Below are positions 1 to 63,282 of a stretch of DNA of 63,282 bases, one piece after another. The translations under genes were made by a program, and so were the position numbers. The notes under the pieces are model-generated. The model saw only the letters and a list, made by a program, of their open reading frames with translations, was not told the DNA's origin and made no database searches. The stretch covers positions 1 to 63,282 of the IMG/VR virus record IMGVR_UViG_3300043772_000427; one strand, written 5' to 3'. Every line of letters begins with the position of its first letter. The stretch's first letter is position 1. This stretch comes from a virus.

Positions 1-44
1 CCGGGGAGTAATTCTTTGAGCAGTTGTGCGCGTGAAATAGCCAT
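1..44 (-). CDS. Major capsid protein, N-terminal fragment (duplicate of right end)
   Basis: The first 14 codons of the major capsid gene are repeated here because of the terminal overlap; the complete gene is at 62288-63199. The ATG is at 44 and is preceded by a clear TAAGGAG ribosome-binding site. On the circle, the capsid gene therefore starts 11 bases after the end of the 200-residue head protein gene. Confidence 0.9.
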   Translation of the reverse strand, partial: MAISRAQLLKELLP

Positions 45-127
45 GATTTAGCTCCTTAGATGCCAACGGCGTTAGTGAAAGCGGAAGCGCCGGGATTGAA
101 CTTAACAAACACTTCAGTGTAAGTATC
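1..127. repeat. Left copy of exact terminal repeat (circular assembly overlap)
   Basis: These 127 bases are identical to the last 127 bases of the window. The copy lies inside coding sequence: the start of the major capsid gene and the end of the next head gene. A true terminal redundancy is possible, but exactly 127 bases is a common assembler k-mer length, so I read it as the overlap of a circular contig. The unique genome is then 63,155 bp. Confidence 0.95.
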
Positions 128-658
128 GGTCAATGGGGAAGCGAAACCAATAATCTTAAACGCAGCGGCAGTAGTAACTACTGTGCTTTCCAAGGCGCTG
201 GTAGAGTTACCTGTACGGGTAGAACCTGTAGAAGTAGACTGAGCAGCAGCAAAGAAAGTGTTTGCGCCAAGGGCAGCTTGAGTAACTTGACCATCCAATT
301 GAGCTTGGAAAGTCACGTTAGGGTCAGTGATAACGTATGCAGTCACCACGCCGGTTGTGCCGGAGGGATAGTACTGACCGTAAATCTGCTGGCCTTGTGC
401 GTTGATGTATGAAGCACCAACAAAAACGCCCCAAGCACCAAGACTAGAGCCACCAAGGTTGTTGGTAGTTAAGTCTGCGCCAGTAGCGGTGGACAAAGCG
501 ATATAACCGTCTGCATTAATGAGAACAACTTGGCCATAGAACAAGTTGGACGCAAGACCTGCTGGGTCAATCAGGAACTGACTCGTAGCGCCAGCATAAG
601 GCATGCCATCGTTACGATTAATGGGACGTAGCCCATAGGGAGCATTGGTAGTTGACAT
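56..658 (-). CDS. Putative capsid decoration or capsid-associated protein (200 aa)
   Basis: This 200-residue protein is rich in Ala, Gly, Ser and Thr, has no signal peptide or membrane segment, and looks beta-rich. It begins with an MSTTNAPYGLRPI sequence that I recognise from head-region proteins of uncultured aquatic phages. The start follows a GGAGACTTAAATG ribosome-binding site. On the circle it lies directly upstream of the major capsid gene and downstream of the scaffold-like gene, the usual place for a decoration or head-stabilising protein. No catalytic motif is visible. The role is inferred from position and composition. Confidence 0.6.
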   Translation of the reverse strand: MSTTNAPYGLRPINRNDGMPYAGATSQFLIDPAGLASNLFYGQVVLINADGYIALSTATGADLTTNNLGGSSLGAWGVFVGASYINAQGQQIYGQYYPSGTTGVVTAYVITDPNVTFQAQLDGQVTQAALGANTFFAAAQSTSTGSTRTGNSTSALESTVVTTAAAFKIIGFASPLTDTYTEVFVKFNPGASAFTNAVGI

Positions 659-675
659 TTAAGTCTCCAAAAAAA

Positions 676-1131
676 TTAAGTACCTTTTCCGAAAGTGACC
701 GTGGACTTACGTTCTTTAAACATAGGCATCCTCGGATCATTTTCGCGCATGTAAGTGTTGTCTACTGACTGCATTTGTGCTTCCGCTTGATTGCGGTAGT
801 ACGCATTGCGCTGTTCAGTAAGCTCCACAGGTGTTTTGCAAAGCAACAAACCGCCCACTTGAACGCTGTCAGGAAACTTGGCATTGCCGTCAGAACCAAA
901 CATACGAATCTCAGGGTGGTCAGAAGCCCTAACGGGTTCCCAGCCTTCGCGTAACTTACCGGAAATATTGGTGGCGTCGTCTTTCCCTAACGAGGCAATC
1001 CTGATCCAGCGATACGCATAGCCTGCTTCCGGAGTAGGATCAGGCAGAAGTTGAGGGGGCATCCATTGTTTTGGGCGCTCCATCTTTTCGCGTGTATCAA
1101 GTTCGCGTGTCATACGGTTAGATTTTTCCAT
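676..1131 (-). CDS. Conserved head-region protein, function unknown (151 aa)
   Basis: The protein is charged, has a Pro-rich N-terminus (about residues 20-35), a central compact part with YRWIR and REGWEPV motifs (about 38-70), and a polar C-terminal half that looks helical. It sits between the scaffold-like gene and the putative decoration gene, with a good AGGAAATAATTATG start. Proteins of this type are regular neighbours of scaffold genes in uncultured aquatic podoviruses. A role in head assembly is inferred from position only; I see no enzymatic motif. Confidence 0.55.
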   Translation of the reverse strand: MEKSNRMTRELDTREKMERPKQWMPPQLLPDPTPEAGYAYRWIRIASLGKDDATNISGKLREGWEPVRASDHPEIRMFGSDGNAKFPDSVQVGGLLLCKTPVELTEQRNAYYRNQAEAQMQSVDNTYMRENDPRMPMFKERKSTVTFGKGT

Positions 1132-1133
1132 AA

Positions 1134-2090
1134 TTATTTCCTCATTTCTTCAGCAACCTTACGGGCGTATAGTTCCAACGGAACTCCCAACCGCTTGGCG
1201 ATATTCACCTGTGTCTGCGTAAGCACGATCTTTTTAGGCGCTGTGCTACGGGTTGCAGGTGCAACAACGTTGGACTTAGTGCGTTGAGGTTTCGCATCAA
1301 CGGACTCTTCGGCTCCAAACTGATCCGAGAATCTTTCCCTAATGTCAGTATTGATACGTCTATAGTATTCATCACTGCCACTTGGTATTCCTTCACCTAC
1401 CAAATCTTCATGTAAGCCTAGGGCATAGGCTGTCATTCGCTTGTTGCTTCCAAACCACTGATTTTGGTCTTGCCATGCAAGTAGTTTTTCATCAACTGGC
1501 GCAGCTCTGGTGGGCTGTTGAGTGATTTGTACAGGAGTTTCTTCTTCCTGTAAAGGGGTTGGTTTAAAATTATTTACCTTATCTGCGCGAATTTTTGCAG
1601 TAGTGAGGGCTTCCTGCGCCTCAACTAACTTATCAGAATCACCAGATTCGTAAGCTTCTTTGTACATGCGCTTAGCGTTTTCTACTTCGCTAGACACTAC
1701 TTTCTTGGCTTGCTCTAATAGTGCAGTCTGGTTCTGATTAACAGACCCCTTGAGTTTTTTGTTCTCCTCAAGCACGGATTGCGCTAAACGAATAGCTTCG
1801 TCTTTTTCACGTTCCGCTGTCTCTTTTGCGCGACGTTCTTCGTGATAACCCTTGGTAAAGTGCTTGATGCGCTTTTGTACACTCTCGTCGTACTTGGCCA
1901 ACTCCTCATCTGTCACCTCTTTAGGAGGTTCAGTCATAGGTTTGCGACCACGATCTTCGGGGGGCGTGTCGTCTACGACTTCTATAACCGGTTTGTTTTC
2001 CCCCTCGACTTCAAACTCAACTTTGTCGTCAGCTTTCGCTTCTTCCTTGTTAACTTCGTCAGGGAATTTAAATTCTTCTCTTTCGGCCAT
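1134..2090 (-). CDS. Putative capsid scaffolding protein (318 aa)
   Basis: The protein is strongly acidic at the N-terminus (many Glu and Asp in residues 1-75), then has a long heptad-like helical stretch (about 80-170) and a more basic C-terminal tail ending in charged residues. This acidic plus coiled-coil plus basic-tail design, the size, and the location between the portal side and the major capsid gene are typical of phage scaffolding proteins. It starts at ATG after TAAGGAGTAAATC. No protease motif is seen, so scaffold removal may be by exit rather than cleavage. Confidence 0.75.
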   Translation of the reverse strand: MAEREEFKFPDEVNKEEAKADDKVEFEVEGENKPVIEVVDDTPPEDRGRKPMTEPPKEVTDEELAKYDESVQKRIKHFTKGYHEERRAKETAEREKDEAIRLAQSVLEENKKLKGSVNQNQTALLEQAKKVVSSEVENAKRMYKEAYESGDSDKLVEAQEALTTAKIRADKVNNFKPTPLQEEETPVQITQQPTRAAPVDEKLLAWQDQNQWFGSNKRMTAYALGLHEDLVGEGIPSGSDEYYRRINTDIRERFSDQFGAEESVDAKPQRTKSNVVAPATRSTAPKKIVLTQTQVNIAKRLGVPLELYARKVAEEMRK

Positions 2091-2100
2091 GATTTACTCC

Positions 2101-2505
2101 TTAGTTAGGGCGTTGGATACCACGGGGGTCTTGCACAACAGCCTGAATGGAGTCATCATTGATGAGTCTCCACTCTGTACCATGAATCTTCATGCGGGTT
2201 CCGGTGTTAGGACGTACTAACACAAAGTCACCAACTTTACAGCTTGGGCCAGATGGAAAACGTTTCTCGTCTTTGAACGCATCAGGGCCAATCTTCGCAA
2301 CAAACAACACGGGGGATAGAAGCTCCTCGTGGTACATAGCTGTAGCGGACTTTAAAATACCAGTCTCGCTAAACTCTTCTTCTGCCTTGGGCAACATACA
2401 CAGGATGTGGTACGTCGCTGGATCCGGCACTTGTTTGGCTTTCTCTTCGGCGGAGGTGTTGAGCACACCGCTTAGATCAACCGCACTAACATCAAATTCA
2501 GTCAT
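2101..2505 (-). CDS. GroES-like co-chaperonin (134 aa)
   Basis: The C-terminal 95 residues have the layout of a GroES-type co-chaperonin: an opening PATYHILC strand, a mobile-loop-like segment with ETGILKS, a GPDAF turn, a VGDFVLVRP strand equivalent to the VGD(I/V)VIF strand of GroES, and a closing INDDSIQAVV strand. The first 40 residues are an extra extension. GroES-like proteins cap GroEL so that it can fold capsid proteins; T4 gp31 is the classic phage example. The start chosen is the second of two near ATGs, 8 bases after AAGGA. It lies among the head genes, which fits capsid folding as its job. Confidence 0.8.
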   Translation of the reverse strand: MTEFDVSAVDLSGVLNTSAEEKAKQVPDPATYHILCMLPKAEEEFSETGILKSATAMYHEELLSPVLFVAKIGPDAFKDEKRFPSGPSCKVGDFVLVRPNTGTRMKIHGTEWRLINDDSIQAVVQDPRGIQRPN

Positions 2506-2692
2506 CTTCATATTCCTTAGTTTTACGCACGAGGTCAGCAAGTTCATACTGCGCGGTTTGCAGACCTCGGATAGTCCCGCACAGTTCTTTGTAGTGATCG
2601 TGGGATTTAGCTCCACCAGCACTTACAACATCGACCAACTGCTTGACGTGTTCCTCAAGCTTCCCGTTCAACACTTCAAGCAAATTAGCCAT
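2498..2692 (-). CDS. Small conserved protein between portal and co-chaperonin (64 aa)
   Basis: This small helical protein (starting MANLLEVLNGKLEEHV) has a heptad-like pattern suggesting a coiled coil or helical hairpin. Its start overlaps the portal stop codon, with AAAGGATGA just upstream, and its end overlaps the co-chaperonin start, so all three genes are translationally coupled. Function is unknown. A small head-assembly or portal accessory role is possible from position. Confidence 0.6.
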   Translation of the reverse strand: MANLLEVLNGKLEEHVKQLVDVVSAGGAKSHDHYKELCGTIRGLQTAQYELADLVRKTKEYEDD

Positions 2693-5289
2693 CATTCATC
2701 CTTTTTCGTAGGTTTGTTCTGCTGCATCGCAGCTCTTCTCGCGGCTTCTTCAGCGTGACTTAGTTTCTGGGCATGAACTTGCCCGCCGTGAGCCAGCTTC
2801 TGCTGATGCACTTGCCCGCCGTGAGCCATCTTCTGCTGCGCCTGAGCTTGTTGCATCATCATCTGTTGTTGTTGCTGAGCTTGCGCTTGCTGCAACTCCA
2901 TCTGTTTAGCCGCCATCTCTAGAGCATGCAACTCTTGCGCTTGAGCAATCTCTTGCTGTAGTCGCATCGCAGCCAACGCTGGATCCTCGCCAACTCTAGC
3001 TGCGCTCTCTTGTGCCTTGAGTGACAACTCTTCAGCCTTGAGCTGCAAGTCACCCTTGACCTTAAGCGCTTTGATATCAGCTTCTTGTTTCTTGATCTGC
3101 AGTTCAGCTTGCTGCATCTGAATGATCGGATCTTGAGCCTGCGCCATCGCTTGCTGCTGAGCTGCCTTGGCTTTATCCATCTGCAAGAGCTGCGTCGCGG
3201 CCTGCGCCACAAGTTTAGACACCTGCACTTCAACGTTGTTATCAAGCTGTGCATCTGGTGCTGGCAATGTTGCACCCAACTGCTCTTGAACTTTCTGACG
3301 GTACGAGAACGCCAAGTGCTCCGCAACGTGGGCCATGATCGCGCCCTGCATCTGCTGAGCCATAGGGCTCTGACCAATCTGGCCCATGATCATGGGGTCC
3401 TGCATCATGCTGGTATGAACAGCAATGTGTGCATCGTGGTCTTGGTGGATGAACGCTTTTGTAGGTTTACCAGTCAGGAACGACATGTTCTCCGACACGG
3501 GGTCGCGTGGGGTCTGGTCATCATCAATGGGCACTAACTTATCTGCGTTCTTGATGCCAAGCACCTCGATCATCTGTCTGTGAAGTTGCGGCAAGTCATA
3601 GATCTGTGGAGCACCTTGAGCCAACTGAATCACAGCCTGATACTGCATGATGCGCTGAGCCATCGTTGCACTGTTGGGATCTGACACAGGAATCACTGAC
3701 ACCATGTCGTAGTCAGCTTGCTTCGCTTTTCTATCACCCTCAACTGGATCGAAGCTGTACTCTGGCGGAGTGTGATCACGAATGATGTCACGCAGGAGCT
3801 GAAACTCTTGCTTCATGCTGTAGTGAACACGAGCCTGAACTGCAGACATTGTCTTGAGCTGACGCTCCAAGAGAGCTAGCGTTGTACCGACAGGTGCGTT
3901 AGCAGACATATCGCTGATGTTCATATCAGCAATAGAACCCAGACGACGGCCTTCTTCTGTTATGCGGTCAAGCAACCCCGCCAAAACTTGACTTGGCTCT
4001 TTGTACGGCAGGGGCATGATGTTGTCACGCACTGAACCTGACGGCACATCTACATCACGGAACTCACCGGGGTTGATCGGCGTGTCATCTCCCTTGATAC
4101 GCAAGCCGCGTGCTTTAAGGCCGCCGGGCAAGTTACTCAGTGTGCCCGCATCAACAAGTTGTCGAATCAGGGACGTACCAGCACGGGCGTAGCCACCGAT
4201 CAAGTGAATCAAACCTAGACCATAAGCACCAAAACCGGGGACGTATGTGTACTGCACAAAGTGCTGGCGCTTTAACTTGCGCTTGTCATCTTCTTCCCAG
4301 TTGCGGCGAATAGCCAGAACTGTGTTTGTGCCACGCTCGATTGTGATGATATACGGCAGAGCGATACCATCTTCATCTTCATAACCGGGCAGGTCGTAGT
4401 CGATGTGCACTTCCAAGACTTGGTAGCGGTCATCGTCCGTCAGTGAGTAACCCTGATCCTCGGCTTTCTTCTTCTCCACATCTGTGTGGATCGAGACAGG
4501 CTCACCCAAATCTTCATCAACGTAGAAGCCTGCAACCTGCAACTTCTTCATCTCATTTTTGGTCTTACGCATCACATGCGTGAGTCGTTCAGCAGTGGCC
4601 GCGCTCGATGCACCGTAAGGTATGATGATGTCTTCAGCGGGGATGAACATCGCAATCTGACGATCAAGCGATGGGTCAAAATAAACTTTCTTGAATGCCG
4701 CGCCCGCGAGACCTAGGTTGTATAACATGCGCTCATGTTCTGGGCGATACTCAGTCATCACCTCGGTGAGCTGATAGTTCATGTCATCTCTTACACGCTC
4801 AGCCGCCTGCTCTTTAAGTTTATCAATTGCGCCGACGATCTCGGTTTTGACCGGACCCTGAGCAGGGAACGTTTCAATGATAGTCTCGCTTTGGAACCGT
4901 ACAGCAGCTTCTGTGAGTACCGTTGAGAAAACACCGCAAGCACCGAGCCACGGTTCAGTACGCTCTTCATACTTCATCCCCAAAACATCAAGACCTTTGA
5001 CATACATATCAACCCACTCTTTGCGGGAGTTAATGTCAGCATCTACCATCTCAATAATGTCGCTTGCTACTTTCGCCAGCTCGCTCTTATCCATGTCTTC
5101 TGCTAAGTTAGCATCAAAGTCCTCGGCCTTTTCCTCGGGCATCAAGTCAATCTCCATGCCGTCTAGTCCGATGCGAACACCCTCGGGATCCTCAATCTCT
5201 ATCTCAATCACGGGCTCATCACCCATATCTTCCAATGCACTTAAACCCAGCGGGGCTTGCGACAGTGAGGGAACCATATTCGTAGCCAT
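2692..5289 (-). CDS. Portal protein (865 aa)
   Basis: This large portal protein forms the dodecameric ring through which DNA is packaged and ejected. It follows the large terminase by 8 bases and precedes scaffold and capsid genes, the canonical position. The N-terminus is acidic, the central region (about 80-600) carries portal-like helical segments, and the last 170 residues are a very Gln- and Ala-rich coiled coil. The size and the long helical C-terminus resemble P22-type portals, whose barrel extends into the head. Near the end, two copies of an AHGGQVH motif lie 11 residues apart. Start: ATG after CTAAGGATAGAT. Confidence 0.92.
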   Translation of the reverse strand: MATNMVPSLSQAPLGLSALEDMGDEPVIEIEIEDPEGVRIGLDGMEIDLMPEEKAEDFDANLAEDMDKSELAKVASDIIEMVDADINSRKEWVDMYVKGLDVLGMKYEERTEPWLGACGVFSTVLTEAAVRFQSETIIETFPAQGPVKTEIVGAIDKLKEQAAERVRDDMNYQLTEVMTEYRPEHERMLYNLGLAGAAFKKVYFDPSLDRQIAMFIPAEDIIIPYGASSAATAERLTHVMRKTKNEMKKLQVAGFYVDEDLGEPVSIHTDVEKKKAEDQGYSLTDDDRYQVLEVHIDYDLPGYEDEDGIALPYIITIERGTNTVLAIRRNWEEDDKRKLKRQHFVQYTYVPGFGAYGLGLIHLIGGYARAGTSLIRQLVDAGTLSNLPGGLKARGLRIKGDDTPINPGEFRDVDVPSGSVRDNIMPLPYKEPSQVLAGLLDRITEEGRRLGSIADMNISDMSANAPVGTTLALLERQLKTMSAVQARVHYSMKQEFQLLRDIIRDHTPPEYSFDPVEGDRKAKQADYDMVSVIPVSDPNSATMAQRIMQYQAVIQLAQGAPQIYDLPQLHRQMIEVLGIKNADKLVPIDDDQTPRDPVSENMSFLTGKPTKAFIHQDHDAHIAVHTSMMQDPMIMGQIGQSPMAQQMQGAIMAHVAEHLAFSYRQKVQEQLGATLPAPDAQLDNNVEVQVSKLVAQAATQLLQMDKAKAAQQQAMAQAQDPIIQMQQAELQIKKQEADIKALKVKGDLQLKAEELSLKAQESAARVGEDPALAAMRLQQEIAQAQELHALEMAAKQMELQQAQAQQQQQMMMQQAQAQQKMAHGGQVHQQKLAHGGQVHAQKLSHAEEAARRAAMQQNKPTKKDE

Positions 5290-5297
5290 ATCTATCC

Positions 5298-6803
5298 TTA
5301 GTAGTACGCAGCTTTCTTGCTGCGAAAATATCTTTCTTCTTCAGGCTCGTCGCTTGGCAAGCGAATAAACCCGCCTTGTCTAAACCGCATGAGCGCTAGT
5401 GTTGTTGAGTCAACCAAGTCATCATTTGTGCCCGACGGAAAGTCGTTGCATTCTTCAATAACTTCTCTTGCCCATCTGCGATCCGGTGCAAACACCACTC
5501 CACCTTGGAACAGTGCAGAAACCGCGTTCACCCGTGCGATCTTATCTTGTCCTTTACCCGGAGTAAACTCTCCGACAGGCACGCCCATCCGTCTAAACTC
5601 TTGGTAAAGCGCCGAGCCGTTGGACTTCTTCTCAACAATAAACACATCAGGCTCCCACTCTTTGTACTCCTCAAGCACCAAGGCTTTAAGGTCTGGGTAC
5701 TCCAGTCGCTTCTTAATTGAGTTGAGCAAAATAATCGCGTAGTTGTTTGTCTCTTCGTTAAAGAACACACCCCACACAGTCAGAGCGTTGTAGTCAGCCC
5801 TGTTGTTAGATTCCTGCGCCGCGTCAAGACTCATAATCGTAAACTCGCACTGAGGCGGGTCGTCCTTTTCCCAAATCTGCCACCACTCCCGTTTGAGTAG
5901 TGCGCCTTCTTCAGAGACAGGGTTCTGCATGTACTGGGCCTGCCAATACCGGGGGTCCATACCTGCCTTTTTACCCAGTAATTCTTCAAGCGACCAAAAG
6001 TCACCCCACAGCGGCTTTTCATTCAAAATGGCAGGGAACTCTACAATCTCCCACTGGTCAACATCTTCCTCTTTGGCCATCTGGTTCACGATCATTCCGG
6101 TTAAGTCAAGTTTTGACCACCTTGTCATTACTATAATGATAGAGCCACCCGGCATAAGACGCTGGAGAGGGCCAGACTGAAACCACTCCCAAGCAGGAAG
6201 AAATACGTCCGGTCGCCCAGTCTTAGCTTCTTGTTCCGAATGAGGGTCGTCAATAATAAATAGATCAGCGCCACGACCAGCAAGAGCGCCTCCGACACCA
6301 ATAGCAAAGTATTCTCCGTTGAAATTTGTGCCCCAACGTGACGCAGACTTACTGTCAGCTTGCAATTCGATCTGCGGAAACACGTCCCGATACGACTCAG
6401 AACCCACCAAATTACGCACTCTACGGCCAAAATTCACGGCTAAATCAGCCGTGTGAGAGGCCATAATGATCTTTTTATGCGGGTATTTACCTAGAAACCA
6501 CGCCGGTGCAAGGTAAGAAATCATCTCTGACTTACCGTGACGGGGGGCAATGTTCACAATAACCCGTCTTTTCTTACCATTTGCAATGTCTTCGAAGATT
6601 TTGGCTAGTCTTTTGTGGTGTGGACCCACTTTATAGCCCGGATATACGTGGTCAATGAAGGTTAAGAAGTCATCTTTACCCACTTCTTGCACGGATTCAC
6701 TGTCGTACGTCTTCAAAAGCTCCAAAGTATGGATTTTTTGCTCCAACGGCATCGTTGGAAGCGCGTCTTTGATGGCTTTTAGCTGTTCAGGCGTTATCTT
6801 CAC
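5298..6803 (-). CDS. Terminase large subunit (501 aa)
   Basis: This is the packaging motor ATPase and nuclease. Walker A is APRHGKS (residues 86-92), Walker B is LFIIDDP (181-187), and TGRPDV (195-200) and MTRW (226-229) follow in the ATPase domain. The RNase-H-like nuclease domain shows the acidic residues D327 (SLDAAQ), E391 (VEKKSNG) and D461/D462/D465 (DDLVDS). All expected catalytic positions are present. The start is GTG, about ten bases after AAGG, and overlaps the end of the small-subunit candidate by 17 bases. Confidence 0.95.
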   Translation of the reverse strand: MKITPEQLKAIKDALPTMPLEQKIHTLELLKTYDSESVQEVGKDDFLTFIDHVYPGYKVGPHHKRLAKIFEDIANGKKRRVIVNIAPRHGKSEMISYLAPAWFLGKYPHKKIIMASHTADLAVNFGRRVRNLVGSESYRDVFPQIELQADSKSASRWGTNFNGEYFAIGVGGALAGRGADLFIIDDPHSEQEAKTGRPDVFLPAWEWFQSGPLQRLMPGGSIIIVMTRWSKLDLTGMIVNQMAKEEDVDQWEIVEFPAILNEKPLWGDFWSLEELLGKKAGMDPRYWQAQYMQNPVSEEGALLKREWWQIWEKDDPPQCEFTIMSLDAAQESNNRADYNALTVWGVFFNEETNNYAIILLNSIKKRLEYPDLKALVLEEYKEWEPDVFIVEKKSNGSALYQEFRRMGVPVGEFTPGKGQDKIARVNAVSALFQGGVVFAPDRRWAREVIEECNDFPSGTNDDLVDSTTLALMRFRQGGFIRLPSDEPEEERYFRSKKAAYY

Positions 6804-7341
6804 TGCGGATTACCTTGGCCTGTACATCAATTGTGCGTTTTTCCAGCTTAGCAAGCGTCTCAAGCAGTTCTTTTTCCACTTCTTCAAGGGATTGCTGCTT
6901 GTGAGTGACTTCAGTGCGCTTTTTAAATGCATCAACACCGTCTACATCACCTAATGCCTTGATTGCACCGAGTCTGACGGTACTGTTTGGGTTCTCTGTT
7001 TCGGCAACGAGCTTGTTGACAACGTACAACTTGAAGTCTGCCAGCTCCCGCACGATCATGTGGTCGTACTCAGCCACCATACCGGCAAGATATGCAATGG
7101 TTTCGTTAGGGTACTTGGCTAAATCGGGTGTTGTTTTATTAGCAACAACCTTTTCCATCAACTCAAGGGCTTGGCCTCGGTTCTCAGGGGTAGGTTCTAT
7201 GGGAGTCCCATTCAAATCAGAGATCATTTTGACCGTGCGGGCACGCATCTCAATCTCTTCCTTTGGGGAAAGAGGGGGCATAGCCTCGGTGGCTGAGGCT
7301 GGTAGCGGAATATCCGCTTCAACATTAGGCATCATCTGCAT
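6787..7341 (-). CDS. Putative terminase small subunit (about 184 aa)
   Basis: The protein lies directly upstream of the large terminase and overlaps it by 17 bases. It is acidic and helical, with a long C-terminal coiled coil (about residues 125-175 with many Lys/Glu/Leu). No clear helix-turn-helix is visible, so the assignment rests on position, size and overlap. The start is uncertain: the reading frame opens with a GTG at 7356 that abuts AGGA with no spacing, so I prefer the ATG at 7341, about 14 bases from AGGAG. Confidence 0.6.
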   Translation of the reverse strand: MQMMPNVEADIPLPASATEAMPPLSPKEEIEMRARTVKMISDLNGTPIEPTPENRGQALELMEKVVANKTTPDLAKYPNETIAYLAGMVAEYDHMIVRELADFKLYVVNKLVAETENPNSTVRLGAIKALGDVDGVDAFKKRTEVTHKQQSLEEVEKELLETLAKLEKRTIDVQAKVIRSEDNA

Positions 7342-7458
7342 AAGAGGGAATCGCACTCCTATAAAAGTCAGGTACTAGCCGCTCAATCGCTAGCTTTCGG
7401 AAAAAGTCTTTGCACAGCTTTCCCTGAGAAATAAATATACCACATATTTGTAAAGGGT

Positions 7459-7473
7459 GGTAGGAATCCTACC
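7459..7473. promoter_or_regulatory. Perfect palindrome GGTAGGA-a-TCCTACC
   Basis: A 7-base perfect inverted repeat with a one-base centre sits in the divergent region about 120 bases from the small terminase start. A palindrome this compact is more like a dimeric repressor site or packaging-protein site than an RNA hairpin. No second copy was seen. Confidence 0.4.
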
Positions 7474-7619
7474 CGGGGGGTGTTCCTATATTGAGGGGGT
7501 GGGGTAAACCCTAGACGCTTTTATTTTTACTTGGGATGCTGGGAATGGTTGGGGGAATACGTGGTGGTTTGTGTAAGTCTTAGAGTATAGGGGAACACGG
7601 GAGTCCCAAAGTCTCTTGT

Positions 7620-7639
7620 GGGGGTCGGGTATGGGTGGG
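7620..7639 (+). promoter_or_regulatory. Potential G-quadruplex motif upstream of first early promoter
   Basis: Four G-runs of 5, 3, 3 and 3 bases are separated by loops of 2, 3 and 1 bases on the plus strand, meeting the usual G3+N1-7 rule. The motif ends 16 bases before the -35 hexamer of the first early promoter. Formation in vivo is not shown. Confidence 0.4.
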
Positions 7640-7655
7640 TCGACCCCGCCAGAAC

Positions 7656-7685
7656 TTTACTTTTAACCATGGGATCAGCTATAAC
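7656..7685 (+). promoter_or_regulatory. Early promoter 1 (TTTACT-18-TATAAC)
   Basis: A -35 element TTTACT and -10 element TATAAC are separated by 18 bases. The same pair and spacing recur before the next two early units (8464-8493 and 9304-9333 with TGTACT), which supports a real host sigma-70-type promoter family. The -35 lies inside an AACTTTACTT block that recurs in both orientations in this region. Confidence 0.7.
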
Positions 7686-7693
7686 AGAACCAT

Positions 7694-7713
7694 GCAGAGC
7701 AATAGTGCTGTGC
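7694..7713 (+). promoter_or_regulatory. Leader hairpin 1
   Basis: GCAGAGCA and TGCTGTGC can pair as an 8-base-pair stem with one mismatch and a 4-base loop, placed just downstream of the predicted transcription start of early promoter 1. Equivalent hairpins occur at the same place after promoters 2 and 3, suggesting a 5' mRNA-stabilising or translation-control element. Confidence 0.45.
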
Positions 7714-7730
7714 TGTAACAGGAGAGATAA

Positions 7731-7919
7731 ATGTTTAAAGCATTATGGGTTTGGTTGACGCACTACAAGGTTGTAGTGCAGTGGGAAGACAAGTTGTGTG
7801 TTCACTATGCATACACAATGAACGAAGCGCTGAGTTGGTCAGCTCAGTATCGTACCGACAACACGACAGTGCTGATCGGCATCAGGGGCAAGCTAGTCGC
7901 GGCACGCGGCGCTTGGTAA
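7731..7919 (+). CDS. Small early protein, function unknown (62 aa)
   Basis: First gene rightward of the divergent region, behind early promoter 1 and a strong AGGAGAGATAAATG start. The product is compact and aromatic-rich (four Trp), without membrane segment or known motif. It is a single-gene transcription unit closed by a strong terminator at 7921-7946. Its position suggests an immediate-early host-takeover or regulatory protein, but that is inference. Confidence 0.65.
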   Translation: MFKALWVWLTHYKVVVQWEDKLCVHYAYTMNEALSWSAQYRTDNTTVLIGIRGKLVAARGAW

Positions 7920-7920
7920 C

Positions 7921-7946
7921 ACGAGGGGCTTCGGCCCCTCTTCTTT
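7921..7946 (+). terminator. Rho-independent terminator after early unit 1
   Basis: GAGGGGC, a TTCG loop, GCCCCTC and then TTCTTT form a perfect 7-base-pair stem with an ultra-stable tetraloop and a U-tract. Confidence 0.9.
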
Positions 7947-7962
7947 AACTTAGGAGAGAGTA

Positions 7963-8148
7963 ATGCAACAGTCAAACTTAGACGCCGTGCATCAGGTCAT
8001 AGTTGATGCAGTTCAAATGTGGGCCAGTGGATTAACTACTGACAACGAACTTTGTGAAGCGCTTCATGGAATCCACTTAGGTTTCTCGGAGCACAGAAAC
8101 AATATGTCCGAACTGATAGACCCAAACACTGGGCTTCGGTACAAATGA
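7963..8148 (+). CDS. Small protein, function unknown (61 aa)
   Basis: A helical, acidic small protein beginning MQQSNLDAVHQVIVDAV, with a TAGGAGAGAGTAATG start. Its stop overlaps the next start (ATGA). No separate promoter is visible between it and the terminator upstream, so it probably depends on read-through. Function unknown. Confidence 0.6.
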   Translation: MQQSNLDAVHQVIVDAVQMWASGLTTDNELCEALHGIHLGFSEHRNNMSELIDPNTGLRYK

Positions 8149-8339
8149 CAGTCGGACAGACCAACATATGGCGTAAGCATGTGATGGTTGCTATGCGGGA
8201 GGCGCTACATCAGCGCCGACCTCTTAGTGTCCTACCTAGTCGGTATGAGTTCTTTAAGAAGGCTAGGGAACAAGTGGCTCGCGCAACGTTTTGCGCAAAG
8301 CTAGATGGTGATGAGTACAGCAGGCTCAAGAACCGCTGA
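8145..8339 (+). CDS. Small basic protein, function unknown (64 aa)
   Basis: A basic, helical protein coupled by a 4-base ATGA overlap to the gene before it and followed at once by a strong terminator. The Arg/Lys content would allow nucleic-acid or RNA-polymerase binding, but no known motif is seen. Confidence 0.55.
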   Translation: MTVGQTNIWRKHVMVAMREALHQRRPLSVLPSRYEFFKKAREQVARATFCAKLDGDEYSRLKNR

Positions 8340-8341
8340 CC

Positions 8342-8369
8342 AGAGGAGGCTTCGGCCTCCTCTTTTTTT
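8342..8369 (+). terminator. Rho-independent terminator after the 7963-8339 pair
   Basis: AGAGGAGGC, loop TTCG, GCCTCCTCT and a seven-T tract give a 9-base-pair perfect stem followed by U residues. Confidence 0.92.
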
Positions 8370-8381
8370 GTGCCCCGAGAA

Positions 8382-8463
8382 TTGATACCAGTTATTTGTC
8401 GTCGCGGGCGTTAAGCGTGCGCGAGTCAAGCGGATCACTTAGCGTTTCACACCCCGCTGAAAC
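8382..8463 (+). promoter_or_regulatory. Repeated leader block, copy 1, ending in CGTTTCA-N8-TGAAAC
   Basis: The block opens with TTGATACCAGTTATTTGTCG and, 61 bases later, carries the inverted repeat GTTTCA-N8-TGAAAC directly abutting the -35 of early promoter 2. Two more copies start at 9222 and 10017 with the same order and nearly the same spacing. The inverted repeat is placed as an activator or repressor site would be. Confidence 0.7.
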
Positions 8464-8493
8464 TTTACTTTAGACCCTAGGGTCAGCTATAAC
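8464..8493 (+). promoter_or_regulatory. Early promoter 2 with 12-base palindrome in the spacer
   Basis: TTTACT and TATAAC are spaced by 18 bases. The spacer contains the perfect palindrome GACCCTAGGGTC (8473-8484), an operator-like site that promoters 1 and 3 lack in exact form (promoter 1 has only CCATGG at that place). Confidence 0.7.
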
Positions 8494-8499
8494 TATTAC

Positions 8500-8527
8500 A
8501 TCAGATAGACAATTCGGTCTGTCTGAT
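8500..8527 (+). promoter_or_regulatory. Leader hairpin 2
   Basis: ATCAGATAGAC and GTCTGTCTGAT pair over 11 positions (one G-U) around a 6-base loop, just after the predicted start of transcription and about 30 bases before the start codon. The copy upstream of the paralogous gene differs in sequence but keeps the fold. Confidence 0.6.
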
Positions 8528-8555
8528 ATTTCAAAATGCTTTATTAGGAGATATT

Positions 8556-9164
8556 ATGTCTAAAGCAAAACAAGTGGCCCCTTCATTGGGTTCTGTCAAC
8601 GTCACTTCTATGAAGGACGCAGGTTATCAGTCAGCGATCAGCGATGAACGTAAAGACAGCGTAGCGCGCTATGTATATGCGCAATGTCCCAACTTCACCA
8701 ATGAAGTCAGCGATGAAGTTAAAACCCAACTTCGCGCAGGTTGGGCATTACGTTGGCAAGAGTTGAACCCAGCGAAAAGTTATAACGACAGTTGGATTCC
8801 CGTAGAGAATGGCTCTTATGTAATGACTGTTGATGTTTGCTTCAGTTACAGTCAGCAGGCCTTTGGTCAGTTGAAAGAGGCTGACCCAGTCAAGCATGGC
8901 ATTATCAAGGGTGTACGCGATGCCTTCAACAAATACTGTTTTAATCGCATGGCTGACCTAAAGTCAGCGGTACGCAAAGTAGAGAATGAGGGCAAGCCTA
9001 AAGTGAAAGCGCCTACTAAGGGTTTCACGCAATACATTGACGAGACATTCAAGTCAGTCAAGGCCAGAGCCAAGACAGCAAAAGCAAGGGGTGACGATTC
9101 AGCACCTGATGAAGTTAAATTGCGCATGGCCATCGATGCCTTCCACAATACTCTAAGCAAGTAA
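8556..9164 (+). CDS. Early protein, paralogue A of a tandem pair (202 aa)
   Basis: I do not recognise a named family. The protein is mixed-charge and Lys-rich toward the C-terminus, with conserved blocks shared with the gene at 9387-9980: DEVKTQLR.GWALRWQELNP (about residues 52-73), SYSQQAFGQLKEADP (about 97-111) and VENEGKPKVKAPTK (about 143-156). Overall I judge well over half of residues identical. It is a single-gene unit with its own promoter, leader hairpin, AGGAGATATTATG start and terminator, implying high early expression. A nucleic-acid-binding or regulatory role is plausible but unproven. Confidence 0.7.
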   Translation: MSKAKQVAPSLGSVNVTSMKDAGYQSAISDERKDSVARYVYAQCPNFTNEVSDEVKTQLRAGWALRWQELNPAKSYNDSWIPVENGSYVMTVDVCFSYSQQAFGQLKEADPVKHGIIKGVRDAFNKYCFNRMADLKSAVRKVENEGKPKVKAPTKGFTQYIDETFKSVKARAKTAKARGDDSAPDEVKLRMAIDAFHNTLSK

Positions 9165-9175
9165 CATTGCACCGA

Positions 9176-9209
9176 CCTAGTCAGCCGAAAGGTTGGCTAG
9201 GTTTTTTTT
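9176..9209 (+). terminator. Rho-independent terminator after paralogue A
   Basis: CCTAGTCAGCC, loop GAAA, GGTTGGCTAGG and eight Ts form an 11-base-pair stem (two G-U pairs) with a GNRA loop and a U-tract. Confidence 0.9.
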
Positions 9210-9221
9210 CGCCTGTACCTT

Positions 9222-9303
9222 TTGATACCAGTTATTTGTCGACGCGCGTGCTTCGTGCGTGTTTGCCAAGCGCATGGTTTACCGTTTCACGCCTCGCTGA
9301 AAC
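9222..9303 (+). promoter_or_regulatory. Repeated leader block, copy 2
   Basis: The block again starts TTGATACCAGTTATTTGTCG and reaches GTTTCA-N8-TGAAAC 61 bases on, abutting the -35 of early promoter 3. The inner 40 bases differ from copy 1 but stay GC-rich with short inverted repeats, so the ends rather than the middle are conserved. Confidence 0.7.
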
Positions 9304-9333
9304 TGTACTTATGTGTCTTGTATCGGGTATAAC
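9304..9333 (+). promoter_or_regulatory. Early promoter 3 (TGTACT-18-TATAAC)
   Basis: It has the same 18-base spacing and -10 hexamer as early promoters 1 and 2; the -35 differs by one base. It drives paralogue B. Confidence 0.65.
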
Positions 9334-9340
9334 TTAATCA

Positions 9341-9363
9341 CCAGATGACACGGTGTTGTCTGG
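9341..9363 (+). promoter_or_regulatory. Leader hairpin 3
   Basis: CCAGATGAC and GTTGTCTGG pair over 9 positions (two G-U or U-G pairs) around a 5-base loop, at the same place as leader hairpin 2. Confidence 0.55.
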
Positions 9364-9386
9364 ATTAACGCTTACTTGGAGATACC

Positions 9387-9980
9387 ATGAGCAAAGCAAC
9401 AAAACCCCAAGAGACAATCGTCTCGTCGTTCAAAGATGCCGCATACCAATCGGCAAGGTCTAGTGAAACAATGGCAGTCATTGCCCGTTTTGTATACGAG
9501 CAGTGTCCTACATTCTGCGAATCACAACCAGATGAGGTCAAGACTCAACTGCGCCTCGGATGGGCTTTGAGATGGCAAGAGTTAAACCCTGCCACAGTAT
9601 TCGACAATGACTGGAAACCAAACCCCAAGGGAGGTTTTACCAATAGTCTGGATTACTGCTTGTCATACTCTCAACAAGCATTTGGGCAACTCAAAGAGGC
9701 CGATCCAATCAAGCATGGTGTCATCAAGGCCGTGCGTGATAACTTTAACAAGTATTGTTCCAATCGTCTTGCCGATCTCAAGGTTGCCGTGCGTAGAGTT
9801 GAGAATGAGGGCAAGCCCAAGGTCAAAGCCCCCACAAAACAATTTGATGATTTCATCAAAGAGTTGTTTACCACAGTCAAAGCCCGTGCCAAAACTGCCA
9901 ATGCACGAGGCGACACAACTGCACCCAATGAGGTTAAATTGCGCCAAGCAATCGATCTGTTTAACAATGCTTTGAAGTAA
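9387..9980 (+). CDS. Early protein, paralogue B of a tandem pair (197 aa)
   Basis: This is the second copy of the 8556-9164 gene, with the same domain order and almost identical central and basic blocks (QAFGQLKEADP, VENEGKPKVKAPTK, VKARAKTA.ARGD). The N-terminal 45 residues and the stretch after LNPA differ most, which may mean different partners. It starts at ATG after TTGGAGATACC. It has its own promoter and hairpin terminator. The conserved flanks show that the duplication included the regulatory leader. Confidence 0.7.
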   Translation: MSKATKPQETIVSSFKDAAYQSARSSETMAVIARFVYEQCPTFCESQPDEVKTQLRLGWALRWQELNPATVFDNDWKPNPKGGFTNSLDYCLSYSQQAFGQLKEADPIKHGVIKAVRDNFNKYCSNRLADLKVAVRRVENEGKPKVKAPTKQFDDFIKELFTTVKARAKTANARGDTTAPNEVKLRQAIDLFNNALK

Positions 9981-9987
9981 GCATCTG

Positions 9988-10018
9988 TGCACCGCCAGTT
10001 AACGCTGGCGGTGCATTT
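9988..10018 (+). terminator. Hairpin terminator after paralogue B
   Basis: TGCACCGCCAG and CTGGCGGTGCA form a perfect 11-base-pair stem around a 6-base loop, followed by only three Ts. It is a very stable hairpin, but the short T run makes it a weaker intrinsic terminator than the others here. Confidence 0.65.
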
Positions 10019-10102
10019 GATACCAGTTATGAGTCCTCGCGTGCGCTAAGTGCGTGCGTGTGAGCCAAGCCGATCAACTACCGTTTCAGGGGTGCGTGAA
10101 AT
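10017..10102 (+). promoter_or_regulatory. Repeated leader block, copy 3 (no promoter or gene after it)
   Basis: The block begins TTGATACCAGTTAT and carries CGTTTCA-N8-TGAAA 65 bases later, but no TTTACT/TATAAC promoter or reading frame follows. It looks like the terminal remnant of the cassette duplication, or a copy retained because the element also serves the adjacent origin-like region. Confidence 0.6.
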
Positions 10103-10146
10103 GGGTAAGCAAGTAACAGCCATTGATTATCTCAAGAGACATGTCC

Positions 10147-10155
10147 TGTGGATAA
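10147..10155 (-). other. Exact consensus DnaA box
   Basis: The plus strand reads TGTGGATAA, which is TTATCCACA on the minus strand, the strongest consensus binding site for host DnaA. A given 9-mer is expected on one or other strand about once per 130 kb of random sequence, and this one falls at the edge of the repeat array. Confidence 0.65.
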
Positions 10156-10164
10156 CTTTATTTG

Positions 10165-10680
10165 TTCCAAGATTCCAACTGGACTGGAACTTTGGAATCG
10201 CTAATTGGAATCTTGGAATCTGAGTAAAAACAAAATTCCAACTTGGAATTCCAGTATTTGCCTCTTATGTAAAGTTGTTCCAATTTGGAACACAAAATTG
10301 GAATCTTGTAAGTGCTTGATTTTAAACAAGAAAACACCACTTTTGACCTAAAAATTCCAAAATTCCAGTTTTTCAAAAGGACAAAGCTGGTTGGAGCAAT
10401 AATTTGGAAGAGCAAGACTGTGTCAGCAAGTGCGATGTCCCACAAAACAGCAAATTATGGTGTTTTTCTCATTTTGCCCGACGTCCCTGCAAATCGCTGG
10501 AATCTTGGAATTTTGGAATAAATATAATTTTTTTTTTTTTTTACTACTACTACTACTCTACTCTTTATATTCATTTCATAACCTTAGTAGTACTTTTCCA
10601 GATTCCAATTCACCCCAATTTGTTCCAAAAACCCGTTCCAATAACCCCCCAAAAAGTCTAACTGTACATATCCAATTCCA
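10165..10680. repeat. Dense array of TTCCA/TGGAA repeats on both strands
   Basis: I count about 23 TTCCA or TGGAA pentamers in roughly 515 bases, where one would be expected by chance. Many extend to TTGGAATC or its complement. Some form exact inverted pairs, such as TGGAATTCCA (10244-10253) and GTTCCA-ATT-TGGAAC (10277-10291). Spacing is irregular, so this is a protein-binding array rather than a simple tandem or CRISPR repeat. Confidence 0.85.
10528..10556 (+). other. T15 tract followed by (TAC)5
   Basis: Fifteen consecutive Ts run into five TAC triplets inside the candidate origin. The complementary strand carries TAG-phase triplets, which resemble bacterial DnaA-trio unwinding elements, although the DnaA box is about 390 bases away rather than adjacent. 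It may be the melting site, or simply a slippage-prone microsatellite. Confidence 0.4.
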
Positions 10681-10711
10681 ATCCCTGTACACTACGCCCC
10701 AAGCCCTGCAC

Positions 10712-10785
10712 CTCAACAAAGTCACCCCACACCCCTATGTTTATAAGTAAAGTTATGTTACAATTGAGTCTGAGTCGGGGAATAA
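10712..10785 (+). promoter_or_regulatory. Operon leader promoter region 4
   Basis: CTCAACAAAGT (10712-10722) is followed 21 bases from its start by CCTATGTTTATA, then AAGTAAAGTT, a -10-like TACAAT (10759-10764) and GTCGGGG. The same string of blocks with the same spacing recurs at 12450-12524. A good -35 is not evident at 17 bases, so it may be an activated promoter. Confidence 0.6.
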
Positions 10786-10840
10786 GCGCCTGCAAACCTC
10801 TCCAACTCAAGCCTTTGCCAACCCCAAGACGACCAACAAT

Positions 10841-10860
10841 CGTTTCACGGGTGGGTGAAA
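10841..10860 (+). promoter_or_regulatory. Inverted repeat CGTTTCA-N8-TGAAA, copy 4
   Basis: This has the same arms and exact 8-base spacing as the elements at 8443, 9283, 10082 and 12545. Here it lies downstream of the -10-like element and 41 bases before the start codon, so it would be within the mRNA leader. Confidence 0.65.
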
Positions 10861-10901
10861 TCAAGTTAGTTCAATTCAGTTCAATTTAGTTAGGAGTCAT
10901 C

Positions 10902-11237
10902 ATGAAAGCTAAGTTTGTCGTCTCTCCCTCCCTCGTTGCCAAAATGCAACGCGAGATGCTCGACCATCTCCCCCGTTCTATCCGCAAGACATTGCGCATT
11001 ACAACCCCCAAGGCACAACCCATTGCCAAAACACCCATCGACACAGACCAAATCGTGTCGGACTGGCTAGCGATTCACGACCCCATGAACGAGTCGCACT
11101 ACTACTGCACAAACACAGTTGACCCTGCGTTTGACTTCGATGAATTCCGCGACATCGACAACGAGTACGAGGGTCTGACAGTTGTCAGTATGGGCAAAGA
11201 CACAAGACGTTGGCTCAAGGGCTACAACATCCTCTGA
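10902..11237 (+). CDS. Early protein, function unknown (111 aa)
   Basis: This is the first gene of the small-gene operon behind leader 4, with a TTAGGAGTCATCATG start. The N-terminal half is basic (KMQRE, RSIRK), the middle is Pro-rich (about residues 33-48), and the C-terminal half is acidic and aromatic (FDFDEFRDID). No family is recognised. Confidence 0.6.
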   Translation: MKAKFVVSPSLVAKMQREMLDHLPRSIRKTLRITTPKAQPIAKTPIDTDQIVSDWLAIHDPMNESHYYCTNTVDPAFDFDEFRDIDNEYEGLTVVSMGKDTRRWLKGYNIL

Positions 11238-11258
11238 ACAAATTACAAAGGAAACAAC

Positions 11259-11411
11259 ATGACTGATATAAACATTGTGCTGATGGAGATAGCACGTATA
11301 GCCTTGGAAGACGAGGCTACTTTCAACCGCATCGGGCATGAGCTTGACTTGTCCGATGAGGAACTTAACAAAGTCCGTGCCCATGTTGCGCTAGAGGAGG
11401 AAACAACATGA
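11259..11411 (+). CDS. Small acidic protein (50 aa)
   Basis: A 50-codon gene starting after AAAGGAAACAAC and overlapping the next start by ATGA. The product is helical and acidic, with RIGHELDLSDEEL suggesting a short helix-turn-helix-like or protein-binding hairpin. It is supported by its ribosome-binding site and by forming the first link in a chain of 4-base overlaps. Confidence 0.55.
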   Translation: MTDINIVLMEIARIALEDEATFNRIGHELDLSDEELNKVRAHVALEEETT

Positions 11412-11671
11412 AACATTACATTGGTGAAGTCGAGACTTATTTCGGTGAAAGTGAGGTCAGTACTATGATTAAGTTCAAGACTGATTCACACCCCGATGAA
11501 TACCTAGATAAAGTTGCTTCAGACTTTTGGGGTAACGAGGGTGAGCAGATTGGTGACGAGACTGTCAGCATCTACGACTTCGGTGATAAGAACGCAAGCG
11601 CAGGGCGTTGGCAAGAGATTGATGCCGACATGTTCAACAAACTAACTTTAATTGTGGAGATAGTGCGATGA
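11408..11671 (+). CDS. Small acidic protein (87 aa)
   Basis: Coupled on both sides by ATGA overlaps. It is acidic and probably alpha/beta, with a GDETVSIYDFGDK strand region. No recognised motif; it could be a DNA-mimic-like or regulatory protein, but that is only suggested by charge. Confidence 0.6.
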   Translation: MKHYIGEVETYFGESEVSTMIKFKTDSHPDEYLDKVASDFWGNEGEQIGDETVSIYDFGDKNASAGRWQEIDADMFNKLTLIVEIVR

Positions 11672-11871
11672 AAGTAAGAGACATACGCAAGCGCAGGGCA
11701 AAGAGCAAGTACCAATCCAATGGTTCGTTCAGCTTCTTACGCCTGAGTCAGACTAAGCGTTGCCGTACCTACGAGGAGGGATGCTTTATCTGTGACCCAT
11801 GGCACTTCTACGACACGCACAAGCGTTTCCCCACATGGCACGAATTGATGGATGAAGGAGTAATGAAATGA
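11668..11871 (+). CDS. Small basic protein with paired cysteines (67 aa)
   Basis: It has a strongly basic N-terminus (RDIRKRRAKSKY), then a C-x8-C pair and a WHFYDTHKRFPTWHELMDEG segment typical of a short helix-turn-helix-like tail. ATGA overlaps couple it to its neighbours. Nucleic-acid binding is possible; no firm family. Confidence 0.55.
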   Translation: MKVRDIRKRRAKSKYQSNGSFSFLRLSQTKRCRTYEEGCFICDPWHFYDTHKRFPTWHELMDEGVMK

Positions 11872-12041
11872 AAGCATGGAAAGGTGTGGTGATAACCACA
11901 TATCAGGAAGAAATCACAGTACTGGCTGACACGAAAGAGGAAGCCGAGTTACTCATGTACGACCGCGCAAACCCAATGGGTGACAGCATAAGTGGTGAGA
12001 TGGAAGTGCATGACTTAATTGAATTGGGAGAAACAAAATGA
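11868..12041 (+). CDS. Small protein, possible paralogue of the next gene (57 aa)
   Basis: A 57-residue product with an N-terminal strand (WKGVVITTY), a TKEEAELLM helix and a polar end. The layout (strand, helix with E/A-E-A-x-M, then D/N-PMG or DPIG) resembles the following gene, suggesting an old duplication. It overlaps both neighbours by ATGA. Confidence 0.55.
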   Translation: MKAWKGVVITTYQEEITVLADTKEEAELLMYDRANPMGDSISGEMEVHDLIELGETK

Positions 12042-12229
12042 AAATGGTATGGATACTGTGGAGCAACGATATGTTCAGCAGTAAGGTAAAGCACGATGAC
12101 AAGCAAGGCGTTCACATTGTTGAGTTGTTTGCTCACAAGATTGATGCCGAGGCGTTCATGCGTATATGCAGGGAGGAAGATGACCCGATTGGTGGTCGCT
12201 ATTGGATACAAGAAAGGGAAGTGAAATGA
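12038..12229 (+). CDS. Small protein, function unknown (63 aa)
   Basis: It starts MKMVWILWSNDMF and contains a helix (KIDAEAFMRICREE) followed by DDPIGGRYW. ATGA overlaps on both sides. The fold looks like a small beta-alpha protein similar to the gene before it; no known function. Confidence 0.55.
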   Translation: MKMVWILWSNDMFSSKVKHDDKQGVHIVELFAHKIDAEAFMRICREEDDPIGGRYWIQEREVK

Positions 12230-12435
12230 CTGACCAACAGAACTTACCCACAATACACGTTCGCGTAATGGATGTGTATGGGAAGAGAGTTGTTTACCCC
12301 GTGTGCGACCATGCCAAAGTGTTTGCCAGTATCGCGGGCACAAAGACTCTGACTGAAGTAACTCTCAGATGTATTCAGAAGCTCGGCTATGAGATACATG
12401 TCATACCGCAAGAGCCTTTAACGCTAGACCTTTAA
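12226..12435 (+). CDS. Small protein, last gene of operon 4 (69 aa)
   Basis: The start is placed at the ATG that overlaps the previous stop (ATGA), 8 codons inside the longest frame. The product is alpha/beta with a VRVMDVYGKRVVYPV hairpin. No terminator follows; instead the next promoter leader begins within 20 bases. Confidence 0.5.
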   Translation: MTDQQNLPTIHVRVMDVYGKRVVYPVCDHAKVFASIAGTKTLTEVTLRCIQKLGYEIHVIPQEPLTLDL

Positions 12436-12449
12436 CGCTATACATATAG

Positions 12450-12524
12450 CTCAACAAAGTTGGGGTAAATCCCTATGTTTATATGTAAAGTTATGGTACA
12501 ATGGAATCTGTGTCGGGGAGTAAC
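12450..12524 (+). promoter_or_regulatory. Operon leader promoter region 5
   Basis: CTCAACAAAGT, CCCTATGTTTATA, ATGTAAAGTT, the -10-like TACAAT (12497-12502) and GTCGGGG occur in the same order and spacing as at 10712-10785. About 85 percent of positions match over the core. It drives the operon that includes the AAA+/vWA block. Confidence 0.6.
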
Positions 12525-12544
12525 TCGACACAGCCATCACTTAC

Positions 12545-12564
12545 CGTTTCACGGTACGGTGAAA
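12545..12564 (+). promoter_or_regulatory. Inverted repeat CGTTTCA-N8-TGAAA, copy 5
   Basis: Fifth copy of the element, again with an 8-base centre, 33 bases before the start codon and downstream of the -10-like sequence. Confidence 0.65.
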
Positions 12565-12596
12565 TTCAATTCAGTTTTATTTAGTCAGGAGATAGT

Positions 12597-12878
12597 ATGG
12601 GACAGTTCAAAAACATCGACACAATCCTGCGTCAAATCGCAGACGACACCAACGTACATCCATCCATCCGCGATGCGATGCGCAACACATCCGTAAAGCA
12701 AGCACCTGTCGACAAAGTGTATTTGCTTCTTTGCGACGGCAATGTGACCGACGTATTCACCGACAAAGACATGGCGATGTACGACCTGCATACATGCATC
12801 AAGGCAGACGAGGCAGAGGGTCTTGACCATGAGTGGAAAGTCATTGTCCGTCAGCTCACAACCACAACCCTTCCATGA
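12597..12878 (+). CDS. Early protein, function unknown (93 aa)
   Basis: First gene behind leader 5, starting after TCAGGAGATAGT. It is alpha/beta: a helical N-terminus, then VYLLLCDGNVTDVFTDKDMAMYDLHTCI, which reads as a strand-turn-strand-helix. It overlaps the zinc-ribbon gene by ATGA. No recognised family. Confidence 0.6.
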   Translation: MGQFKNIDTILRQIADDTNVHPSIRDAMRNTSVKQAPVDKVYLLLCDGNVTDVFTDKDMAMYDLHTCIKADEAEGLDHEWKVIVRQLTTTTLP

Positions 12879-13078
12879 TACCTAGCTGTTCAGCCTGTGG
12901 TGAACTTTACTCTGCACAACGCCATCGCATGGGATATACATTGTGTATGCCATGTGGCGAGAAACACGCGCGTAGTACCAAACACACTATCGTGCCGATG
13001 CCCAAGTCCAACTACATCGTTGTGACTGATCGTTCTCTATTACTTAATCTCAACTCAAGCCACAAGGGAGGCCGTTAA
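12875..13078 (+). CDS. Small zinc-ribbon protein (67 aa)
   Basis: Two Cys-x2-Cys knuckles (C5/C8 and C24/C27) 15 residues apart form a classical zinc ribbon in the N-terminal half; the rest is polar with a VVTDRSLLL strand. I place the start at the ATG overlapping the previous stop, 14 codons inside the longest frame, since that keeps the coupling pattern. Such small ribbons usually bind nucleic acid or RNA polymerase; target unknown. Confidence 0.6.
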   Translation: MIPSCSACGELYSAQRHRMGYTLCMPCGEKHARSTKHTIVPMPKSNYIVVTDRSLLLNLNSSHKGGR

Positions 13079-13079
13079 C

Positions 13080-13988
13080 ATGAACTTCGAACTTCAACAA
13101 CCCAACCACATCATCTCACTTGCAACGTCAGCACTCGTTGTCTGCGTGGATGTCAACGTGTGGACTGCAACGAAACAGGATCGCGCCATCTCTAACGAGG
13201 TGACAACATCTAAGAAAGCCTCTGCTGATGCAGGCAAGTTCACCAAGAACTTACTCTCCGATTCACCCGATCACAAGGCGCTACTGAACTATCGGCAGAC
13301 CGTGTATAACTGGCTTCAGAGGTCGACATACGACTGGGCGGGCTCAATGCGTCTGCTTCCAACGATCAACCTTGAGAAGTTCAAGAAAGAGTACGCCCAA
13401 CATGAGGCCGACTTCAAAGCTCTGCTCGAGAAGTTTATTACTGCATACCCGCAGATTGTCAGCGATGCGGCGTTCAAACAAGGCGATATGTTTAATCGTT
13501 CAGAGTACCCTGAACCTGAAGAAGTTCGCACCAAGTTCCGCATGCGTCTGCATGTACAGAAAGTACCGCAGGCTGACTTTCGTTCGTCTGTGAGCGAAGC
13601 ATTGGCAGAAGATTTGAAGAACCACTACGAGCGTCAAACACAGGAGATCATCAACGCTGTGATGGACGATGCATCCGAGCGTCTTGTAGAGATTGCTTCA
13701 CGGTTAGCCAACGCATGTACCGAGGCAACGCCCGACGAGGATGGCAAGGTAAGGCGCAAGAAGATATACGACAGTACTGTGAGCCAAGCCAAGGAGATTT
13801 GCAAGACCATCGAGAACTTCAACCTGACAAACAACAAGGCATTATCACAAGCAGTAGTAGACCTTAGCTTTGCGCTTGACGGTATCAGCACAGAGGATTT
13901 GCGTGAGAGTTCTTATACACGAAGCGTAGTCAAAGAGAATGTCGATGACATGCTGTCTAAATTTAAACCGATAAGGAGTTTTGTATGA
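13080..13988 (+). CDS. DUF3150-like helical protein next to AAA+/vWA genes (302 aa)
   Basis: The protein is mostly helical. It begins with a strand segment (LVVCVDVNVWTATKQDR, about residues 19-35) and continues with Lys/Glu-rich helices. The opening and the neighbourhood (MoxR-type ATPase and vWA protein just downstream) resemble phage DUF3150 proteins, but I could not verify the match. It starts after GGGAGGCCGTTAAC and overlaps the next gene. A partner or substrate adaptor for the ATPase is a reasonable inference. Confidence 0.5.
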   Translation: MNFELQQPNHIISLATSALVVCVDVNVWTATKQDRAISNEVTTSKKASADAGKFTKNLLSDSPDHKALLNYRQTVYNWLQRSTYDWAGSMRLLPTINLEKFKKEYAQHEADFKALLEKFITAYPQIVSDAAFKQGDMFNRSEYPEPEEVRTKFRMRLHVQKVPQADFRSSVSEALAEDLKNHYERQTQEIINAVMDDASERLVEIASRLANACTEATPDEDGKVRRKKIYDSTVSQAKEICKTIENFNLTNNKALSQAVVDLSFALDGISTEDLRESSYTRSVVKENVDDMLSKFKPIRSFV

Positions 13989-14170
13989 CCGACCTAGAGA
14001 TCGTATTGTTGATTGCGTTTGCAGTCATGACATTCATGTACTTCAAGGCGCAACGTCGTGTTGTGTTCTTGTCATGCACATTGGTTGCGATAGGCATGAA
14101 GGAGGCGTATGTTGAAGTAGATGAAGTAGAGAAAACATACACCATCAAGCAACTGAAAATTAACAAGTAA
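13985..14170 (+). CDS. Small membrane protein (61 aa)
   Basis: Residues 3-22 (IVLLIAFAVMTFMYF) form one hydrophobic helix and residues 27-40 are moderately hydrophobic; the tail is charged. It overlaps the preceding stop by ATGA. It may tether the neighbouring AAA+/vWA machinery to the membrane, but nothing in the sequence proves this. Confidence 0.55.
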   Translation: MTDLEIVLLIAFAVMTFMYFKAQRRVVFLSCTLVAIGMKEAYVEVDEVEKTYTIKQLKINK

Positions 14171-14210
14171 TCATTCACCCAACCCTGAAACATTAACCGA
14201 AGGAAACACC

Positions 14211-15281
14211 ATGTCTAAAATCAATTTCAACCTGAACATTACCATCGATGACTGCGCAAACGTCATCAAGACAATCGGTAATTCAATTACTCCCATCATT
14301 GTCTCTGAGCCTGGTTGTGGCAAGTCATCAATCCTGAAGATGCTTGAGGCTGATCTCGGTACTGATGAGTATGACTTCATCTATGTCGACTGTCCTGTTA
14401 AAGACATGATGGACGTTGCGGCATCGATCCCCAACCATGCAAGCAAGACTCTTGAGTATTATGTGTCGTCTCTCTTCAAGCTAGGCAACGGCAAGAAGAA
14501 AGTCATCATGCTTGACGAGTTCATGAAGTCTCCCAAGCTATTGCAGATTATCTTCACCCGACTCATGCTCGAGCGTAGTGTTGGCGATGAACCCCTGCCC
14601 GAGGGTAGCATCGTGTTCGGTACAAGTAACAATGCAAGCGATGGTGTAGGCGACAGCATGTTGGCTCACGTTGGTAATCGTGTGTGTATCTTGCACATGA
14701 GCAAGCCCAATGCAGAGTTGTGGAATGTGTGGGCGACTAAGCACAAGGTTGCTAGACCGATTCGTGCATGGGTGGCGATGACTCCCAAGGCCATGCGTAG
14801 CTATCTGGACGGTGATGAGAGCGACAACCCATATATATTTAAACCATCATCTCCCGCACGTTCATTCGTGTCGCCTCGTTCATTGGCGAAAGCATCTCCC
14901 ATTGTGGAAGCTAAGGACATCATCGGTGAACACGCAATGATGGCGGCGTTGGCAGGCACTATCGGTGAAGCGGCGGCTAAGAGTATGTCAGCGTTCATTG
15001 CACTCGAAGGTAAGTTGATCTCATTCGCTGATGTGTTGAAAGCACCATCAACCATTAAAGTTCCTGACGATGTGTCAGCGCAAGTCATGATGATGTTCGA
15101 GGCGGTCGACGTAGTAGAGACTCAGGATGAGCTGAACAAGTACATGCAGTTCGTTGAGCGTATTCCGTCCTCTGAAGTTCAGTCTGTGTTCTTCACGATG
15201 ATTATGCGCGGTAAGCCTCGCATTGCGCGATACAACCAAGCGATCAACACTTGGGCATCAAACAACCACAAGTTGATGTGA
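14211..15281 (+). CDS. MoxR-type AAA+ ATPase (356 aa)
   Basis: An AAA+ ATPase with Walker A EPGCGKSS (residues 33-40), Walker B VIMLDEF (98-104, D102/E103) and a sensor-1-like FGTSNN stretch. The C-terminal part (about 200-356) is helical, as in MoxR/CbbQ lid and substrate regions. MoxR ATPases work with a vWA partner to remodel or activate protein complexes, and the vWA gene lies next but one. N4-like phages also carry an ATPase/vWA pair among their early or middle genes. Start: ATG after GAAGGAAACACC. Confidence 0.85.
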   Translation: MSKINFNLNITIDDCANVIKTIGNSITPIIVSEPGCGKSSILKMLEADLGTDEYDFIYVDCPVKDMMDVAASIPNHASKTLEYYVSSLFKLGNGKKKVIMLDEFMKSPKLLQIIFTRLMLERSVGDEPLPEGSIVFGTSNNASDGVGDSMLAHVGNRVCILHMSKPNAELWNVWATKHKVARPIRAWVAMTPKAMRSYLDGDESDNPYIFKPSSPARSFVSPRSLAKASPIVEAKDIIGEHAMMAALAGTIGEAAAKSMSAFIALEGKLISFADVLKAPSTIKVPDDVSAQVMMMFEAVDVVETQDELNKYMQFVERIPSSEVQSVFFTMIMRGKPRIARYNQAINTWASNNHKLM

Positions 15282-15289
15282 GGTAATCA

Positions 15290-15379
15290 ATGCTGACCCA
15301 ATGGGAAAAGTTTGAGCGAGTGGCGTTGCTGATGTCACTCATTGTTTTATTGTTAGACCTTTTTTACTGGAGACCATAA
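15290..15379 (+). CDS. Tiny hydrophobic protein between ATPase and vWA genes (29 aa)
   Basis: A 29-codon frame preceded by GAGGTAATCA and ending in TAATG, so its stop overlaps the vWA start. Residues 12-26 (VALLMSLIVLLLDLF) would form one membrane helix. It may be a real membrane micropeptide or only a coupling leader; evidence is limited to the ribosome-binding site and overlap. Confidence 0.4.
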   Translation: MLTQWEKFERVALLMSLIVLLLDLFYWRP

Positions 15380-16575
15380 TGTTGACTGAAGAAGAACGCG
15401 TCAAGAAGGCGCACATTGCCATGATGAAACATCCTGAGACAGCTTTGTATTCAGGTGTGATGATGATGGGTACGACAGCCGTGATCGATGATGCGATAAC
15501 TGCATACACCGATGGTATCAACAAGCGTTACGGCAGAGCGTTCCTCAAAGCCGTGTGCAAGACAGACCAAGAAGTAGCAGGCTTAGTGCTTCATGAGAAT
15601 CTGCACATCGTATTGCGTCACATGCTCCACGGCATTGACATGTTCAGAGAAGATCGTCAGCGAGCCAACAAAGCGGCAGACTATGTTGTCAACGACATCA
15701 TCATGAACATCAAGGACAAGAACCTTGTGAAGCTACCCGAAGGCGGATGCTATGACCCCAAGTACCACAACATGAACATGCGTGAGGTGTACAAGTTATT
15801 GGAGGAAGAGGAGTGTGGTGGCGGAGGAAGTGGTGATTCAGGGGATGGTGAATCGCAAGGTGGAGGTGGTGAGTATTCGTTCGATGAGCACGACACCGAG
15901 GGCGATGGTAATCCGATGACTCCTGAGAAAGCCAAGGAAGTCGAGGCGCGTATCGACAGAGCGTTGCGTGAAGGCGCGTTGTTAGCGGGTCGCTTAGGTA
16001 TTGATCTGCCACGAGCAATCACAGACATTCTCAACCCGAAGGTGGACTGGCGTGAGGTGTTACGAGATTTTGTTTCTTCAGCGACGAAGGGCAAGGACGA
16101 GTACACATGGCGCAAGTTCAACCGCAGAGTGTTGCCCAATGATTTGTACATCCCAACTGTGGAGAACGAGACTATCGGAGAGATTGTCGTTGCTATCGAT
16201 ACATCGGGTTCGATTGGCGAGAAGGAACTCAATGAGTTCGCCTCGGAACTGGTCTCTATCTGTGAGGTCGTATCGCCCGAAGCTGTGCGCGTTCTGTGGT
16301 GGGACACTAAGGTTCATGGCGAGCAACTGTTCAAAGATGATTATCAGAACATCGGAGCAATGCTCAAGCCCTTGGGCGGCGGAGGAACTAAGGTTTCATG
16401 CGTGGCTGAATACATCAACAAGAAGCGTGTCAACGCTGAATGTGTATTGGTGTTCACCGACGGTTATGTTGAGAACGATGTTGCGTGGCAGATTTCAGCA
16501 CCGACATTGTGGATGGTGACAGAGAACGAGAGTTGGCAACCGCCAACAGGTAAGAAAGTTATGGTGAAGGAGTAA
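15379..16575 (+). CDS. vWA-domain protein with N-terminal zincin-like metallopeptidase (398 aa)
   Basis: Two domains are visible. The N-terminal one (about 1-150) has HENLHIVLRH (72-81), a perfect HExxHxxxxH zinc-metalloprotease motif, as in the DUF2201 putative metallopeptidase family. A Gly/Ser/Glu-rich linker follows (about 146-180). The C-terminal VWA-like domain (about 265-398) has a complete MIDAS start, DTSGS (D274, S276, S278), and FTDGY later. Family knowledge links this architecture to MoxR ATPases. The pair could act as a chaperone-activated protease or complex remodeller directed at a host or phage target. The gene overlaps the previous stop. Confidence 0.85.
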   Translation: MLTEEERVKKAHIAMMKHPETALYSGVMMMGTTAVIDDAITAYTDGINKRYGRAFLKAVCKTDQEVAGLVLHENLHIVLRHMLHGIDMFREDRQRANKAADYVVNDIIMNIKDKNLVKLPEGGCYDPKYHNMNMREVYKLLEEEECGGGGSGDSGDGESQGGGGEYSFDEHDTEGDGNPMTPEKAKEVEARIDRALREGALLAGRLGIDLPRAITDILNPKVDWREVLRDFVSSATKGKDEYTWRKFNRRVLPNDLYIPTVENETIGEIVVAIDTSGSIGEKELNEFASELVSICEVVSPEAVRVLWWDTKVHGEQLFKDDYQNIGAMLKPLGGGGTKVSCVAEYINKKRVNAECVLVFTDGYVENDVAWQISAPTLWMVTENESWQPPTGKKVMVKE

Positions 16576-16577
16576 TC

Positions 16578-17519
16578 ATGGGTTTTTATGACATCAACAG
16601 AATTAGTTATGAGTCCTTGGCTAACACAGTCAAGAACAGCAAGCCTTATCGTGGCTCAGGCAATGCGTACCACTTAGGTGACAGGACATATTCATCGCGG
16701 CATTTCAGAGCGTTGGAGGATGGTTCATTCAGCATTTGGTATTCGCACCGAGAAATGATTGACAAACTTGAGAAAGGCGATTTGAAAGAGGGATGGTATG
16801 TAGGCAAGAAACCATTAGGCATTGTGCGCCCTGACAATTCGTTTGAGTTCACCACAATCAATGGACTGCATCAAGGTGAGAACACTCTCATGTCTGAATT
16901 GCTTGGTGTGTACATACATCAGGTGAAGGCTAAGGGCGGCGCGATCATGAGCGTTGGAGGTTTTGAAGACTATCCGATCTTCACAGGATTGCGGTTTGAT
17001 ATTGGAACTAAGAAGCCCCTGACGCAGTTCACAGTTGTTCAGCCTACCCTGAATCGCAAAAGATCAAACGCAATCATGAAGCAGTACAAAGAGTTTTTAG
17101 ATGTTTATCCGATGTACATCAAGGCAATGAACGACAAGGCGGCAATCGAAGTCATCAAAGATTTACACGATCAGACTGACAAGTTCAATGGTGCAAATTT
17201 CAACGCCAAGACATTGAAAGAGACAGTTGATAAGAAACATTATGTAGATGCGGCGTTCATACAGTATCTATTGCATAACCATTGGATTCGTAGCAACTTT
17301 AGATACCAACTAGGTGATGGCGGCTCAGGCGAACCAAGGATGCCGCGCGAATGGCAAGAAAGTGTTGAGAGTGTCATCGTTAGACATTTCCGTAAGACTA
17401 TTTTAGGAGAGATTGACGAAGCGTTTGATTGGGTGGAGTTACCCAAGGGTAAGTTATGTGCATCTTCATGGGATCACAAAATCGTTTCACCTACTGGTGA
17501 AGAATTTAAACAACTGTAA
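16578..17519 (+). CDS. Unknown protein of the AAA+/vWA block (313 aa)
   Basis: Not recognised. It is a soluble alpha/beta protein with aromatic-rich strands in the first half (SFSIWYSHREM; GWYVGKKPLGIV) and helices between about 165 and 260. It starts after AAGGAGTAATC, three bases beyond the vWA stop, so it belongs to the same operon and may be a substrate-recognition or effector component. Confidence 0.6.
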   Translation: MGFYDINRISYESLANTVKNSKPYRGSGNAYHLGDRTYSSRHFRALEDGSFSIWYSHREMIDKLEKGDLKEGWYVGKKPLGIVRPDNSFEFTTINGLHQGENTLMSELLGVYIHQVKAKGGAIMSVGGFEDYPIFTGLRFDIGTKKPLTQFTVVQPTLNRKRSNAIMKQYKEFLDVYPMYIKAMNDKAAIEVIKDLHDQTDKFNGANFNAKTLKETVDKKHYVDAAFIQYLLHNHWIRSNFRYQLGDGGSGEPRMPREWQESVESVIVRHFRKTILGEIDEAFDWVELPKGKLCASSWDHKIVSPTGEEFKQL

Positions 17520-17529
17520 GGAGAGAGTT

Positions 17530-18480
17530 ATGAACATAGCAACAGACAAAGTCGACCAAGACAAACTGACTGAACTGTTTACCAACAAGCCGAACCTCAA
17601 GAAGTTTGTGTATGAGTTCTGCACGGCGTTCAATGTGAAGGTCGACAGAGTTAAGAACAGCGGAGCGTTGCGCGTAGTAACGCCCAATGGATTGGATGGC
17701 GGTGAGTTGTCTACAAATACTAACTCACGCGACAGAAGTGAGACAGTCTACATCTACGAGAATCAGTATCTTGTTAAAAAAGAGAAGTCGAGTTCAAACT
17801 CCAGCAGAAGTGAGCGTGACTCTAATAAGATTGCAACACTCATTAGAACGCTGAAGAAGAACAACGAGTTTCCTAGCGATGAGAGTATGACTAAGGCTTA
17901 CGCAGAAGAAGTCATTACTGCGATTCATCCAGTCAAAGATTCGGCTAGATATGGCGCACCTAAAATAGAAGTGAATGTTGATATTGTAAAAATGTTGGTA
18001 GAAAGCCAATTAGGTGTTGACACTATTTCAATACAGCAGTACGCTAGCGATCTCAAAGATTCGTACAGTAAATATTTAGTCAAAATGAAAACATACAATG
18101 AGTCAGCAGACGACCATAAAAGATTCTGCAAGGGCTTCAAACTCATAGGCATTGACTACGAGAACTACTATGAAAACGATGGTACTCTCCCAGTCAAGTA
18201 TCTTGTCGGTGAGGGCGTGGTTGATAACACTAACAACCGCGAGAAGGTACTCATTCAGGGTAGCCTGAAACGCTATTCAACTCTTAAAGATATACCCGAA
18301 GTCGCAGTTGATGCGATGATGATCGCTACCTACATGCAAGGTAAGTCTACCGAAAGAATCTACTCCAACAGAAACGAGTTGTTCATAGGTAAGATTGACA
18401 GATTCTTACCTGAACTCGACATCAGCGCGGGCTATCGCAACAACATCGTGTGGGTGGTCATTCCCAAAGAGCCCAAGTAA
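17530..18480 (+). CDS. Unknown protein of the AAA+/vWA block (316 aa)
   Basis: Not recognised. The start is placed at the ATG after AAGGAGAGAGTT, 39 codons inside the longest frame, because the upstream part overlaps the previous gene in another frame. The product is Lys/Asp/Ser-rich, with a Ser-rich linker (about 93-102) and a C-terminal alpha/beta part ending NNIVWVVIPKEPK. Its stop overlaps the next start (TAATG). Confidence 0.6.
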   Translation: MNIATDKVDQDKLTELFTNKPNLKKFVYEFCTAFNVKVDRVKNSGALRVVTPNGLDGGELSTNTNSRDRSETVYIYENQYLVKKEKSSSNSSRSERDSNKIATLIRTLKKNNEFPSDESMTKAYAEEVITAIHPVKDSARYGAPKIEVNVDIVKMLVESQLGVDTISIQQYASDLKDSYSKYLVKMKTYNESADDHKRFCKGFKLIGIDYENYYENDGTLPVKYLVGEGVVDNTNNREKVLIQGSLKRYSTLKDIPEVAVDAMMIATYMQGKSTERIYSNRNELFIGKIDRFLPELDISAGYRNNIVWVVIPKEPK

Positions 18481-18896
18481 TGTACAGCGAACTTGAATAC
18501 GTTACGCAATATATGCGCTCACTACACGACGCTAAGAAGTGGCCTTCCATGCCATACAAGACCCCTGATATGTGGCGCGTTCCTGTATACAGAGAAGACG
18601 ACGGTTATGCAGTTGTTGTGCAACCTGACAGAGTGCGGTACTTCACCGAAGAAACATTACCTGACTTCATGAAGGCTTCACTTGCAATGATTCACGCATT
18701 TCCGCCGCCTAAGAAAGAACTATATCAAGTCTCGGTCACGGATTCGTTTATCAATTACCACAACCCAAAGCTCGACGATGTGGGGTGGATGGTGTGCAAA
18801 GATTTGTACATCGTAGTCATGCACTATTCGCAGCTTGGTGAGATTGGCTACAACAAGGAGAAGTCTACATGGCAGATACACCTGAACGCAAAGTAA
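18480..18896 (+). CDS. Protein of unknown function (138 aa)
   Basis: The start is the ATG that overlaps the previous stop. The product is alpha/beta with many aromatic residues and a VCKDLYIVVMHYSQLGEIGY region. Its end overlaps the nuclease gene by 28 bases. No motif known to me. Confidence 0.55.
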   Translation: MYSELEYVTQYMRSLHDAKKWPSMPYKTPDMWRVPVYREDDGYAVVVQPDRVRYFTEETLPDFMKASLAMIHAFPPPKKELYQVSVTDSFINYHNPKLDDVGWMVCKDLYIVVMHYSQLGEIGYNKEKSTWQIHLNAK

Positions 18897-19165
18897 AGAA
18901 GAAAGTCCTCATGGAACTGGCTTCTATCGGGGCTTACTACACCATGCCCGTAACGAGTGGATTTGGTAATTCAGGAGTGCCTGACATTCTATGTTGCTAC
19001 AACGGATGGTTCATTGGCATAGAGTGCAAAGCGAACGGCGGTAAGCCAACGAAATTACAGCAGTCTCACTTAGATGAGATTGAGATGCGGGGCGGCTTGT
19101 CGTTCATCGTTGATGAACACAATGTCGGGATTATCAAACAACTCATATTGGACAACGCAAAATGA
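18869..19165 (+). CDS. VRR-NUC-type nuclease (98 aa)
   Basis: The protein has the VRR-NUC core of the PD-(D/E)XK superfamily: GVPDIL (D39), then FIGIECK (E52, K54), then a conserved Gln (LQQSH, about 64-67) and an IVDEHN end. The size matches the stand-alone phage VRR-NUC proteins, which act on branched DNA such as Holliday junctions. A role in resolving replication or packaging intermediates is likely. Start after AAGGAGAAGTCTAC. Confidence 0.8.
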   Translation: MADTPERKVKKKVLMELASIGAYYTMPVTSGFGNSGVPDILCCYNGWFIGIECKANGGKPTKLQQSHLDEIEMRGGLSFIVDEHNVGIIKQLILDNAK

Positions 19166-19326
19166 AAGAACTTAAATATCTCTCAAGAGCATTACCCACA
19201 CGCATGTGTACAGACCCGAAGTTTAAATTTAAGAACGCCTCACAAACCGATGTGCGCCGTACATGGCGCAAAGCGAGATTACTCATGCGATTAGCAAAAG
19301 GAAACCCCTATGAAAGCCTTACTTGA
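19162..19326 (+). CDS. Small basic protein (54 aa)
   Basis: A 54-codon gene linked to the nuclease by an ATGA overlap. It is rich in Arg and Lys (VRRTWRKARLLMRLAKG), suggesting nucleic-acid binding. Its 3' end overlaps the next gene by 17 bases. Confidence 0.5.
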   Translation: MKELKYLSRALPTRMCTDPKFKFKNASQTDVRRTWRKARLLMRLAKGNPYESLT

Positions 19327-19492
19327 ATTTGCGTACCCTGAAGATGGACTGAAATTACAGCATGCGTTGAAGGCTAACGAGTACTACGAGGCATTATGCG
19401 ACATAGACAACATACTAGCGATGCCTTACACGAAGGCGGAAGCCTACACAAAGATCAGAACAGTAATACTAGAAGTGTTGGAGGGTACATGA
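19310..19492 (+). CDS. Small helical protein (60 aa)
   Basis: A helical protein starting MKALLEFAYPEDGLKLQHAL, a pattern (EFxYPEDxxxLxxA) I recognise from small replication-region proteins in several podoviruses. Start after AAAGGAAACCCCT. Function unknown. Confidence 0.6.
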   Translation: MKALLEFAYPEDGLKLQHALKANEYYEALCDIDNILAMPYTKAEAYTKIRTVILEVLEGT

Positions 19493-19587
19493 CATGGCCC
19501 TTCCCCCCATTCCCAAACCCCAAGAACAAGAACGACAAGCGAGAGCCGAAGTTCAACCCCGACAACTACGAGGACGCACCGAGATGA
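19489..19587 (+). CDS. Proline-rich micro-ORF (32 aa)
   Basis: A 32-codon frame (MTWPFPPFPNPKN at the start) joined to both neighbours by ATGA overlaps. The chain of identical overlaps is the main evidence that it is translated. A longer frame in another phase covers the same bases but breaks the coupling. Confidence 0.45.
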   Translation: MTWPFPPFPNPKNKNDKREPKFNPDNYEDAPR

Positions 19588-19856
19588 CACAAGATGAAAT
19601 CATTGAGATGGCTAGACAGGCGGGTGGCATAGACATCACAAACACACGGGCAGGAAACTTTACTGCTTGGATTGGCACAGGAACTCCTGAGTTCCTTGAA
19701 CGCTTTGCCAAGCTAGTAGCACAGCATGAGCGTGAGGCGTGTGCATGGGTGTGTGATTCGCTTGAGGAGCAGTGCGAAAAACTTCTTGTACCCGACGAAA
19801 AATGGCCGACACCATCTGACTGCGCCAACATCATCCGAGCAAGGGGACAAGCATGA
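19584..19856 (+). CDS. Conserved small phage protein (90 aa)
   Basis: The pattern MTQDEIIEMARQAGG, a central W, then ERFAKLVAQHEREACAWVC and a C-terminal CANIIRARG is shared with many small proteins of phages of Burkholderiales and relatives. Function unknown. The start is the ATG overlapping the previous stop rather than the earlier in-frame one. Confidence 0.65.
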   Translation: MTQDEIIEMARQAGGIDITNTRAGNFTAWIGTGTPEFLERFAKLVAQHEREACAWVCDSLEEQCEKLLVPDEKWPTPSDCANIIRARGQA

Positions 19857-20053
19857 CACAAGATGACGATGACATTCAAGACTACGTTCGCCCTTGGGTG
19901 GGTCTGACGGATGCGGAAAGGCTTGAAGCTTTGCGATCTGTTGATGTTGTTACTGCGGTCAGCTTGTTAATGAGCCAGTATGAGATGCCTCCAACATTTA
20001 AAGTTTATGCCGAAGCGATTGAAGCCAAGCTGAAGGAGAAGAACCATGGATAA
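19853..20053 (+). CDS. Small protein with AIEAKLKEKN tail (66 aa)
   Basis: It has an acidic start, then YVRPWVGLTDAER, typical of small phage proteins, and a C-terminal EAIEAKLKEKN. The codons for KEKN (AAGGAGAAGAAC) double as the ribosome-binding site for the next gene, and the same tail recurs at the end of that gene. Confidence 0.6.
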   Translation: MTQDDDDIQDYVRPWVGLTDAERLEALRSVDVVTAVSLLMSQYEMPPTFKVYAEAIEAKLKEKNHG

Positions 20054-20261
20054 ACCAATAGCATGGTACGACCCAAGCAACGGCATGGTAAGTACAGACA
20101 AAGACAGCCCTTTGTTTACACCATTGGGTCAGGTATGGGGTTTGTATCCAAAGCAAGAGTGGGTAGGTCTGACACAAGAAGAAATTGAAAATTCGTATGT
20201 TCCTAACTATCAAGAACAAACTCGAGCCATTGAAGCCAAACTCAAGGAGAAGAACACTTGA
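20046..20261 (+). CDS. Small protein with AIEAKLKEKN tail, second copy (71 aa)
   Basis: Begins MDKPIAWYDPSNGMVS, a pattern common to small phage proteins, contains WVGLTQEE in the middle and ends in RAIEAKLKEKN, matching the gene before it. Its last codons again supply an AAGGAGAAGAAC ribosome-binding site, this time for a TTG-started gene. Confidence 0.6.
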   Translation: MDKPIAWYDPSNGMVSTDKDSPLFTPLGQVWGLYPKQEWVGLTQEEIENSYVPNYQEQTRAIEAKLKEKNT

Positions 20262-20485
20262 GCAAATCCAAAACACCTGAACCACTGTACAGGCAGATTA
20301 TTCCTGAAGAAGATCGAGGCAAGACAGTGGTCAGCAAGTACTACAGAGTTAGTCAGAACAGGGATGGGTTGGGCGTGGGTTTGCACCCGTACCTTGTCGA
20401 GTGCAACTTACGAATCGACTTTGGCTTGGATGGTGGCATCTACAAGGTTGAATGGAGCAACAAAGTTTTAGGAGAAAGAAAATGA
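20258..20485 (+). CDS. Small protein with TTG start (75 aa)
   Basis: The only in-frame start near the upstream ribosome-binding site is TTG at 20258, overlapping the previous stop as TTGA. The product is alpha/beta (LVECNLRIDFGLDGGIYKVEW). Function unknown. Confidence 0.55.
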   Translation: MSKSKTPEPLYRQIIPEEDRGKTVVSKYYRVSQNRDGLGVGLHPYLVECNLRIDFGLDGGIYKVEWSNKVLGERK

Positions 20486-20691
20486 TTCACACAGACGAAG
20501 ACGATGAGTTCGAGCGCATTGCACATGAAGCTGAGATGAAGAAGGGGCAACCCTACCACTACGACGTTTTTGTGTCGCCATCACAGCGCAATACAGTCTT
20601 AGAAGAAGTGGCTAAGGAGTTTGACGCAATGAAACCATTTGGTGATACCGCCGCAAGCTTTGCGGCATTTGTAAGGGGTATGAAGAAATGA
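20482..20691 (+). CDS. Small acidic protein (69 aa)
   Basis: The start is the ATG overlapping the previous stop (after GGAGAAAGAAA), ten codons inside the longest frame. Acidic N-terminus (DEDDEFE) and a helical C-terminus. ATGA overlap with the next gene. Function unknown. Confidence 0.55.
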   Translation: MIHTDEDDEFERIAHEAEMKKGQPYHYDVFVSPSQRNTVLEEVAKEFDAMKPFGDTAASFAAFVRGMKK

Positions 20692-20939
20692 CAGTACTTA
20701 ACCCATGGGAAGAGTTAGCGCAAGTTGACCGCCCAAGTATTTTCTTGACAGACCCGTACTTTCGTGCGCGTAACCCAAGCAATCAAATCAAAAGCAAGGA
20801 GGATCTAGGATACAAACAATTCGGCACATTTACACGAGCAAAGGAGAGACAACCAAACAAGCATGAAGGAACACTAGAACATGCCAAGACCAAAACCCCC
20901 CGCCCCCCTAAAGGCACGATACGTACGTTTGTCCGATAG
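20688..20939 (+). CDS. Small basic protein (83 aa)
   Basis: Basic and polar, with a Pro/Lys-rich end that overlaps the next gene by 59 bases in another frame. No motif. The ATGA overlap supports translation, but the exact extent of the real protein is less certain than for its neighbours. Confidence 0.45.
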   Translation: MTVLNPWEELAQVDRPSIFLTDPYFRARNPSNQIKSKEDLGYKQFGTFTRAKERQPNKHEGTLEHAKTKTPRPPKGTIRTFVR

Positions 20940-21063
20940 AGAGTGGCTGATATTTAAACAACTAGGTGGCGCTGAATGGCTAAGAGAAACCTTAGACAAA
21001 AAAGCACCAATGCCCAAACAATACTACGACAATTTTTTACAACCAACCAAGGAAATAAAATGA
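20881..21063 (+). CDS. Small conserved phage protein, RHH/HTH-like (60 aa)
   Basis: KARYVRLSDREWLIFKQLGGAEWLRE is a pattern I recognise from small phage proteins, with a strand followed by two helices as in ribbon-helix-helix or similar DNA-binding folds. Start about ten bases after AAGGA; ATGA overlap with the next gene. Confidence 0.55.
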   Translation: MPRPKPPAPLKARYVRLSDREWLIFKQLGGAEWLRETLDKKAPMPKQYYDNFLQPTKEIK

Positions 21064-21542
21064 CATTTCATGCAAAAAGCAAAGCCCAAGAGATTCGTTC
21101 TTATGTTGCGGCTAACCCCAACGCTAAACCTAAAGACGTTGCCAAAGCAATCGGTACTGGAATTCAGTATGTGTACGCAGTCTTGTGGACTGCTAAGAAG
21201 AAAGCCAAGGTCAAGAAGCCAAGTCTCCCACGCGAAGTGATGACATTAAAACAAATCAAAGAAGCAACCGCTCGTGTACAAGAGTTTATTAAGCAAGATT
21301 TACCGCCGATGCCGTCAACTCAAATAGAAATGTTTGAGCCAGCGAGTGACCCCGTCAATCACCCTGAGCACTACAAGGTAGGCGGTATTGAGACCATTGA
21401 CTTTATTGAAGCCAAGAAGCTGAACTACAACATCGGTAATGTGGTGAAGTATCTTACAAGAGCTGACCACAAGGGCAACCGCAAGCAAGACCTTGAGAAG
21501 GCATTGTGGTATCTGACACGCGAAATCAATTCACTCAAGTGA
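21060..21542 (+). CDS. HTH plus DUF3310 protein (160 aa)
   Basis: Residues about 20-45 (PKDVAKAIGTGIQYVYAVLW) look like a winged or simple helix-turn-helix. Residues about 97-157 match DUF3310: NHPEHYKVGGIETIDFI, then NVVKYLTRADHKG and DLEKALWYL. DUF3310 proteins are widespread in phages and often listed as possible nucleotide kinases, though no P-loop is present here. Start is the ATG overlapping the previous stop. Confidence 0.75.
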   Translation: MTFHAKSKAQEIRSYVAANPNAKPKDVAKAIGTGIQYVYAVLWTAKKKAKVKKPSLPREVMTLKQIKEATARVQEFIKQDLPPMPSTQIEMFEPASDPVNHPEHYKVGGIETIDFIEAKKLNYNIGNVVKYLTRADHKGNRKQDLEKALWYLTREINSLK

Positions 21543-21546
21543 GTCG

Positions 21547-22029
21547 ATGATGCTTGAAGGAATCAAGATACTAGGGGAACGTATAGTCAACATGCCTGAA
21601 CTGTACGACCCGAATGAGAACAGAGTGACGGAAGTCAAAATGACTGATCCTGAAATTCCTCTTTCTCACCAAGTAGATCAGCTTATTCAGCTTGTTTGTG
21701 AGAACCGTGATGGAATCTTTACTGATGAGGAAATTAAACACATCAAAGACTCCATTACTGAGTGCAGGCGCAGAGTGTTTAACTCTTGGGTGGTGGGCAT
21801 CATCGCAGACCAAGACTTAATTCTGCCAAGAACTCGTGAGCAAATGAAAGCTGAGATAGAGCGCGAGGAAGAAGAACGCAAGTGGCGCATGGAGAAAGAG
21901 AAAGAAAAACGCCAAATGGAAAGAGAACGACAACTTGCTATGGAGCAAATACAACAACGTATGAAGCAAGATGAAATGCTACGTGGTGGCAGAGGTATCG
22001 CTAATAACAATTTAACAGGATTTATTTAA
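21547..22029 (+). CDS. Coiled-coil protein upstream of DNA polymerase (160 aa)
   Basis: The last 60 residues are an uninterrupted Arg/Glu/Lys/Met coiled coil. The N-terminal half has helices and an acidic patch. The ribosome-binding site is weak (GTGAG), so a downstream start at the ATG of MPELYD is possible. Its stop overlaps the polymerase start as TAATG, suggesting coupled synthesis and possibly a polymerase accessory role. Confidence 0.6.
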   Translation: MMLEGIKILGERIVNMPELYDPNENRVTEVKMTDPEIPLSHQVDQLIQLVCENRDGIFTDEEIKHIKDSITECRRRVFNSWVVGIIADQDLILPRTREQMKAEIEREEEERKWRMEKEKEKRQMERERQLAMEQIQQRMKQDEMLRGGRGIANNNLTGFI

Positions 22030-23897
22030 TGAGCCTTATAACCATCGACTTTGAGACCTACTACACCAACACTGGACTGGGTTTCTCCAAGCAAACAACA
22101 GAAGAGTACATCCGCGACCCGAAGTTTGAGGTCATAGGTGTTGCTGTTCAGATAGATGCTGGCGATCCAGTTTGGTATTCAGGCGACCGTGAAACGCTAC
22201 GCAAGTGGCTTGGGCAATTTGACTGGAAGAATAGCATGGTCATTGCTCACAACATGCTGTTTGACGGCGCGATTCTGAAGTGGCACTTTGGTATCACACC
22301 GATGGGGTATCTCGATACTCTGTCCATGGCGAGAGCCATTCATGGTGTTGAAGTCGGTGGTTCACTGGCCAAACTAGCGTTGCGCTACCAAATAGGAGAG
22401 AAAGGTACGGAAGTTAACGACGCAGTTAACAAACGCCGTGTCGACTTCACACCCGAGGACTTGGCGCAATATGGTCGTTATTGTGAGAATGATGTCAAGC
22501 TGACCTACGAGTTGTTTGTACGCATGGCGCAAGGCTTTCCGATGGAGGAGTTAAAGCTCATCGACATGACCTTGCGTATGTATATCCATCCGATGCTGTG
22601 TATCAATCAGGATACATTGAAGGAACGTCTCGACGGATTACAGAAAGAGAAATCAGAATTACTTTCTTCACTGATGGTAAAGCTCGAGTGTGAGACTGAG
22701 GAAGACGTTCGCAAGAATTTATCTAGCAACAGCAAGTTTGCAAAGATACTGCAAGACTTAGGCATTGAAGTGCCGATGAAGGTCAGCCCAACTACCGGCA
22801 AGCAGATGCCAGCACTCGCTAAGAAAGACGAAGGGTTCATTGCCCTGTCTGAGAGTGAAGATACTTTTATACAACACTTGTGCGCTGTGCGCCTTGGAAC
22901 GAAGTCAACGCTTGAAGAGAAACGCATCGAGCGTTTCATGAAGATTGGCGAACGCAATAAGGGAATGATTCCCATCCCCCTGAAATACTATGGGGCACAC
23001 ACCGGTAGATGGTCGGGTACTGACAAGATTAACTTTCAGAACTTACCGAGCCGTGACCCAAAGAAAAAGGCTTTGAAGAAAGCCATTGTGCCGCCCGAAG
23101 GCTATGTCGTAATCAACTGTGACTCATCGCAGATTGAAGCGCGGGTGCTACCTTGGCTTGCGGGTCAAGATGACATCGTTAAACTGTTTGCTGATGGAGA
23201 AGATGTTTACTCCGTCTTTGCGTCTGCTGTGTACGAGCGACCCATCACCAAGAAGAATCCTGTGGAACGGTTTGTGGGTAAGACCTGTATTCTGGGCCTT
23301 GGCTATGGCACTGGGGCTTTAAAGTTACAACACACACTAGCTACCACGCCTCCCGGTGTAAAGCTAACCGAGGACGAGTGCAAAGGACTCGTGACCAAGT
23401 ACCGTCAACTCAACGACAAGATCATTGATCTGTGGGCTGAGGGTGATCAGATGCTTGATGAGATGATGAACTCAAAGATCACCGAGCCACGAACATTCGG
23501 TAAACACAACTGCGTGTTCTACGACAACGAAGGGCTGATACTGCCTAACGGTTTTCGTATCCGATACCCCAACTTGCGCCGCGAGTACGAGGACGGCAAG
23601 TCCAAAGTAATGTACGATTCACGCAAGGGTAAGGTTTCTATTTGGGGCGGTGCGGTGGTTGAGAACGTGGTTCAAGCTCTAGCAAGGATCGTCGTGGGCA
23701 CTCAGATGGCTGAGATCAACGAGAAGTATCGCGTTGCGCTAACCGTGCATGACGCCGCTGTTAATGTTGTTCCAGCGGATGAGGCTGACGAGGCCGTGGC
23801 CTTCATAACTGGCATCATGTCTAAAGCCCCCGAGTGGGCAACCGGACTTCCTGTCGCGTGTGAGGCCGGCGTTGGTGAAACCTACGGAGACTGCTAA
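22029..23897 (+). CDS. Family-A DNA polymerase with 3'-5' exonuclease (622 aa)
   Basis: Replicative polymerase. The exonuclease domain has DFE (D7, E9), AHNMLFD (D79) and YCEND (Y151, D155). The polymerase domain has TGRWSG and NFQNLP, motif A DSSQIEAR (D365), motif B R414-xxx-K418-xxx-L422-xxx-Y426, and motif C VHDA (D575, A576). The residue equivalent to E. coli Phe762 is Leu422, and the Glu usually following the motif C Asp is Ala. There is no 5'-3' exonuclease domain, as usual for phage enzymes. Its stop overlaps the next start. Confidence 0.95.
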   Translation: MSLITIDFETYYTNTGLGFSKQTTEEYIRDPKFEVIGVAVQIDAGDPVWYSGDRETLRKWLGQFDWKNSMVIAHNMLFDGAILKWHFGITPMGYLDTLSMARAIHGVEVGGSLAKLALRYQIGEKGTEVNDAVNKRRVDFTPEDLAQYGRYCENDVKLTYELFVRMAQGFPMEELKLIDMTLRMYIHPMLCINQDTLKERLDGLQKEKSELLSSLMVKLECETEEDVRKNLSSNSKFAKILQDLGIEVPMKVSPTTGKQMPALAKKDEGFIALSESEDTFIQHLCAVRLGTKSTLEEKRIERFMKIGERNKGMIPIPLKYYGAHTGRWSGTDKINFQNLPSRDPKKKALKKAIVPPEGYVVINCDSSQIEARVLPWLAGQDDIVKLFADGEDVYSVFASAVYERPITKKNPVERFVGKTCILGLGYGTGALKLQHTLATTPPGVKLTEDECKGLVTKYRQLNDKIIDLWAEGDQMLDEMMNSKITEPRTFGKHNCVFYDNEGLILPNGFRIRYPNLRREYEDGKSKVMYDSRKGKVSIWGGAVVENVVQALARIVVGTQMAEINEKYRVALTVHDAAVNVVPADEADEAVAFITGIMSKAPEWATGLPVACEAGVGETYGDC

Positions 23898-24547
23898 TGC
23901 TTAATAAACACGAACTTTGGGCGCGGGCAAACGGTATCAACATCCAATCACTCCGACTTCCCATACAACAAACTCCCGCACAATACCAAGCTGAACAGAA
24001 GCGCAAGCAACAGCTGTTTGCGGCTGACTACGCTACCGAGAAGGCGGCTTCCAAGTTAGTGAGCGAACTGCTCGACGAGAAGGGGTGGAGCTATGAGAAA
24101 GAAGTTAAAACAACAAGCGGTAAGGCAATCGACTTTGTTGTGACTGCGTACCACGAGGACCGTGAGATCAAGTTTGGTATAGAAGTTAAACGGCAGATGT
24201 CACCCCATTACCCCAACGGTCTCGCCGCAACAACCCTTGCAGATCATTTGGAGCAAGCGGCGGCTTATGCGCGTGATCTCAACATGCCTGTATTCATAGG
24301 GCCAGTCCAAACAAGCAAGTCGCCAAGTAGCATGTACACGGGCGGTAAGACTGTTGACTCAGTATGCGCTTTAAATATCTTTGGTGGTCGTATGAATGTA
24401 GGCACGTTTGTTGTTGGCAACACTTGGCATGGCGACAAGTTCTTCATGATCTTGCGTGGCGCATCCTTTTACGAGAACGGGTTCAACCCTAAGCGCTTAA
24501 ATATGGTAACTTCTACTGGTTCTAAAAAGGAGCGCACAGATATATGA
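23897..24547 (+). CDS. Putative PD-(D/E)XK nuclease (216 aa)
   Basis: A helical, charged N-terminus (about 1-60) precedes KAIDFVV (D79) and FGIEVKRQ (E96, K98), the D-x(n)-E-x-K core of restriction-type nucleases. Gly-rich strands follow. It lies between the polymerase and a second nuclease with short overlaps on both sides. A function in recombination, end processing or host DNA degradation is likely; the specific activity is unknown. Confidence 0.65.
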   Translation: MLNKHELWARANGINIQSLRLPIQQTPAQYQAEQKRKQQLFAADYATEKAASKLVSELLDEKGWSYEKEVKTTSGKAIDFVVTAYHEDREIKFGIEVKRQMSPHYPNGLAATTLADHLEQAAAYARDLNMPVFIGPVQTSKSPSSMYTGGKTVDSVCALNIFGGRMNVGTFVVGNTWHGDKFFMILRGASFYENGFNPKRLNMVTSTGSKKERTDI

Positions 24548-25206
24548 AAGCCAGTGAAATTAAGTGGTCGTACTCCGGCCTCAAGGACTTTGCAAATTGT
24601 CCGAAGCAGTACCATGAAGTTAAGGTCTTAAAAAATTTTAAGAAAGAAGCTACAAAGCAAATGTTATACGGCACAGAGGTTCACTCTGCGCTGGAGAACT
24701 ACGTCAAAGACGGTACACCCCTAGCCAAAAACTATGAGCGGTTCAAATCCCAACTCGATCCCCTACGGGAGATGGAAGGGGTTAAGTATCCTGAACATGA
24801 AATGGCTCTGACTTACGATAAGAAGCCTTGCGCGTTCGATGCACCTGACTACTGGGTGCGGGGCATCGCTGACTTGCTGGTCGTGCGGGATGATGTTGGT
24901 TTTATTGTTGATTACAAGACCGGCAGTAACCGCTACCCTGACCCCAAGCAGTTGCAGTTAATGGCTCTTATGGCATTTGCGCACTTCCCGCAGCTGCAAC
25001 AGATTAACGCTGGCCTGTTATTTGTTGCACACAATCACTTTGTAACTTCCGAGTATTCGAGAGACAATATGGACTCGCTGTGGGAGGATTTTTACTGGAA
25101 TCTTGAGCGCTTGCGCTTGTCCCATGAGAATAATTCTTGGCAGGCTAACCCTACGCCCTTGTGCGGATGGTGTCCAGTAAAGACTTGTCAATTCCACAAG
25201 GGGTAA
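24544..25206 (+). CDS. Cas4/RecB-like PD-(D/E)XK exonuclease with Fe-S cysteines (220 aa)
   Basis: The signature YSGLKDFANCPKQY (10-23), H47, GIAD (D110), VDYKTG (D123, K125) and a QLQLMAL motif identify the PDDEXK_1 group. C19 plus C207, C210 and C215 give the four-cysteine arrangement that holds a 4Fe-4S cluster in Cas4, AddB and Dna2. Stand-alone phage versions act as 5'-3' or bidirectional exonucleases in replication and recombination. No CRISPR array is present, so it is not evidence of an adaptation module. Confidence 0.85.
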   Translation: MKASEIKWSYSGLKDFANCPKQYHEVKVLKNFKKEATKQMLYGTEVHSALENYVKDGTPLAKNYERFKSQLDPLREMEGVKYPEHEMALTYDKKPCAFDAPDYWVRGIADLLVVRDDVGFIVDYKTGSNRYPDPKQLQLMALMAFAHFPQLQQINAGLLFVAHNHFVTSEYSRDNMDSLWEDFYWNLERLRLSHENNSWQANPTPLCGWCPVKTCQFHKG

Positions 25207-25208
25207 TC

Positions 25209-25520
25209 ATGCCTTATGTAAACAAACCTAGACCGTACAAAAAAGAGTACGAACAACAGAAGGCTCGAGGTGAGCACGAACGCCGTATGGAACGCCAGCG
25301 TGGACGCCGTTCAATCGACAAAACCGGCACTGATGCCAATGGGAATGGCAAGGCAGACCGCCGAGAGGGTAAGGATGTAGCGCACGTTCGCGCCCTAGAT
25401 AAAGGCGGCTCAAATAAGGATGGCCTACGCATCCAAAGCGTTGCTAAAAATCGCTCGTTCCGGCGCGATTCAAAGGGTAATTTGGTCTCAGAGACCAGCA
25501 AAAAAGAACGCTCTAGGTGA
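25209..25520 (+). CDS. Small HNH-like endonuclease (103 aa)
   Basis: A highly basic protein. GKDVAHVRALDKGG (D56, H59) followed by SVAKNRSFRR (N81, R82) fits the spacing of minimal HNH folds in small phage proteins. The start is the ATG three bases after the previous stop, 16 codons inside the longest frame. Clear Cys zinc knuckles are absent. Function in DNA nicking is inferred. Confidence 0.6.
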   Translation: MPYVNKPRPYKKEYEQQKARGEHERRMERQRGRRSIDKTGTDANGNGKADRREGKDVAHVRALDKGGSNKDGLRIQSVAKNRSFRRDSKGNLVSETSKKERSR

Positions 25521-25550
25521 AAATACCTACGATTCCAACAAAAAAATTAC

Positions 25551-25578
25551 TTGACTTATAGAGTTTTGGCCTCATAAT
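25551..25578 (+). promoter_or_regulatory. Promoter of the SNF2 helicase operon (TTGACT-16-CATAAT)
   Basis: TTGACT and CATAAT match the sigma-70 hexamers at 5 of 6 positions each, with a 16-base spacer. It lies 200 bases before the helicase start, so a long leader is transcribed. Confidence 0.7.
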
Positions 25579-25583
25579 TAAGT

Positions 25584-25765
25584 CAATCAGGTTCAGTCGT
25601 TAGGCGTGAGTGGACTGATGAGGGTTTTGTTGCAGTTGCTCGCTTGTTTTACCCTCATAAACCGCGTCAGTTAGTCGGTGGGAACTCTCCTTTGGACATA
25701 CTTTCGCCCACGACAGGACTAACCGGATGGGGGGCCGTGCCCCCCGTTCGTAACACCAATTTAGT
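25584..25765 (+). promoter_or_regulatory. Long structured mRNA leader of the helicase operon
   Basis: No reading frame is credible here. Three helices can form: ATGAGGGT (25618) with ACCCTCAT (25651); GTTAGTC (25670) with GACTAAC (25717), enclosing GTGGG with CCCAC; and GGGGGGC (25729) with GCCCCCC (25739). The ribosome-binding site GAAAGG follows 23 bases after the last. Such order resembles a cis-regulatory RNA, but I match no known riboswitch class. Confidence 0.5.
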
Positions 25766-25777
25766 TTGAAAGGCAGT

Positions 25778-27343
25778 ATGAATATAGTTGACGACACCGC
25801 ACTGCGGTTCCATTGCTCTCATGATGTGGCTAAGCAAATTACCACGTACATCGACAAGAGTGAATTAATTGGAGCCGAAGGTGGACACTCAGAGGTGCTG
25901 ATGTACTGGGGCATCAACGAGGTGCAAAAGCTCGTTCGCTTACTGCCTGACTCTAATAAGATTCCATCTCCCATTGAGCGTGACTATCAATGGCCCGGAA
26001 TGTTTACGCCATTCGATCACCAACGCGATACCGCACGGTTCTTGACACTACATCGCCGCGCTTTCTGTTTTAACGAAGCTGGTACAGGCAAGACTTCTGC
26101 CGCAATTTGGGCGGCTGATTATCTAATGAATCACGGGCTGGTGAAACGTGTGTTGGTTGTCTGCCCCTTGTCCATCATGCAGAGCGCATGGCAAGCTGAT
26201 TTGTTTAAAACTGTGATGCACCGCACATGTGGCGTAGCGCACGGATCAAAGCGCAAGAAAGTTATCAACGGTGGTTACGAGTTTGTAATCATCAATTACG
26301 ATGGTGTTAACGCAGAGCGCGAAACAATCATGGATGGTGGTTTTGATCTCATCATTGTTGACGAAGCTAATGCCTACAAGAACCCAAGCACCGTCCGTTG
26401 GAAAAATCTTGCCAAGATAATTCGTCCCGACACGTATTTGTGGATGATGACCGGCACTCCCGCTTCTCAGTCACCCGAGGATGCGTTTGGTCTAGCCAAG
26501 TTGGTCAACCCCAATAACATTCCTAAGTACAAGACTGCATGGAAAGATGCGGTCATGCAACAGATTACTCGCTTTAAGTGGATACCCAAGCCCCACGCCA
26601 AGGGTCTTGTATTCAACGCCTTACAACCCGCGATCCGGTACGAGAAAGCCCAGTGCCTTGATCTGCCTGACCTGATGTATCAGACACGCGAAGTGCCACT
26701 CAGTGCTCAAGCCACTAGCTACTACAAAGAGTTGCGCAAGGAAATGCAGATCGAAGCGGCTGGCGAAACAATCAGTACAGTTAATGCGGCGGCGGCTCTC
26801 ACGAAGCTCTTGCAGTTGTCAGGCGGCGCTGTGTACACCGATGACCACAACGTCATTGAGTTTGATGTTTCACCACGCTTGAACGTGCTTGGCGAAGTGA
26901 TTGATGAAGCATCGCACAAAGTCATCGTGTTCATTCCATACAAGCACACGATCAAAGTGGTTCAGGACTACCTGACAAAGAACAATATAACGACTGAGAT
27001 TATTTCAGGTGATGTGACTGCGTCTAACCGCGCCGCCATATTCAACAAGTTCCAAACAACCGACACACCACGGGTGTTGTTGATTCAACCACAAGCGGCA
27101 TCGCATGGCGTAACGCTGACTGCGGCAGACACGATTGTGTTTTGGTCGCCTGTGATGTCCGTAGAAACTTATCTGCAATGCGTTGCGCGTATCGACCGTG
27201 TTGGACAGAAAAACAAAATGACTGTGATTCACCTTCAAGGGTCTGAGGTGGAGAAGCGTATGTACACAATGCTACAAGGCAAAGTAGACATGCACACTCA
27301 GTTGGTAGACCTGTACAAAGAGGAAATAGGAGAGTCTGTATGA
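25778..27343 (+). CDS. SNF2-type DEAD/DEAH helicase (521 aa)
   Basis: Superfamily 2 helicase/translocase. Motif I is EAGTGKT, motif II is VDEAN, motif III is MTGTP, and the C-terminal half carries motif V-like SHGVTLT and motif VI QCVARIDRVGQ, the SNF2 hallmark. Phage members of this family act in replication or recombination as fork-remodelling or annealing helicases. The start is the ATG after GAAAGGCAGT; an upstream TTG four codons earlier would erase the ribosome-binding site. Confidence 0.9.
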   Translation: MNIVDDTALRFHCSHDVAKQITTYIDKSELIGAEGGHSEVLMYWGINEVQKLVRLLPDSNKIPSPIERDYQWPGMFTPFDHQRDTARFLTLHRRAFCFNEAGTGKTSAAIWAADYLMNHGLVKRVLVVCPLSIMQSAWQADLFKTVMHRTCGVAHGSKRKKVINGGYEFVIINYDGVNAERETIMDGGFDLIIVDEANAYKNPSTVRWKNLAKIIRPDTYLWMMTGTPASQSPEDAFGLAKLVNPNNIPKYKTAWKDAVMQQITRFKWIPKPHAKGLVFNALQPAIRYEKAQCLDLPDLMYQTREVPLSAQATSYYKELRKEMQIEAAGETISTVNAAAALTKLLQLSGGAVYTDDHNVIEFDVSPRLNVLGEVIDEASHKVIVFIPYKHTIKVVQDYLTKNNITTEIISGDVTASNRAAIFNKFQTTDTPRVLLIQPQAASHGVTLTAADTIVFWSPVMSVETYLQCVARIDRVGQKNKMTVIHLQGSEVEKRMYTMLQGKVDMHTQLVDLYKEEIGESV

Positions 27344-27759
27344 CAATAAATAATACAGAAGAGTTGGTGTCTGACTACCTTGAGATTCGCAGGATGCGCG
27401 AATCATTAAAGGCCAACTATGAGTCTCAAGACGAAGAACTGAAAGACGCTATGGATGCGATTAAAGAAGCGCTTTTGGCTATTTGCAACGAGAACAACCA
27501 AAACGGTTTCAAGACAGACAGCGGTACTGTCACGAGACAAGTTAAGGAAAGATATTTTTGCACTGACTGGGACAACTTCAGGAAGTTTGTCGAGAACGAA
27601 GGCTCGATTGATTTGCTTGAACGCCGTATCCATCAGCGCAACTTCAAAGAATTTATGTCCGAGCGGGTAGGAGATGGATTGCCGCCCGGAGTAAATGCCT
27701 TACGTGAGTATGACATTGTTGTACGCAAGGCTTCTTCAACCAGTGAAACTTTAGTTTAA
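27340..27759 (+). CDS. Conserved replication-region protein, function unknown (139 aa)
   Basis: Helical N-terminal half with coiled-coil character (about 15-50), then SGTVTRQVKERYFCTDWDNFRKFV, and an end with LPPGVNALREYDIVVRKA. I recognise this end pattern from small proteins next to ssDNA-binding genes in several podoviruses. It overlaps the helicase by ATGA. A recombination or replication accessory is plausible. Confidence 0.6.
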   Translation: MTINNTEELVSDYLEIRRMRESLKANYESQDEELKDAMDAIKEALLAICNENNQNGFKTDSGTVTRQVKERYFCTDWDNFRKFVENEGSIDLLERRIHQRNFKEFMSERVGDGLPPGVNALREYDIVVRKASSTSETLV

Positions 27760-27776
27760 TTTAATTAGGAAACATC

Positions 27777-28640
27777 ATGAGTAACGAACTCGCAAACATT
27801 TTTCAAAACGCCGGTGGTTTAATGGAATTGGGCCTCGATGAGGACACACTTGCCGTAGCCGGTAATGCCACAAAAGGCAACAAGCGCATTTCTATCGAGG
27901 GTCGCGTATTCCGCAAGATCGTTGGTGGTAAAGAGCAGAGCGTCAATACAGACAACTCTATGAATGTCATCATCGTTAAGATGGCCCATGACGCATCGCG
28001 TACCTTCTATAACTCTACCTACAAAAAGGGTGTGAAGTTAGCCCCTGCTTGCTGGTCAAATGACTCGAAGACCCCTGACCCCGAGGTTAAATCTCCTTGT
28101 GCGCCGACTTGCGCTGAGTGCCCCAACTCAGTCAAGGGTTCAGGTCAAGGCGGTCAAGGCACTGCTTGCCGACTCTCATGGAGAGCCGCTGTTGTATTGC
28201 CTAACGATCCCGAGGGAGATGTGTATCAGTTGGTGTTGCCAGCTACTTCAGCGTTCGGCAAAGAAGAAGGCGGCAAGTGGCCCTTCCGTCCGTACATTCA
28301 GATGCTTGCTAACAACAATGTGTCTGCTGGTCGTGTCGTAACTAAGATGCAGTTTGACATTAACTTCCCAGTGCCACGCTTGTTGTTTTCTCCAACGTCT
28401 GCTGTACCTAATGAAATACGCGATGTAATCGTTCAGCAAGGCAAGACTCCAGCCGCAGAGAACGCAGTCAAGTTGTCTGTGTTTAAAACTGATGGTGTTG
28501 ATGAAGTTGAAGCCCCTGCTCAACCAGCCGCTTTTGCTGAGCCTGTTCCTGAGCCAGTGAAACGCGCGTCTGCTCCTAAAGCATCTACTGAAGCTCCAGA
28601 AGATGTTAGCGACATCGTTAAAAAGTGGTCTAAGAAATAA
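27777..28640 (+). CDS. Putative single-stranded DNA-binding protein (287 aa)
   Basis: The first 200 residues look beta-rich (OB-like), interrupted by a Cys cluster CAPTCAECP...ACR (about 108-132) that could bind zinc. The last 70 residues are an Ala/Pro/Glu linker and a short conserved end (EDVSDIVKKW). A tail after a low-complexity linker is typical of phage SSBs, although this one ends basic rather than acidic. Position between helicase and primase genes fits. TTAGGAAACATC precedes the ATG. Confidence 0.6.
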   Translation: MSNELANIFQNAGGLMELGLDEDTLAVAGNATKGNKRISIEGRVFRKIVGGKEQSVNTDNSMNVIIVKMAHDASRTFYNSTYKKGVKLAPACWSNDSKTPDPEVKSPCAPTCAECPNSVKGSGQGGQGTACRLSWRAAVVLPNDPEGDVYQLVLPATSAFGKEEGGKWPFRPYIQMLANNNVSAGRVVTKMQFDINFPVPRLLFSPTSAVPNEIRDVIVQQGKTPAAENAVKLSVFKTDGVDEVEAPAQPAAFAEPVPEPVKRASAPKASTEAPEDVSDIVKKWSKK

Positions 28641-28975
28641 TGGCCCGCACATACAGCCCCGAACTACTAAGCATTGTTGATACAACTGAAGGGGACAATG
28701 TAGGCATCACGCTGGCGAAGGCGTGTATTGAAGCCAACTTGCCTGCCGCATACGCATCAGCAATTCTCGGTGTATCACGTATGGGTATCCATGCGTGGTT
28801 TCGGGGCGGGTATGTACGTAGTGGTCGTCGTGAAAAAATCAGGTTGTTTCTGCAACTTCTAAAGGAGGATACCGAAGCGGGACTCTTGCCAGCCAAGAAT
28901 CTCAAAGAAGCCCGTACATACACTGAGAACATCCTCGGTCGCGCAGTTACGGAAGTTTCTAAAAAGTCGGGTTAA
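28640..28975 (+). CDS. Helix-turn-helix DNA-binding protein (111 aa)
   Basis: LPAAYASAILGVSRMGIHAWFRGGYV (about residues 35-60) is a good helix-turn-helix with a basic follow-on (RSGRREKIR). The remainder is helical. It is the last gene before a terminator, and its start overlaps the SSB stop. It could be a transcription regulator of the early-to-late switch or an origin-binding factor; both are inference. Confidence 0.7.
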   Translation: MARTYSPELLSIVDTTEGDNVGITLAKACIEANLPAAYASAILGVSRMGIHAWFRGGYVRSGRREKIRLFLQLLKEDTEAGLLPAKNLKEARTYTENILGRAVTEVSKKSG

Positions 28976-28993
28976 CAGCCCATATTGTTTACA

Positions 28994-29018
28994 GGCGAGG
29001 CCGGTCCTCGCCTTTATT
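28994..29018 (+). terminator. Rho-independent terminator before the primase-helicase
   Basis: GGCGAGG, loop CCGGT, CCTCGCC and TTTATT form a 7-base-pair GC-rich stem with a short U-rich tail. Confidence 0.8.
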
Positions 29019-29030
29019 GTCTCTGCGATT

Positions 29031-31895
29031 ATGAACGAACAATTTTTTGATAAGGTATTGCCAACGCAGGGCAACATTTGTGTAGTCGGAATCAAGGGTG
29101 ACTCAGTGCGCCCCAAATTCTCTGAGTACCTTAGTGAAGCGATTGACTTCATGAAGGACTTTGATGCTGGTGACTTCAACACATTTTTTGCGCTTGGGAC
29201 ATTTGAGGGGTATCAACGTAGGGCTAGTGCGTGTATTTTTATGCGCTCGTTCTTTGTTGACCTAGACTGCGGCCCTGATAAGCCGTATGCGGCGTGGGAA
29301 GACGGACTGATAGCATTGCACAAGTTTCTGTCCGATACTGAACTGCCGCAACCAATCATCGTAAACTCCGGTAACGGCATCCATGCTTACTGGCCTTTTA
29401 CTGCTGATGTACCTACGGACATTTGGAAACCGTACGCTGAAAAGTTTAAACAGTATTGTTTAGACAACGGCCTCATGATTGATGAGGTAGTTACGGCAGA
29501 TGCCGCAAGGATTCTTAGAGTCCCCGGCAGTCGCAATCTAAAACGCGCTCCGTTACCGGTTGAAGTCATACAGGACGGTGAGCCTACAGACTTTCAAGAC
29601 TGGGAAAGCCTGCTTGGTAAAGTTGAAAAAGCATTTGACTTGAGCCAAGTTGAAAAGGGTCTTGATGATGAGACTCAAGCGCTGTTCGACAAGATGAACG
29701 GCAATTATGAATACGTCTTCCAAAAGCTCGCGGAGGATAGCTTAGAAGGAGTAGGCTGTGGACAAATTAAATACATTCTCGAAAACGCGGCTAGTTGTCC
29801 AGAGCCGTTGTGGTACGCTGGACTATCTGTCGCCTCAAGGTGTGTTGATGGCGACACTGCCATACATCTCATGTCAGAAGACCACCCCGACTATTCGCGG
29901 GACGAAACTGAACGAAAAGCAGAGCAGTCAAGAAGTGAAGCGGCTTGGGCACACAGTTGCGACGCCTTTGAACGTGAGAACAGGGCTGGATGCGTTGGAT
30001 GCCCACACAAAGGAAAACTCGGAAAGTCAGGGCCTATTGCACTTGCCCGATCTATCAAACTCGCAGTTGAATATACCGAGTCCTCTGACGGAACTCCTGA
30101 CGATGAAGGAGGCGAAGCCGAAGATGAAGCGGAGCCAACTGGGGCCAAAAAGGATCCCAAGAACCTCTTAGTCTTTCCTGAGTTTCTTAAGCCATTCTTT
30201 CGCCCAATCAACGGCGGTGTGTACTTTCAACCAGCGCCACGAATAAACAAGGATGGCAAGAAAGTCCAAGACCCACCCGAGATGCTGACACCAAATGATG
30301 TGTATCCCATTCAGCGACTGTTCAGCCCCCACGATGGCGAGTGCTTAGTCATTCGCTTGCACTTACCACGAGATGCGTCTCGTGAATTTATGTTACCGCT
30401 GAAAGACATCGGCGCATTAGACAAACTCAAGGCAACCCTGCTATCTAACGGCGTTGCATTTGAACCCGCGCTCGCTCCCAAGTTTGCGAGCTATCTAATG
30501 AAGTGGACAAGTTATTTAATCAATACACAAAAGGCAGACATCATGCGAATCCAACAAGGCTGGACAGAAGATCACGAATCATTTGTTATCGGTACAAGCG
30601 AAGTATTTAAAGACGAGATCAGGCACTGCCCTCCGTCTCCCATGTCTAAGAACATTGTGCGCTATGTCAAGAAAAGCGGTACGTTTGAAGGCTGGCTTAC
30701 GGCGGCTCGTATGCTCAACGACCCGGGCTATGAGTTTCATGCGTTCACGCTACTGTGCGGATTTGCTACACCCTTGATGGAGTTCTCCAACGTCAACGGT
30801 ATTGTGCTTTCCTTGCATGGTGAGTCTGGCGTTGGTAAGACAGGCGCTTTGTATTCTGCAATGAGTATCTGGGGATCACCTGAAAGCTTGACTGTTAACG
30901 ATGCAACACCCAATGCGCTAACACAGCGCATGATTACCTCTAAGAATATTACGTTTGGTCTTGATGAGCAGACTAACTTGGACGGCAAAGTAGCATCTGA
31001 TGTGGTCTACAAAACTTCCGCTGGTCGCCCAAAGATTAGACTTCAGGCGTCATCCAACCAAGAACGTGAGTCAGAGTTCATCACCCGATTGATTGCGATT
31101 ATTACAACAAACAACTCACTGATCGATATTATTTCAACCTACAAGGCAAACACCAGCGCCGAAGAAATGCGTGTACTTGAGCCATACATGACTAGGCCAA
31201 ATGTTCAGGGGTATGAACTGACACTTGAGCGCGGCAAAGACATGTTTGATGCCTATCACTACCACTACGGCCATGCCGGTATACCCTATGTGCAAGAACT
31301 GTTGAAAGTTGGCAAGAAAGAGTTGACTCGTAGGATCCACATTGAGTACATGAATGTAGCGGACAAGTATTCAAAGAGTGGTGAGTATCGCTACATTGCC
31401 AGTTTGATTGCCAACGTCTACACCGCTGAGCGCATCCTGCGTGAACTGGGCTGGTTTGAGTTTGACATGGTTCGTATCATGAACGTAGTTGGCGGAGCGT
31501 TCAACGACATCATCAATGGTAAGCGCAAAGCTGACTCCAATACCCGCGAAGATGTTTTAGGTGACTTCATCAATAAGAACATTCAGAACATGCTGGTCGT
31601 GAACAACGGCAAGGTATCCACAGCACCTCGTGGCCCTCTGTACATCAGGGCTGAAGTTGAAGAAAGCACAATCTTTGTATCTACTTCTGCGCTCAAAGCG
31701 TATCTGCATGAGATCAAACTGGGTATCAAGGAGTTTGAGACTAAGCTAACAGATGCCGGTGTACTGAAAGGCAAGTTGCGCAAACAGATGGCGGCTGGAT
31801 GGTCTGACGCAGTTGGCAGTACAAACGTACAAGCCTATGCTTTTGAAACTGATCTGACTCACTTGATTAAAGATGAGCAAGAAACCACCGAGTGA
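29031..31895 (+). CDS. Primase-helicase fusion (AEP-like primase plus DUF927-like helicase, 954 aa)
   Basis: The N-terminal third looks like an archaeo-eukaryotic-type primase: FFVDLDCG (D77, D79), VNSGNGIHAYW (111-121, H118) and ARILRVPGSRNLK (159-171). A C-x11-C-x2-C cluster (CDAFERENRAGCVGC) in the 310-335 region may bind zinc. The C-terminal half has a P-loop GESGVGKT (597-604) and a downstream DEQTN Walker B-like segment, as in DUF927 helicases. One chain thus provides priming and unwinding, like T7 gp4 but built from different domains. No strong ribosome-binding site is seen. Confidence 0.85.
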   Translation: MNEQFFDKVLPTQGNICVVGIKGDSVRPKFSEYLSEAIDFMKDFDAGDFNTFFALGTFEGYQRRASACIFMRSFFVDLDCGPDKPYAAWEDGLIALHKFLSDTELPQPIIVNSGNGIHAYWPFTADVPTDIWKPYAEKFKQYCLDNGLMIDEVVTADAARILRVPGSRNLKRAPLPVEVIQDGEPTDFQDWESLLGKVEKAFDLSQVEKGLDDETQALFDKMNGNYEYVFQKLAEDSLEGVGCGQIKYILENAASCPEPLWYAGLSVASRCVDGDTAIHLMSEDHPDYSRDETERKAEQSRSEAAWAHSCDAFERENRAGCVGCPHKGKLGKSGPIALARSIKLAVEYTESSDGTPDDEGGEAEDEAEPTGAKKDPKNLLVFPEFLKPFFRPINGGVYFQPAPRINKDGKKVQDPPEMLTPNDVYPIQRLFSPHDGECLVIRLHLPRDASREFMLPLKDIGALDKLKATLLSNGVAFEPALAPKFASYLMKWTSYLINTQKADIMRIQQGWTEDHESFVIGTSEVFKDEIRHCPPSPMSKNIVRYVKKSGTFEGWLTAARMLNDPGYEFHAFTLLCGFATPLMEFSNVNGIVLSLHGESGVGKTGALYSAMSIWGSPESLTVNDATPNALTQRMITSKNITFGLDEQTNLDGKVASDVVYKTSAGRPKIRLQASSNQERESEFITRLIAIITTNNSLIDIISTYKANTSAEEMRVLEPYMTRPNVQGYELTLERGKDMFDAYHYHYGHAGIPYVQELLKVGKKELTRRIHIEYMNVADKYSKSGEYRYIASLIANVYTAERILRELGWFEFDMVRIMNVVGGAFNDIINGKRKADSNTREDVLGDFINKNIQNMLVVNNGKVSTAPRGPLYIRAEVEESTIFVSTSALKAYLHEIKLGIKEFETKLTDAGVLKGKLRKQMAAGWSDAVGSTNVQAYAFETDLTHLIKDEQETTE

Positions 31896-32097
31896 AGCGG
31901 CCCCACTCGACGAACCCGAGTGGCTTTTCCCCTACGAGTACATGCTTGTGGGGGAGAGTTTCTTTATCCCAACTATGCGCCCCGCATATATGGGCTACAT
32001 CATAGACACAACGTCTAAAAAAGTTGGAATAAAGATGAAGACTTTCACTTGCACCGAGAACGGCGTCCTCGGTGTTCGTTCTTGGCGCATGGGTTAG
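31873..32097 (+). CDS. Small protein at the end of the early strand (74 aa)
   Basis: It overlaps the primase-helicase end by 23 bases and its stop overlaps the stop of the convergent 2084-residue gene. Sequence is alpha/beta with PEWLFPYEYMLVGESFFIPT. Function unknown. No terminator is visible at this convergence point. Confidence 0.55.
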   Translation: MSKKPPSEAAPLDEPEWLFPYEYMLVGESFFIPTMRPAYMGYIIDTTSKKVGIKMKTFTCTENGVLGVRSWRMG

Positions 32098-35000
32098 GGT
32101 TCAACACCCATCATCTCAAAGTCTTCAATGATTCCACGCTTAACTAAGTTTTGGAACTTAACAACATTCTTAACAGCTTCCGTCCGTTCCTTGGGAGTCA
32201 GGCCCGGCATACGGCGGTAGATGTTTGCCTCTTCCCGCAACTTCTTCAAGTCTTGGTTGATTACTTTGTTGTAATGCTCAACTATGTACTCGTCCATGGG
32301 ATTCTTCTCAACGTATCGAGCGTACGCTTCTGGGTTTGAATCCTTGAACATGTTGAGCTTTTGTTGCTTAGTCAAGATTTGTTTCTCAACCTCTGAGAAC
32401 TGCCGTGCGTCAAAGTTTGACGGTGCGCCAAAAAAGCTATCAAAGAACACGGTGTCAGTCTTAGGATTAAATGCCTTCTCACCAGCCGCAAGCAAACCGT
32501 AGTTGTATCCAGTCTGCGCCAAACGCATCAGTCCATCGCCATAGTTATTGGCAAAGAAGTACATCGTGTTAGGACTCCAGTCCACTTTACCGTCCGTGAT
32601 TTCAGCCAGAGTACGTGCGGCAGACTTATACAACTCAGGGATGTTGTCGCCACCTGTGTAGGCATCTCCGTAGCGTGACTGACGGTTGTTATAAATCTCA
32701 CGACCTAGACCGTCAATGTTCATCACCCACTCAAGGAACGGACGCGCAACGGAAGGTGTAGCAGAGTCCATCGCCCATGCTGGGAAGTTGTCTATTGGAC
32801 TAATGCGCGAAACCGGCAGCGGCAAGAACGAATCCAAACCTGTCACAACAATGTTGCTAAGCGCAGTCTTAACAGATGAGTTGCCTGTAGCCAACGCCGC
32901 GATTTGTCCACCAGCAGATGCAAATGCGCCAAGTCCAAAGCCCCAAGGGATCTGGATGGGTGTATCCATGCCGGGAATATGGAAGCGAGCGTAACGTGAC
33001 CAGCGGTTTGCGTCATCAGTAGCAGTGCGGTTGCGGCCTAAATCATCATCGTCAGACAATGCCATAGACATCAAATAGATTGCACTACCCATACCAAGCA
33101 AGCCCAAGGTCATTGCGGTAGCGGCCTTCTTCTGGTCGTTGTACTTCTTCAAGAATTCAGCGCTAGCTACTTTATCTTTCTGAATGTACTCAGGCAGTTC
33201 TTTCAACGCATCTTTTGGGTCGCGTAGCATTGGGCCTAATGTTTCAATAGCCCTAACAGCACCAGTAGCGGCTGGACGGAAGAACATGAACGCCGCACCA
33301 GCGGCACGGCCCCACTCACCAACTTGTTCAAAGTTAGCAAGACCTTTAGCATAACCAGCAGCTTTGACTTGCGCATCGGCGGGGGAAAGATTTTCTGCCA
33401 GTGCTTGAGATTTGGCAATACGATACGCCGCAGTGCGGCTTGCCAATTCAAACATGTCGGTGTAAATGTCAACAAACTTGTCGATCTGATCCTTGGTCTT
33501 TAGGATGCCTGTGCGGTCAAGCGACTTCTGTAACTCTTTAAACTGACCCTTAGAAGAAAGACCAGCAAGATACGATACTTTGCCGCCCTGCTCGATGAAC
33601 TCAAGCATGTCACGTACATAGTCACTCTTCTTTGCCATTGCTCTAATTTGGTCAAACTTACCAGCTTCATACAGCGCGGCAACTTTAGCGGCGCGGAACA
33701 AACCACCATTTGCTACATTTGTAGCGATAGCGCCGATGTATTGCGCGGAAGCTTTTGGACCCATCTCAACACCAATTGAGTATGCGTTGGTCAGAGCATC
33801 GCGGAAGAAGTTAACTGGCGCGAACGCTATGTTGTAACGAGTATGCATCTGACCAACAGTGCTAGTAACGTGGTTCAGCATGTCAATGATTGGTTGAGAC
33901 TGCTCGTAAGTGCGGCGGATAGCGTTGCGTTGCGCCTTGTCATAGATCTCGATTACATCAATACTGCCATCTTTGTTGTAATGGAAGATGACGTTTTCTT
34001 TTTTCTCTTCGCCAATGTTTAAGTCTTTGTAGCGATCTGCAAATGGAATTGTTTTAGCGATCCTACCTTTAAGTAGTTGATTACCGTCTTTGTCTTTGGC
34101 TACGGCGTTCTTGATAGCAAGTGTTACGTCTCTACGGCCAGCACGCATAGCGGCACGCGTTGCATCAGTCAACGATTGGACGATAGAGTTATCGGAGTCA
34201 GTCTCACGACCTTCAAAAGAGTTTTGACCCTCTTGCATTTCACGGCCTAGACGGTTGCTATTGAAGTCAAGCATCGCATCAGCTTCATTGGTGTACTTTT
34301 CTTTACCAGCAAAAGGTACGTAGTTCTTCCAGCCGTAAAAGTCCACAATACTTTGCACGGGCGCTGACCAGTAGTTAGCTTCTTTGTTCAGCTCTTTTGT
34401 GGCGTCTTGCAGTTTGCGCATGGCGGCAATGACTTTGTCCACTTCTTTCCTGTTAGGATCACCCTCATAAGACTTAATGAAGTTCTTGATAGAGTTTGGT
34501 GTGTAGCCACCAATGACGTTGTACTCCTCATTGTCACGTTCAATAGACTTAGAACCGTTGGGGCTTGAGCCAGTTGGATCTTTATACTTAGCCACAACAT
34601 TATTAAGCGCATTGCGAGCGGTCTCAATCTGTGTCTTGTTCAATGTGCCAGACAACACTTCATCCATGATGCGCTCACGGAACCCGGCGGGGCTTAAGAT
34701 TTCATTACCAATCTTAAGAATCTTGTCATCCTTAAGCGGTACATTGAGCATGTACTTCACGTCACGACGTTCACCTTCGTGCAGACCCATCAGGTATACA
34801 TGTAAACGCTCGGTCGCTTCTTTGGTAGTCAAACCTGAAGCTTTAGCATACGCACCAATAGCACTCTGCATATCACTTGCTGGAGTATTTACTCTGGTTA
34901 AGTACAAGTCTTTGGCGCGTGAAGCAGCTAAGGCAATCTGTGTATAGATGTTGTTTAGTTTGCTACCGCTATAAATAATTTTACCGGCACGGGTCAAACC

Positions 35001-38000
35001 ATCTTCCCAGCTCTTAATTGCATAACGAGCATTTTGGAATTTAGTCACCAAGTTCATACCGCCTTGGCGCGTTGTAAACAATCTGCGCACCGCATTGATA
35101 CCGCTTGTCTCAGGCAGTTCATTACGCTTAATTGCTTCTTCAGTTGTTACATCAACTTTACCTTCAGCTTTTTGTGTAGTTGGAGCGGCTTTAGGAGCGG
35201 GAAGCGGTGCGCGTTCAATCCCGCCCTCTGGCACTTCAATAATACTTTCAAATGCGGTGAAGGCTTCGGACAGTAAGTTTGCTTTACCAAACGCGCCAGA
35301 TTTTGTAAACAGATTCTTTAAATTAAGAATCTCAATAACATTCTCTATAAACCTAGAGAGCGCACTGCGGTCTGGGGTAAGTGTGTACTCAAGTCCTGTG
35401 GCTGGATATTTTTTCAGCGCATCCTGAAACTCTGGGTTAGAAATCGCTTCACTAACAAACTCAAAAATGTTTTTGTACGCATTGGGGAACAACTCGGCAA
35501 GATCACTTGCCGTAAGTGCCATGATGTCATCAAGCTGGTTAGCCGCATCAATCTGCTCAGGCGTCAGGTTAGCAATATCGTTATTAGATACTCTATCAAG
35601 AATTTTTATTGTTGCGGCATGAACAAGCTCATGCAGTAGTGTAGTGGCTGTTGCGCCTTCTGGTGTCACTAAGATAGTGTCAGACTCTGGGTTGTACTGC
35701 GCAATGTCACCATCAGGCAGTGAGTCAACGTACTTGATCTTTGTCTTTAGTCCTAAACTTTTAATACGTGAAGCAACGAGTCGCTGAAGCTTTATAGCGA
35801 TTGTTTTATTAGGATTAGGAATTGAAGTAGACAACCAATTTAGCACTGCTCCAAGATCACCTTCTTTGATCTTATCAATCAAAGCATTGGGGACTTTCTT
35901 TTCGCCCGTAGGTTTAGCTTTCTTGCCTTCGCGCTTTTCTTTAATTTCACGTTGCGCACGCTCTTGAGACTCAGCTTCAGACTTTTTAAGTTGCGCTTCA
36001 CGTACATCAAGATAGGTCTTACCGGGAGCGGGAATGTAACCTTCTTGTACAAGCTTATCTGCAACTGCTTTAAAAGCCGTATCGTGATCTTCAGCGGTGG
36101 CGTTCTTTATGTCTTTTTGTTTGTCAGACAAAGTTTTGTTGTACAGCGCACGTTGCTCATCATTGAGCTGCTCCCATGTGGGGTACTCTAGCCTGTCACG
36201 AGATTTGTATGCTTGGCGGTTGCGCTCATAGATGCCGGCAGACGGATCAGCTTTAAGATCTTTGGGCTTACCTTGCGTCTCACGCAGTTGCTTGCGGTAT
36301 CTAACCAAAGCGCGACGCGCACTAGCGTGTTCTTGAGCAGTGTTGTTGCGGACGTTATCCAAATAGACCTGACGCTGGTCATCTGTAAGTTTCTCCCATG
36401 GCACAAGCACGGCACGCTTATCGTCAATCTGCTGTTTCAGATCGTTAAGCGCTTCGTTTACTGCTTCAACCTTAGCTTGTGGTGGCAGTGTTTCAAAGTT
36501 GTCTGGCAGGTCAGGCAGTTCTAACTCATTGCGCTCAAGCACGGCATCAAGACGAGCAGTGCCCAACTCCATACCAGCCGGAAGTTTTCCAGTTTGAAGC
36601 GCGTCATAAAGGTTTGCGCCGTCGTCATCTAGTTTGGCATACTCGCGCTCTTCGTCATACAAGTCAGCAACCTGTTTGACTTTCTCGTCCATTTCTTTTT
36701 TAACTTCTTCGGAAGGACCGGTCTTTACTGCAACGGACTCTGTTCCTTTTCCTTCAGCAGCACCTGTAACATCCGGTCCAGTAGAAACCACTCCATCTCG
36801 TTTAGCTTCTCCAGATCCCGGGGCGGGGGGAACGATGACGGTTGATTGTGGAGGTAGCGTAGTGCTCGTTCCAGCTGCTTCACTGACAGTTCCTGTAACA
36901 TCTTCCGCTCCCTTCGGGCTGATCTTAGATAACGCATCGTCAATCTTTGCTTTAAGTTCCGCGTTTTCTTTACGTTTTCTAGTGAGTTTGGATTTTTCAC
37001 CCGCATTAAGTGTAGTGCCGCGAGACTCTAGTTCTTTGATCTCAGCATCACGTTTATCGTAATCGGCCTGCATAGCGGCGACTTCTGCCGGTGCTCCAGT
37101 CTTAATTTCTGCCGGTGTTTCTACAACAGTGCCGGGCGCAACTTCTTCAAACTCAGTGCCAACGATTGAAGGCTTACCTTCTTTTTTAACTTCTGTTGTA
37201 GCGGGTTCTTCTACGACAGCTTCTTGTTTCTGTTGTTCCTCTTCGCGCTGCTTGAGTGCTTCTTGTCTTAGAACTTCATCACGTATTTGTTGATCTGTTT
37301 GACGGCCCCCAACGATGCCAGTTACTCCGCCCATACCAGCAGCGCCCAATGACGCCATAGCCGCAGTTTCGCCTAAGCCCGAAGTTAAATCACGATCAAG
37401 ACCAGCGGTGCGGGCTGCAATGTTTTGCGCAAGGCGACCACCAACTTCTTCAACGTTCTCACTAGGCAGTTCTTTAAGTGCGCCTGCAACACCACCACGT
37501 ATGATCCCTTTACCTGTTTTCTCGCCAGCAAGCACGCGCTCAAGCGCACTACCACCGGGCAAGAAACGATTTGCAAGAACAGACAGCGCGTAGCCCGATA
37601 CACCAGCGGCACGGGCTAAATTAATTGTCTCAGCCGCAGCGCGTTCAGCGGGCATTCTCTTAGACAACTCTGCGTAGATCTCGTCGTATGAGCCAGCGCC
37701 AATGTCTGCGCCTTGTTGTACTGCGCCAGTTTGAACAGCGGCAGTTGTACCAGACTTAATAGCGGCTTTCTTAGCGGCAGCTTCAGCGGCTTCTTTTGCC
37801 GTGCCTTTAGCTAGTTCTTTGGCTAACGTACTACCAGATGTAAGCGCGGCTGTACCACCACCTGTGATAGCGGCAGGGATAATCTGTGGAAGTTGCTCAG
37901 CTAAGAATGATGTCAACAGCGCTGGGTCAGAAACAGTCTCACCAAAAGCTGCTTTAAATGCGGCAAGTTGACCTTCTTTTTCTGCTTGCGCAACCTTCTC

Positions 38001-38348
38001 AGAGCGAGCCTTTTCACGAGCAAGCAAGGACGCGGACTTTAAGCCCTTTGCATATTCTTCAATGTCTTGACCAGCGCCCAATGCGCCCGTCTTAGAAAAG
38101 TCGCCTGTAGCTAAACCGTAGAGCTGACCGGGAAGTTGGACCAAACTGCCAATACCACCCAAACCAGCGGCCCCAATATCGGTAAACGCTTCACCAAAAG
38201 TACGCTCTGGGATTTTAGGCGCGGCAGGTTTAGGAGCAGGTCTTTGTCCTTGTGCATGAGTTGTATATGCCCATTGCCAAGCAGTGTTAGGGTCTGGCGC
38301 ATCTACTTCGTATGTTTTATTCCCAACATCTACTTGGTATGTAGGCAT
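32094..38348 (-). CDS. Giant polyvalent internal virion protein with zincin motif (2084 aa)
   Basis: It starts with MPTYQVDVGNKTYEVDAPDP, continues through Ala/Gly-rich hydrophobic stretches (about 60-340), long charged coiled coils (350-800), a zincin-like HELVH (906-910) after a TPEGATATTLL strand, and a long helical C-terminal part containing APVNFFRDALTNAY, typical of large polyvalent protein domains. Such proteins are packaged and ejected with the DNA, forming a conduit and delivering effector domains into the host. It is the last gene of the late strand. The zincin may cleave a host protein after ejection or process virion proteins. Confidence 0.8.
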   Translation of the reverse strand: MPTYQVDVGNKTYEVDAPDPNTAWQWAYTTHAQGQRPAPKPAAPKIPERTFGEAFTDIGAAGLGGIGSLVQLPGQLYGLATGDFSKTGALGAGQDIEEYAKGLKSASLLAREKARSEKVAQAEKEGQLAAFKAAFGETVSDPALLTSFLAEQLPQIIPAAITGGGTAALTSGSTLAKELAKGTAKEAAEAAAKKAAIKSGTTAAVQTGAVQQGADIGAGSYDEIYAELSKRMPAERAAAETINLARAAGVSGYALSVLANRFLPGGSALERVLAGEKTGKGIIRGGVAGALKELPSENVEEVGGRLAQNIAARTAGLDRDLTSGLGETAAMASLGAAGMGGVTGIVGGRQTDQQIRDEVLRQEALKQREEEQQKQEAVVEEPATTEVKKEGKPSIVGTEFEEVAPGTVVETPAEIKTGAPAEVAAMQADYDKRDAEIKELESRGTTLNAGEKSKLTRKRKENAELKAKIDDALSKISPKGAEDVTGTVSEAAGTSTTLPPQSTVIVPPAPGSGEAKRDGVVSTGPDVTGAAEGKGTESVAVKTGPSEEVKKEMDEKVKQVADLYDEEREYAKLDDDGANLYDALQTGKLPAGMELGTARLDAVLERNELELPDLPDNFETLPPQAKVEAVNEALNDLKQQIDDKRAVLVPWEKLTDDQRQVYLDNVRNNTAQEHASARRALVRYRKQLRETQGKPKDLKADPSAGIYERNRQAYKSRDRLEYPTWEQLNDEQRALYNKTLSDKQKDIKNATAEDHDTAFKAVADKLVQEGYIPAPGKTYLDVREAQLKKSEAESQERAQREIKEKREGKKAKPTGEKKVPNALIDKIKEGDLGAVLNWLSTSIPNPNKTIAIKLQRLVASRIKSLGLKTKIKYVDSLPDGDIAQYNPESDTILVTPEGATATTLLHELVHAATIKILDRVSNNDIANLTPEQIDAANQLDDIMALTASDLAELFPNAYKNIFEFVSEAISNPEFQDALKKYPATGLEYTLTPDRSALSRFIENVIEILNLKNLFTKSGAFGKANLLSEAFTAFESIIEVPEGGIERAPLPAPKAAPTTQKAEGKVDVTTEEAIKRNELPETSGINAVRRLFTTRQGGMNLVTKFQNARYAIKSWEDGLTRAGKIIYSGSKLNNIYTQIALAASRAKDLYLTRVNTPASDMQSAIGAYAKASGLTTKEATERLHVYLMGLHEGERRDVKYMLNVPLKDDKILKIGNEILSPAGFRERIMDEVLSGTLNKTQIETARNALNNVVAKYKDPTGSSPNGSKSIERDNEEYNVIGGYTPNSIKNFIKSYEGDPNRKEVDKVIAAMRKLQDATKELNKEANYWSAPVQSIVDFYGWKNYVPFAGKEKYTNEADAMLDFNSNRLGREMQEGQNSFEGRETDSDNSIVQSLTDATRAAMRAGRRDVTLAIKNAVAKDKDGNQLLKGRIAKTIPFADRYKDLNIGEEKKENVIFHYNKDGSIDVIEIYDKAQRNAIRRTYEQSQPIIDMLNHVTSTVGQMHTRYNIAFAPVNFFRDALTNAYSIGVEMGPKASAQYIGAIATNVANGGLFRAAKVAALYEAGKFDQIRAMAKKSDYVRDMLEFIEQGGKVSYLAGLSSKGQFKELQKSLDRTGILKTKDQIDKFVDIYTDMFELASRTAAYRIAKSQALAENLSPADAQVKAAGYAKGLANFEQVGEWGRAAGAAFMFFRPAATGAVRAIETLGPMLRDPKDALKELPEYIQKDKVASAEFLKKYNDQKKAATAMTLGLLGMGSAIYLMSMALSDDDDLGRNRTATDDANRWSRYARFHIPGMDTPIQIPWGFGLGAFASAGGQIAALATGNSSVKTALSNIVVTGLDSFLPLPVSRISPIDNFPAWAMDSATPSVARPFLEWVMNIDGLGREIYNNRQSRYGDAYTGGDNIPELYKSAARTLAEITDGKVDWSPNTMYFFANNYGDGLMRLAQTGYNYGLLAAGEKAFNPKTDTVFFDSFFGAPSNFDARQFSEVEKQILTKQQKLNMFKDSNPEAYARYVEKNPMDEYIVEHYNKVINQDLKKLREEANIYRRMPGLTPKERTEAVKNVVKFQNLVKRGIIEDFEMMGVEP

Positions 38349-38356
38349 TCTTTACC

Positions 38357-40198
38357 TCATGATTTTTTGACTGTTTCACGCACCGCACCGGGTGGTGGAG
38401 GAGGAATATTAACAGTTCCGCCGCCCGCAGTGGGCAACATCTTTGCAATTTTTTCGTTTATTGCATCAACCGCTGCTTGGGCTTTTTCCTGTGCCTTAGG
38501 ATCAATATTTGGCATGTACAACAAACGTTCTTGGAAGGAGCGTTGATCTATTAATTTTTTGTATTCAGGATTTCTGCTTAAAGTATCTTGCCACTTACGT
38601 TCTTGCTCAGCAATCCAGTTTTGTTGTCTTTGTTGACGTTCAGATTTTTTACCTTCTGCTTGCGCAGCAGCAAGAGCTTCCCGAGATTTACGGTTGTCCT
38701 CCGCAATCTGTCTAGTCTGCGCAAGAGTTGCTTGTTTATTAAGCAAACTAGTACCGGAAGCTTCTGATTGTTTCTTCTCAGAGATAAGATCTTTAACGGC
38801 TTCTTTGCCAGCCGCCACGTCTTTGTAACGACCTTCAATTCTGGCCTTGTCAATCTCAGAGTTAAGTTTGTTAAGTTCATCAAGGAATTTAAGGTCTTCA
38901 GCGTCGTAGTTTTGTTTCCCAGATATAGCGCCTACGGCCATGTTTTGAAGAACACCGGCAATACCGCCTTTGGTAGGCTTACCAGCAGACATCAACGCAT
39001 CGATCCACAGCGGCTGACGGCTGCCTTGTATTTCTTTGATCCTTGCTTCGCGAGCAGCAGCGCGGTCTTGCGCAGGTTTCAACAACGCATCCAGACCCAT
39101 AAACTGGGCGTTCTGTTCCATAGCCTTCTTGCGAACAGCTTCTGGATCTTTTGCCAGTGCATCCATAATGCTTTTGCGAAGCGCCGTCTCCATAGGGTCC
39201 ATAGCTTCTGAAGCGGGCTTGGCTGGTTCAGCGGGCTTGGCTGGCGCATTAACGTTTGCAGCAGGTGGGCGAGGTGGTTTTGGAGCAGGTGCGGGAGGCT
39301 GGGGCGCTGATATTGGGTAGCGAGGAACAATTCTGTCACCCGCTCCTTGTGAAGTAGGGATCTGCTCGGTACGAGCATTTGCCACTAATTTTTTCCACGA
39401 TTCATCACTCATACCCACAGGGCGCACAAACGTCTTACCGTCTTTATCTGTATACATGTTGTTTACAGTTGGCGCAGCAATATTCCCGGGTTTTTCGTAG
39501 GTAGTACCGGGCTTACTAGATTGCACAGTGGGCGCTTCACTGGGCGTTTCTCTTTCTGTTGGCTTACGCAACATGTCTGTAAACGGAGTTGGGCTAAATC
39601 TAAATTTATTACCAACTTGATCGTCTGATTGAGTATTAACTTCTTTCCCAGTCAATGCACTACCAATACGGTTTAGGAAACGTTCTAGCCCAGAGCCGGT
39701 ATCTGCGGCTAAGTTGTAACCAGCGGCTATGGGCAACTGCGCAATATCCACTACAGCGGCCAAAGGCTCTAACAGCGCTCTACGATCTTCTTCACGTTGT
39801 TTAGCTTTTTTATCTTCTACTTCGCTACCTTTAGTGCCATCAAACGCAACAATACCGCCGCCAGCGTAGTACTGGCCAAGGTTAGACATAAGTTGATCAA
39901 TACTGCCACCACGAGCCGCCATAACGGGTTGGCCTTGCATTTGACCTTGGGCTTGCATACCGCCAAGCATCTGGCGTAGTTTTTCTACAACAGACTGTTG
40001 AGCACCGCCCGCTTGCATAGCCTGTTGGCCTTGCGCACTGTTACGCAACTCGGCAATCTTTTGAAGCGCCATGGCTTCTTCTAAGTCAGGAGGGATTTCA
40101 CCCGGTGGCTGACCCTGCTGGGCCTTCTGCACCTTAGCCTGCAAGGGTTGGGGATTACCCTTATATGTATCTACAAGTTGGTTGATTCCGCCGTTCAT
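38357..40198 (-). CDS. Internal virion (ejection-type) protein (613 aa)
   Basis: Gln/Ala-rich start, an ARGGSIDQL and YYAGGGIVAFDG motif seen in many small and large virion proteins of uncultured phages, a Pro/Ala linker (about 290-335), and long charged helices to the end. It lies 8 bases upstream of the 2084-residue gene and probably forms part of the same ejected complex. No enzymatic motif. Confidence 0.65.
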   Translation of the reverse strand: MNGGINQLVDTYKGNPQPLQAKVQKAQQGQPPGEIPPDLEEAMALQKIAELRNSAQGQQAMQAGGAQQSVVEKLRQMLGGMQAQGQMQGQPVMAARGGSIDQLMSNLGQYYAGGGIVAFDGTKGSEVEDKKAKQREEDRRALLEPLAAVVDIAQLPIAAGYNLAADTGSGLERFLNRIGSALTGKEVNTQSDDQVGNKFRFSPTPFTDMLRKPTERETPSEAPTVQSSKPGTTYEKPGNIAAPTVNNMYTDKDGKTFVRPVGMSDESWKKLVANARTEQIPTSQGAGDRIVPRYPISAPQPPAPAPKPPRPPAANVNAPAKPAEPAKPASEAMDPMETALRKSIMDALAKDPEAVRKKAMEQNAQFMGLDALLKPAQDRAAAREARIKEIQGSRQPLWIDALMSAGKPTKGGIAGVLQNMAVGAISGKQNYDAEDLKFLDELNKLNSEIDKARIEGRYKDVAAGKEAVKDLISEKKQSEASGTSLLNKQATLAQTRQIAEDNRKSREALAAAQAEGKKSERQQRQQNWIAEQERKWQDTLSRNPEYKKLIDQRSFQERLLYMPNIDPKAQEKAQAAVDAINEKIAKMLPTAGGGTVNIPPPPPGAVRETVKKS

Positions 40199-40207
40199 AT
40201 TAATCCC

Positions 40208-41911
40208 TTATGGTTTTGGTGCTGGTGTAGCAGGAGTAGGACCTAAACCCAGATTTTTCAACAAACTAGCCACGCTACCCGCGCCTGTTAGCGCATTTGC
40301 AAACGCACTAGGTTGTACGGTGTTAATACTCTGAGCCGCTAATGGAAGACCGCTAAGCAATGACTGTTGGAACTGAACCATCTTATAAGGGTTTGCCCTA
40401 GCTTCTTCAAACGCTGTTTTATCTGCGGCAATTCCTTCAGACTCAATGCCACGCTCAATTCCACCTTGACCAGCCATAAGGTTAGCCAGACCCATACTTT
40501 GACCCTGCTCAGTATTGAACTGTTGCATGGCCTTGTCGTATGCGTTGGAGTACCCTTGGCCAATCGCAGTATTCTGTGCATTGAGCAGATTGCGGCCTGC
40601 TTCAGACTCCATGATGGCTTGACGGCCACCACCAAACGCACCTGCTTTAGTCAATGCGCCAAGACCAGATTGGTTTGTGATTTCTGCTTGACGACGCATC
40701 TCAGCCAACTGGGGCTGCAACACTGACTGCAGATACGGGTTCATGTATTGCGATGCAGGGCTAGTTCCACCACCAACAGGTTGACCACCAGCACCAATAG
40801 TTGGCGCACCGGCAGAACTAAATGATTGTCCAAGCTGGCCGGGGAAGTTAACGTTTGATAACCCGCTAAACACTTTATTCTGCAAATTAGATGCGCCCGC
40901 AGTCAGTGGGCCACCGTACTCTTGATATGGCATCTCAGACAAAGCCTGACCTTTGCCGAGCATATCAGTCACATAAGGACCAGCCCAGTTAGACAGGTTA
41001 GATTCAGTGCCGGTCACACCTGCGTTAGCGGCAGTACCAACGCCAGAAATACCACCAGTTTGGAAGCGTTGAACTTCACCACCAGCGGCATAAGCTTTGG
41101 CTAAACCACCGGGCATAAAACTATCAGGGTTGATCTCTTTACCTTGCTCTTTTGTGCCGGTACGAGCCTCACGGATTTTGTCCATCATGTCGTATAACCT
41201 TTGTGCACCTGCATCAGAGTTACCATTACCTAAGTGAGAGACGACATCAGCGGGGATAACAAACTCACCGTGGCTAAGCGCCGCTGGTTGATCTTCACCA
41301 ATTTGCGCTGGGATTTCATCAGCCATACCGTCAGTCCCGCCTTGTAAGTATCTACCTTGCGCCAATCCCATTAAACCACCTTGCGCGGCTTTAACTTCTT
41401 CAGGAGCTGTTGGGGCTACAGGGGCTTGCGCCGCTACTTTGGGCATAAAAGATACGTCACCACCGTAACGAGTGCCGCCAGCACCGGGACGACGACCGGC
41501 TTGAGGCGCAGTAACCATGTTCCGTGTCGCAGTGTATTTAGGAATACTGCCTTGGTATCCAGTAGGCGTGGATGAAGAGCTGTTTGCGCCAAACAGACTA
41601 GCCAAGCCACCACCCAAAGCGCCAAGTTTAAGAATATCTATGCCGCCCTTACCGTCGCTAAACAAAGATTTAATTAGGTTGCCTAGCCCGCCCGCATCCA
41701 CGGGTGTATTACTAGTGCCATAGCCACCGCCAGTGTCAGGGTTGACGGTTACTGTGCCGTCAGGGTTTTGTGTGTAAGACGTGCCGGGGCCACCTATGCC
41801 AGTTGAAGGAGGATCAACGTCACCGTAGTTTGTGGGGTATGGATTAAACACAGATTCGTTGTCTCCTCCAGAACTAGGCAGGATGTTTAAGTTGTACTCA
41901 TCTTCGGTCAT
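40208..41911 (-). CDS. Internal virion-type protein with DEIPA...LSHGEFVIPADV motif (567 aa)
   Basis: Low-complexity Gly/Ser/Ala sequence surrounds a conserved block (about residues 205-235) MADEIPAQIGEDQPAALSHGE followed by FVIPADVVSHLG, which recurs in virion proteins of many aquatic podoviruses. A second GGxV element follows (AAGGEVQRFQTGGI). The C-terminal half is helical with TKAGAFGGGRQA. Position suggests an internal core or ejection protein. Confidence 0.6.
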   Translation of the reverse strand: MTEDEYNLNILPSSGGDNESVFNPYPTNYGDVDPPSTGIGGPGTSYTQNPDGTVTVNPDTGGGYGTSNTPVDAGGLGNLIKSLFSDGKGGIDILKLGALGGGLASLFGANSSSSTPTGYQGSIPKYTATRNMVTAPQAGRRPGAGGTRYGGDVSFMPKVAAQAPVAPTAPEEVKAAQGGLMGLAQGRYLQGGTDGMADEIPAQIGEDQPAALSHGEFVIPADVVSHLGNGNSDAGAQRLYDMMDKIREARTGTKEQGKEINPDSFMPGGLAKAYAAGGEVQRFQTGGISGVGTAANAGVTGTESNLSNWAGPYVTDMLGKGQALSEMPYQEYGGPLTAGASNLQNKVFSGLSNVNFPGQLGQSFSSAGAPTIGAGGQPVGGGTSPASQYMNPYLQSVLQPQLAEMRRQAEITNQSGLGALTKAGAFGGGRQAIMESEAGRNLLNAQNTAIGQGYSNAYDKAMQQFNTEQGQSMGLANLMAGQGGIERGIESEGIAADKTAFEEARANPYKMVQFQQSLLSGLPLAAQSINTVQPSAFANALTGAGSVASLLKNLGLGPTPATPAPKP

Positions 41912-41913
41912 TG

Positions 41914-43818
41914 TTATTTCCTTTGTGTGGTGTTCTCACCAGCGGGCGTTAAATTAATCTCTGACCCGAACAAATCTTCCATCAATTTTATATGGGCGTA
42001 AGGGTCTTGCATAGGGGCTTGCTGCATAGGTTGTTGTTGCCCACCTAAAAGCGCTAGTAAACCCATCATATCCATGCCAGATGAGCTTGATAGACGCGCA
42101 GGGGTTGTTGGAGCTTTAACTGGCCCAGTTGGTGCTGGAGTCGTACCCGGTGTAGTTGGTGCAGGGGTTGATGTAGTTGGCTGTTTATCGCCAGTAATTG
42201 TTAGTTCACCGCCGTCGTCAATCGGCGTAGGCATGAAGTCATCATCCGGACTCGGCATAGGCCGGTCGCCCGTTATCACTAACTCAGAAAGTTTTTCTGC
42301 TGGCGCTTTGTATGGCTCTAATGATTTAATAAACTCGTCTATGTTTGCAGGCTCTTGTTGAACCGTAGTCTCTTCTTTTGGACGGTCGCCCGTTACTACC
42401 AACTCGGAAAGTTTTTCTGCTGGAGTCAGCGAAGGGGGTTCACCCGCGTCCTCAAGATTCCTGAAAATGTCCTCAGACACACCCTTGCCAACCGTATCGC
42501 GGTTAGATGTAACAAGCACCTCGTTGTCGGCATTAATTAAATTAAGGATGTCTTGGTTGCTTAACCCGCCATCAGACGGCTTGTCGATTGTATTAATACC
42601 AATAGACTTTAAAAAATCATCAACCTCCTCAACCTGCGGCTCACCCAAAGAGCGTGTAGGCAAAGACGGTAAAGTAGTTGTTGACTCTGGCCCGTATATG
42701 CGCTCAAGTTCCTCAATTCCCCCTTGCGTATTTGCGTCTTCTTCTTCAGGAGAAATTTGTGACCGAGAAATAGCCGTGTTAAGTCTGTTCTCTATAAGTT
42801 GTGCTTGCTCTTCTGGGCTAAGCGGGTCTTCTGCTTGCAAATCTGCGCTGGACTTTGTTGGTGAACTTCCACCGGATCCTGACATTGCATCCATGCCGTA
42901 AAGCATCATGGCTAACGGATCACCGCTCTCGATAGCTTTAACTGCGCCGATTGCTTTAGAAACATCTTTAAGGTTTACACCGCCAACGTCGCTTACACCC
43001 GCCAAATTAGCGCCAGAAAACGCAATCGCTAATGGATCGCCACTTTTTACAGCACCTGCAAATCTAGCAGCATTGGCAACATCAGCCATACCACTAACAC
43101 CCGCAAGATTCCCCACGCCCGCAAGGTTGGTAATAACACCTAGAGGATTGTCTTGCTTTGCGGCAATAGCCGCGTTAGCAGCCATAGCAAATGGAGCCAA
43201 GCCGGGAACAAACGACGCAAGTGTTAAGAACGGAGCAATAGAACCCATGTCACTGCTAGATGCGCCTTGCGTGTAGAAAACTGGCAAGCCTTGGTCATCA
43301 AACTGAACACCATAACCAGTATTACCTTTACCCTCATAAGTTCCGCCAAAGAAGTTACCTGTTTGGCGTTCTGTGTAGGTGTTAGGTACAGCTTGGCCTG
43401 TTACTTTATTGCCAAAAGTTTGCTCAGTTACAGTCTGATAAATTGGGTCACCCCAATCCTCGTATCCAACAACCTTTTGTACTTCTCTTGTGATTGGGCC
43501 AAACTGGCTAATGTCTGTGATTCCTGTTTCAGCAAGAATTCGAGCCATGTCTTTAGTAGCTTGATCAGCACCATAGCCGCCTGTCCATCGAGATGTGTCG
43601 CTTCGGGCTTGGATTTGTTTTATCAACGCCTCAATTGTGGCGTTGTTAGTTTTAGGCGCAGGCGTTTCTGCGGGTTTTTCAACGGGCGCTGGAATTGGGG
43701 CAGCTATAGGTGGGTTAATAATGTTTGCCAACGCTTCGTTCTGCTCCATAGCACTGCCGCCAAAGCCATTGTCTTCAAAATCTACGAAGAAGTTGTTTCC
43801 GCGATCACGAATAGGCAT
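41914..43818 (-). CDS. Large virion-region protein with TGDRP repeats (634 aa)
   Basis: I start it at the ATG after AGGATAATC (six codons inside the longest frame). The N-terminal half is alpha/beta; residues about 200-330 are hydrophobic Ala/Gly-rich and could insert in a membrane or pack in a core. The C-terminal third has three copies of a short SEL(V/T)(V/I)TGD(R/K)P motif and Thr/Pro linkers. It is probably an internal or tail-associated protein. Confidence 0.55.
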   Translation of the reverse strand: MPIRDRGNNFFVDFEDNGFGGSAMEQNEALANIINPPIAAPIPAPVEKPAETPAPKTNNATIEALIKQIQARSDTSRWTGGYGADQATKDMARILAETGITDISQFGPITREVQKVVGYEDWGDPIYQTVTEQTFGNKVTGQAVPNTYTERQTGNFFGGTYEGKGNTGYGVQFDDQGLPVFYTQGASSSDMGSIAPFLTLASFVPGLAPFAMAANAAIAAKQDNPLGVITNLAGVGNLAGVSGMADVANAARFAGAVKSGDPLAIAFSGANLAGVSDVGGVNLKDVSKAIGAVKAIESGDPLAMMLYGMDAMSGSGGSSPTKSSADLQAEDPLSPEEQAQLIENRLNTAISRSQISPEEEDANTQGGIEELERIYGPESTTTLPSLPTRSLGEPQVEEVDDFLKSIGINTIDKPSDGGLSNQDILNLINADNEVLVTSNRDTVGKGVSEDIFRNLEDAGEPPSLTPAEKLSELVVTGDRPKEETTVQQEPANIDEFIKSLEPYKAPAEKLSELVITGDRPMPSPDDDFMPTPIDDGGELTITGDKQPTTSTPAPTTPGTTPAPTGPVKAPTTPARLSSSSGMDMMGLLALLGGQQQPMQQAPMQDPYAHIKLMEDLFGSEINLTPAGENTTQRK

Positions 43819-43820
43819 GA

Positions 43821-44162
43821 TTATCCTACCTTCCAATTTGTGCCGTCAGAGTATACGGGTGTAGCCACTGCACCACCGCCAGCTACAGTTGATCCAAATG
43901 TTGGAGCAGACGCATCAGTCACAAAAGACCTTGAGCCTTTTCCAGATGTTACCGCACTTGGCAACGTTGCCACAGTGTAATTAGTTAGGGCTGGAACAAT
44001 GTTGTCTGTCTTTAACTGGTCAAGAATTGCATCAACACGATTAAAGTACAAACGCAACACGTTGTTAAGCTGGTCGGTATACGCACGAGAGTATTCCTCT
44101 GTAGCCAATGGTAAGTTGGGCGCTGCAACCTGACTAAGTTCAAACTCTGACGTAACGATCAT
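43821..44162 (-). CDS. Small virion protein (113 aa)
   Basis: A helical N-terminal region (YTDQLNNVLRLYFNRVDAILDQL) followed by a Gly/Ser/Thr-rich tail ending DGTNWKVG, which is common at the end of phage fibre or tail-tip proteins. It overlaps the upstream gp10-like gene by 4 bases. Confidence 0.55.
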   Translation of the reverse strand: MIVTSEFELSQVAAPNLPLATEEYSRAYTDQLNNVLRLYFNRVDAILDQLKTDNIVPALTNYTVATLPSAVTSGKGSRSFVTDASAPTFGSTVAGGGAVATPVYSDGTNWKVG

Positions 44163-46030
44163 GAGTTACCCCTGCGACCGTCTTGCCTGATGTCAATACG
44201 CGGGCTACCTAGTTGCCACTGAGTGCCAAGCTGACTAGACTCAAGCTTTAAGATCATTTGACGACCACGAACCCTGACATAAACCTGACCAGTAAACTCT
44301 TCAATAGGGACGGTAGCTGTACGAGCAATGGTTGCATTGCTGTTGCCCCCTACAGAAATAGGGTCGTTAAAGCCTGAGCCAGAGTTCTGCATTGGGATTA
44401 AAGTCATGGTGACTTGCGGAGCGCTTGCGCCCGTAGACCCACTAAAGGTAATGTCTGGAAGCATACGCCACACAAAACCAAAGTGATGGCCGTCATCAAT
44501 ATCAAACTCAGCAGTTTCAATGACTGCGTTAATTGCAGTGGTAACTTCTGTTGAGTTATCGTCTACACCGTACTCATGGTAGACGACGTTGTTGATGTCT
44601 GTAGCGGCCATTGGGTAGTTACGCAAGCCGGAGTCAAGCCATGCGGTTCTAACCATGTTGCCGTAATACCATACGCCTTCGCCGTTGTTCTCAAAATAGT
44701 TGTAGACCACGTACCGGTCAATTGAGGAGGACGATGCTGAACAATAGAAGAACCAAACTTCATTAAAGCCTTCATTGGTACTGGCAAAAAATTGATCTGA
44801 CTGTTCTGCATTAATATCTTCAAAAATAAATTTACGTAAGTCGCAACGTAATGTTTGAACGCGACCGTCGTATTTGTAGAACTTGTCTACGCCCATCCAA
44901 TAAACCACACCCGAACCAATTGCCACAGCGTTTTGGCTGGCAATAGAAATGTTGTCACCTAGCAGCTGGGAACTCCAAATGACTGGCGGGCCTTGGTATT
45001 GTAAAGAATACAGCGTTGAATCCGTGTACACCAAAATCTCTTGGCGAGTCTGAAGCGCAGTCACAATCTTGGAGCCATGTGACAACAGTAAACTACCGGC
45101 TTGGTTTGTAGCTGCGGGCGTCCACATTGCAATGTCTTCTTGATCCGACCAGCGAAGCAACATCTGGTTTTGCACAATACTGCCGTAGTCGTTTACACCA
45201 AACGCAAACACAAACCTTGACGCATCAGAAACAAGTAAATAGTTCTGCATCAACGGAACGTCCGATGCGCCAACCAAACTAGAAACTAAAACACCTCTGG
45301 TGGTTAACCCAGTAGCATTGTCCCAGTAATAGATTTCTCCACCACGATAACCAAAGACTAAGTTTTCACCAAAGTTTGACTGGCTCCAAATCCGGATTGG
45401 AAAGCTCGTAGATGTACCAACACCCCAACCACCAGTACCCCATCCACCTGCACCCCATCCCAGAACAGGCAGGGCAGTAGCAGGGCCAACGTTAATTTGA
45501 TACGCAGCCACCACAGCCGCGCCGCCATAGGATCCAGCTGGAATAGCAGATGCTACAGTGATTGTGTAGGTATCTACAGTCAGAACTGTAATTTGATACT
45601 CTTGATTCCAAGTGGTCGCGTATGTGCCGGTAGCACCGCTGAATGTGACAAAGTCGCCCGTTACCCCGCCGTGAGCGGTATCGGTTACTGTAACTGTGGT
45701 TGTCCCGTTACCGGCAAAAGGATTGTTGTTAATTGTGGGGGCTGGAACTACCCGCAGTGGGGTAATGTCGTAGTATGTGCCGCCAAACTCAATGTAAAAC
45801 TTTAAATTGGTTCCAACGCTTAACAAGTTAGCGCCGCCTAACGTCACCCAGTTCCACAAAGAACGGCAAACCCCAAGGAAAAAATTGGCTGAAATGCGTG
45901 TCCACCCACCAATTTTCTCAGGTGTACCTTGACGAAAGCGCACCTTGTCGGACACATAGTATCCGTTTTCATTGGTATAACGAGTGTTCTCTCTGTTTAC
46001 ACCGGCTTTCAGGGTAAGTTTTTTGAGCAT
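44159..46030 (-). CDS. Tail nozzle/stabilisation protein, P22 gp10-like (623 aa)
   Basis: The start TNENGYYVSDKVRFRQGTPEKIGGW and repeated WxxG strands give a beta-propeller-like protein of the kind called packaged-DNA stabilisation or tail-hub protein (P22 gp10, T7 gp12 role). An Ig-like Gly/Thr-rich insertion sits at about 105-185. It would form the distal tail tube that closes the portal channel. The start follows AGGACTGCCG. Confidence 0.7.
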   Translation of the reverse strand: MLKKLTLKAGVNRENTRYTNENGYYVSDKVRFRQGTPEKIGGWTRISANFFLGVCRSLWNWVTLGGANLLSVGTNLKFYIEFGGTYYDITPLRVVPAPTINNNPFAGNGTTTVTVTDTAHGGVTGDFVTFSGATGTYATTWNQEYQITVLTVDTYTITVASAIPAGSYGGAAVVAAYQINVGPATALPVLGWGAGGWGTGGWGVGTSTSFPIRIWSQSNFGENLVFGYRGGEIYYWDNATGLTTRGVLVSSLVGASDVPLMQNYLLVSDASRFVFAFGVNDYGSIVQNQMLLRWSDQEDIAMWTPAATNQAGSLLLSHGSKIVTALQTRQEILVYTDSTLYSLQYQGPPVIWSSQLLGDNISIASQNAVAIGSGVVYWMGVDKFYKYDGRVQTLRCDLRKFIFEDINAEQSDQFFASTNEGFNEVWFFYCSASSSSIDRYVVYNYFENNGEGVWYYGNMVRTAWLDSGLRNYPMAATDINNVVYHEYGVDDNSTEVTTAINAVIETAEFDIDDGHHFGFVWRMLPDITFSGSTGASAPQVTMTLIPMQNSGSGFNDPISVGGNSNATIARTATVPIEEFTGQVYVRVRGRQMILKLESSQLGTQWQLGSPRIDIRQDGRRGNS

Positions 46031-46038
46031 CGGCAGTC

Positions 46039-46515
46039 CTACGAAAGAAACACGGCGCGTTCGTCGATGCGACGTTTTTGCAGCCCTTTGAGAATTTTAC
46101 CCCCCGCCATGCAATACTTCAAGAGTTCTTCTGCCGCACCTTCCATATCACCACGCATCACCTTCTGGCGCAGAGTTGAACGCTGTAATGTGCCTAGCCC
46201 CACATTGAAGGAAAATGATACCAACGCATCAAACTGTCCTTGAGTAAGAGGCACAGGACAATAAGTAGCCACGCCTTTCTCAAAGCGAGCAAGATCTGCC
46301 CTAAGTATTGCATCAACTTCCTCCATTGAATATTTACGCATGGCTTCTGCGGGTGGTGTAAACGCATCCCGCTGGTCTATCTTCAACTTGCCTTGCTCTG
46401 GAAACATGACATGGCCGACCCCGATTGTCCAAAGCTTTGCTGGACATTTATACGGGTTTACCCTCACGCCCTCATGGTGGCGGATCATGTGTAAACACTT
46501 GTCTGAGATTTTCAT
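46039..46515 (-). CDS. Endolysin, GH24 lysozyme (158 aa)
   Basis: A T4-type muramidase cleaving peptidoglycan. The catalytic triad follows the E-8-C-5-T pattern: E15, C24, T30 within HEGVRVNPYKCPAKLWTIGVGH. Cys in the second position is as in P1-type endolysins. There is no signal peptide or SAR helix, so release needs the holin encoded next to it. Start overlaps the holin stop. Confidence 0.92.
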   Translation of the reverse strand: MKISDKCLHMIRHHEGVRVNPYKCPAKLWTIGVGHVMFPEQGKLKIDQRDAFTPPAEAMRKYSMEEVDAILRADLARFEKGVATYCPVPLTQGQFDALVSFSFNVGLGTLQRSTLRQKVMRGDMEGAAEELLKYCMAGGKILKGLQKRRIDERAVFLS

Positions 46516-47027
46516 TTCCCAAACGCCCGGCCACCAAAGTGGAACGCTATGATTGAAGCAAACAACGCTTGGGTGTCAGAGTCCCACAGCATCTCGGCCA
46601 ACTCAGTGAACGGTACACCACGGCTCCAGCCGTAGGCAAACAGGCCGATGTCAATAAACAACAGCAGGAAGAAGAAGCCGTAGGTGATGACTGGGCGAAC
46701 AGAAGCTCGGAGGTTCTTCATCCATGTGGATGTACCCTCGTTTAAACTCATATCGTGGGCGTAGATAGCTTGCATTTCTGCCTGCTGTGCACCAATCAAA
46801 ACCTGTTTAGTATTGGCCGCGCTCTCTGTTTCTAGCTGCTCAGACTTGATATGTTCAATTCTTTCTTGAGCCTCAAAGCCTGCTTTACGCAGTTCAAGCT
46901 CGCGGGTGATCTGCATCTGGGCAAGATTTAACTCATGCTTTTTATCCGCCCGGTCTTGAAAGAATTCCAGAATCTTGGGCAAACCGCCCATTAAAAACGA
47001 AATTAGCGTGGAGAGTAGTGTCAGCAT
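46512..47027 (-). CDS. Holin, 3-TM type (171 aa)
   Basis: N-terminal hydrophobic helix (about 1-22), a long charged coiled coil (25-85), a strongly hydrophobic segment VITYGFFFLLLFIDIGLFAYGW (113-134) and a third amphipathic region with FASIIAFHFGGRAFGK at the end. This matches the three-TM holin family first described from gene-transfer-agent and phage lysis regions. It controls the time of membrane opening for the lysozyme. Confidence 0.8.
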   Translation of the reverse strand: MLTLLSTLISFLMGGLPKILEFFQDRADKKHELNLAQMQITRELELRKAGFEAQERIEHIKSEQLETESAANTKQVLIGAQQAEMQAIYAHDMSLNEGTSTWMKNLRASVRPVITYGFFFLLLFIDIGLFAYGWSRGVPFTELAEMLWDSDTQALFASIIAFHFGGRAFGK

Positions 47028-47036
47028 AATGATCCT

Positions 47037-47648
47037 TTACTGTTTACTTTTACTGAGCATAGTACTTGCAATCTGCAGCATCCCTATGGCTTTGGTTAAA
47101 TCCTTGGGTTCTTTTTCCCACCCGACCGTAATCTGTCCAACAAACCGGCCCTGCTCTGGCGGCACACTGACCCGGCATCCAAAGGTTACACCCTTGTCGA
47201 TATACCACAATCCAATCTCGCTTTGGGGCGCGGCATATTCACTACAAGGTATCTCATTGGCCATCAACGCAACCACATCACGGTTGTTGGCTGAACTCTG
47301 TGTAAACAACCCTACGTCTAAACCTTCATGGGTTCTGTCCCTGCCCTCGCGGGTATACGCCCGATATAGCACCCTTGTACCAAACAGAGGGTTGACTTTG
47401 AATATCGCCACCACCGCCGCATTGGTGTTCTTGAACAAATGCGCTGCAACGTCTTCCGCCCTGTCCTCTGCAATCGTTGGGAGCTTCTTATTCTCTTTGT
47501 ACGCCTCAAACAAAAAGGCTTGGTTCTGCCAGACAAAGTACCCAGAGAAAGCAAGCACCGCCATGAGTATCAGCGCAAACAGTTTAAACGGGCTGTCTAC
47601 GTAGGACAGCACCTTACTCAATACGTCTGCTGGCTTCTCGTCACTCAT
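47037..47648 (-). CDS. Membrane protein with GAF-like periplasmic or cytosolic domain (203 aa)
   Basis: One TM helix (about residues 22-43, FKLFALILMAVLAFSGYFVW). The remaining 150 residues read like a GAF or PAS-type sensor: NAAVVAIFKVNPL, a mid helix, then SEIGLWYIDKG, VSVPPEQGRFVGQITVGW. Such proteins occur next to holins in some phages, but I cannot name the family. It may sense lysis timing or membrane state. It overlaps the 49-residue gene upstream. Confidence 0.6.
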   Translation of the reverse strand: MSDEKPADVLSKVLSYVDSPFKLFALILMAVLAFSGYFVWQNQAFLFEAYKENKKLPTIAEDRAEDVAAHLFKNTNAAVVAIFKVNPLFGTRVLYRAYTREGRDRTHEGLDVGLFTQSSANNRDVVALMANEIPCSEYAAPQSEIGLWYIDKGVTFGCRVSVPPEQGRFVGQITVGWEKEPKDLTKAIGMLQIASTMLSKSKQ

Positions 47649-47794
47649 AGACCAACCATTCCAAGTACTTTATTCACAATTTTGTCCGAAATAAAGTTCG
47701 GCAATATCTTGATGAAGTCTAAAAACAGATTTGCACCCCACCAAGCACCAATAATCTTGAAGCTCATGTCAGCGGCTTTTTGGTACTCGTTCAC
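47645..47794 (-). CDS. Small protein of the lysis group, GTG start (49 aa)
   Basis: A 49-codon frame that begins with GTG overlapping the previous stop (GTGA) and ends overlapping the next start (ATGA). The product has a hydrophobic, aromatic middle (FKIIGAWWGANLFLDFIKILP) and a Val/Leu-rich end, so it is likely membrane-associated. Possible antiholin or holin partner; inferred from position. Confidence 0.55.
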   Translation of the reverse strand: MNEYQKAADMSFKIIGAWWGANLFLDFIKILPNFISDKIVNKVLGMVGL

Positions 47795-48282
47795 CGCCCG
47801 CACCTTACTTTAGCGCAGTGCTCCATAACCTCGTAGACTCCAACGTACAACATAAACAACAGGATCGCAAGGCCACCCAGCATCAGGCCAAACTCCAGTT
47901 GCTCCTGCTCTTTCTGTTTACGCTTCTTCTCTTCTTCCTTCTCCCGCCTAGCGGTGTGGGCATCTTCCACATCCATTGCCTGCGCTCTGGCTTTGATTTT
48001 GTTCCACACATCAATCTTGCCCGCTTGCATGAACAGTATCTGCAAGTCAGCCTCAAACGTCTTGGCTTGGTCAAGCGCCATCTCAATCTGAAGCGCGGTC
48101 CCCATAGAGGAACCACCCTTTTTCTTAGACTCTACAACAGCCTTAGCCGCAGTTGACTTAGCATCAAAATACTTACCCAGCATTGGCCCAAGCGAAGCCA
48201 CATCATCCACAGTCTTAGAAGCCTGCTTAATCAGTTTTACTGCAGACTGAATACCGGCTAGGGCCGTGATCGGATCAATCAT
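47791..48282 (-). CDS. Coiled-coil protein with C-terminal TM helix (163 aa)
   Basis: It starts MIDPITALAGIQSAVKLIKQA, a pattern shared with many phage structural-region proteins, has a Lys/Glu coiled coil (about 108-130), one TM helix (FGLMLGGLAILLFMLYVGVYEV, about 131-152) and a short Cys-containing tail. It could be a tail-tip or lysis-associated membrane protein. Function unknown. Confidence 0.6.
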   Translation of the reverse strand: MIDPITALAGIQSAVKLIKQASKTVDDVASLGPMLGKYFDAKSTAAKAVVESKKKGGSSMGTALQIEMALDQAKTFEADLQILFMQAGKIDVWNKIKARAQAMDVEDAHTARREKEEEKKRKQKEQEQLEFGLMLGGLAILLFMLYVGVYEVMEHCAKVRCGR

Positions 48283-48289
48283 GTTTAAA

Positions 48290-50152
48290 CTACGATGTGA
48301 TTGTTTGACCTACAGAACCCCCAGCCAAGTACGCGCCATTGGCATACACAACGCCGCCGGGAGAAGTTACGGAGGTTCTTAACACCCAGTTAATACCATC
48401 TGCGCTTGTTGCAATACCAGTCGTTTGAGACACAACAACAAAGTTAAATCCGTTGTAATACAAGTTAGAAGCCACAGAAACTTTTGCATCAACTTGTGTA
48501 AAACTCACGCCATCAGTGCTATATGCCACGCAATTTGTAACTGTTGATGGATTTGTACCGCAAGCCAAGAATAAGCCGTTGGCATAAATAACATCAGTCA
48601 AACCGCTGGGTGGGAGATTGGTCGGGGTGAAATAAATCCATGTAACGCCACCATCGCTGGACTTAGCCATAGCTGAACTGTCTGACTTGTAGTAATACAA
48701 AGATGCTCCATCCGACACAAGGTACCCAACGGAACCTGTAAATGGCCCAGACGCAGAAACGGTAGTCCAAGTTGAGCCGTCCGATGACGACTTAACATCG
48801 CTTGTGGCTAAATTTATAGTTAAAAAATTAGAACCATCCCAAGCAATTGCAGCATTGGAACTACTCACGCCGCTGGGGTTTGTCCAAGTAGTTCCGTTCG
48901 TTGTACGCGCTGGAGCACAAGTGCCGTCAGTGGAAAAGGCCAATAGCGCAGACGGGGATTGAACAAAACGAATGTTGGAGGTTGACGTAGCGCTAGTGCC
49001 GCTTAATCCGTTGCCAGCAGTCCATGTAGTTTTGTTGGAGCTGGAATAAGCAAGGATGTTGGTAGTTCCATACAACGATGGCCCCGCCAGCAGGTACAAA
49101 GAATTAAAATACGCTGCATCAGTTGCCTGAAAGAAAGGCGGAATGCTTGGGTAATATGTTGCAGTAAATCCACCTGTTGCTAGCGTTGTACTTGTATATG
49201 CAACTGGGTATTGCGGAAAGCCAGCCCCAGCCACACCGGGCAAAACATACGTTGAACCGACAACAGATAGATTAAATTGGCTGACTGTATTTCTTAAACA
49301 GGTAAAGTTGTAAGGCGATGTGCCCACAAATGTTGGCATTGTGGTTCCGCTAGAACTTTCGTAAAAAGCAAAAGAAGAACGAAATACAAATCTACTCCCG
49401 TCCCAGCAAACATATCGCATATTTGTTGGTGAGGTACTTGAACCAACCAATGTCCATGTCGTACCATTGGTGCTGGTGTAAACATAATAAGTTGAAGAAC
49501 TTGTATTGCTTGAAACACCCACTAATCGAGAGCCACTCCACGCAATAGACAGCGTATTGTTACTAACGCCAAGGTTTCCGCGATCAGTCCAAGCCAAGCC
49601 ATCCGTACTAGAGTACGCTTTCATGTTGGCGCTCATTACCCATAAAGATAAAGAACTTGCGTATACCAAAGACCTTGCTGTATTTTGAACTGTAGCGGGG
49701 CCAATGGTTGTTCCGGTTGTCCAAGATGTACCGTTATCTGCTGTTTTATATGAGAAGAAGCCACTAAACGTCACCATATTGGTTCCGTCACCAGCAACAC
49801 CGTTTAACGTAGCAGATACGGGCGCAGTCTTCTCCGTCCAAGTCAATCCGTCTGAACTAACAGCAATATATCCCAGAGAGCCAAACGCCACAAACTGTGA
49901 GTTGACATAACTAACACCTGTGATCGCAACACTGGGGTTTGATGGTGTGATTGTGTATAGGCTGAAGTTAACTGTGTCGGTGCTGTACGAGATGGTATTG
50001 CCCGTACCAAGGAGTAAAGTGACTGACCCAGACGTTGCGGAGTCTCTCCAATATACAACAGGAGCTGGGCTAGGTGTATTGCTAGTCCATGTTACGCCAG
50101 GCTGAGTTCCCCCTGCGCTGGCTGCCGCCAGAAGAGTGCTCGTAATGTCCAT
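48290..50152 (-). CDS. Receptor-binding or tail fibre protein with Asp-box-like propeller repeats (620 aa)
   Basis: The protein is almost wholly made of Ser/Thr-rich beta repeats with a recurring S(T/S)DGxxWT motif (for example SSDGLTWTEK, STDGLAWTD, SSDGSTWTTV, SSDGGVTW, STDGVSFT, SADGINWV). This is the Asp-box of sialidase/BNR-type beta-propellers, which often bind glycans. No active-site set can be assigned. A role in host recognition is the most likely. Confidence 0.7.
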   Translation of the reverse strand: MDITSTLLAAASAGGTQPGVTWTSNTPSPAPVVYWRDSATSGSVTLLLGTGNTISYSTDTVNFSLYTITPSNPSVAITGVSYVNSQFVAFGSLGYIAVSSDGLTWTEKTAPVSATLNGVAGDGTNMVTFSGFFSYKTADNGTSWTTGTTIGPATVQNTARSLVYASSLSLWVMSANMKAYSSTDGLAWTDRGNLGVSNNTLSIAWSGSRLVGVSSNTSSSTYYVYTSTNGTTWTLVGSSTSPTNMRYVCWDGSRFVFRSSFAFYESSSGTTMPTFVGTSPYNFTCLRNTVSQFNLSVVGSTYVLPGVAGAGFPQYPVAYTSTTLATGGFTATYYPSIPPFFQATDAAYFNSLYLLAGPSLYGTTNILAYSSSNKTTWTAGNGLSGTSATSTSNIRFVQSPSALLAFSTDGTCAPARTTNGTTWTNPSGVSSSNAAIAWDGSNFLTINLATSDVKSSSDGSTWTTVSASGPFTGSVGYLVSDGASLYYYKSDSSAMAKSSDGGVTWIYFTPTNLPPSGLTDVIYANGLFLACGTNPSTVTNCVAYSTDGVSFTQVDAKVSVASNLYYNGFNFVVVSQTTGIATSADGINWVLRTSVTSPGGVVYANGAYLAGGSVGQTITS

Positions 50153-50161
50153 GCCAACTCC

Positions 50162-50908
50162 TTAAGCTGCGTAGCCAGTCAAAGAAGCAGCCCGCCATAC
50201 TGTGCCGCCATCGCTAGTGACAAACATCAACAAAGCCTTAGTTCCCGCAGAAAAAGATGGTGCAACACTGTTAGGCCAGTACACAGAAGCAGGCCATGTA
50301 ATAGCACCACTTGTGTAAGTTAACTGCAAGGTAAACCCAAAGGCCGTTCCTGTAGCGGGTGGATTACTAAAAGTAAAGGTTGTTGAGCCTGCGACCGTCT
50401 TTGTAAAGTAGGTGGCTGTGGAGCAATCAATGTCAGAGGCGGCAACAGCTGTTACGTTATTGGCAGTTTGGCCTGAAAGCAAAGCACTGTAAATTACCGT
50501 ATCTGCGGGCTTAACATTGGTTGCATCGTTGTATACAAATGCACGGCGTCCATTAGGGATGGTTACGCCTGTACCACTGCTGTTGCTGATTGTGATGGAC
50601 TGCCCACCGGTTGTGTTGTTGATGACCAAATATGGTTTTTCAATCGCTGGTACAAACAATGTACGGGTCGCAGTCAAACTACCAGAAGAAGTTAAATTTA
50701 AAGCAAAGTTACGTGCAGACTGGCTGGCTGTCGTGTCTGTTAACGTAATGGTTTTATTGGCATCCGTGGCAAAGTTCACAGTATCCATGCCAACAATTGC
50801 TTCTTCAATGGCCGTGCCGATGTTGGAGTTAGTGGTTGTACCCCAAGATCCGGACTGCTCGCCCGTGCCGATTAGCTCAAATTTAAGATTGGAAAAGCTG
50901 CTTGACAT
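50162..50908 (-). CDS. Tail fibre or tip protein (248 aa)
   Basis: The N-terminus FELIGTGEQSGSWGTTTNSNI is a conserved opening of fibre-associated proteins in many phages. The remainder is beta-rich and ends SDGGTVWRAASLTGYAA. Start after GTAAGGATTTAAT. It lies between the propeller and the long repeat protein, so it probably belongs to the adhesion apparatus. Confidence 0.7.
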   Translation of the reverse strand: MSSSFSNLKFELIGTGEQSGSWGTTTNSNIGTAIEEAIVGMDTVNFATDANKTITLTDTTASQSARNFALNLTSSGSLTATRTLFVPAIEKPYLVINNTTGGQSITISNSSGTGVTIPNGRRAFVYNDATNVKPADTVIYSALLSGQTANNVTAVAASDIDCSTATYFTKTVAGSTTFTFSNPPATGTAFGFTLQLTYTSGAITWPASVYWPNSVAPSFSAGTKALLMFVTSDGGTVWRAASLTGYAA

Positions 50909-50917
50909 ATTAAATCC

Positions 50918-53155
50918 TTACGGGAGAACCGGGTTCCAGCCCGGTGTTTGGGTGTCGTCTACATCCGTCCAACCAGATGTTTGCGTATTGTTGACATTTT
51001 GCCAGTTTGTTGTCTGGCTGTCATCTACTGCCAACCATGTTGTTGTCTGAACATTGTTTATATCACCCCAGTTGGCAACTTGGTCATCGTTAATATCAAT
51101 CCACAGGAACGCGCCAATCAGGGAATCCGCAAGCGTTGCAGACTCTAGCACCTGTGCGTTGTAGATCGAGCCGGGTGGGTTGACCTGATCCAGCATCTGC
51201 GCAACCGCCAGAACTATGGCGTTGTAGATTGATCCGGGAGGCGATACCTCGTCAGCAATGTTGGCAGACTCTGCCGTCTGTGCAACAAAAACAGCTAAGG
51301 CGGACGCAACATCCGTAGCGGTCGCGGACTCCGAGATTGCGGCAAGCGGTATAAACGCCGCGCTGTTGGTTTCTGCTCCTGTGGCTGCCTCTATGACGGC
51401 GCTTGGGAATGTAGCTGCCGCTTGTACTGCGTCTTGAAGCGTTGCCAGCTCAACAACCGGTGCTGAGTAAGTAGACCCCGGAGCGTTAACAGAATCTGTT
51501 AAGGTGGCAATCTCTTGCAAAATACTTTGGAACACTGCACTGGCTGACACTTCGTCCAAGCCGGAAACAGCCTCTACAACAGCAGCAGCAAGATCACGAA
51601 GGGCGCTGACCTGATCCGCACCAGAGGCAGACTCTGAAATCTGTACGGCTATTACCAAGAAGCCAAGCACAATGTCTTGGGCTGAGGATGCCTCTGTGAC
51701 CTGCGACTGGAATACGGCCACTGCGTTTTGGCTGTCTATCCCGCTGGCTGTCTCAGCAACATTGCTTAACTGAACTGCAGAAGAAGCTGTGGCATCAACA
51801 CCACTAGAGGCTTCGGAGATTGCGCTGCCAAGCAATGCAAGGGCGGCAACCACATCGGCTCCACTGGAAGTCTCGGCAACTACGCCGCCAACCGAAACAC
51901 GAGTGCTTGCTGCGTCTGCGCCGCTGGCTGCTTCGGAGGCATTTGCCACCAGTGTTTGAGCGCCGGATACCGTATCAACGCCGCTTGCCGTTTCAGAAAG
52001 TAAAGATGGGAAGCTGATAAACCCGACCGTCGAGTCAATACCGCTTGCCGTTTCCAAGACAATTCCGCCAAACGTGGCGAGAGAAGAAACTGTGTCAATC
52101 CCGCTTGCAGTCTCAGAAGCAGAAGATGTGAAAACAACGGTAGATGCGTTGCTATCCAGACCACTTGCGGTTTCGCTTGCAACGCTAACGAGCACCGTCA
52201 ACGCTGATGCCGCATCAATCCCGCTGGCTGTTTCGGAGGCGGAAGACGCAAAAACGGGGGATACTGAGGTGCTGTCCACGCCGCTGGCGGCTTCGGAAAT
52301 AGCTCCGGGCAATGCTCTAAGCCCCGCTACGGTATCTACACCGCTGGCTGTTTCGGAAACTGCGCTTCCAAGCGAGGCAAGGGCTGAAGTTGTGTCAATA
52401 CCACTGGAGGTTTCGGCTATTGCGCCACCAAGCACTGCGAGACTGGATACGGAATCAACTGCACTGGCTGTTTCAGATACGCTCCTGCCAACACCTGAGA
52501 AGGCTGTCACACTGTCCACGCCGCTTGCTGTTTCAGAAATAACAGGAGTAAGAACTGCAGATCCCTCTATGGCGTCAACTCCGCTTGCGGCTTCAATAAT
52601 TGACTGCGTGTAAACAGGGAACGACGCAATATCATCAACTCCGCTTGCGGTTTCGGAAACTGCGCTGCCTAAAACGGCCAATACCGACACAGCATCAACG
52701 CCACTGGAGGTTTCGGAAACTGCGCCTCCCAGCTGCGCAGACGATGAAACAGTGTCAATACCGCTGGCAGATTCAGAGGCGCTAGAAGTAAAAACTGCAC
52801 TTCCTGCTGTGGCGTCAGCTCCGCTTGCGGCTTCGGCAATGCTACTTGGCAGTGTTAGGGATGCGCTCTGGGCGTCAACTGCGCTGGCTGTTTCGGCAAC
52901 AGCGCTATTTAATGACGCAAACGCGGACGTTGCATCAATCCCACTGGCCGACTCCGCTATGGCGATCCCCAAAGCAGCCAACGCTGAAACAACGTCAATC
53001 CCGCTGGCGGACTCGTTGATTGCGCCACCAAATACAACAAACGCTGCTACGGCGTCAACCCCGCTTGCGGCTTCGCTTATGCTGGCGTTATAAATCGCCC
53101 CGCCAAAAGGCAGGGTCGAGTACGGCGTTTCTGAAAAAGCGGAGAAGCCAAACAT
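50918..53155 (-). CDS. Long repeat protein: about 33 copies of a 20-residue repeat (745 aa)
   Basis: After a short start, residues 28 to about 680 are about 33 units of 20 residues with consensus E(T/S/A)ASG(V/I)D and a hydrophobic remainder. The end is a different, 11-residue Trp repeat (W-xx-(V/I)-(D/N)(D/N)-x-Q-T-xx, five copies and a partial one). The regular period suggests a solenoid or fibrous rod with a distinct tip. It is probably a tail fibre shaft. No ribosome-binding site is strong (GGTAGAGTAAGCC). Confidence 0.7.
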   Translation of the reverse strand: MFGFSAFSETPYSTLPFGGAIYNASISEAASGVDAVAAFVVFGGAINESASGIDVVSALAALGIAIAESASGIDATSAFASLNSAVAETASAVDAQSASLTLPSSIAEAASGADATAGSAVFTSSASESASGIDTVSSSAQLGGAVSETSSGVDAVSVLAVLGSAVSETASGVDDIASFPVYTQSIIEAASGVDAIEGSAVLTPVISETASGVDSVTAFSGVGRSVSETASAVDSVSSLAVLGGAIAETSSGIDTTSALASLGSAVSETASGVDTVAGLRALPGAISEAASGVDSTSVSPVFASSASETASGIDAASALTVLVSVASETASGLDSNASTVVFTSSASETASGIDTVSSLATFGGIVLETASGIDSTVGFISFPSLLSETASGVDTVSGAQTLVANASEAASGADAASTRVSVGGVVAETSSGADVVAALALLGSAISEASSGVDATASSAVQLSNVAETASGIDSQNAVAVFQSQVTEASSAQDIVLGFLVIAVQISESASGADQVSALRDLAAAVVEAVSGLDEVSASAVFQSILQEIATLTDSVNAPGSTYSAPVVELATLQDAVQAAATFPSAVIEAATGAETNSAAFIPLAAISESATATDVASALAVFVAQTAESANIADEVSPPGSIYNAIVLAVAQMLDQVNPPGSIYNAQVLESATLADSLIGAFLWIDINDDQVANWGDINNVQTTTWLAVDDSQTTNWQNVNNTQTSGWTDVDDTQTPGWNPVLP
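50935..51105 (-). repeat. 33-base repeats encoding 11-residue Trp motifs
   Basis: Five units and a partial one of the pattern W-xx-(V/I)-DD/NN-x-QT are encoded at the 3' end of the repeat gene. Confidence 0.75.
51120..53074 (-). repeat. 60-base tandem repeats encoding 20-residue units
   Basis: About 33 in-frame units, degenerate at DNA level but constant in length except for three units that are one codon longer (those with PGSxY). Best-conserved part is the GA-rich codons for ETASG(V/I)D. Confidence 0.85.
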
Positions 53156-53179
53156 GGCTTACTCTACCAATTTTTTACT

Positions 53180-53443
53180 TCAGCAGTCTTGCGCATTTTC
53201 AAAGCCAACTTGCAGCTTCAGGTCGGCATACAAGCCATCCATCAAGTTGCCTTGTGGTGTAGCGCAATAGAAAGCGTGTTGTGCGACTTCCTGTGCGTTT
53301 GCTTGACGGGCATCAGCATTGGCAGACACTGACACTTGGTATTGCACCTGATCCTTGTTGCCAAAGATGTTGGTGATACGTGCGTAAGCGTCTGTGAAAG
53401 GGACGCCGACATTGCTTGTGGAGATAGAGATTTTCAGAGCCAT
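53180..53443 (-). CDS. Small conserved fibre-region protein (87 aa)
   Basis: Start at the ATG after AAAGGAAACATC, twelve codons inside the longest frame. MALKISISTSNVGVPFTDAYARITNIFG is a conserved opening for small structural-region proteins of uncultured phages; likely beta-sandwich. Possibly a fibre attachment or capping protein. Confidence 0.6.
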   Translation of the reverse strand: MALKISISTSNVGVPFTDAYARITNIFGNKDQVQYQVSVSANADARQANAQEVAQHAFYCATPQGNLMDGLYADLKLQVGFENAQDC

Positions 53444-53453
53444 GATGTTTCCT

Positions 53454-54773
53454 TTAAAAAGTGACTTCAGTTGTTTCAATTTTTGTTACCCAGCGGATTG
53501 TGGTTGCTGCTGCACCAGTAACTTCAACTTTAATGCCGCCGTTAGTAGTGTCAGCAGTAATAGCCAAAACCCAAGTAACAGCACCTGCATCTTGGGCAAT
53601 CACCAATGGAGTAACAGCCGCAACCAAAGCTGTGGACGCAGCGTTAGCGCCTCGCTTAATAACGCCTTCAAACTTCCAGCCTGATGTAGTACCGCCAGCC
53701 GTGACGTTGGCAATGCAAGTGCCTTGGAATGTATAGGCGCTGTTGTTGGGTAGGATTACTTGGTTGGTTGTGGATGCGGCAGATGTGTTGCTTGTTAAAA
53801 CTGTTGCAGTTGCATCAGTTGTTTGGCGACCAAGTAACAATGTTGCAAGTTGCTGAACACCTGTTGTTGCGTTAATAGGAGCAGCACTTGCAGGCAAAAC
53901 CGTGTTGCCCTGTATTAATCTTGTTGTTCCAGACCTCCCACCAGCAACAATGCCACTGTTACTGTTTGCAGTATTGGATTGACCCCCAACAACAGAAGCA
54001 TTAGTAGCGTTTGCAGTATTAAATGATCCGCCTAAAATTGCTGAATAAGTCCCACTTGCCGCGCTAGTTTCGCCGCCAACAACAGCAGCACTTGTACCGC
54101 TTGCTGTGTTGCTTGACCCACCAACAACAGCAGCACTTGAACCGCTTGCTGTGTTAGTGCCGCCACCAACAACTGCTGCTAAATCCGCGCTTGCTGTGTG
54201 ACCCGAGCCACCAATAACAGTAGCTCTTATATTGTTTACTGTGCTGTTTTGACTGCAAAAAACTGAAGCATAAGATGCGCTTGCTGTATTGCCTGAACCT
54301 CCAATAACAGCAGAATAAGGCTGAGTTGCTTTATTTCCTGATCCTGCCAAAACCACAGCATAGTGGTTTGCACTAGAAGCAGGCGCAGAGTTTAAAGTAA
54401 CCCACCCAGTTGCAACGTATCCACTAACACTACCAAAACTAATTAAATTTTTAGAATAACAAATGTCAACAGTTTGACCTGCGCCAATATTTAATATTTC
54501 AACTAATGTGCCAAGAGAAGAAACATCTGAAGCATACAAAAATATTTGTTGCGCCGAACTACCAAATATTGTGTTAACAATTTTTATTTGCTTACCCTCT
54601 ATTGGAGCCGAAGGCAAATAAAGTTGTATTGCAGTTGTATTGCCGCCAGTACGGATTATTTGTATAGGAGCGCAATCATCTGCAAGTGAAACTCTTGCAG
54701 TTCCTGTATATGGCCTAAAGAAATCCCACACCTGAATTGCAGGTGTGTTCTCGGATGCAAACCCCGTAAACAT
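53454..54773 (-). CDS. Tail fibre with YadA-head-like 15-residue repeats (439 aa)
   Basis: Residues about 145-285 contain nine units of the pattern A(V/I)(V/I)GGxxNTASGxxA, the Hep/Hag (YadA-head) left-handed beta-roll repeat of trimeric adhesins. The N-terminal part (1-140) and C-terminal part (300-439) are beta-rich globular domains. It likely forms a trimeric fibre head for host binding. It starts at the stop of the preceding gene (TAATG). Confidence 0.8.
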   Translation of the reverse strand: MFTGFASENTPAIQVWDFFRPYTGTARVSLADDCAPIQIIRTGGNTTAIQLYLPSAPIEGKQIKIVNTIFGSSAQQIFLYASDVSSLGTLVEILNIGAGQTVDICYSKNLISFGSVSGYVATGWVTLNSAPASSANHYAVVLAGSGNKATQPYSAVIGGSGNTASASYASVFCSQNSTVNNIRATVIGGSGHTASADLAAVVGGGTNTASGSSAAVVGGSSNTASGTSAAVVGGETSAASGTYSAILGGSFNTANATNASVVGGQSNTANSNSGIVAGGRSGTTRLIQGNTVLPASAAPINATTGVQQLATLLLGRQTTDATATVLTSNTSAASTTNQVILPNNSAYTFQGTCIANVTAGGTTSGWKFEGVIKRGANAASTALVAAVTPLVIAQDAGAVTWVLAITADTTNGGIKVEVTGAAATTIRWVTKIETTEVTF

Positions 54774-55216
54774 TAGTAATCCCCGCCAATGGCAGTTAAA
54801 TGGAATCCTGCCGCAACAGCCGTACCAAACGTAGCGTACACACGATACCCTGCTGCCAAACTGATGTTCAAAGGCAAAATGATGTCTGGAAGTTCTGCTG
54901 TTTGAGATACGGTTGTTGCAGACAAGGTGCGCTCAAGATACAGCGTGTTGTTGGCTGCTGTTGTAGTCACTGATCCGTTGTTCAACCAGATGCGGATAAC
55001 AGTCGCCACGTTAGTTCCAAGCGCCCTAACCTTGATGAAATCAAGTCGTGAGCCTTCCACCGCACCCGCTGTTTCAATCGGGCCGTAGATCGTGCCAGCA
55101 GTTAGGTCTGTGGTCGTGTTGGCTGTTAGGCCGGGAGTACCCGCAGTTGCGGCTGTTCCGCTTACCCAAGAGTTAACAGGGATTAGCGGAAAAATAGGGT
55201 TTGTATTCTGTGCCAT
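54773..55216 (-). CDS. Beta-rich virion protein (147 aa)
   Basis: An Ala/Thr/Gly-rich beta-sandwich-like protein (FIKVRALGTNVATVIRIWLNNG) with an end GFHLTAIGGDY. Coupled to the fibre gene downstream. Likely fibre-associated; no enzyme motif. Start after GGAGCAATGTAA. Confidence 0.6.
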   Translation of the reverse strand: MAQNTNPIFPLIPVNSWVSGTAATAGTPGLTANTTTDLTAGTIYGPIETAGAVEGSRLDFIKVRALGTNVATVIRIWLNNGSVTTTAANNTLYLERTLSATTVSQTAELPDIILPLNISLAAGYRVYATFGTAVAAGFHLTAIGGDY

Positions 55217-55669
55217 TTACATTGCTCCGATTGACCAAGATTGTAATTTGGGGATAGGTGAAGATGATCCTCCACCACCTGCCGCCTGAAAAGTTGCGGC
55301 TACGTTAGGTCCGTTGGAGGTAAGCACCTGTCCAGCTGTGCCAAAGTTGTTACTTGCTACAACAGCATACTCAGCGGGGTACGTGACAAAGACGTCTTTG
55401 GTGCCTGCGGAGAATGTAACGAGCGAGCCAGAATTGCTGGACTCTAAAACGGTGTCCCGACTAAGCGTAGTTCCGGAAGACGTATACGTGCCAATGCCAA
55501 CCTCCCACTCCGTAGAGGGGGACTGACCAACAATGGCGTAGTAGGTTACGTTGGCATTACCAACAACCGAAAAAGATTGAAAGCCGGAGACTGCCCCGGC
55601 CAGTGTTATGGTACCCGTACCCGTGGAGGTCGTGGTTTCCTTGACCCTGTCCTTGAGTACGAGTGCCAT
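55217..55669 (-). CDS. Fibre-associated protein (150 aa)
   Basis: MALVLKDRVKETTTSTGTGTITLAGAVSG is a widely shared opening of small phage tail-fibre proteins. The middle has YPAEYAVVASN and a GTAGQVLTSNG element that is common at fibre ends. Likely a tip or adaptor. Confidence 0.7.
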   Translation of the reverse strand: MALVLKDRVKETTTSTGTGTITLAGAVSGFQSFSVVGNANVTYYAIVGQSPSTEWEVGIGTYTSSGTTLSRDTVLESSNSGSLVTFSAGTKDVFVTYPAEYAVVASNNFGTAGQVLTSNGPNVAATFQAAGGGGSSSPIPKLQSWSIGAM

Positions 55670-55672
55670 AAA

Positions 55673-55852
55673 TTACGCCTGTTCTAACTGAGCCTCTTCA
55701 AACCAGCGCTGCGTGACGTTACCATCCGCATCAGTCCACTCAATCATGTAGAAGAAGTTGCCGTCTTCGTCCATGCGCAGAGCTTGAACTGGGCCTTCTG
55801 GTACGACTGCGATCAATTTGACAGCTTGGCCTTTTGCAAATTTTGTTGCCAT
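55673..55852 (-). CDS. Small SH3/KOW-like protein (59 aa)
   Basis: A 59-codon gene starting MATKFAKGQAVKLIAVVPEG and containing YMIEWTDADGNVTQRWFEEAQLE, the layout of a small SH3-like barrel seen in phage structural clusters. Its start is the ATG 13 bases after GGAG on the minus strand. Function unknown; probably virion-associated. Confidence 0.6.
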   Translation of the reverse strand: MATKFAKGQAVKLIAVVPEGPVQALRMDEDGNFFYMIEWTDADGNVTQRWFEEAQLEQA

Positions 55853-55866
55853 GATTTAACTCCTGA

Positions 55867-56451
55867 TTAAGTCGCTGTTAAGCTGAATGTGTAAGTTACG
55901 TTCAAGGTATCGCCTGACACCACCGAGCGGTCGCCGGGAGATTGAAAGTCAGAAGCCGAGAACAAGATACCAGTAGTGCCGGACTTGGTGCTGTTGCTGA
56001 TCAAAAACGCACCAGCAATTGTTGAAGTGGCATTGATGCTAAATGAAGCCGGAGAAGCTGAGTTAGTCTGCACGGATGGGTTGGCTGTGGTGGCCGTACC
56101 AAATGTGGCAGCGGGGCGAGTTGCGTTGCTGTAACCGACGTTCTCTGTCCAACCACCGTGAGAGGAGGCGGTGTCGCCAGCCGCAATCGTAGTGCCAGAA
56201 CCCGGACCGTCAATCAGACCGATAAACCAAGCGGCTGTGTACGCAGAACCTTTAAAATACTGAGCGTTCATGTCCTGTAGACCGACGTTCACCACCAAGT
56301 TGTGGGAGCTGTGTTCCCACTTTAGCTTGCCGTCTTTGTCGAAGCACTGGAGTGTATAGACACCGCCAGCGCCAACGCCTTCGGTTACAGGTTTTGCAGT
56401 TGCCAAGGCTGCGGCTACGATGTCTGTAGAGCGGGCGATTTCATTAAACAT
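55867..56451 (-). CDS. Conserved tail/fibre-region protein (194 aa)
   Basis: Beta-rich, with YTLQCFDKDGKLKWEHSSHNLVVNVGLQDMN near residues 32-64, a pattern I recognise from phage structural clusters. Start after TTAAGGAAATATC. Likely part of the tail tip. Confidence 0.6.
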   Translation of the reverse strand: MFNEIARSTDIVAAALATAKPVTEGVGAGGVYTLQCFDKDGKLKWEHSSHNLVVNVGLQDMNAQYFKGSAYTAAWFIGLIDGPGSGTTIAAGDTASSHGGWTENVGYSNATRPAATFGTATTANPSVQTNSASPASFSINATSTIAGAFLISNSTKSGTTGILFSASDFQSPGDRSVVSGDTLNVTYTFSLTAT

Positions 56452-56460
56452 GATATTTCC

Positions 56461-56877
56461 TTAATTTGAAGAGCGAATTAACGCGGTTGTTGCCGTATTA
56501 GATGGCATGGTTACGAGGAAGGAGCTGGATGTTTTATCTGAGCCAAAGTCCAACACCGCCACCGATCTGTTTGCCTTGGTAACATTGTAGATCAAAGCGC
56601 ATCGCGCTGTCACTGCCGCACCAAAAGCTGCATTGTTAAAGTTCACGTAGGCGGTGTAGCCATCCGAATTAATGGTCACGCCAGTCAACGCAATCCCACC
56701 TGCCACATAACCACCACCCGTCACCTCATTGGTAACGCTATAAACCGTTGTGGTTTCGTTTAAATCTGCGCTAGCTGTGTACAGAGCAATATTGAACGTG
56801 TCTGTCGTAAAGTCATGCACGGCCTGATACAGCTCCTTTTTGAAGCTGGTGGTTTGCGTTTGGACAATAGAACTCAT
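56461..56877 (-). CDS. Conserved virion protein (138 aa)
   Basis: FKKELYQAVHDF followed by FNIALYTASADLNETTTVYS is a conserved start of a small phage structural family. The rest is beta-rich. Its start overlaps the adaptor-like gene upstream by ATGA. Confidence 0.6.
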   Translation of the reverse strand: MSSIVQTQTTSFKKELYQAVHDFTTDTFNIALYTASADLNETTTVYSVTNEVTGGGYVAGGIALTGVTINSDGYTAYVNFNNAAFGAAVTARCALIYNVTKANRSVAVLDFGSDKTSSSFLVTMPSNTATTALIRSSN

Positions 56878-57524
56878 GAAACTTGAATCCTAAGTTGGCC
56901 GTCACGGTAAGCATCCTGACGCTGTTTGCCATCACCCAAGTTCTTGAGCAGAGCAATCGCTTGCACATAGCGATCTTGATACAACTTAACCATGTCTGCC
57001 TCACCCTTCATGTAGGTGACTGCCTCGCACATCGTTCCATACAACAGCGCAGAGTCAAAGTTATCACCCAACCAAGTCTGGCCAGCAGTCACAATGGATT
57101 CTGGGTAGTAGTAAAAATGCAACTCAACACCGTAGTTGGTATTTGGTGTAGGGCCAAGGATAAACGACAGCTCTTTGGAATCAGATGTTGACGGGCCAAA
57201 GATGGCGTAATGCTTTGGAAGACCCGTTGCAGATGAGCTGGGATATGCTTCACGGATGAAGTTCACATCTTTGTTGAGCAAATAAACATAGTCGCCGTTG
57301 GTGTTAATCACTGCCAAAGAATATGTAGACAGGAAGTCGCCGGGAGCAGACAAGTATTTATTGTTTGCCGACAAAGTACCCGTCATGTTTCTACGCAAAT
57401 TAGCAATCTGAACAGTGTTGTAAATACGCTGCTCCGCCTGCCGAATGAACGTGTCCATATCCACCGTGGGAAACGTGTTCTCACAGTAATCTGAAACCAA
57501 CGTGACGAGTTCGTTGTATGTCAT
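56874..57524 (-). CDS. Head-tail adaptor, SU10-adaptor-like (216 aa)
   Basis: MTYNELVTLVSDYCENTF, then FIRQAEQRIYNTVQIANLR and a C-terminal helix (AIALLKNLGDGKQRQDAYR) fit the helical head-tail adaptor proteins of short-tailed phages. It would bind the portal ring. Overlaps the upstream gene by ATGA. Confidence 0.7.
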   Translation of the reverse strand: MTYNELVTLVSDYCENTFPTVDMDTFIRQAEQRIYNTVQIANLRRNMTGTLSANNKYLSAPGDFLSTYSLAVINTNGDYVYLLNKDVNFIREAYPSSSATGLPKHYAIFGPSTSDSKELSFILGPTPNTNYGVELHFYYYPESIVTAGQTWLGDNFDSALLYGTMCEAVTYMKGEADMVKLYQDRYVQAIALLKNLGDGKQRQDAYRDGQLRIQVS

Positions 57525-57784
57525 GCCATCGGGCCTCTAGACATAAAGCCTTTAGTAGCTGCACCTGCGCCACGCATTTTGATGCCAGTTGTCTTAGTTG
57601 CTGGCTGTGCACGGCGACTAATATTTCCAACAGACATATTGACGGTATTGGCATCGCTATGGTCAGGGCCAGAACCCGGATTGTCGGAAGCCTTAACAAC
57701 TTTACCAGTCATGGTGTGGGGTGTGGCATAGACGGCAGCATCGCCGACTTCTTTACCCATTAATTTTTTGCTAAATGTAGCCAT
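57521..57784 (-). CDS. Small Gly/Met/Lys-rich virion-region protein (87 aa)
   Basis: Low-complexity, basic, with no clear fold and an end rich in RGxG. It starts after GAGGCTAATC. Similar small basic proteins follow in this cluster. Possibly packaged with DNA. Confidence 0.55.
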   Translation of the reverse strand: MATFSKKLMGKEVGDAAVYATPHTMTGKVVKASDNPGSGPDHSDANTVNMSVGNISRRAQPATKTTGIKMRGAGAATKGFMSRGPMA

Positions 57785-57786
57785 GA

Positions 57787-57975
57787 TTAGCCTCGTTTCT
57801 GTGCGGCAATTTTTGCCAAGTTACGGCCCATAGACAACATATCGGCATTGGTTTTACCCTTACCTTTGCCTTTGCCGCCGTGCATCATTTTAGCAACGGG
57901 GCCACTATCGCCGTAGTTTTTACCTTCGGTCTTGCCTTTTTTAGCAATACCGTCAGCTGATTTTGTAAATGCCAT
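57787..57975 (-). CDS. Small basic protein with DGIAxxGKTxG motif (62 aa)
   Basis: Begins MAFTKSADGIAKKGKTEGKNYG, then MMHGGKGKGKGK. The DGIAKKGKTEG motif here is N-terminal; three other small proteins (59804, 60041 and 60517) carry the same motif toward their C-termini. Start at the ATG after TTAAGGAGTTAATT, twelve codons inside the longest frame. Confidence 0.6.
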   Translation of the reverse strand: MAFTKSADGIAKKGKTEGKNYGDSGPVAKMMHGGKGKGKGKTNADMLSMGRNLAKIAAQKRG

Positions 57976-57985
57976 AATTAACTCC

Positions 57986-58369
57986 TTAAGATATTGATAC
58001 TGTACCAACAAATGTCGTTGCCACCAAGTAGTTGGGGGTCAATTCTGCATCAAAAAATCTAGATCCACCAACAGGCTGCCAACCCCACTGAATGTCCCGT
58101 GAACCACCTGAAAGATTGCCGTTAGCGTTTACACCAGAAGTCACATACGTTGTATCTTTACGTGGATTACGCAAAGCCTGTGGATCATCTACTGGAAACG
58201 TTCCAAGCATTAACTGCGGCTGATCTGGATCCCAACACGTAGGGCAAACCAACAGCTCGTACTTACGCTGCTTAATGATCTCAGTCTTAAGCCGCTTTAA
58301 TCTGTACTGTTGGCCGCAGCGATCACATTCAGCAATCGCTATCTTGCCGGATGCAAATCTATTGCCCAT
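57986..58369 (-). CDS. Zinc-ribbon virion-region protein (127 aa)
   Basis: CDRCGQ (C15/C18) and CPTCW (C42/C45) form a zinc ribbon; the second half is polar and ends LVATTFVGTVSIS. A zinc-ribbon protein next to the gp4-like gene recurs in related phages. Its start overlaps the previous stop (TAATG). Confidence 0.65.
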   Translation of the reverse strand: MGNRFASGKIAIAECDRCGQQYRLKRLKTEIIKQRKYELLVCPTCWDPDQPQLMLGTFPVDDPQALRNPRKDTTYVTSGVNANGNLSGGSRDIQWGWQPVGGSRFFDAELTPNYLVATTFVGTVSIS

Positions 58370-59298
58370 TAGTAGCTACCACCAATGTACTGCTGACGAG
58401 GCACAAACCTGACCGGGGCTTTCTCACGGTCTTCACCAGCGGCGATCTCAAATGTCTCGTCGTAAATCTGTTTCAACATCTGGATGCGGGGCATCAGCTC
58501 AGGCACTTTAACTGCGATGTGATACGCCAAGCCCGCTACCAAACATGGCAGGAAGCGGAAGTTCATGTCTGCTGTCTCAACACCAGCGCCAGCATCTTGT
58601 ACTCGGCGCAGTCTCCAGTACACAAACTGGTAAGGAGTAGAGTTGTCAGGCGTAGGCCAGACAGTTACAGCAGGAAGCTGAGGAACATACACGGCAGTAT
58701 TAATCACATGAGAAGCTGCGGTCGTATTGTTCTGGCCACGGAACACACCGCCTAGGGTATTCCCTGTGACGTATGTGTAATAGATGTCTTCGGTGTCTAG
58801 GCGTATAAACCCAGCATTGGCTAACCCAACCACCGTGTTAAGCGTGATCGTGGTGTCTGTAGAGTTGATGGCCGTGGCGAGCACAGAGCTTGTAGGATTA
58901 GTTTCCCCAGATAGACGCTGAATCCAAACTTGAATTGGGCGAGCCTGACTAAGTTTATTTGGGATAGTGGCGTAAGTAGAAACACTAATACGCGAGATTG
59001 TTAAGTCTGCCTGTGTAGAAGAAGTGTTTGATCCGGTACGAATCACATGCTCCAGCAAATCAATCGTATCTGTTGGTAGTGCATATGTAGCTAAACCGGG
59101 AGTCAGGTTAATGATCCCCTGCTCCATCGTCCACATATTGATACCCTTGTTCTGCCACTCGATGGTCATCAAGTTCATAGACCTGCGAGCTGTACGCAAG
59201 TCATAACCAGAACGCATTTCACGACCGGCTCGCTCCCACGCTTCCTCGGCAATCTCCGTGAAGTCCATATTGAACAGTGTGGTTCCGGTAGTGGTCAT
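58369..59298 (-). CDS. Tail accessory/head-completion protein, P22 gp4-like (309 aa)
   Basis: LRTARRSMNLMTIEWQNKGINMWT (about 34-57) followed by ATYALPTDTIDLLEHVI is the conserved opening of the P22 gp4-type family, which attaches to the portal and stabilises packaged DNA. A beta insertion (about 140-230) follows and the end is helical. It starts after CAGGATTTAG. Confidence 0.75.
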   Translation of the reverse strand: MTTTGTTLFNMDFTEIAEEAWERAGREMRSGYDLRTARRSMNLMTIEWQNKGINMWTMEQGIINLTPGLATYALPTDTIDLLEHVIRTGSNTSSTQADLTISRISVSTYATIPNKLSQARPIQVWIQRLSGETNPTSSVLATAINSTDTTITLNTVVGLANAGFIRLDTEDIYYTYVTGNTLGGVFRGQNNTTAASHVINTAVYVPQLPAVTVWPTPDNSTPYQFVYWRLRRVQDAGAGVETADMNFRFLPCLVAGLAYHIAVKVPELMPRIQMLKQIYDETFEIAAGEDREKAPVRFVPRQQYIGGSY

Positions 59299-59528
59299 CT
59301 AAATCCTGCCGTTTTCTTTGCAATCGTTTTGGGTTGGGCTACAAACTGTTTACCAGACGCCTTGCCAGCACGTTTAGCTTTGGTTGTAGCCGCATACTCT
59401 TGAGGAGACAAAGATTTAATCGCTGCTTCAGGCAAATACCGCTCACCCGTCTTACTCGACGGTTTACCAGACTTAGTGCGCCACTTTTGGTCGCCCCAGT
59501 CTTTAAGCGATTTCTGAGGAGCTTTCAA
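59295..59528 (-). CDS. Small basic protein, WRTKSGKPS family (77 aa)
   Basis: KWRTKSGKPS, GERYLPEAAIKSLSPQEYAATTKAKRAG and QFVAQPKTIAKKT match a small, widespread phage family (related to DUF5872 as I recall). It starts at TTG, eight bases after GGAGG and coupled to the previous stop. Very basic, so it may bind packaged DNA. Confidence 0.65.
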   Translation of the reverse strand: MKAPQKSLKDWGDQKWRTKSGKPSSKTGERYLPEAAIKSLSPQEYAATTKAKRAGKASGKQFVAQPKTIAKKTAGFR

Positions 59529-59800
59529 TCTTTATACCCTCCACCGGCTTCTTTGTATTTTTTAGCTACAAGCTGCGCTTTACGGGCTGACCATTGGCCT
59601 GCTCCAGTGCCATGAGTCGCTGCGGCTTTTACTTGAGACACAATCCGCTTACGCAGGCCGGGCTTGGTGTAGTTACCGGCAGCGTTAACTTTACCGCCTT
59701 CAGCATACTGCGTGAAGTCAGTATCATCACGGCGGGCTTTCTTTTTCCCGCCGGGCATCTTAGATGGGGATATGGCCCCCATGCCGCGACTGGCCATCAT
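59525..59800 (-). CDS. Small basic protein, DUF5872-like (91 aa)
   Basis: The end GQWSARKAQLVAKKYKEAGGGY fits the DUF5872 type: a W-S-A-R/K-KAQL-x-x-K/E-Y-K motif. The start MMASRG lacks a clear ribosome-binding site and is near the previous stop. Very basic; possible DNA-associated virion protein. Confidence 0.65.
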   Translation of the reverse strand: MMASRGMGAISPSKMPGGKKKARRDDTDFTQYAEGGKVNAAGNYTKPGLRKRIVSQVKAAATHGTGAGQWSARKAQLVAKKYKEAGGGYKD

Positions 59801-59803
59801 GGT

Positions 59804-60031
59804 TTAGCACATCTTTCCGCGTGTTTTACCACGCTTAGCAATACCGTCTGCGCGGGTAACGCCACCTTTAGCATAACCAGCAGCCTTGATCTTAGAACGA
59901 ACTTTTTCGTCCTCAACATCGCGCTTAGCCTCTTCTATTTTGGCGCGTGTTTCTGGATAAACTACCTCATCCAAAGAACCGGGTGTGCGGCGTGGTTTGT
60001 ATTGCTTTGCAGCTTCTGGTGTCATTGGCAT
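59804..60031 (-). CDS. Small basic protein with ADGIAKRGKTRG tail (75 aa)
   Basis: A charged helical body (DEVVYPETRAKIEEAKRDVEDEKV) precedes AKGGVTRADGIAKRGKTRGKMC at the extreme C-terminus. The same tail type occurs in two neighbours and a version occurs near the start of the 57787 gene. Start after GGAAACATC. Confidence 0.6.
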   Translation of the reverse strand: MPMTPEAAKQYKPRRTPGSLDEVVYPETRAKIEEAKRDVEDEKVRSKIKAAGYAKGGVTRADGIAKRGKTRGKMC

Positions 60032-60040
60032 GATGTTTCC

Positions 60041-60517
60041 TTAGCATTTGCCACCATTACGCATAGCAATCATTGTTCCTTTGGTCTTGCCTTTGGAAGC
60101 AATGCCATCAGGTGTCTTGCCAGTCTTTACAGCGCCCATCTTAGATGCAGCCATACCGCCACCGGCCAGCTTAGTCATAGATGCGCCTTTATGCAAACGG
60201 CCTTCGTGTTTGTTCACGGCCTTCTGCATCATGGACTTGTCCATCTTTACATCTTTGTGGGCCATACCGCCTTTGGCCATCTTGCCTTTGCCATCAGCAG
60301 CAAAGTCAGGAACCATTTTGCCGCCCTTTTTGACCATAGTCATACCGCCGTCTGCGTAACCTTTTTTCATATCGCCACCTTTAGAAAATTTACGGCCTTT
60401 ATCAGCCTCATTAAACTCTTTACCCACAGACTGTGGGACGCCTGCTTTCTTAGCAAACGCTGGGTTGTTAGCCACCGCCGCCATGAAATTGTGTTGCTTC
60501 TTGCTTGTACTTGGCAT
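60041..60517 (-). CDS. Met/Gly/Lys-rich virion-region protein (158 aa)
   Basis: MPSTSKKQHNFMAAVANNPAFAKKAGVPQSVGKEF is a conserved opening (SKKQHNFM...NNPAFAKK) found in many uncultured phages; the remainder is a run of KGG and GGM motifs, with DGIASKGKTKG near the end and a final Cys. It is very basic and likely disordered. Start overlaps the previous stop. Confidence 0.7.
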   Translation of the reverse strand: MPSTSKKQHNFMAAVANNPAFAKKAGVPQSVGKEFNEADKGRKFSKGGDMKKGYADGGMTMVKKGGKMVPDFAADGKGKMAKGGMAHKDVKMDKSMMQKAVNKHEGRLHKGASMTKLAGGGMAASKMGAVKTGKTPDGIASKGKTKGTMIAMRNGGKC

Positions 60518-60789
60518 TACAGCACTCGGCCCTTAGTCTTACCACGTTCAGCTATGCCATCAGCACGCTTAGAAGCGGAACCAACTTTACCGCCCTTGTT
60601 AAAACTTTTACTCCAACGAACGCCATATCCTTTGCCAACTTTGGCGGGTTCTAGCTTACCGCCGCCAAGAGGAATACTTACGGCATCGCGAAGGCTTCTG
60701 CCAAGTGATGATGGCTCCCCAAAATTTGGAGTGCCATCGCCTCTAGGTGGCGGCGGTGGAGGTGGTGGTGCAGGGTTTCCATTTGACAT
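60517..60789 (-). CDS. Small protein with polyproline start and RADGIAERGKTKG tail (90 aa)
   Basis: Eight Pro in a row near the N-terminus, a central AVSIPLGGGKLEPAKVGKGYGVRW, and a C-terminal SKRADGIAERGKTKG. The first part may be a flexible linker. Start after AGGATAATTAATC. Confidence 0.6.
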   Translation of the reverse strand: MSNGNPAPPPPPPPPRGDGTPNFGEPSSLGRSLRDAVSIPLGGGKLEPAKVGKGYGVRWSKSFNKGGKVGSASKRADGIAERGKTKGRVL

Positions 60790-60795
60790 GATTAA

Positions 60796-61041
60796 TTATC
60801 CTTTTTGAATAAGTTGGTCAATTTTTGCTTCAAGCTTGTTAAAGCGCTGGTCAATGTGGTTTGTAATGCGGTCAACTTCTGCTTGAGTAACATTATCACG
60901 GGCAACCTCCTCGCGTGTTTTGTTCAAAAGAATACTGATACGAGCCAGCTCCCTGAACTTTTCATTCATCATGTAGCCCAGCAGTCCCATCACCAAAGAA
61001 AGGACAGCAGACCATGCGGTGTTTAGATCTAACAATTCCAA
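60796..61041 (-). CDS. Small membrane coiled-coil protein (81 aa)
   Basis: Hydrophobic segment (about residues 9-24, AWSAVLSLVMGLLGYM) then a coiled coil with heptads (ARDNVTQAEVDRITNHIDQRFNKLEAKIDQLIQKG). A TTG start at 61041 is used in the longest frame, but TTG at 61035, eight bases after GAGGG, looks better. May be a membrane-bound adaptor; function unknown. Confidence 0.55.
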   Translation of the reverse strand: MELLDLNTAWSAVLSLVMGLLGYMMNEKFRELARISILLNKTREEVARDNVTQAEVDRITNHIDQRFNKLEAKIDQLIQKG

Positions 61042-61274
61042 GCCCTCAATGATTTATTGATTCTTGAATTCGGATCGTTGGCGGTCTTGGCAGAGGTCAG
61101 TTTCTTTTTCATGCCACTCATCCTTGCACAGAAGGAGTCGCGCCGTGAGCCGCCTTCCGGCTGGGGAGGTTTCAAGTTCATGCCTTGCGCTTTCGCGGAG
61201 GCCCGACCTTTGGCGTTCAAGCCGCCCTTCTCGGACTTGCCTTCTTTCCTCTGCCATGCTGGTGACTTAGCCAT
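61029..61274 (-). CDS. Small basic protein, DUF6321-like (81 aa)
   Basis: MAKSPAWQRKEGKSEKGGLNAKGRASA, then QPEGGSRRDSFCARMSGMKKKLTSAKTANDPNSRINKSLRAW is a highly conserved small phage protein (DUF6321 as I recall). It is very basic with two Cys. It overlaps both neighbours (13 bases on its 3' side). Probably DNA-associated in the virion. Confidence 0.8.
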   Translation of the reverse strand: MAKSPAWQRKEGKSEKGGLNAKGRASAKAQGMNLKPPQPEGGSRRDSFCARMSGMKKKLTSAKTANDPNSRINKSLRAWNC

Positions 61275-61545
61275 AAAACACCGTGATTTTTGAAGCTGTA
61301 GGTAGGGTTACGTGTATATCAGTAATATACAAAACTCCTTCGCCCGGCACTAAAACAGAAAACGCAGATTGGTTGGTAGACAAATTAAACTGAAGACGAG
61401 CTGTGCCGGAAGCACCACCATCTCTAAGAATAATGTCTCCCGCAGTACCACCGGGCGTAACAATCAGACCCTTAAGCCTGTTGCGTCCCGACACCACTGT
61501 GCCTGTAGTTTCTCTGTGAACCGCTTTAACGTCAGTTTGCATCAT
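61267..61545 (-). CDS. Small conserved head-region protein (92 aa)
   Basis: Beta-rich: RNRLKGLIVTPGGTAGDIILRDGG and VLYITDIHVTLP. The start is the ATG 7 bases after AAAGGAG. It follows a terminator at 61560-61580, so it should be transcribed at a lower level than the gene before it unless antitermination operates. Confidence 0.6.
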   Translation of the reverse strand: MMQTDVKAVHRETTGTVVSGRNRLKGLIVTPGGTAGDIILRDGGASGTARLQFNLSTNQSAFSVLVPGEGVLYITDIHVTLPTASKITVFYG

Positions 61546-61559
61546 AATCAATCTCCTTT

Positions 61560-61580
61560 AAAAACGGGGCCGAAGCCCCT
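61560..61580 (-). terminator. Rho-independent terminator between head genes
   Basis: On the minus strand GGGGC, loop TTCG, GCCCC and then GTTTTT form a stable stem with U-tract, just after the 182-residue head protein gene. Confidence 0.8.
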
Positions 61581-61588
61581 TGAGTTGA

Positions 61589-62137
61589 TTAGGAATCTGC
61601 GAATGGTGTAGCAACAGTACCGGAACCAATAACGTTTCCAGTCACCATGTACTTGTCAGCAGCAATAGCAACAATTTGAATCCATGTGCCAGCAACACCG
61701 CCGGTAGTTGTACCGTTCAAGTTGATGAAGTCATTGGAAGAACCGTTAGCAGAGAAGGCAACCACAGCGCCAGATGAGTCTGAATCAATAGACATTACAG
61801 CGCCAACGTACAAATCGCTGGAACCAGAAGTTGTACCAATCTTCAAAGAGCTTGTAGAGATGGTTGTAGGAACCCAGATTGTGTAAACAACGCCTTCGTT
61901 GTTGGCTGTGCTTGGGTCTTGACCGGGGCCAGACGTTGTAGAGTTAGTTGAAACATTGATCGCAGGCAGTGTCAATGTTAGTGCAGCAGCCAAAGAACCA
62001 CCAACTGCGATGATACGACCGCCGTGAGCTTCTGGGCTTAATGTGGTGCTTGTTGTGATCTCAACGACAGCCGCTGGGCCTTGTTGATAAATGCCGCCCA
62101 ATGAACGAACTGGGCCTTGAAACGTGGTACGTGCCAT
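61589..62137 (-). CDS. Conserved virion protein downstream of the capsid gene (182 aa)
   Basis: The start is the ATG after AAGGACACATATC, seven codons inside the longest frame. MARTTFQGPVRSLGGIYQQGPAAVV is a conserved opening of head-region proteins in many aquatic phages. Beta-rich, Ser/Thr/Gly-rich, so a surface or fibre-like role is possible. It is a one-gene unit between two terminators. Confidence 0.65.
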   Translation of the reverse strand: MARTTFQGPVRSLGGIYQQGPAAVVEITTSTTLSPEAHGGRIIAVGGSLAAALTLTLPAINVSTNSTTSGPGQDPSTANNEGVVYTIWVPTTISTSSLKIGTTSGSSDLYVGAVMSIDSDSSGAVVAFSANGSSNDFINLNGTTTGGVAGTWIQIVAIAADKYMVTGNVIGSGTVATPFADS

Positions 62138-62230
62138 GATATGTGTCCTTACATACAAGTTAAGTGCATCAGTCTGTATGTCGTCAGCCGGGACTGTCTA
62201 ATGCACCGGATAAGCCCGGATTGAAAGCAA
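62138..62230 (-). promoter_or_regulatory. Structured leader before the 182-residue gene
   Basis: On the minus strand GTGCA...CAGTC pairs with GACTG...TGCAC, giving a two-part stem with an asymmetric internal loop, just before the ribosome-binding site. It lies between the capsid terminator and the next gene. No promoter could be assigned with confidence, although a weak TTGTAT with TTATCC at 18 bases exists. Confidence 0.4.
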
Positions 62231-62239
62231 TATACAACA

Positions 62240-62265
62240 AAAGAAAAGGGGGCACAAGGCCCCCC
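62240..62265 (-). terminator. Strong terminator after the major capsid gene
   Basis: On the minus strand GGGGGC, loop CTTGT, GCCCCC followed by TTTTCTTT. The stem is six GC pairs plus a U-rich tail, 23 bases beyond the capsid stop. Confidence 0.88.
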
Positions 62266-62287
62266 TTCAAATATTTCCAAAGAAATA

Positions 62288-63199
62288 TTAGGCTCCGGGT
62301 GAACCGAAGATACCCAGTGGGTCAGACACGCCGAAGCTGTAACGCTCACGGGCTTTGTAACGAACGTTACCTGTGTCAAAATCACCGTCCATGCTGGTAG
62401 ACATGGGGGTGCGGATGAAGTGCTTCAAACCGTTAGGCACATCAGTCAACAGGAACCAAGCATTGGTGTCTGTCAAATAGTGGTTAACGCAATAGCCATC
62501 AGGGATAGAACCATTGTTCTTCAATGCGTTGATGTCATTGTCAGCTGTAGAAACACGGAGTTCGGTTTCAAGCAAACGAGTGGCAACGAATTGCAGAGCA
62601 GGTGGAATCACCAACTTCTTGGGCTTAGCGGCGATCAACAAGCTACGCTCATCTGTCCAAGCAGCGATTTGAATAACAGCGTTTTCCAACGATGTTTCAT
62701 TCAAGTCAGAAGCGGTAGATGGAGTGTTACTGTTAGTACCACCAGAAACCAATGGGTGGGCAGTGTTACACAAAGTAACGCCGTCACCGTAGGTGATGCC
62801 TGAGCCAGAAAAAGCGTTGTTCAGAACGAACGCGGCCTTAACTTGCTTTGTGTAAGCCATACCACGGGCCAGAGCCTTGGTATAACGTGAAGACAGGCTG
62901 TCGTACAAGTTATCTTCCACAGCTTCCTCTGTGATGGCAAAGCCCATCGCAATGGTTTCGTGGGTGTAACGTGCAGTAAAAGCTTCCTGTGCGTTGTCAT
63001 AAGCGATGGCAGCGCCCTCGTTCTTGACTGGTGCAGCAGCAAAGCCAGACAGCTTTGTCTCTTCTTCAAAGCTACGCTCAGATGACTCTGTTTCGTAGAT
63101 TTCTTTGTGCTCTTCGCCGTATTTAGCGTACTCAAGACCGAACAATGCGTTCAAGCCGGGGAGTAATTCTTTGAGCAGTTGTGCGCGTGAAATAGCCAT
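62288..63199 (-). CDS. Major capsid protein, HK97-fold (303 aa)
   Basis: The shell protein. Features: a helical N-terminal arm (about 1-45), SGFAAAPVKNEGAAIAYDN, an E-loop-like segment, a long central helix with EEAVEDNLYDSLSSRYTKALARGMAYTKQ (about 92-120), LCNTAHPLVSGG near 143-154, as in Mu gpT-like capsids, and a beta-rich C-terminal domain ending DPLGIFGSPGA. The size and the lack of a protease-type prohead domain suggest an uncleaved HK97 fold. Start after TAAGGAGCTAAATC. It is on the circle just downstream of the decoration-like gene and upstream of a terminator, implying high dosage. Confidence 0.88.
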   Translation of the reverse strand: MAISRAQLLKELLPGLNALFGLEYAKYGEEHKEIYETESSERSFEEETKLSGFAAAPVKNEGAAIAYDNAQEAFTARYTHETIAMGFAITEEAVEDNLYDSLSSRYTKALARGMAYTKQVKAAFVLNNAFSGSGITYGDGVTLCNTAHPLVSGGTNSNTPSTASDLNETSLENAVIQIAAWTDERSLLIAAKPKKLVIPPALQFVATRLLETELRVSTADNDINALKNNGSIPDGYCVNHYLTDTNAWFLLTDVPNGLKHFIRTPMSTSMDGDFDTGNVRYKARERYSFGVSDPLGIFGSPGA

Positions 63200-63282
63200 G
63201 ATTTAGCTCCTTAGATGCCAACGGCGTTAGTGAAAGCGGAAGCGCCGGGATTGAACTTAACAAACACTTCAGTGTAAGTATC
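63156..63282. repeat. Right copy of exact terminal repeat
   Basis: Identical to bases 1-127. It repeats the capsid gene start and the end of the decoration-like gene; joining the ends restores both genes. Confidence 0.95.
63211..63282 (-). CDS. Decoration-like protein, C-terminal fragment (duplicate of left end)
   Basis: The last 23 codons and the stop of the 56-658 gene are repeated here because of the terminal overlap. The full gene is at the left end. Confidence 0.85.
   Translation of the reverse strand, partial: DTYTEVFVKFNPGASAFTNAVGI

Follow-up and report, generated by a model that had tools for sequence, protein, structure and literature searches.

A candidate phage replication origin with a dispersed array of TGGAA sites and its proposed primase-helicase initiator

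We infer, with a probability that we put at about 0.85, that the 921-bp intergenic region at 9981-10901 of the window (the whole 63,282-bp virus record analyzed here, G000) is a phage replication origin. This reading is strongly supported by comparison with related genomes, because these carry in the same place an array of short sites with the same or a drifted word, the least stable DNA and an IHF site, and because the same genomes encode an initiator-type helicase. We consider it likely that the region is a theta-type origin with the phage primase-helicase as its initiator, and the same protein appears to be the best candidate for the reader of the sites, at somewhat better than even odds. 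Origins are mostly unknown for phages seen only in metagenomes, and we found no described origin for this phage group in the literature; the signature described here, an array of a short word over a stability minimum together with an IHF consensus, points to one candidate origin per genome.

The record has a 127-bp terminal repeat, which is consistent with a complete circular assembly. Structural genes are on the minus strand, and early and replication genes are on the plus strand at ~8.5-32 kb, among them the genes for a family A DNA polymerase (PolA; 22029-23897) of the replication module and an SNF2-type helicase (25766-27343). Judged by the polymerase (~32-35%), the closest cultured relatives are Rhizobium phage RHph_TM3_14A, Pseudomonas phages KPP25 and phiR18, and Rollin; a DNA-level search of cultured phages with the array region gave no match. 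The replication region also contains an ATPase gene (14211-15281) followed by a gene for a VWA/DUF2201 metallopeptidase-like protein (15379-16575), a pair of the MoxR-VWA type that is also found in RHph_TM3_14A. The cumulative GC skew has its minimum at ~7.1 kb and a low plateau to ~13 kb; because this minimum coincides with the divergence of transcription, GC skew is confounded by transcription direction and was rejected as a test of the origin.

The array, the proposed unwinding element and the IHF consensus site

Exactly 23 TTCCA/TGGAA sites are found on both strands at 10165-10680, in agreement with the count of about 23 given in an earlier note on this DNA. From base composition, 2.0 sites would be expected in the 921-bp gap, and a first-order Markov simulation that kept the gap's own dinucleotides gave a mean of 3.5 and a maximum of 12 sites in 20,000 runs. 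Elsewhere, no 556-bp stretch of the genome holds more than 6 sites, and a second, crr-like cluster was not found. The earlier note had described the sites as irregular and without fixed spacing; however, a gap of exactly 8 bp separates neighbors in 8 of 22 cases, compared with 0.7 on average and never more than 5 in 20,000 random trials. These gaps include both direct TGGAAnnnTGGAA and inverted TTCCAnnnTGGAA pairs, and the layout is common to relatives. Of the consensus that it proposed, the core TGGAA is the conserved part, whereas the array has only six copies of the 8-mer TTGGAATC.

The sites fall into groups. The left cluster (10165-10303) has 12 sites, including the inverted pair GTTCCAATTTGGAAC, and contains two 14-bp inverted repeats (10165-10178 and 10205-10218). 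It is followed by an exact IHF consensus site inside the array, AATCAAGCACTTA (WATCARNNNNTTR; 10309-10321, minus strand), by the site pair TTCCAAAATTCCA (10355-10367, minus strand), which is kept in nearly all relatives, and by a single, lineage-specific TGGAA site (10405-10409, plus strand). Farther on, the tandem triplet TGGAATCTTGGAATTTTGGAA (10498-10518, plus strand) abuts an A+T-rich stretch, and the right cluster comprises five TTCCA sites (10596-10680, minus strand). The interval that separates the IHF site from the tandem triplet also contains a GCAAGTGCGA element (10426-10435, plus strand), which in the form GCAAGTGC(A/G)A is conserved in several lineages.

In a calculation with nearest-neighbor energies, the stability minima of the window for lengths of 60, 100 and 200 bp overlap one another and all fall within 10491-10690. 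The least stable 100 bp of the genome (10510-10609), which we propose as the DNA-unwinding element, include the T15-(TAC)5 tract pointed out earlier (10528-10556), with T15 at 10528-10542 and (TAC)5 at 10542-10556; the latter is the sole trinucleotide repeat of at least four units in the window. In five relatives, and also in KPP25, RHph_TM3_14A, Rollin and one further genome, G052, the array region likewise holds the least stable 100 bp. Two other genomes, G049 and G053 (35-36% GC), count against the main reading in this respect, as their arrays are among the least stable 1-1.5% and are not the genome minimum.

Both this stability minimum and the IHF consensus had escaped the earlier note. 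Among the 10 matches to the IHF consensus in the genome, the one at 10309-10321 has the most A+T-rich flank, and this element is kept with zero or one mismatch in nearly all lineages examined, in the opposite orientation in two of them (L037 and L065). Rollin has two exact matches in 61 kb, one of them in the array region; RHph_TM3_14A has three in its genome, two of them in array regions; and KPP25 has a one-mismatch site in its array region. The predicted IHF site lies between sites of the array and the proposed unwinding element, as in an IHF-assisted origin.

The earlier note had also called attention to an exact DnaA box, and TTATCCACA is indeed present at 10147-10155 on the minus strand. 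Together with the (TAC)5 tract, which reads as TAG repeats on the minus strand, it raises the alternative of an oriC-like origin opened by host DnaA. The DnaA-trio has been described as 3'-GAT-5' or 3'-(G/A)AT-5' repeats adjacent to a DnaA box (PMC10797057), a motif that the (TAG)n tract fits; trio-like tracts are on the same strand in several lineages, and exact boxes recur in about half of the relatives, at differing positions. However, exact boxes are absent from L004, L007, L039 and L025-L034 despite full arrays, and trio-like tracts are absent, two-unit runs aside, from L025-L034, L037 and L135-L146. In the window the exact box is ~390 bp from the (TAG)n tract, which no box adjoins; one other exact match, TTATNCACA, is at 47670, and one-mismatch boxes are no commoner than chance. 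We therefore rejected the box as the conserved core and the trio as a general feature, and we regard an origin opened in this way as very improbable. The box is best seen as accessory. The proposal of a replication origin in the earlier note is strongly supported by the comparison of relatives, and the DnaA box on which it partly drew is not the conserved part.

Conservation of the gap and drift of the word

Searching twice with the genes that flank the gap, we obtained 42 loci. The 23 loci with both ends of the gap covered have kept its length (796-922 bp) and content, with 17-24 sites each, and three partly bounded loci have 18-19. The earlier note had named absence of the array from close relatives as evidence that would speak against an origin; the array is present in every relative with the gap covered. 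Order and spacing of the sites follow a plan common to the lineages. The left cluster is followed by 56 or 68 bp that include the IHF site; next come the pair TTCCAAAATTCCA and an interval of greater length, and then the tandem triplet, the A+T-rich interval and the right cluster. We aligned 13 diverse relatives, in 12 of which, the distant ones, only 0.36-0.45 of non-site bases are identical to the window; yet these retain 16-22 sites, compared with ~0.2 expected by inheritance if sites decayed like non-site DNA, which indicates that selection acts on the sites of the array.

Within the plan, the interval after the IHF site (10309-10354 in the window) occurs in relatives as alternative 56- and 68-bp cassettes, the longer of which contain DnaA-box-like TGTGGATA repeats; both forms were found in two lineages, suggesting cassette exchange. 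In two loci, L008 and L009, the 26 bp between the two 14-bp inverted repeats (10165-10218 in the window) are inverted with respect to the window, with a score of 24 of 26 in the inverted orientation and 11 in the forward one, and this difference is evidently a natural inversion inside the array.

A wider scan with an alignment of the up-family, the proteins encoded beside the array, gave 61 loci. Relatives at least 45% identical in this protein have kept TGGAA. In most of those below this level the array has kept its place and the word has changed to the TAGAACA or GGAACA type; in L040-L042 the up-family proteins are only 28-30% identical to those of the window, yet the word is TGGAA. In the three distant isolates, a large gap close to where the early genes begin carries different words: TGTTACGA in KPP25 (26.2-26.9 kb), a TCATAA-type word in RHph_TM3_14A (19.4-20.1 kb) and GCTTA/GCTAA in Rollin (0.6-1.45 kb, a part of the record that includes a run of N). 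Rollin (L043) also has AAAGGTAG repeats at 1-250, near its proposed origin; these form both direct and inverted pairs. The partial records G051, G043, G059, G064, G060 and G061 yielded no arrays.

The window has two adjacent up-family paralogues beside the proposed origin (8556-9164 and 9387-9980, both on the plus strand), which are ~64% identical and have no Pfam or PHROG match; in other lineages a single copy nearly always adjoins the array. An AlphaFold model of the second protein (9387-9980) was mostly confident and helical, and a fold search with it gave no match at E < 0.001.

In the early region, a promoter/leader-like module that contains a short inverted repeat, TTTCA...TGAAA, is present repeatedly (7643-7685, 8382-8506, 9222-9346, 10017-10102, 10712-10785, 10832-10861 and 12450-12565). 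As one copy is just 3' of the array (10712-10785, plus strand) and the array precedes an early gene, the sites might be read as an operator region for a transcription regulator of early genes, with no origin involved. We find this quite improbable. The same modules are present in several copies at ~7.6-12.5 kb without arrays (the copy 3' of the array is repeated at 12450-12523), and ~20 sites on both strands, spread over 500 bp around the least stable DNA, together with an IHF site, are far more than an operator needs; the word, moreover, covaries with the helicase, as described below, and not with a recognized regulator.

Arrays of short sites also act as centromeres and packaging sites, and the terminase genes are ~3 kb from the array. 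Nevertheless, a packaging (pac/cos) or partition site is the least probable explanation that we considered: no ParA/ParB or integrase was found among the proteins scanned, and an origin accounts better for the stability minimum, the IHF consensus and the way in which the word covaries with a replicative helicase.

The primase-helicase as the candidate reader

The proposed initiator is a primase-helicase (29031-31895, plus strand) with AEP-type primase motifs, a DUF927 AAA+ helicase and a C-terminal winged-helix-like domain. The primase motifs were found by eye, and in a profile comparison the protein matched a PrimPol structure weakly (E 0.022). The helicase matches Pfam DUF927 at 1.4e-24, a SaPI-type pathogenicity-island protein (8tch) at 1.3e-16 and an active helicase (5dgk) at 1.6e-16, by which we identify it as a DUF927 helicase homologous to SaPI Rep and SCCmec Cch. 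The 5dgk alignment extends to residue 911; this alignment and a low-confidence secondary-structure pattern are the basis for the putative winged helix, and the AlphaFold model of the primase-helicase was unusable (mean pLDDT 35). Helicases of this kind bind short-iteron origins via their C-terminal domain (PMC7581432).

The gene is present in all longer relative records searched, and the short records without it are fragments. When the helicase from a TAGAACA phage was used as the query, 66 loci were obtained, and array words were read where the record covered the gap. In the loop at 914-924 of the C-terminal domain (about aa 840-954; the loop is GKLRKQMAAGW in the window), residues 917 and 919 are R and Q in six TGGAA genomes and K and R in twelve TAGAACA genomes (loop DDKKGRLTTGW). 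Other combinations go with other words: G032 (K/Q) has an array that mixes 17 TGGAA with 7 TAGAA sites (TAGAATT), G045 (R/R) has TGGAACA and G047 (R/H) has TGGAA. A tree of the rest of the helicase places G047 with G045 inside the lineages with ...ACA words (support 92/90, not the strongest class), and given this nesting G047 seems to have lost the Arg and the CA extension alike in an event of its own.

The loop was then used to predict the word in genomes with arrays still unread. The prediction held for G052 (K/R), in which the array word is AGAACA. In G049 and G053, which are also K/R and have an additional Arg at 918, the word is TGGAACA; here the CA part of the prediction was right and the A part was wrong. 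Thus far, residue 919 tracks the CA extension without exception, and residue 917 tracks the second base of the word with one exception, the K with TGGAACA of G049 and G053, which breaks a simple one-residue rule at 917 and counts against the initiator reading. The covariation is suggestive and not proof, because independent events are few (two for 919, two or three for 917).

A serious if unlikely alternative is that the region is an origin whose word is read by another protein, which recruits the helicase in the manner of a lambda O-type initiator. One candidate is a small conserved protein with an HTH-like segment (28640-28975, plus strand), encoded directly upstream of the helicase in 8 of 8 relatives with the helicase; the other is the up-family protein, whose gene adjoins the array in nearly all lineages, as initiator genes often adjoin origins. 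KPP25 also argues for a separate reader and against the primase-helicase, as it has an array and no detected DUF927 protein, its large helicase candidate being a DUF5906 protein. However, the HTH-like protein does not change with the word: 18 of its 20 residues invariant in TGGAA genomes are kept when the word is TAGAACA, compared with 5 of 14 in helicase segment 911-940 (nominal p=0.013, with nine segments tested). The up-family model has no structural match, and the word of L040-L042 has stayed TGGAA despite the divergence of their up-family proteins.

Proposed mechanism and comparison with known origins

With the primase-helicase as the reader, the C-terminal domains of this self-loading DUF927 protein would bind TGGAA sites to the left and right of the A+T-rich element at 10510-10609, often at neighboring sites with the 8-bp spacing. 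Host IHF would bend the DNA at 10309-10321 and bring the clusters together, and host DnaA may assist where a box is present. The resulting strain would melt the A+T-rich element, allowing two helicase rings to load on the strands; priming would be carried out by the same primase-helicase and extension by the phage PolA. One further possibility, which seems to us an even call, is that the origins of these phages form a family with a word that has changed more than twice at all of its ~10-20 dispersed sites together. Each such change would have been matched by changes at a few residues of the initiator loop, with the IHF site, unwinding element and position staying fixed. The rewritten words would be TGGAA, TAGAACA, TGGAACA and the mixed TGGAA/TAGAATT of G032, and possibly the unrelated words of KPP25, Rollin and RHph_TM3_14A. 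Coevolution of initiator and origin requires concerted change at many sites and is for this reason usually difficult to study; the natural matched variants of word and loop make it directly testable with natural proteins and DNA.

A close parallel is with the SaPI Rep and SCCmec Cch and Cch2 systems, in which a DUF927 helicase (Cch, SaPIbov1 Rep; homology at E ~1e-16) is the initiator and the origin has multiple short iterons, like the 23 pentamer sites here. The Cch2 origin has 5-nt AAGTG iterons bound by the C-terminal domain of the helicase (PMC7581432). In contrast to these systems, ~20 sites here are on both strands around an A+T-rich core and an IHF site, the primase is fused to the helicase, and the genome is that of a complete phage whose cultured relatives infect Proteobacteria. 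Furthermore, SaPI and SCCmec origins are directly 3' of the helicase gene, whereas the array here (10.2-10.7 kb) is 18 kb from the helicase gene (29.0-31.9 kb), a separation that speaks against the initiator reading. The origin may work like the SaPI/SCCmec type, by predicted binding of the helicase to the sites; we do not file it as a member because it is not beside the helicase gene.

The P4 alpha protein is a fused primase-helicase that recognizes short iterons in both orientations, at ori and crr. The present system resembles it in the fused enzyme and in short iterons in both orientations; however, the helicase family and the word differ, and P4 needs a second cis element, crr, none of which was identified in this genome. 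PMC7145576 likewise refers to P4 as having a fused primase-helicase initiator.

Origins of iteron plasmids and oriC of E. coli combine repeats, an A+T-rich unwinding element, an IHF site and sometimes DnaA boxes (PMC10797057). The window shares with them (RK2, R6K and pSC101 among the plasmids) the repeats, the IHF site and an A+T-rich element next to the sites. In iteron plasmids, however, direct repeats of ~17-22 bp are arranged at helical spacing, whereas the sites here are 5-7 bp long, on both strands and preferentially 8 bp apart, and no Rep-family (Rep_3-type) initiator was found by Pfam or PHROG among the early proteins scanned, some small ORFs being outside the scan.

The SV40 origin has four GAGGC pentamers in direct and inverted pairs beside A+T-rich DNA, and its reader is the self-loading large T antigen. 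Pentamer pairs beside A+T-rich DNA and, as proposed here, a self-loading helicase as their reader are common to both, whereas the DNA-binding domain of large T antigen is unrelated and its four GAGGC sites compare with ~20 sites here.
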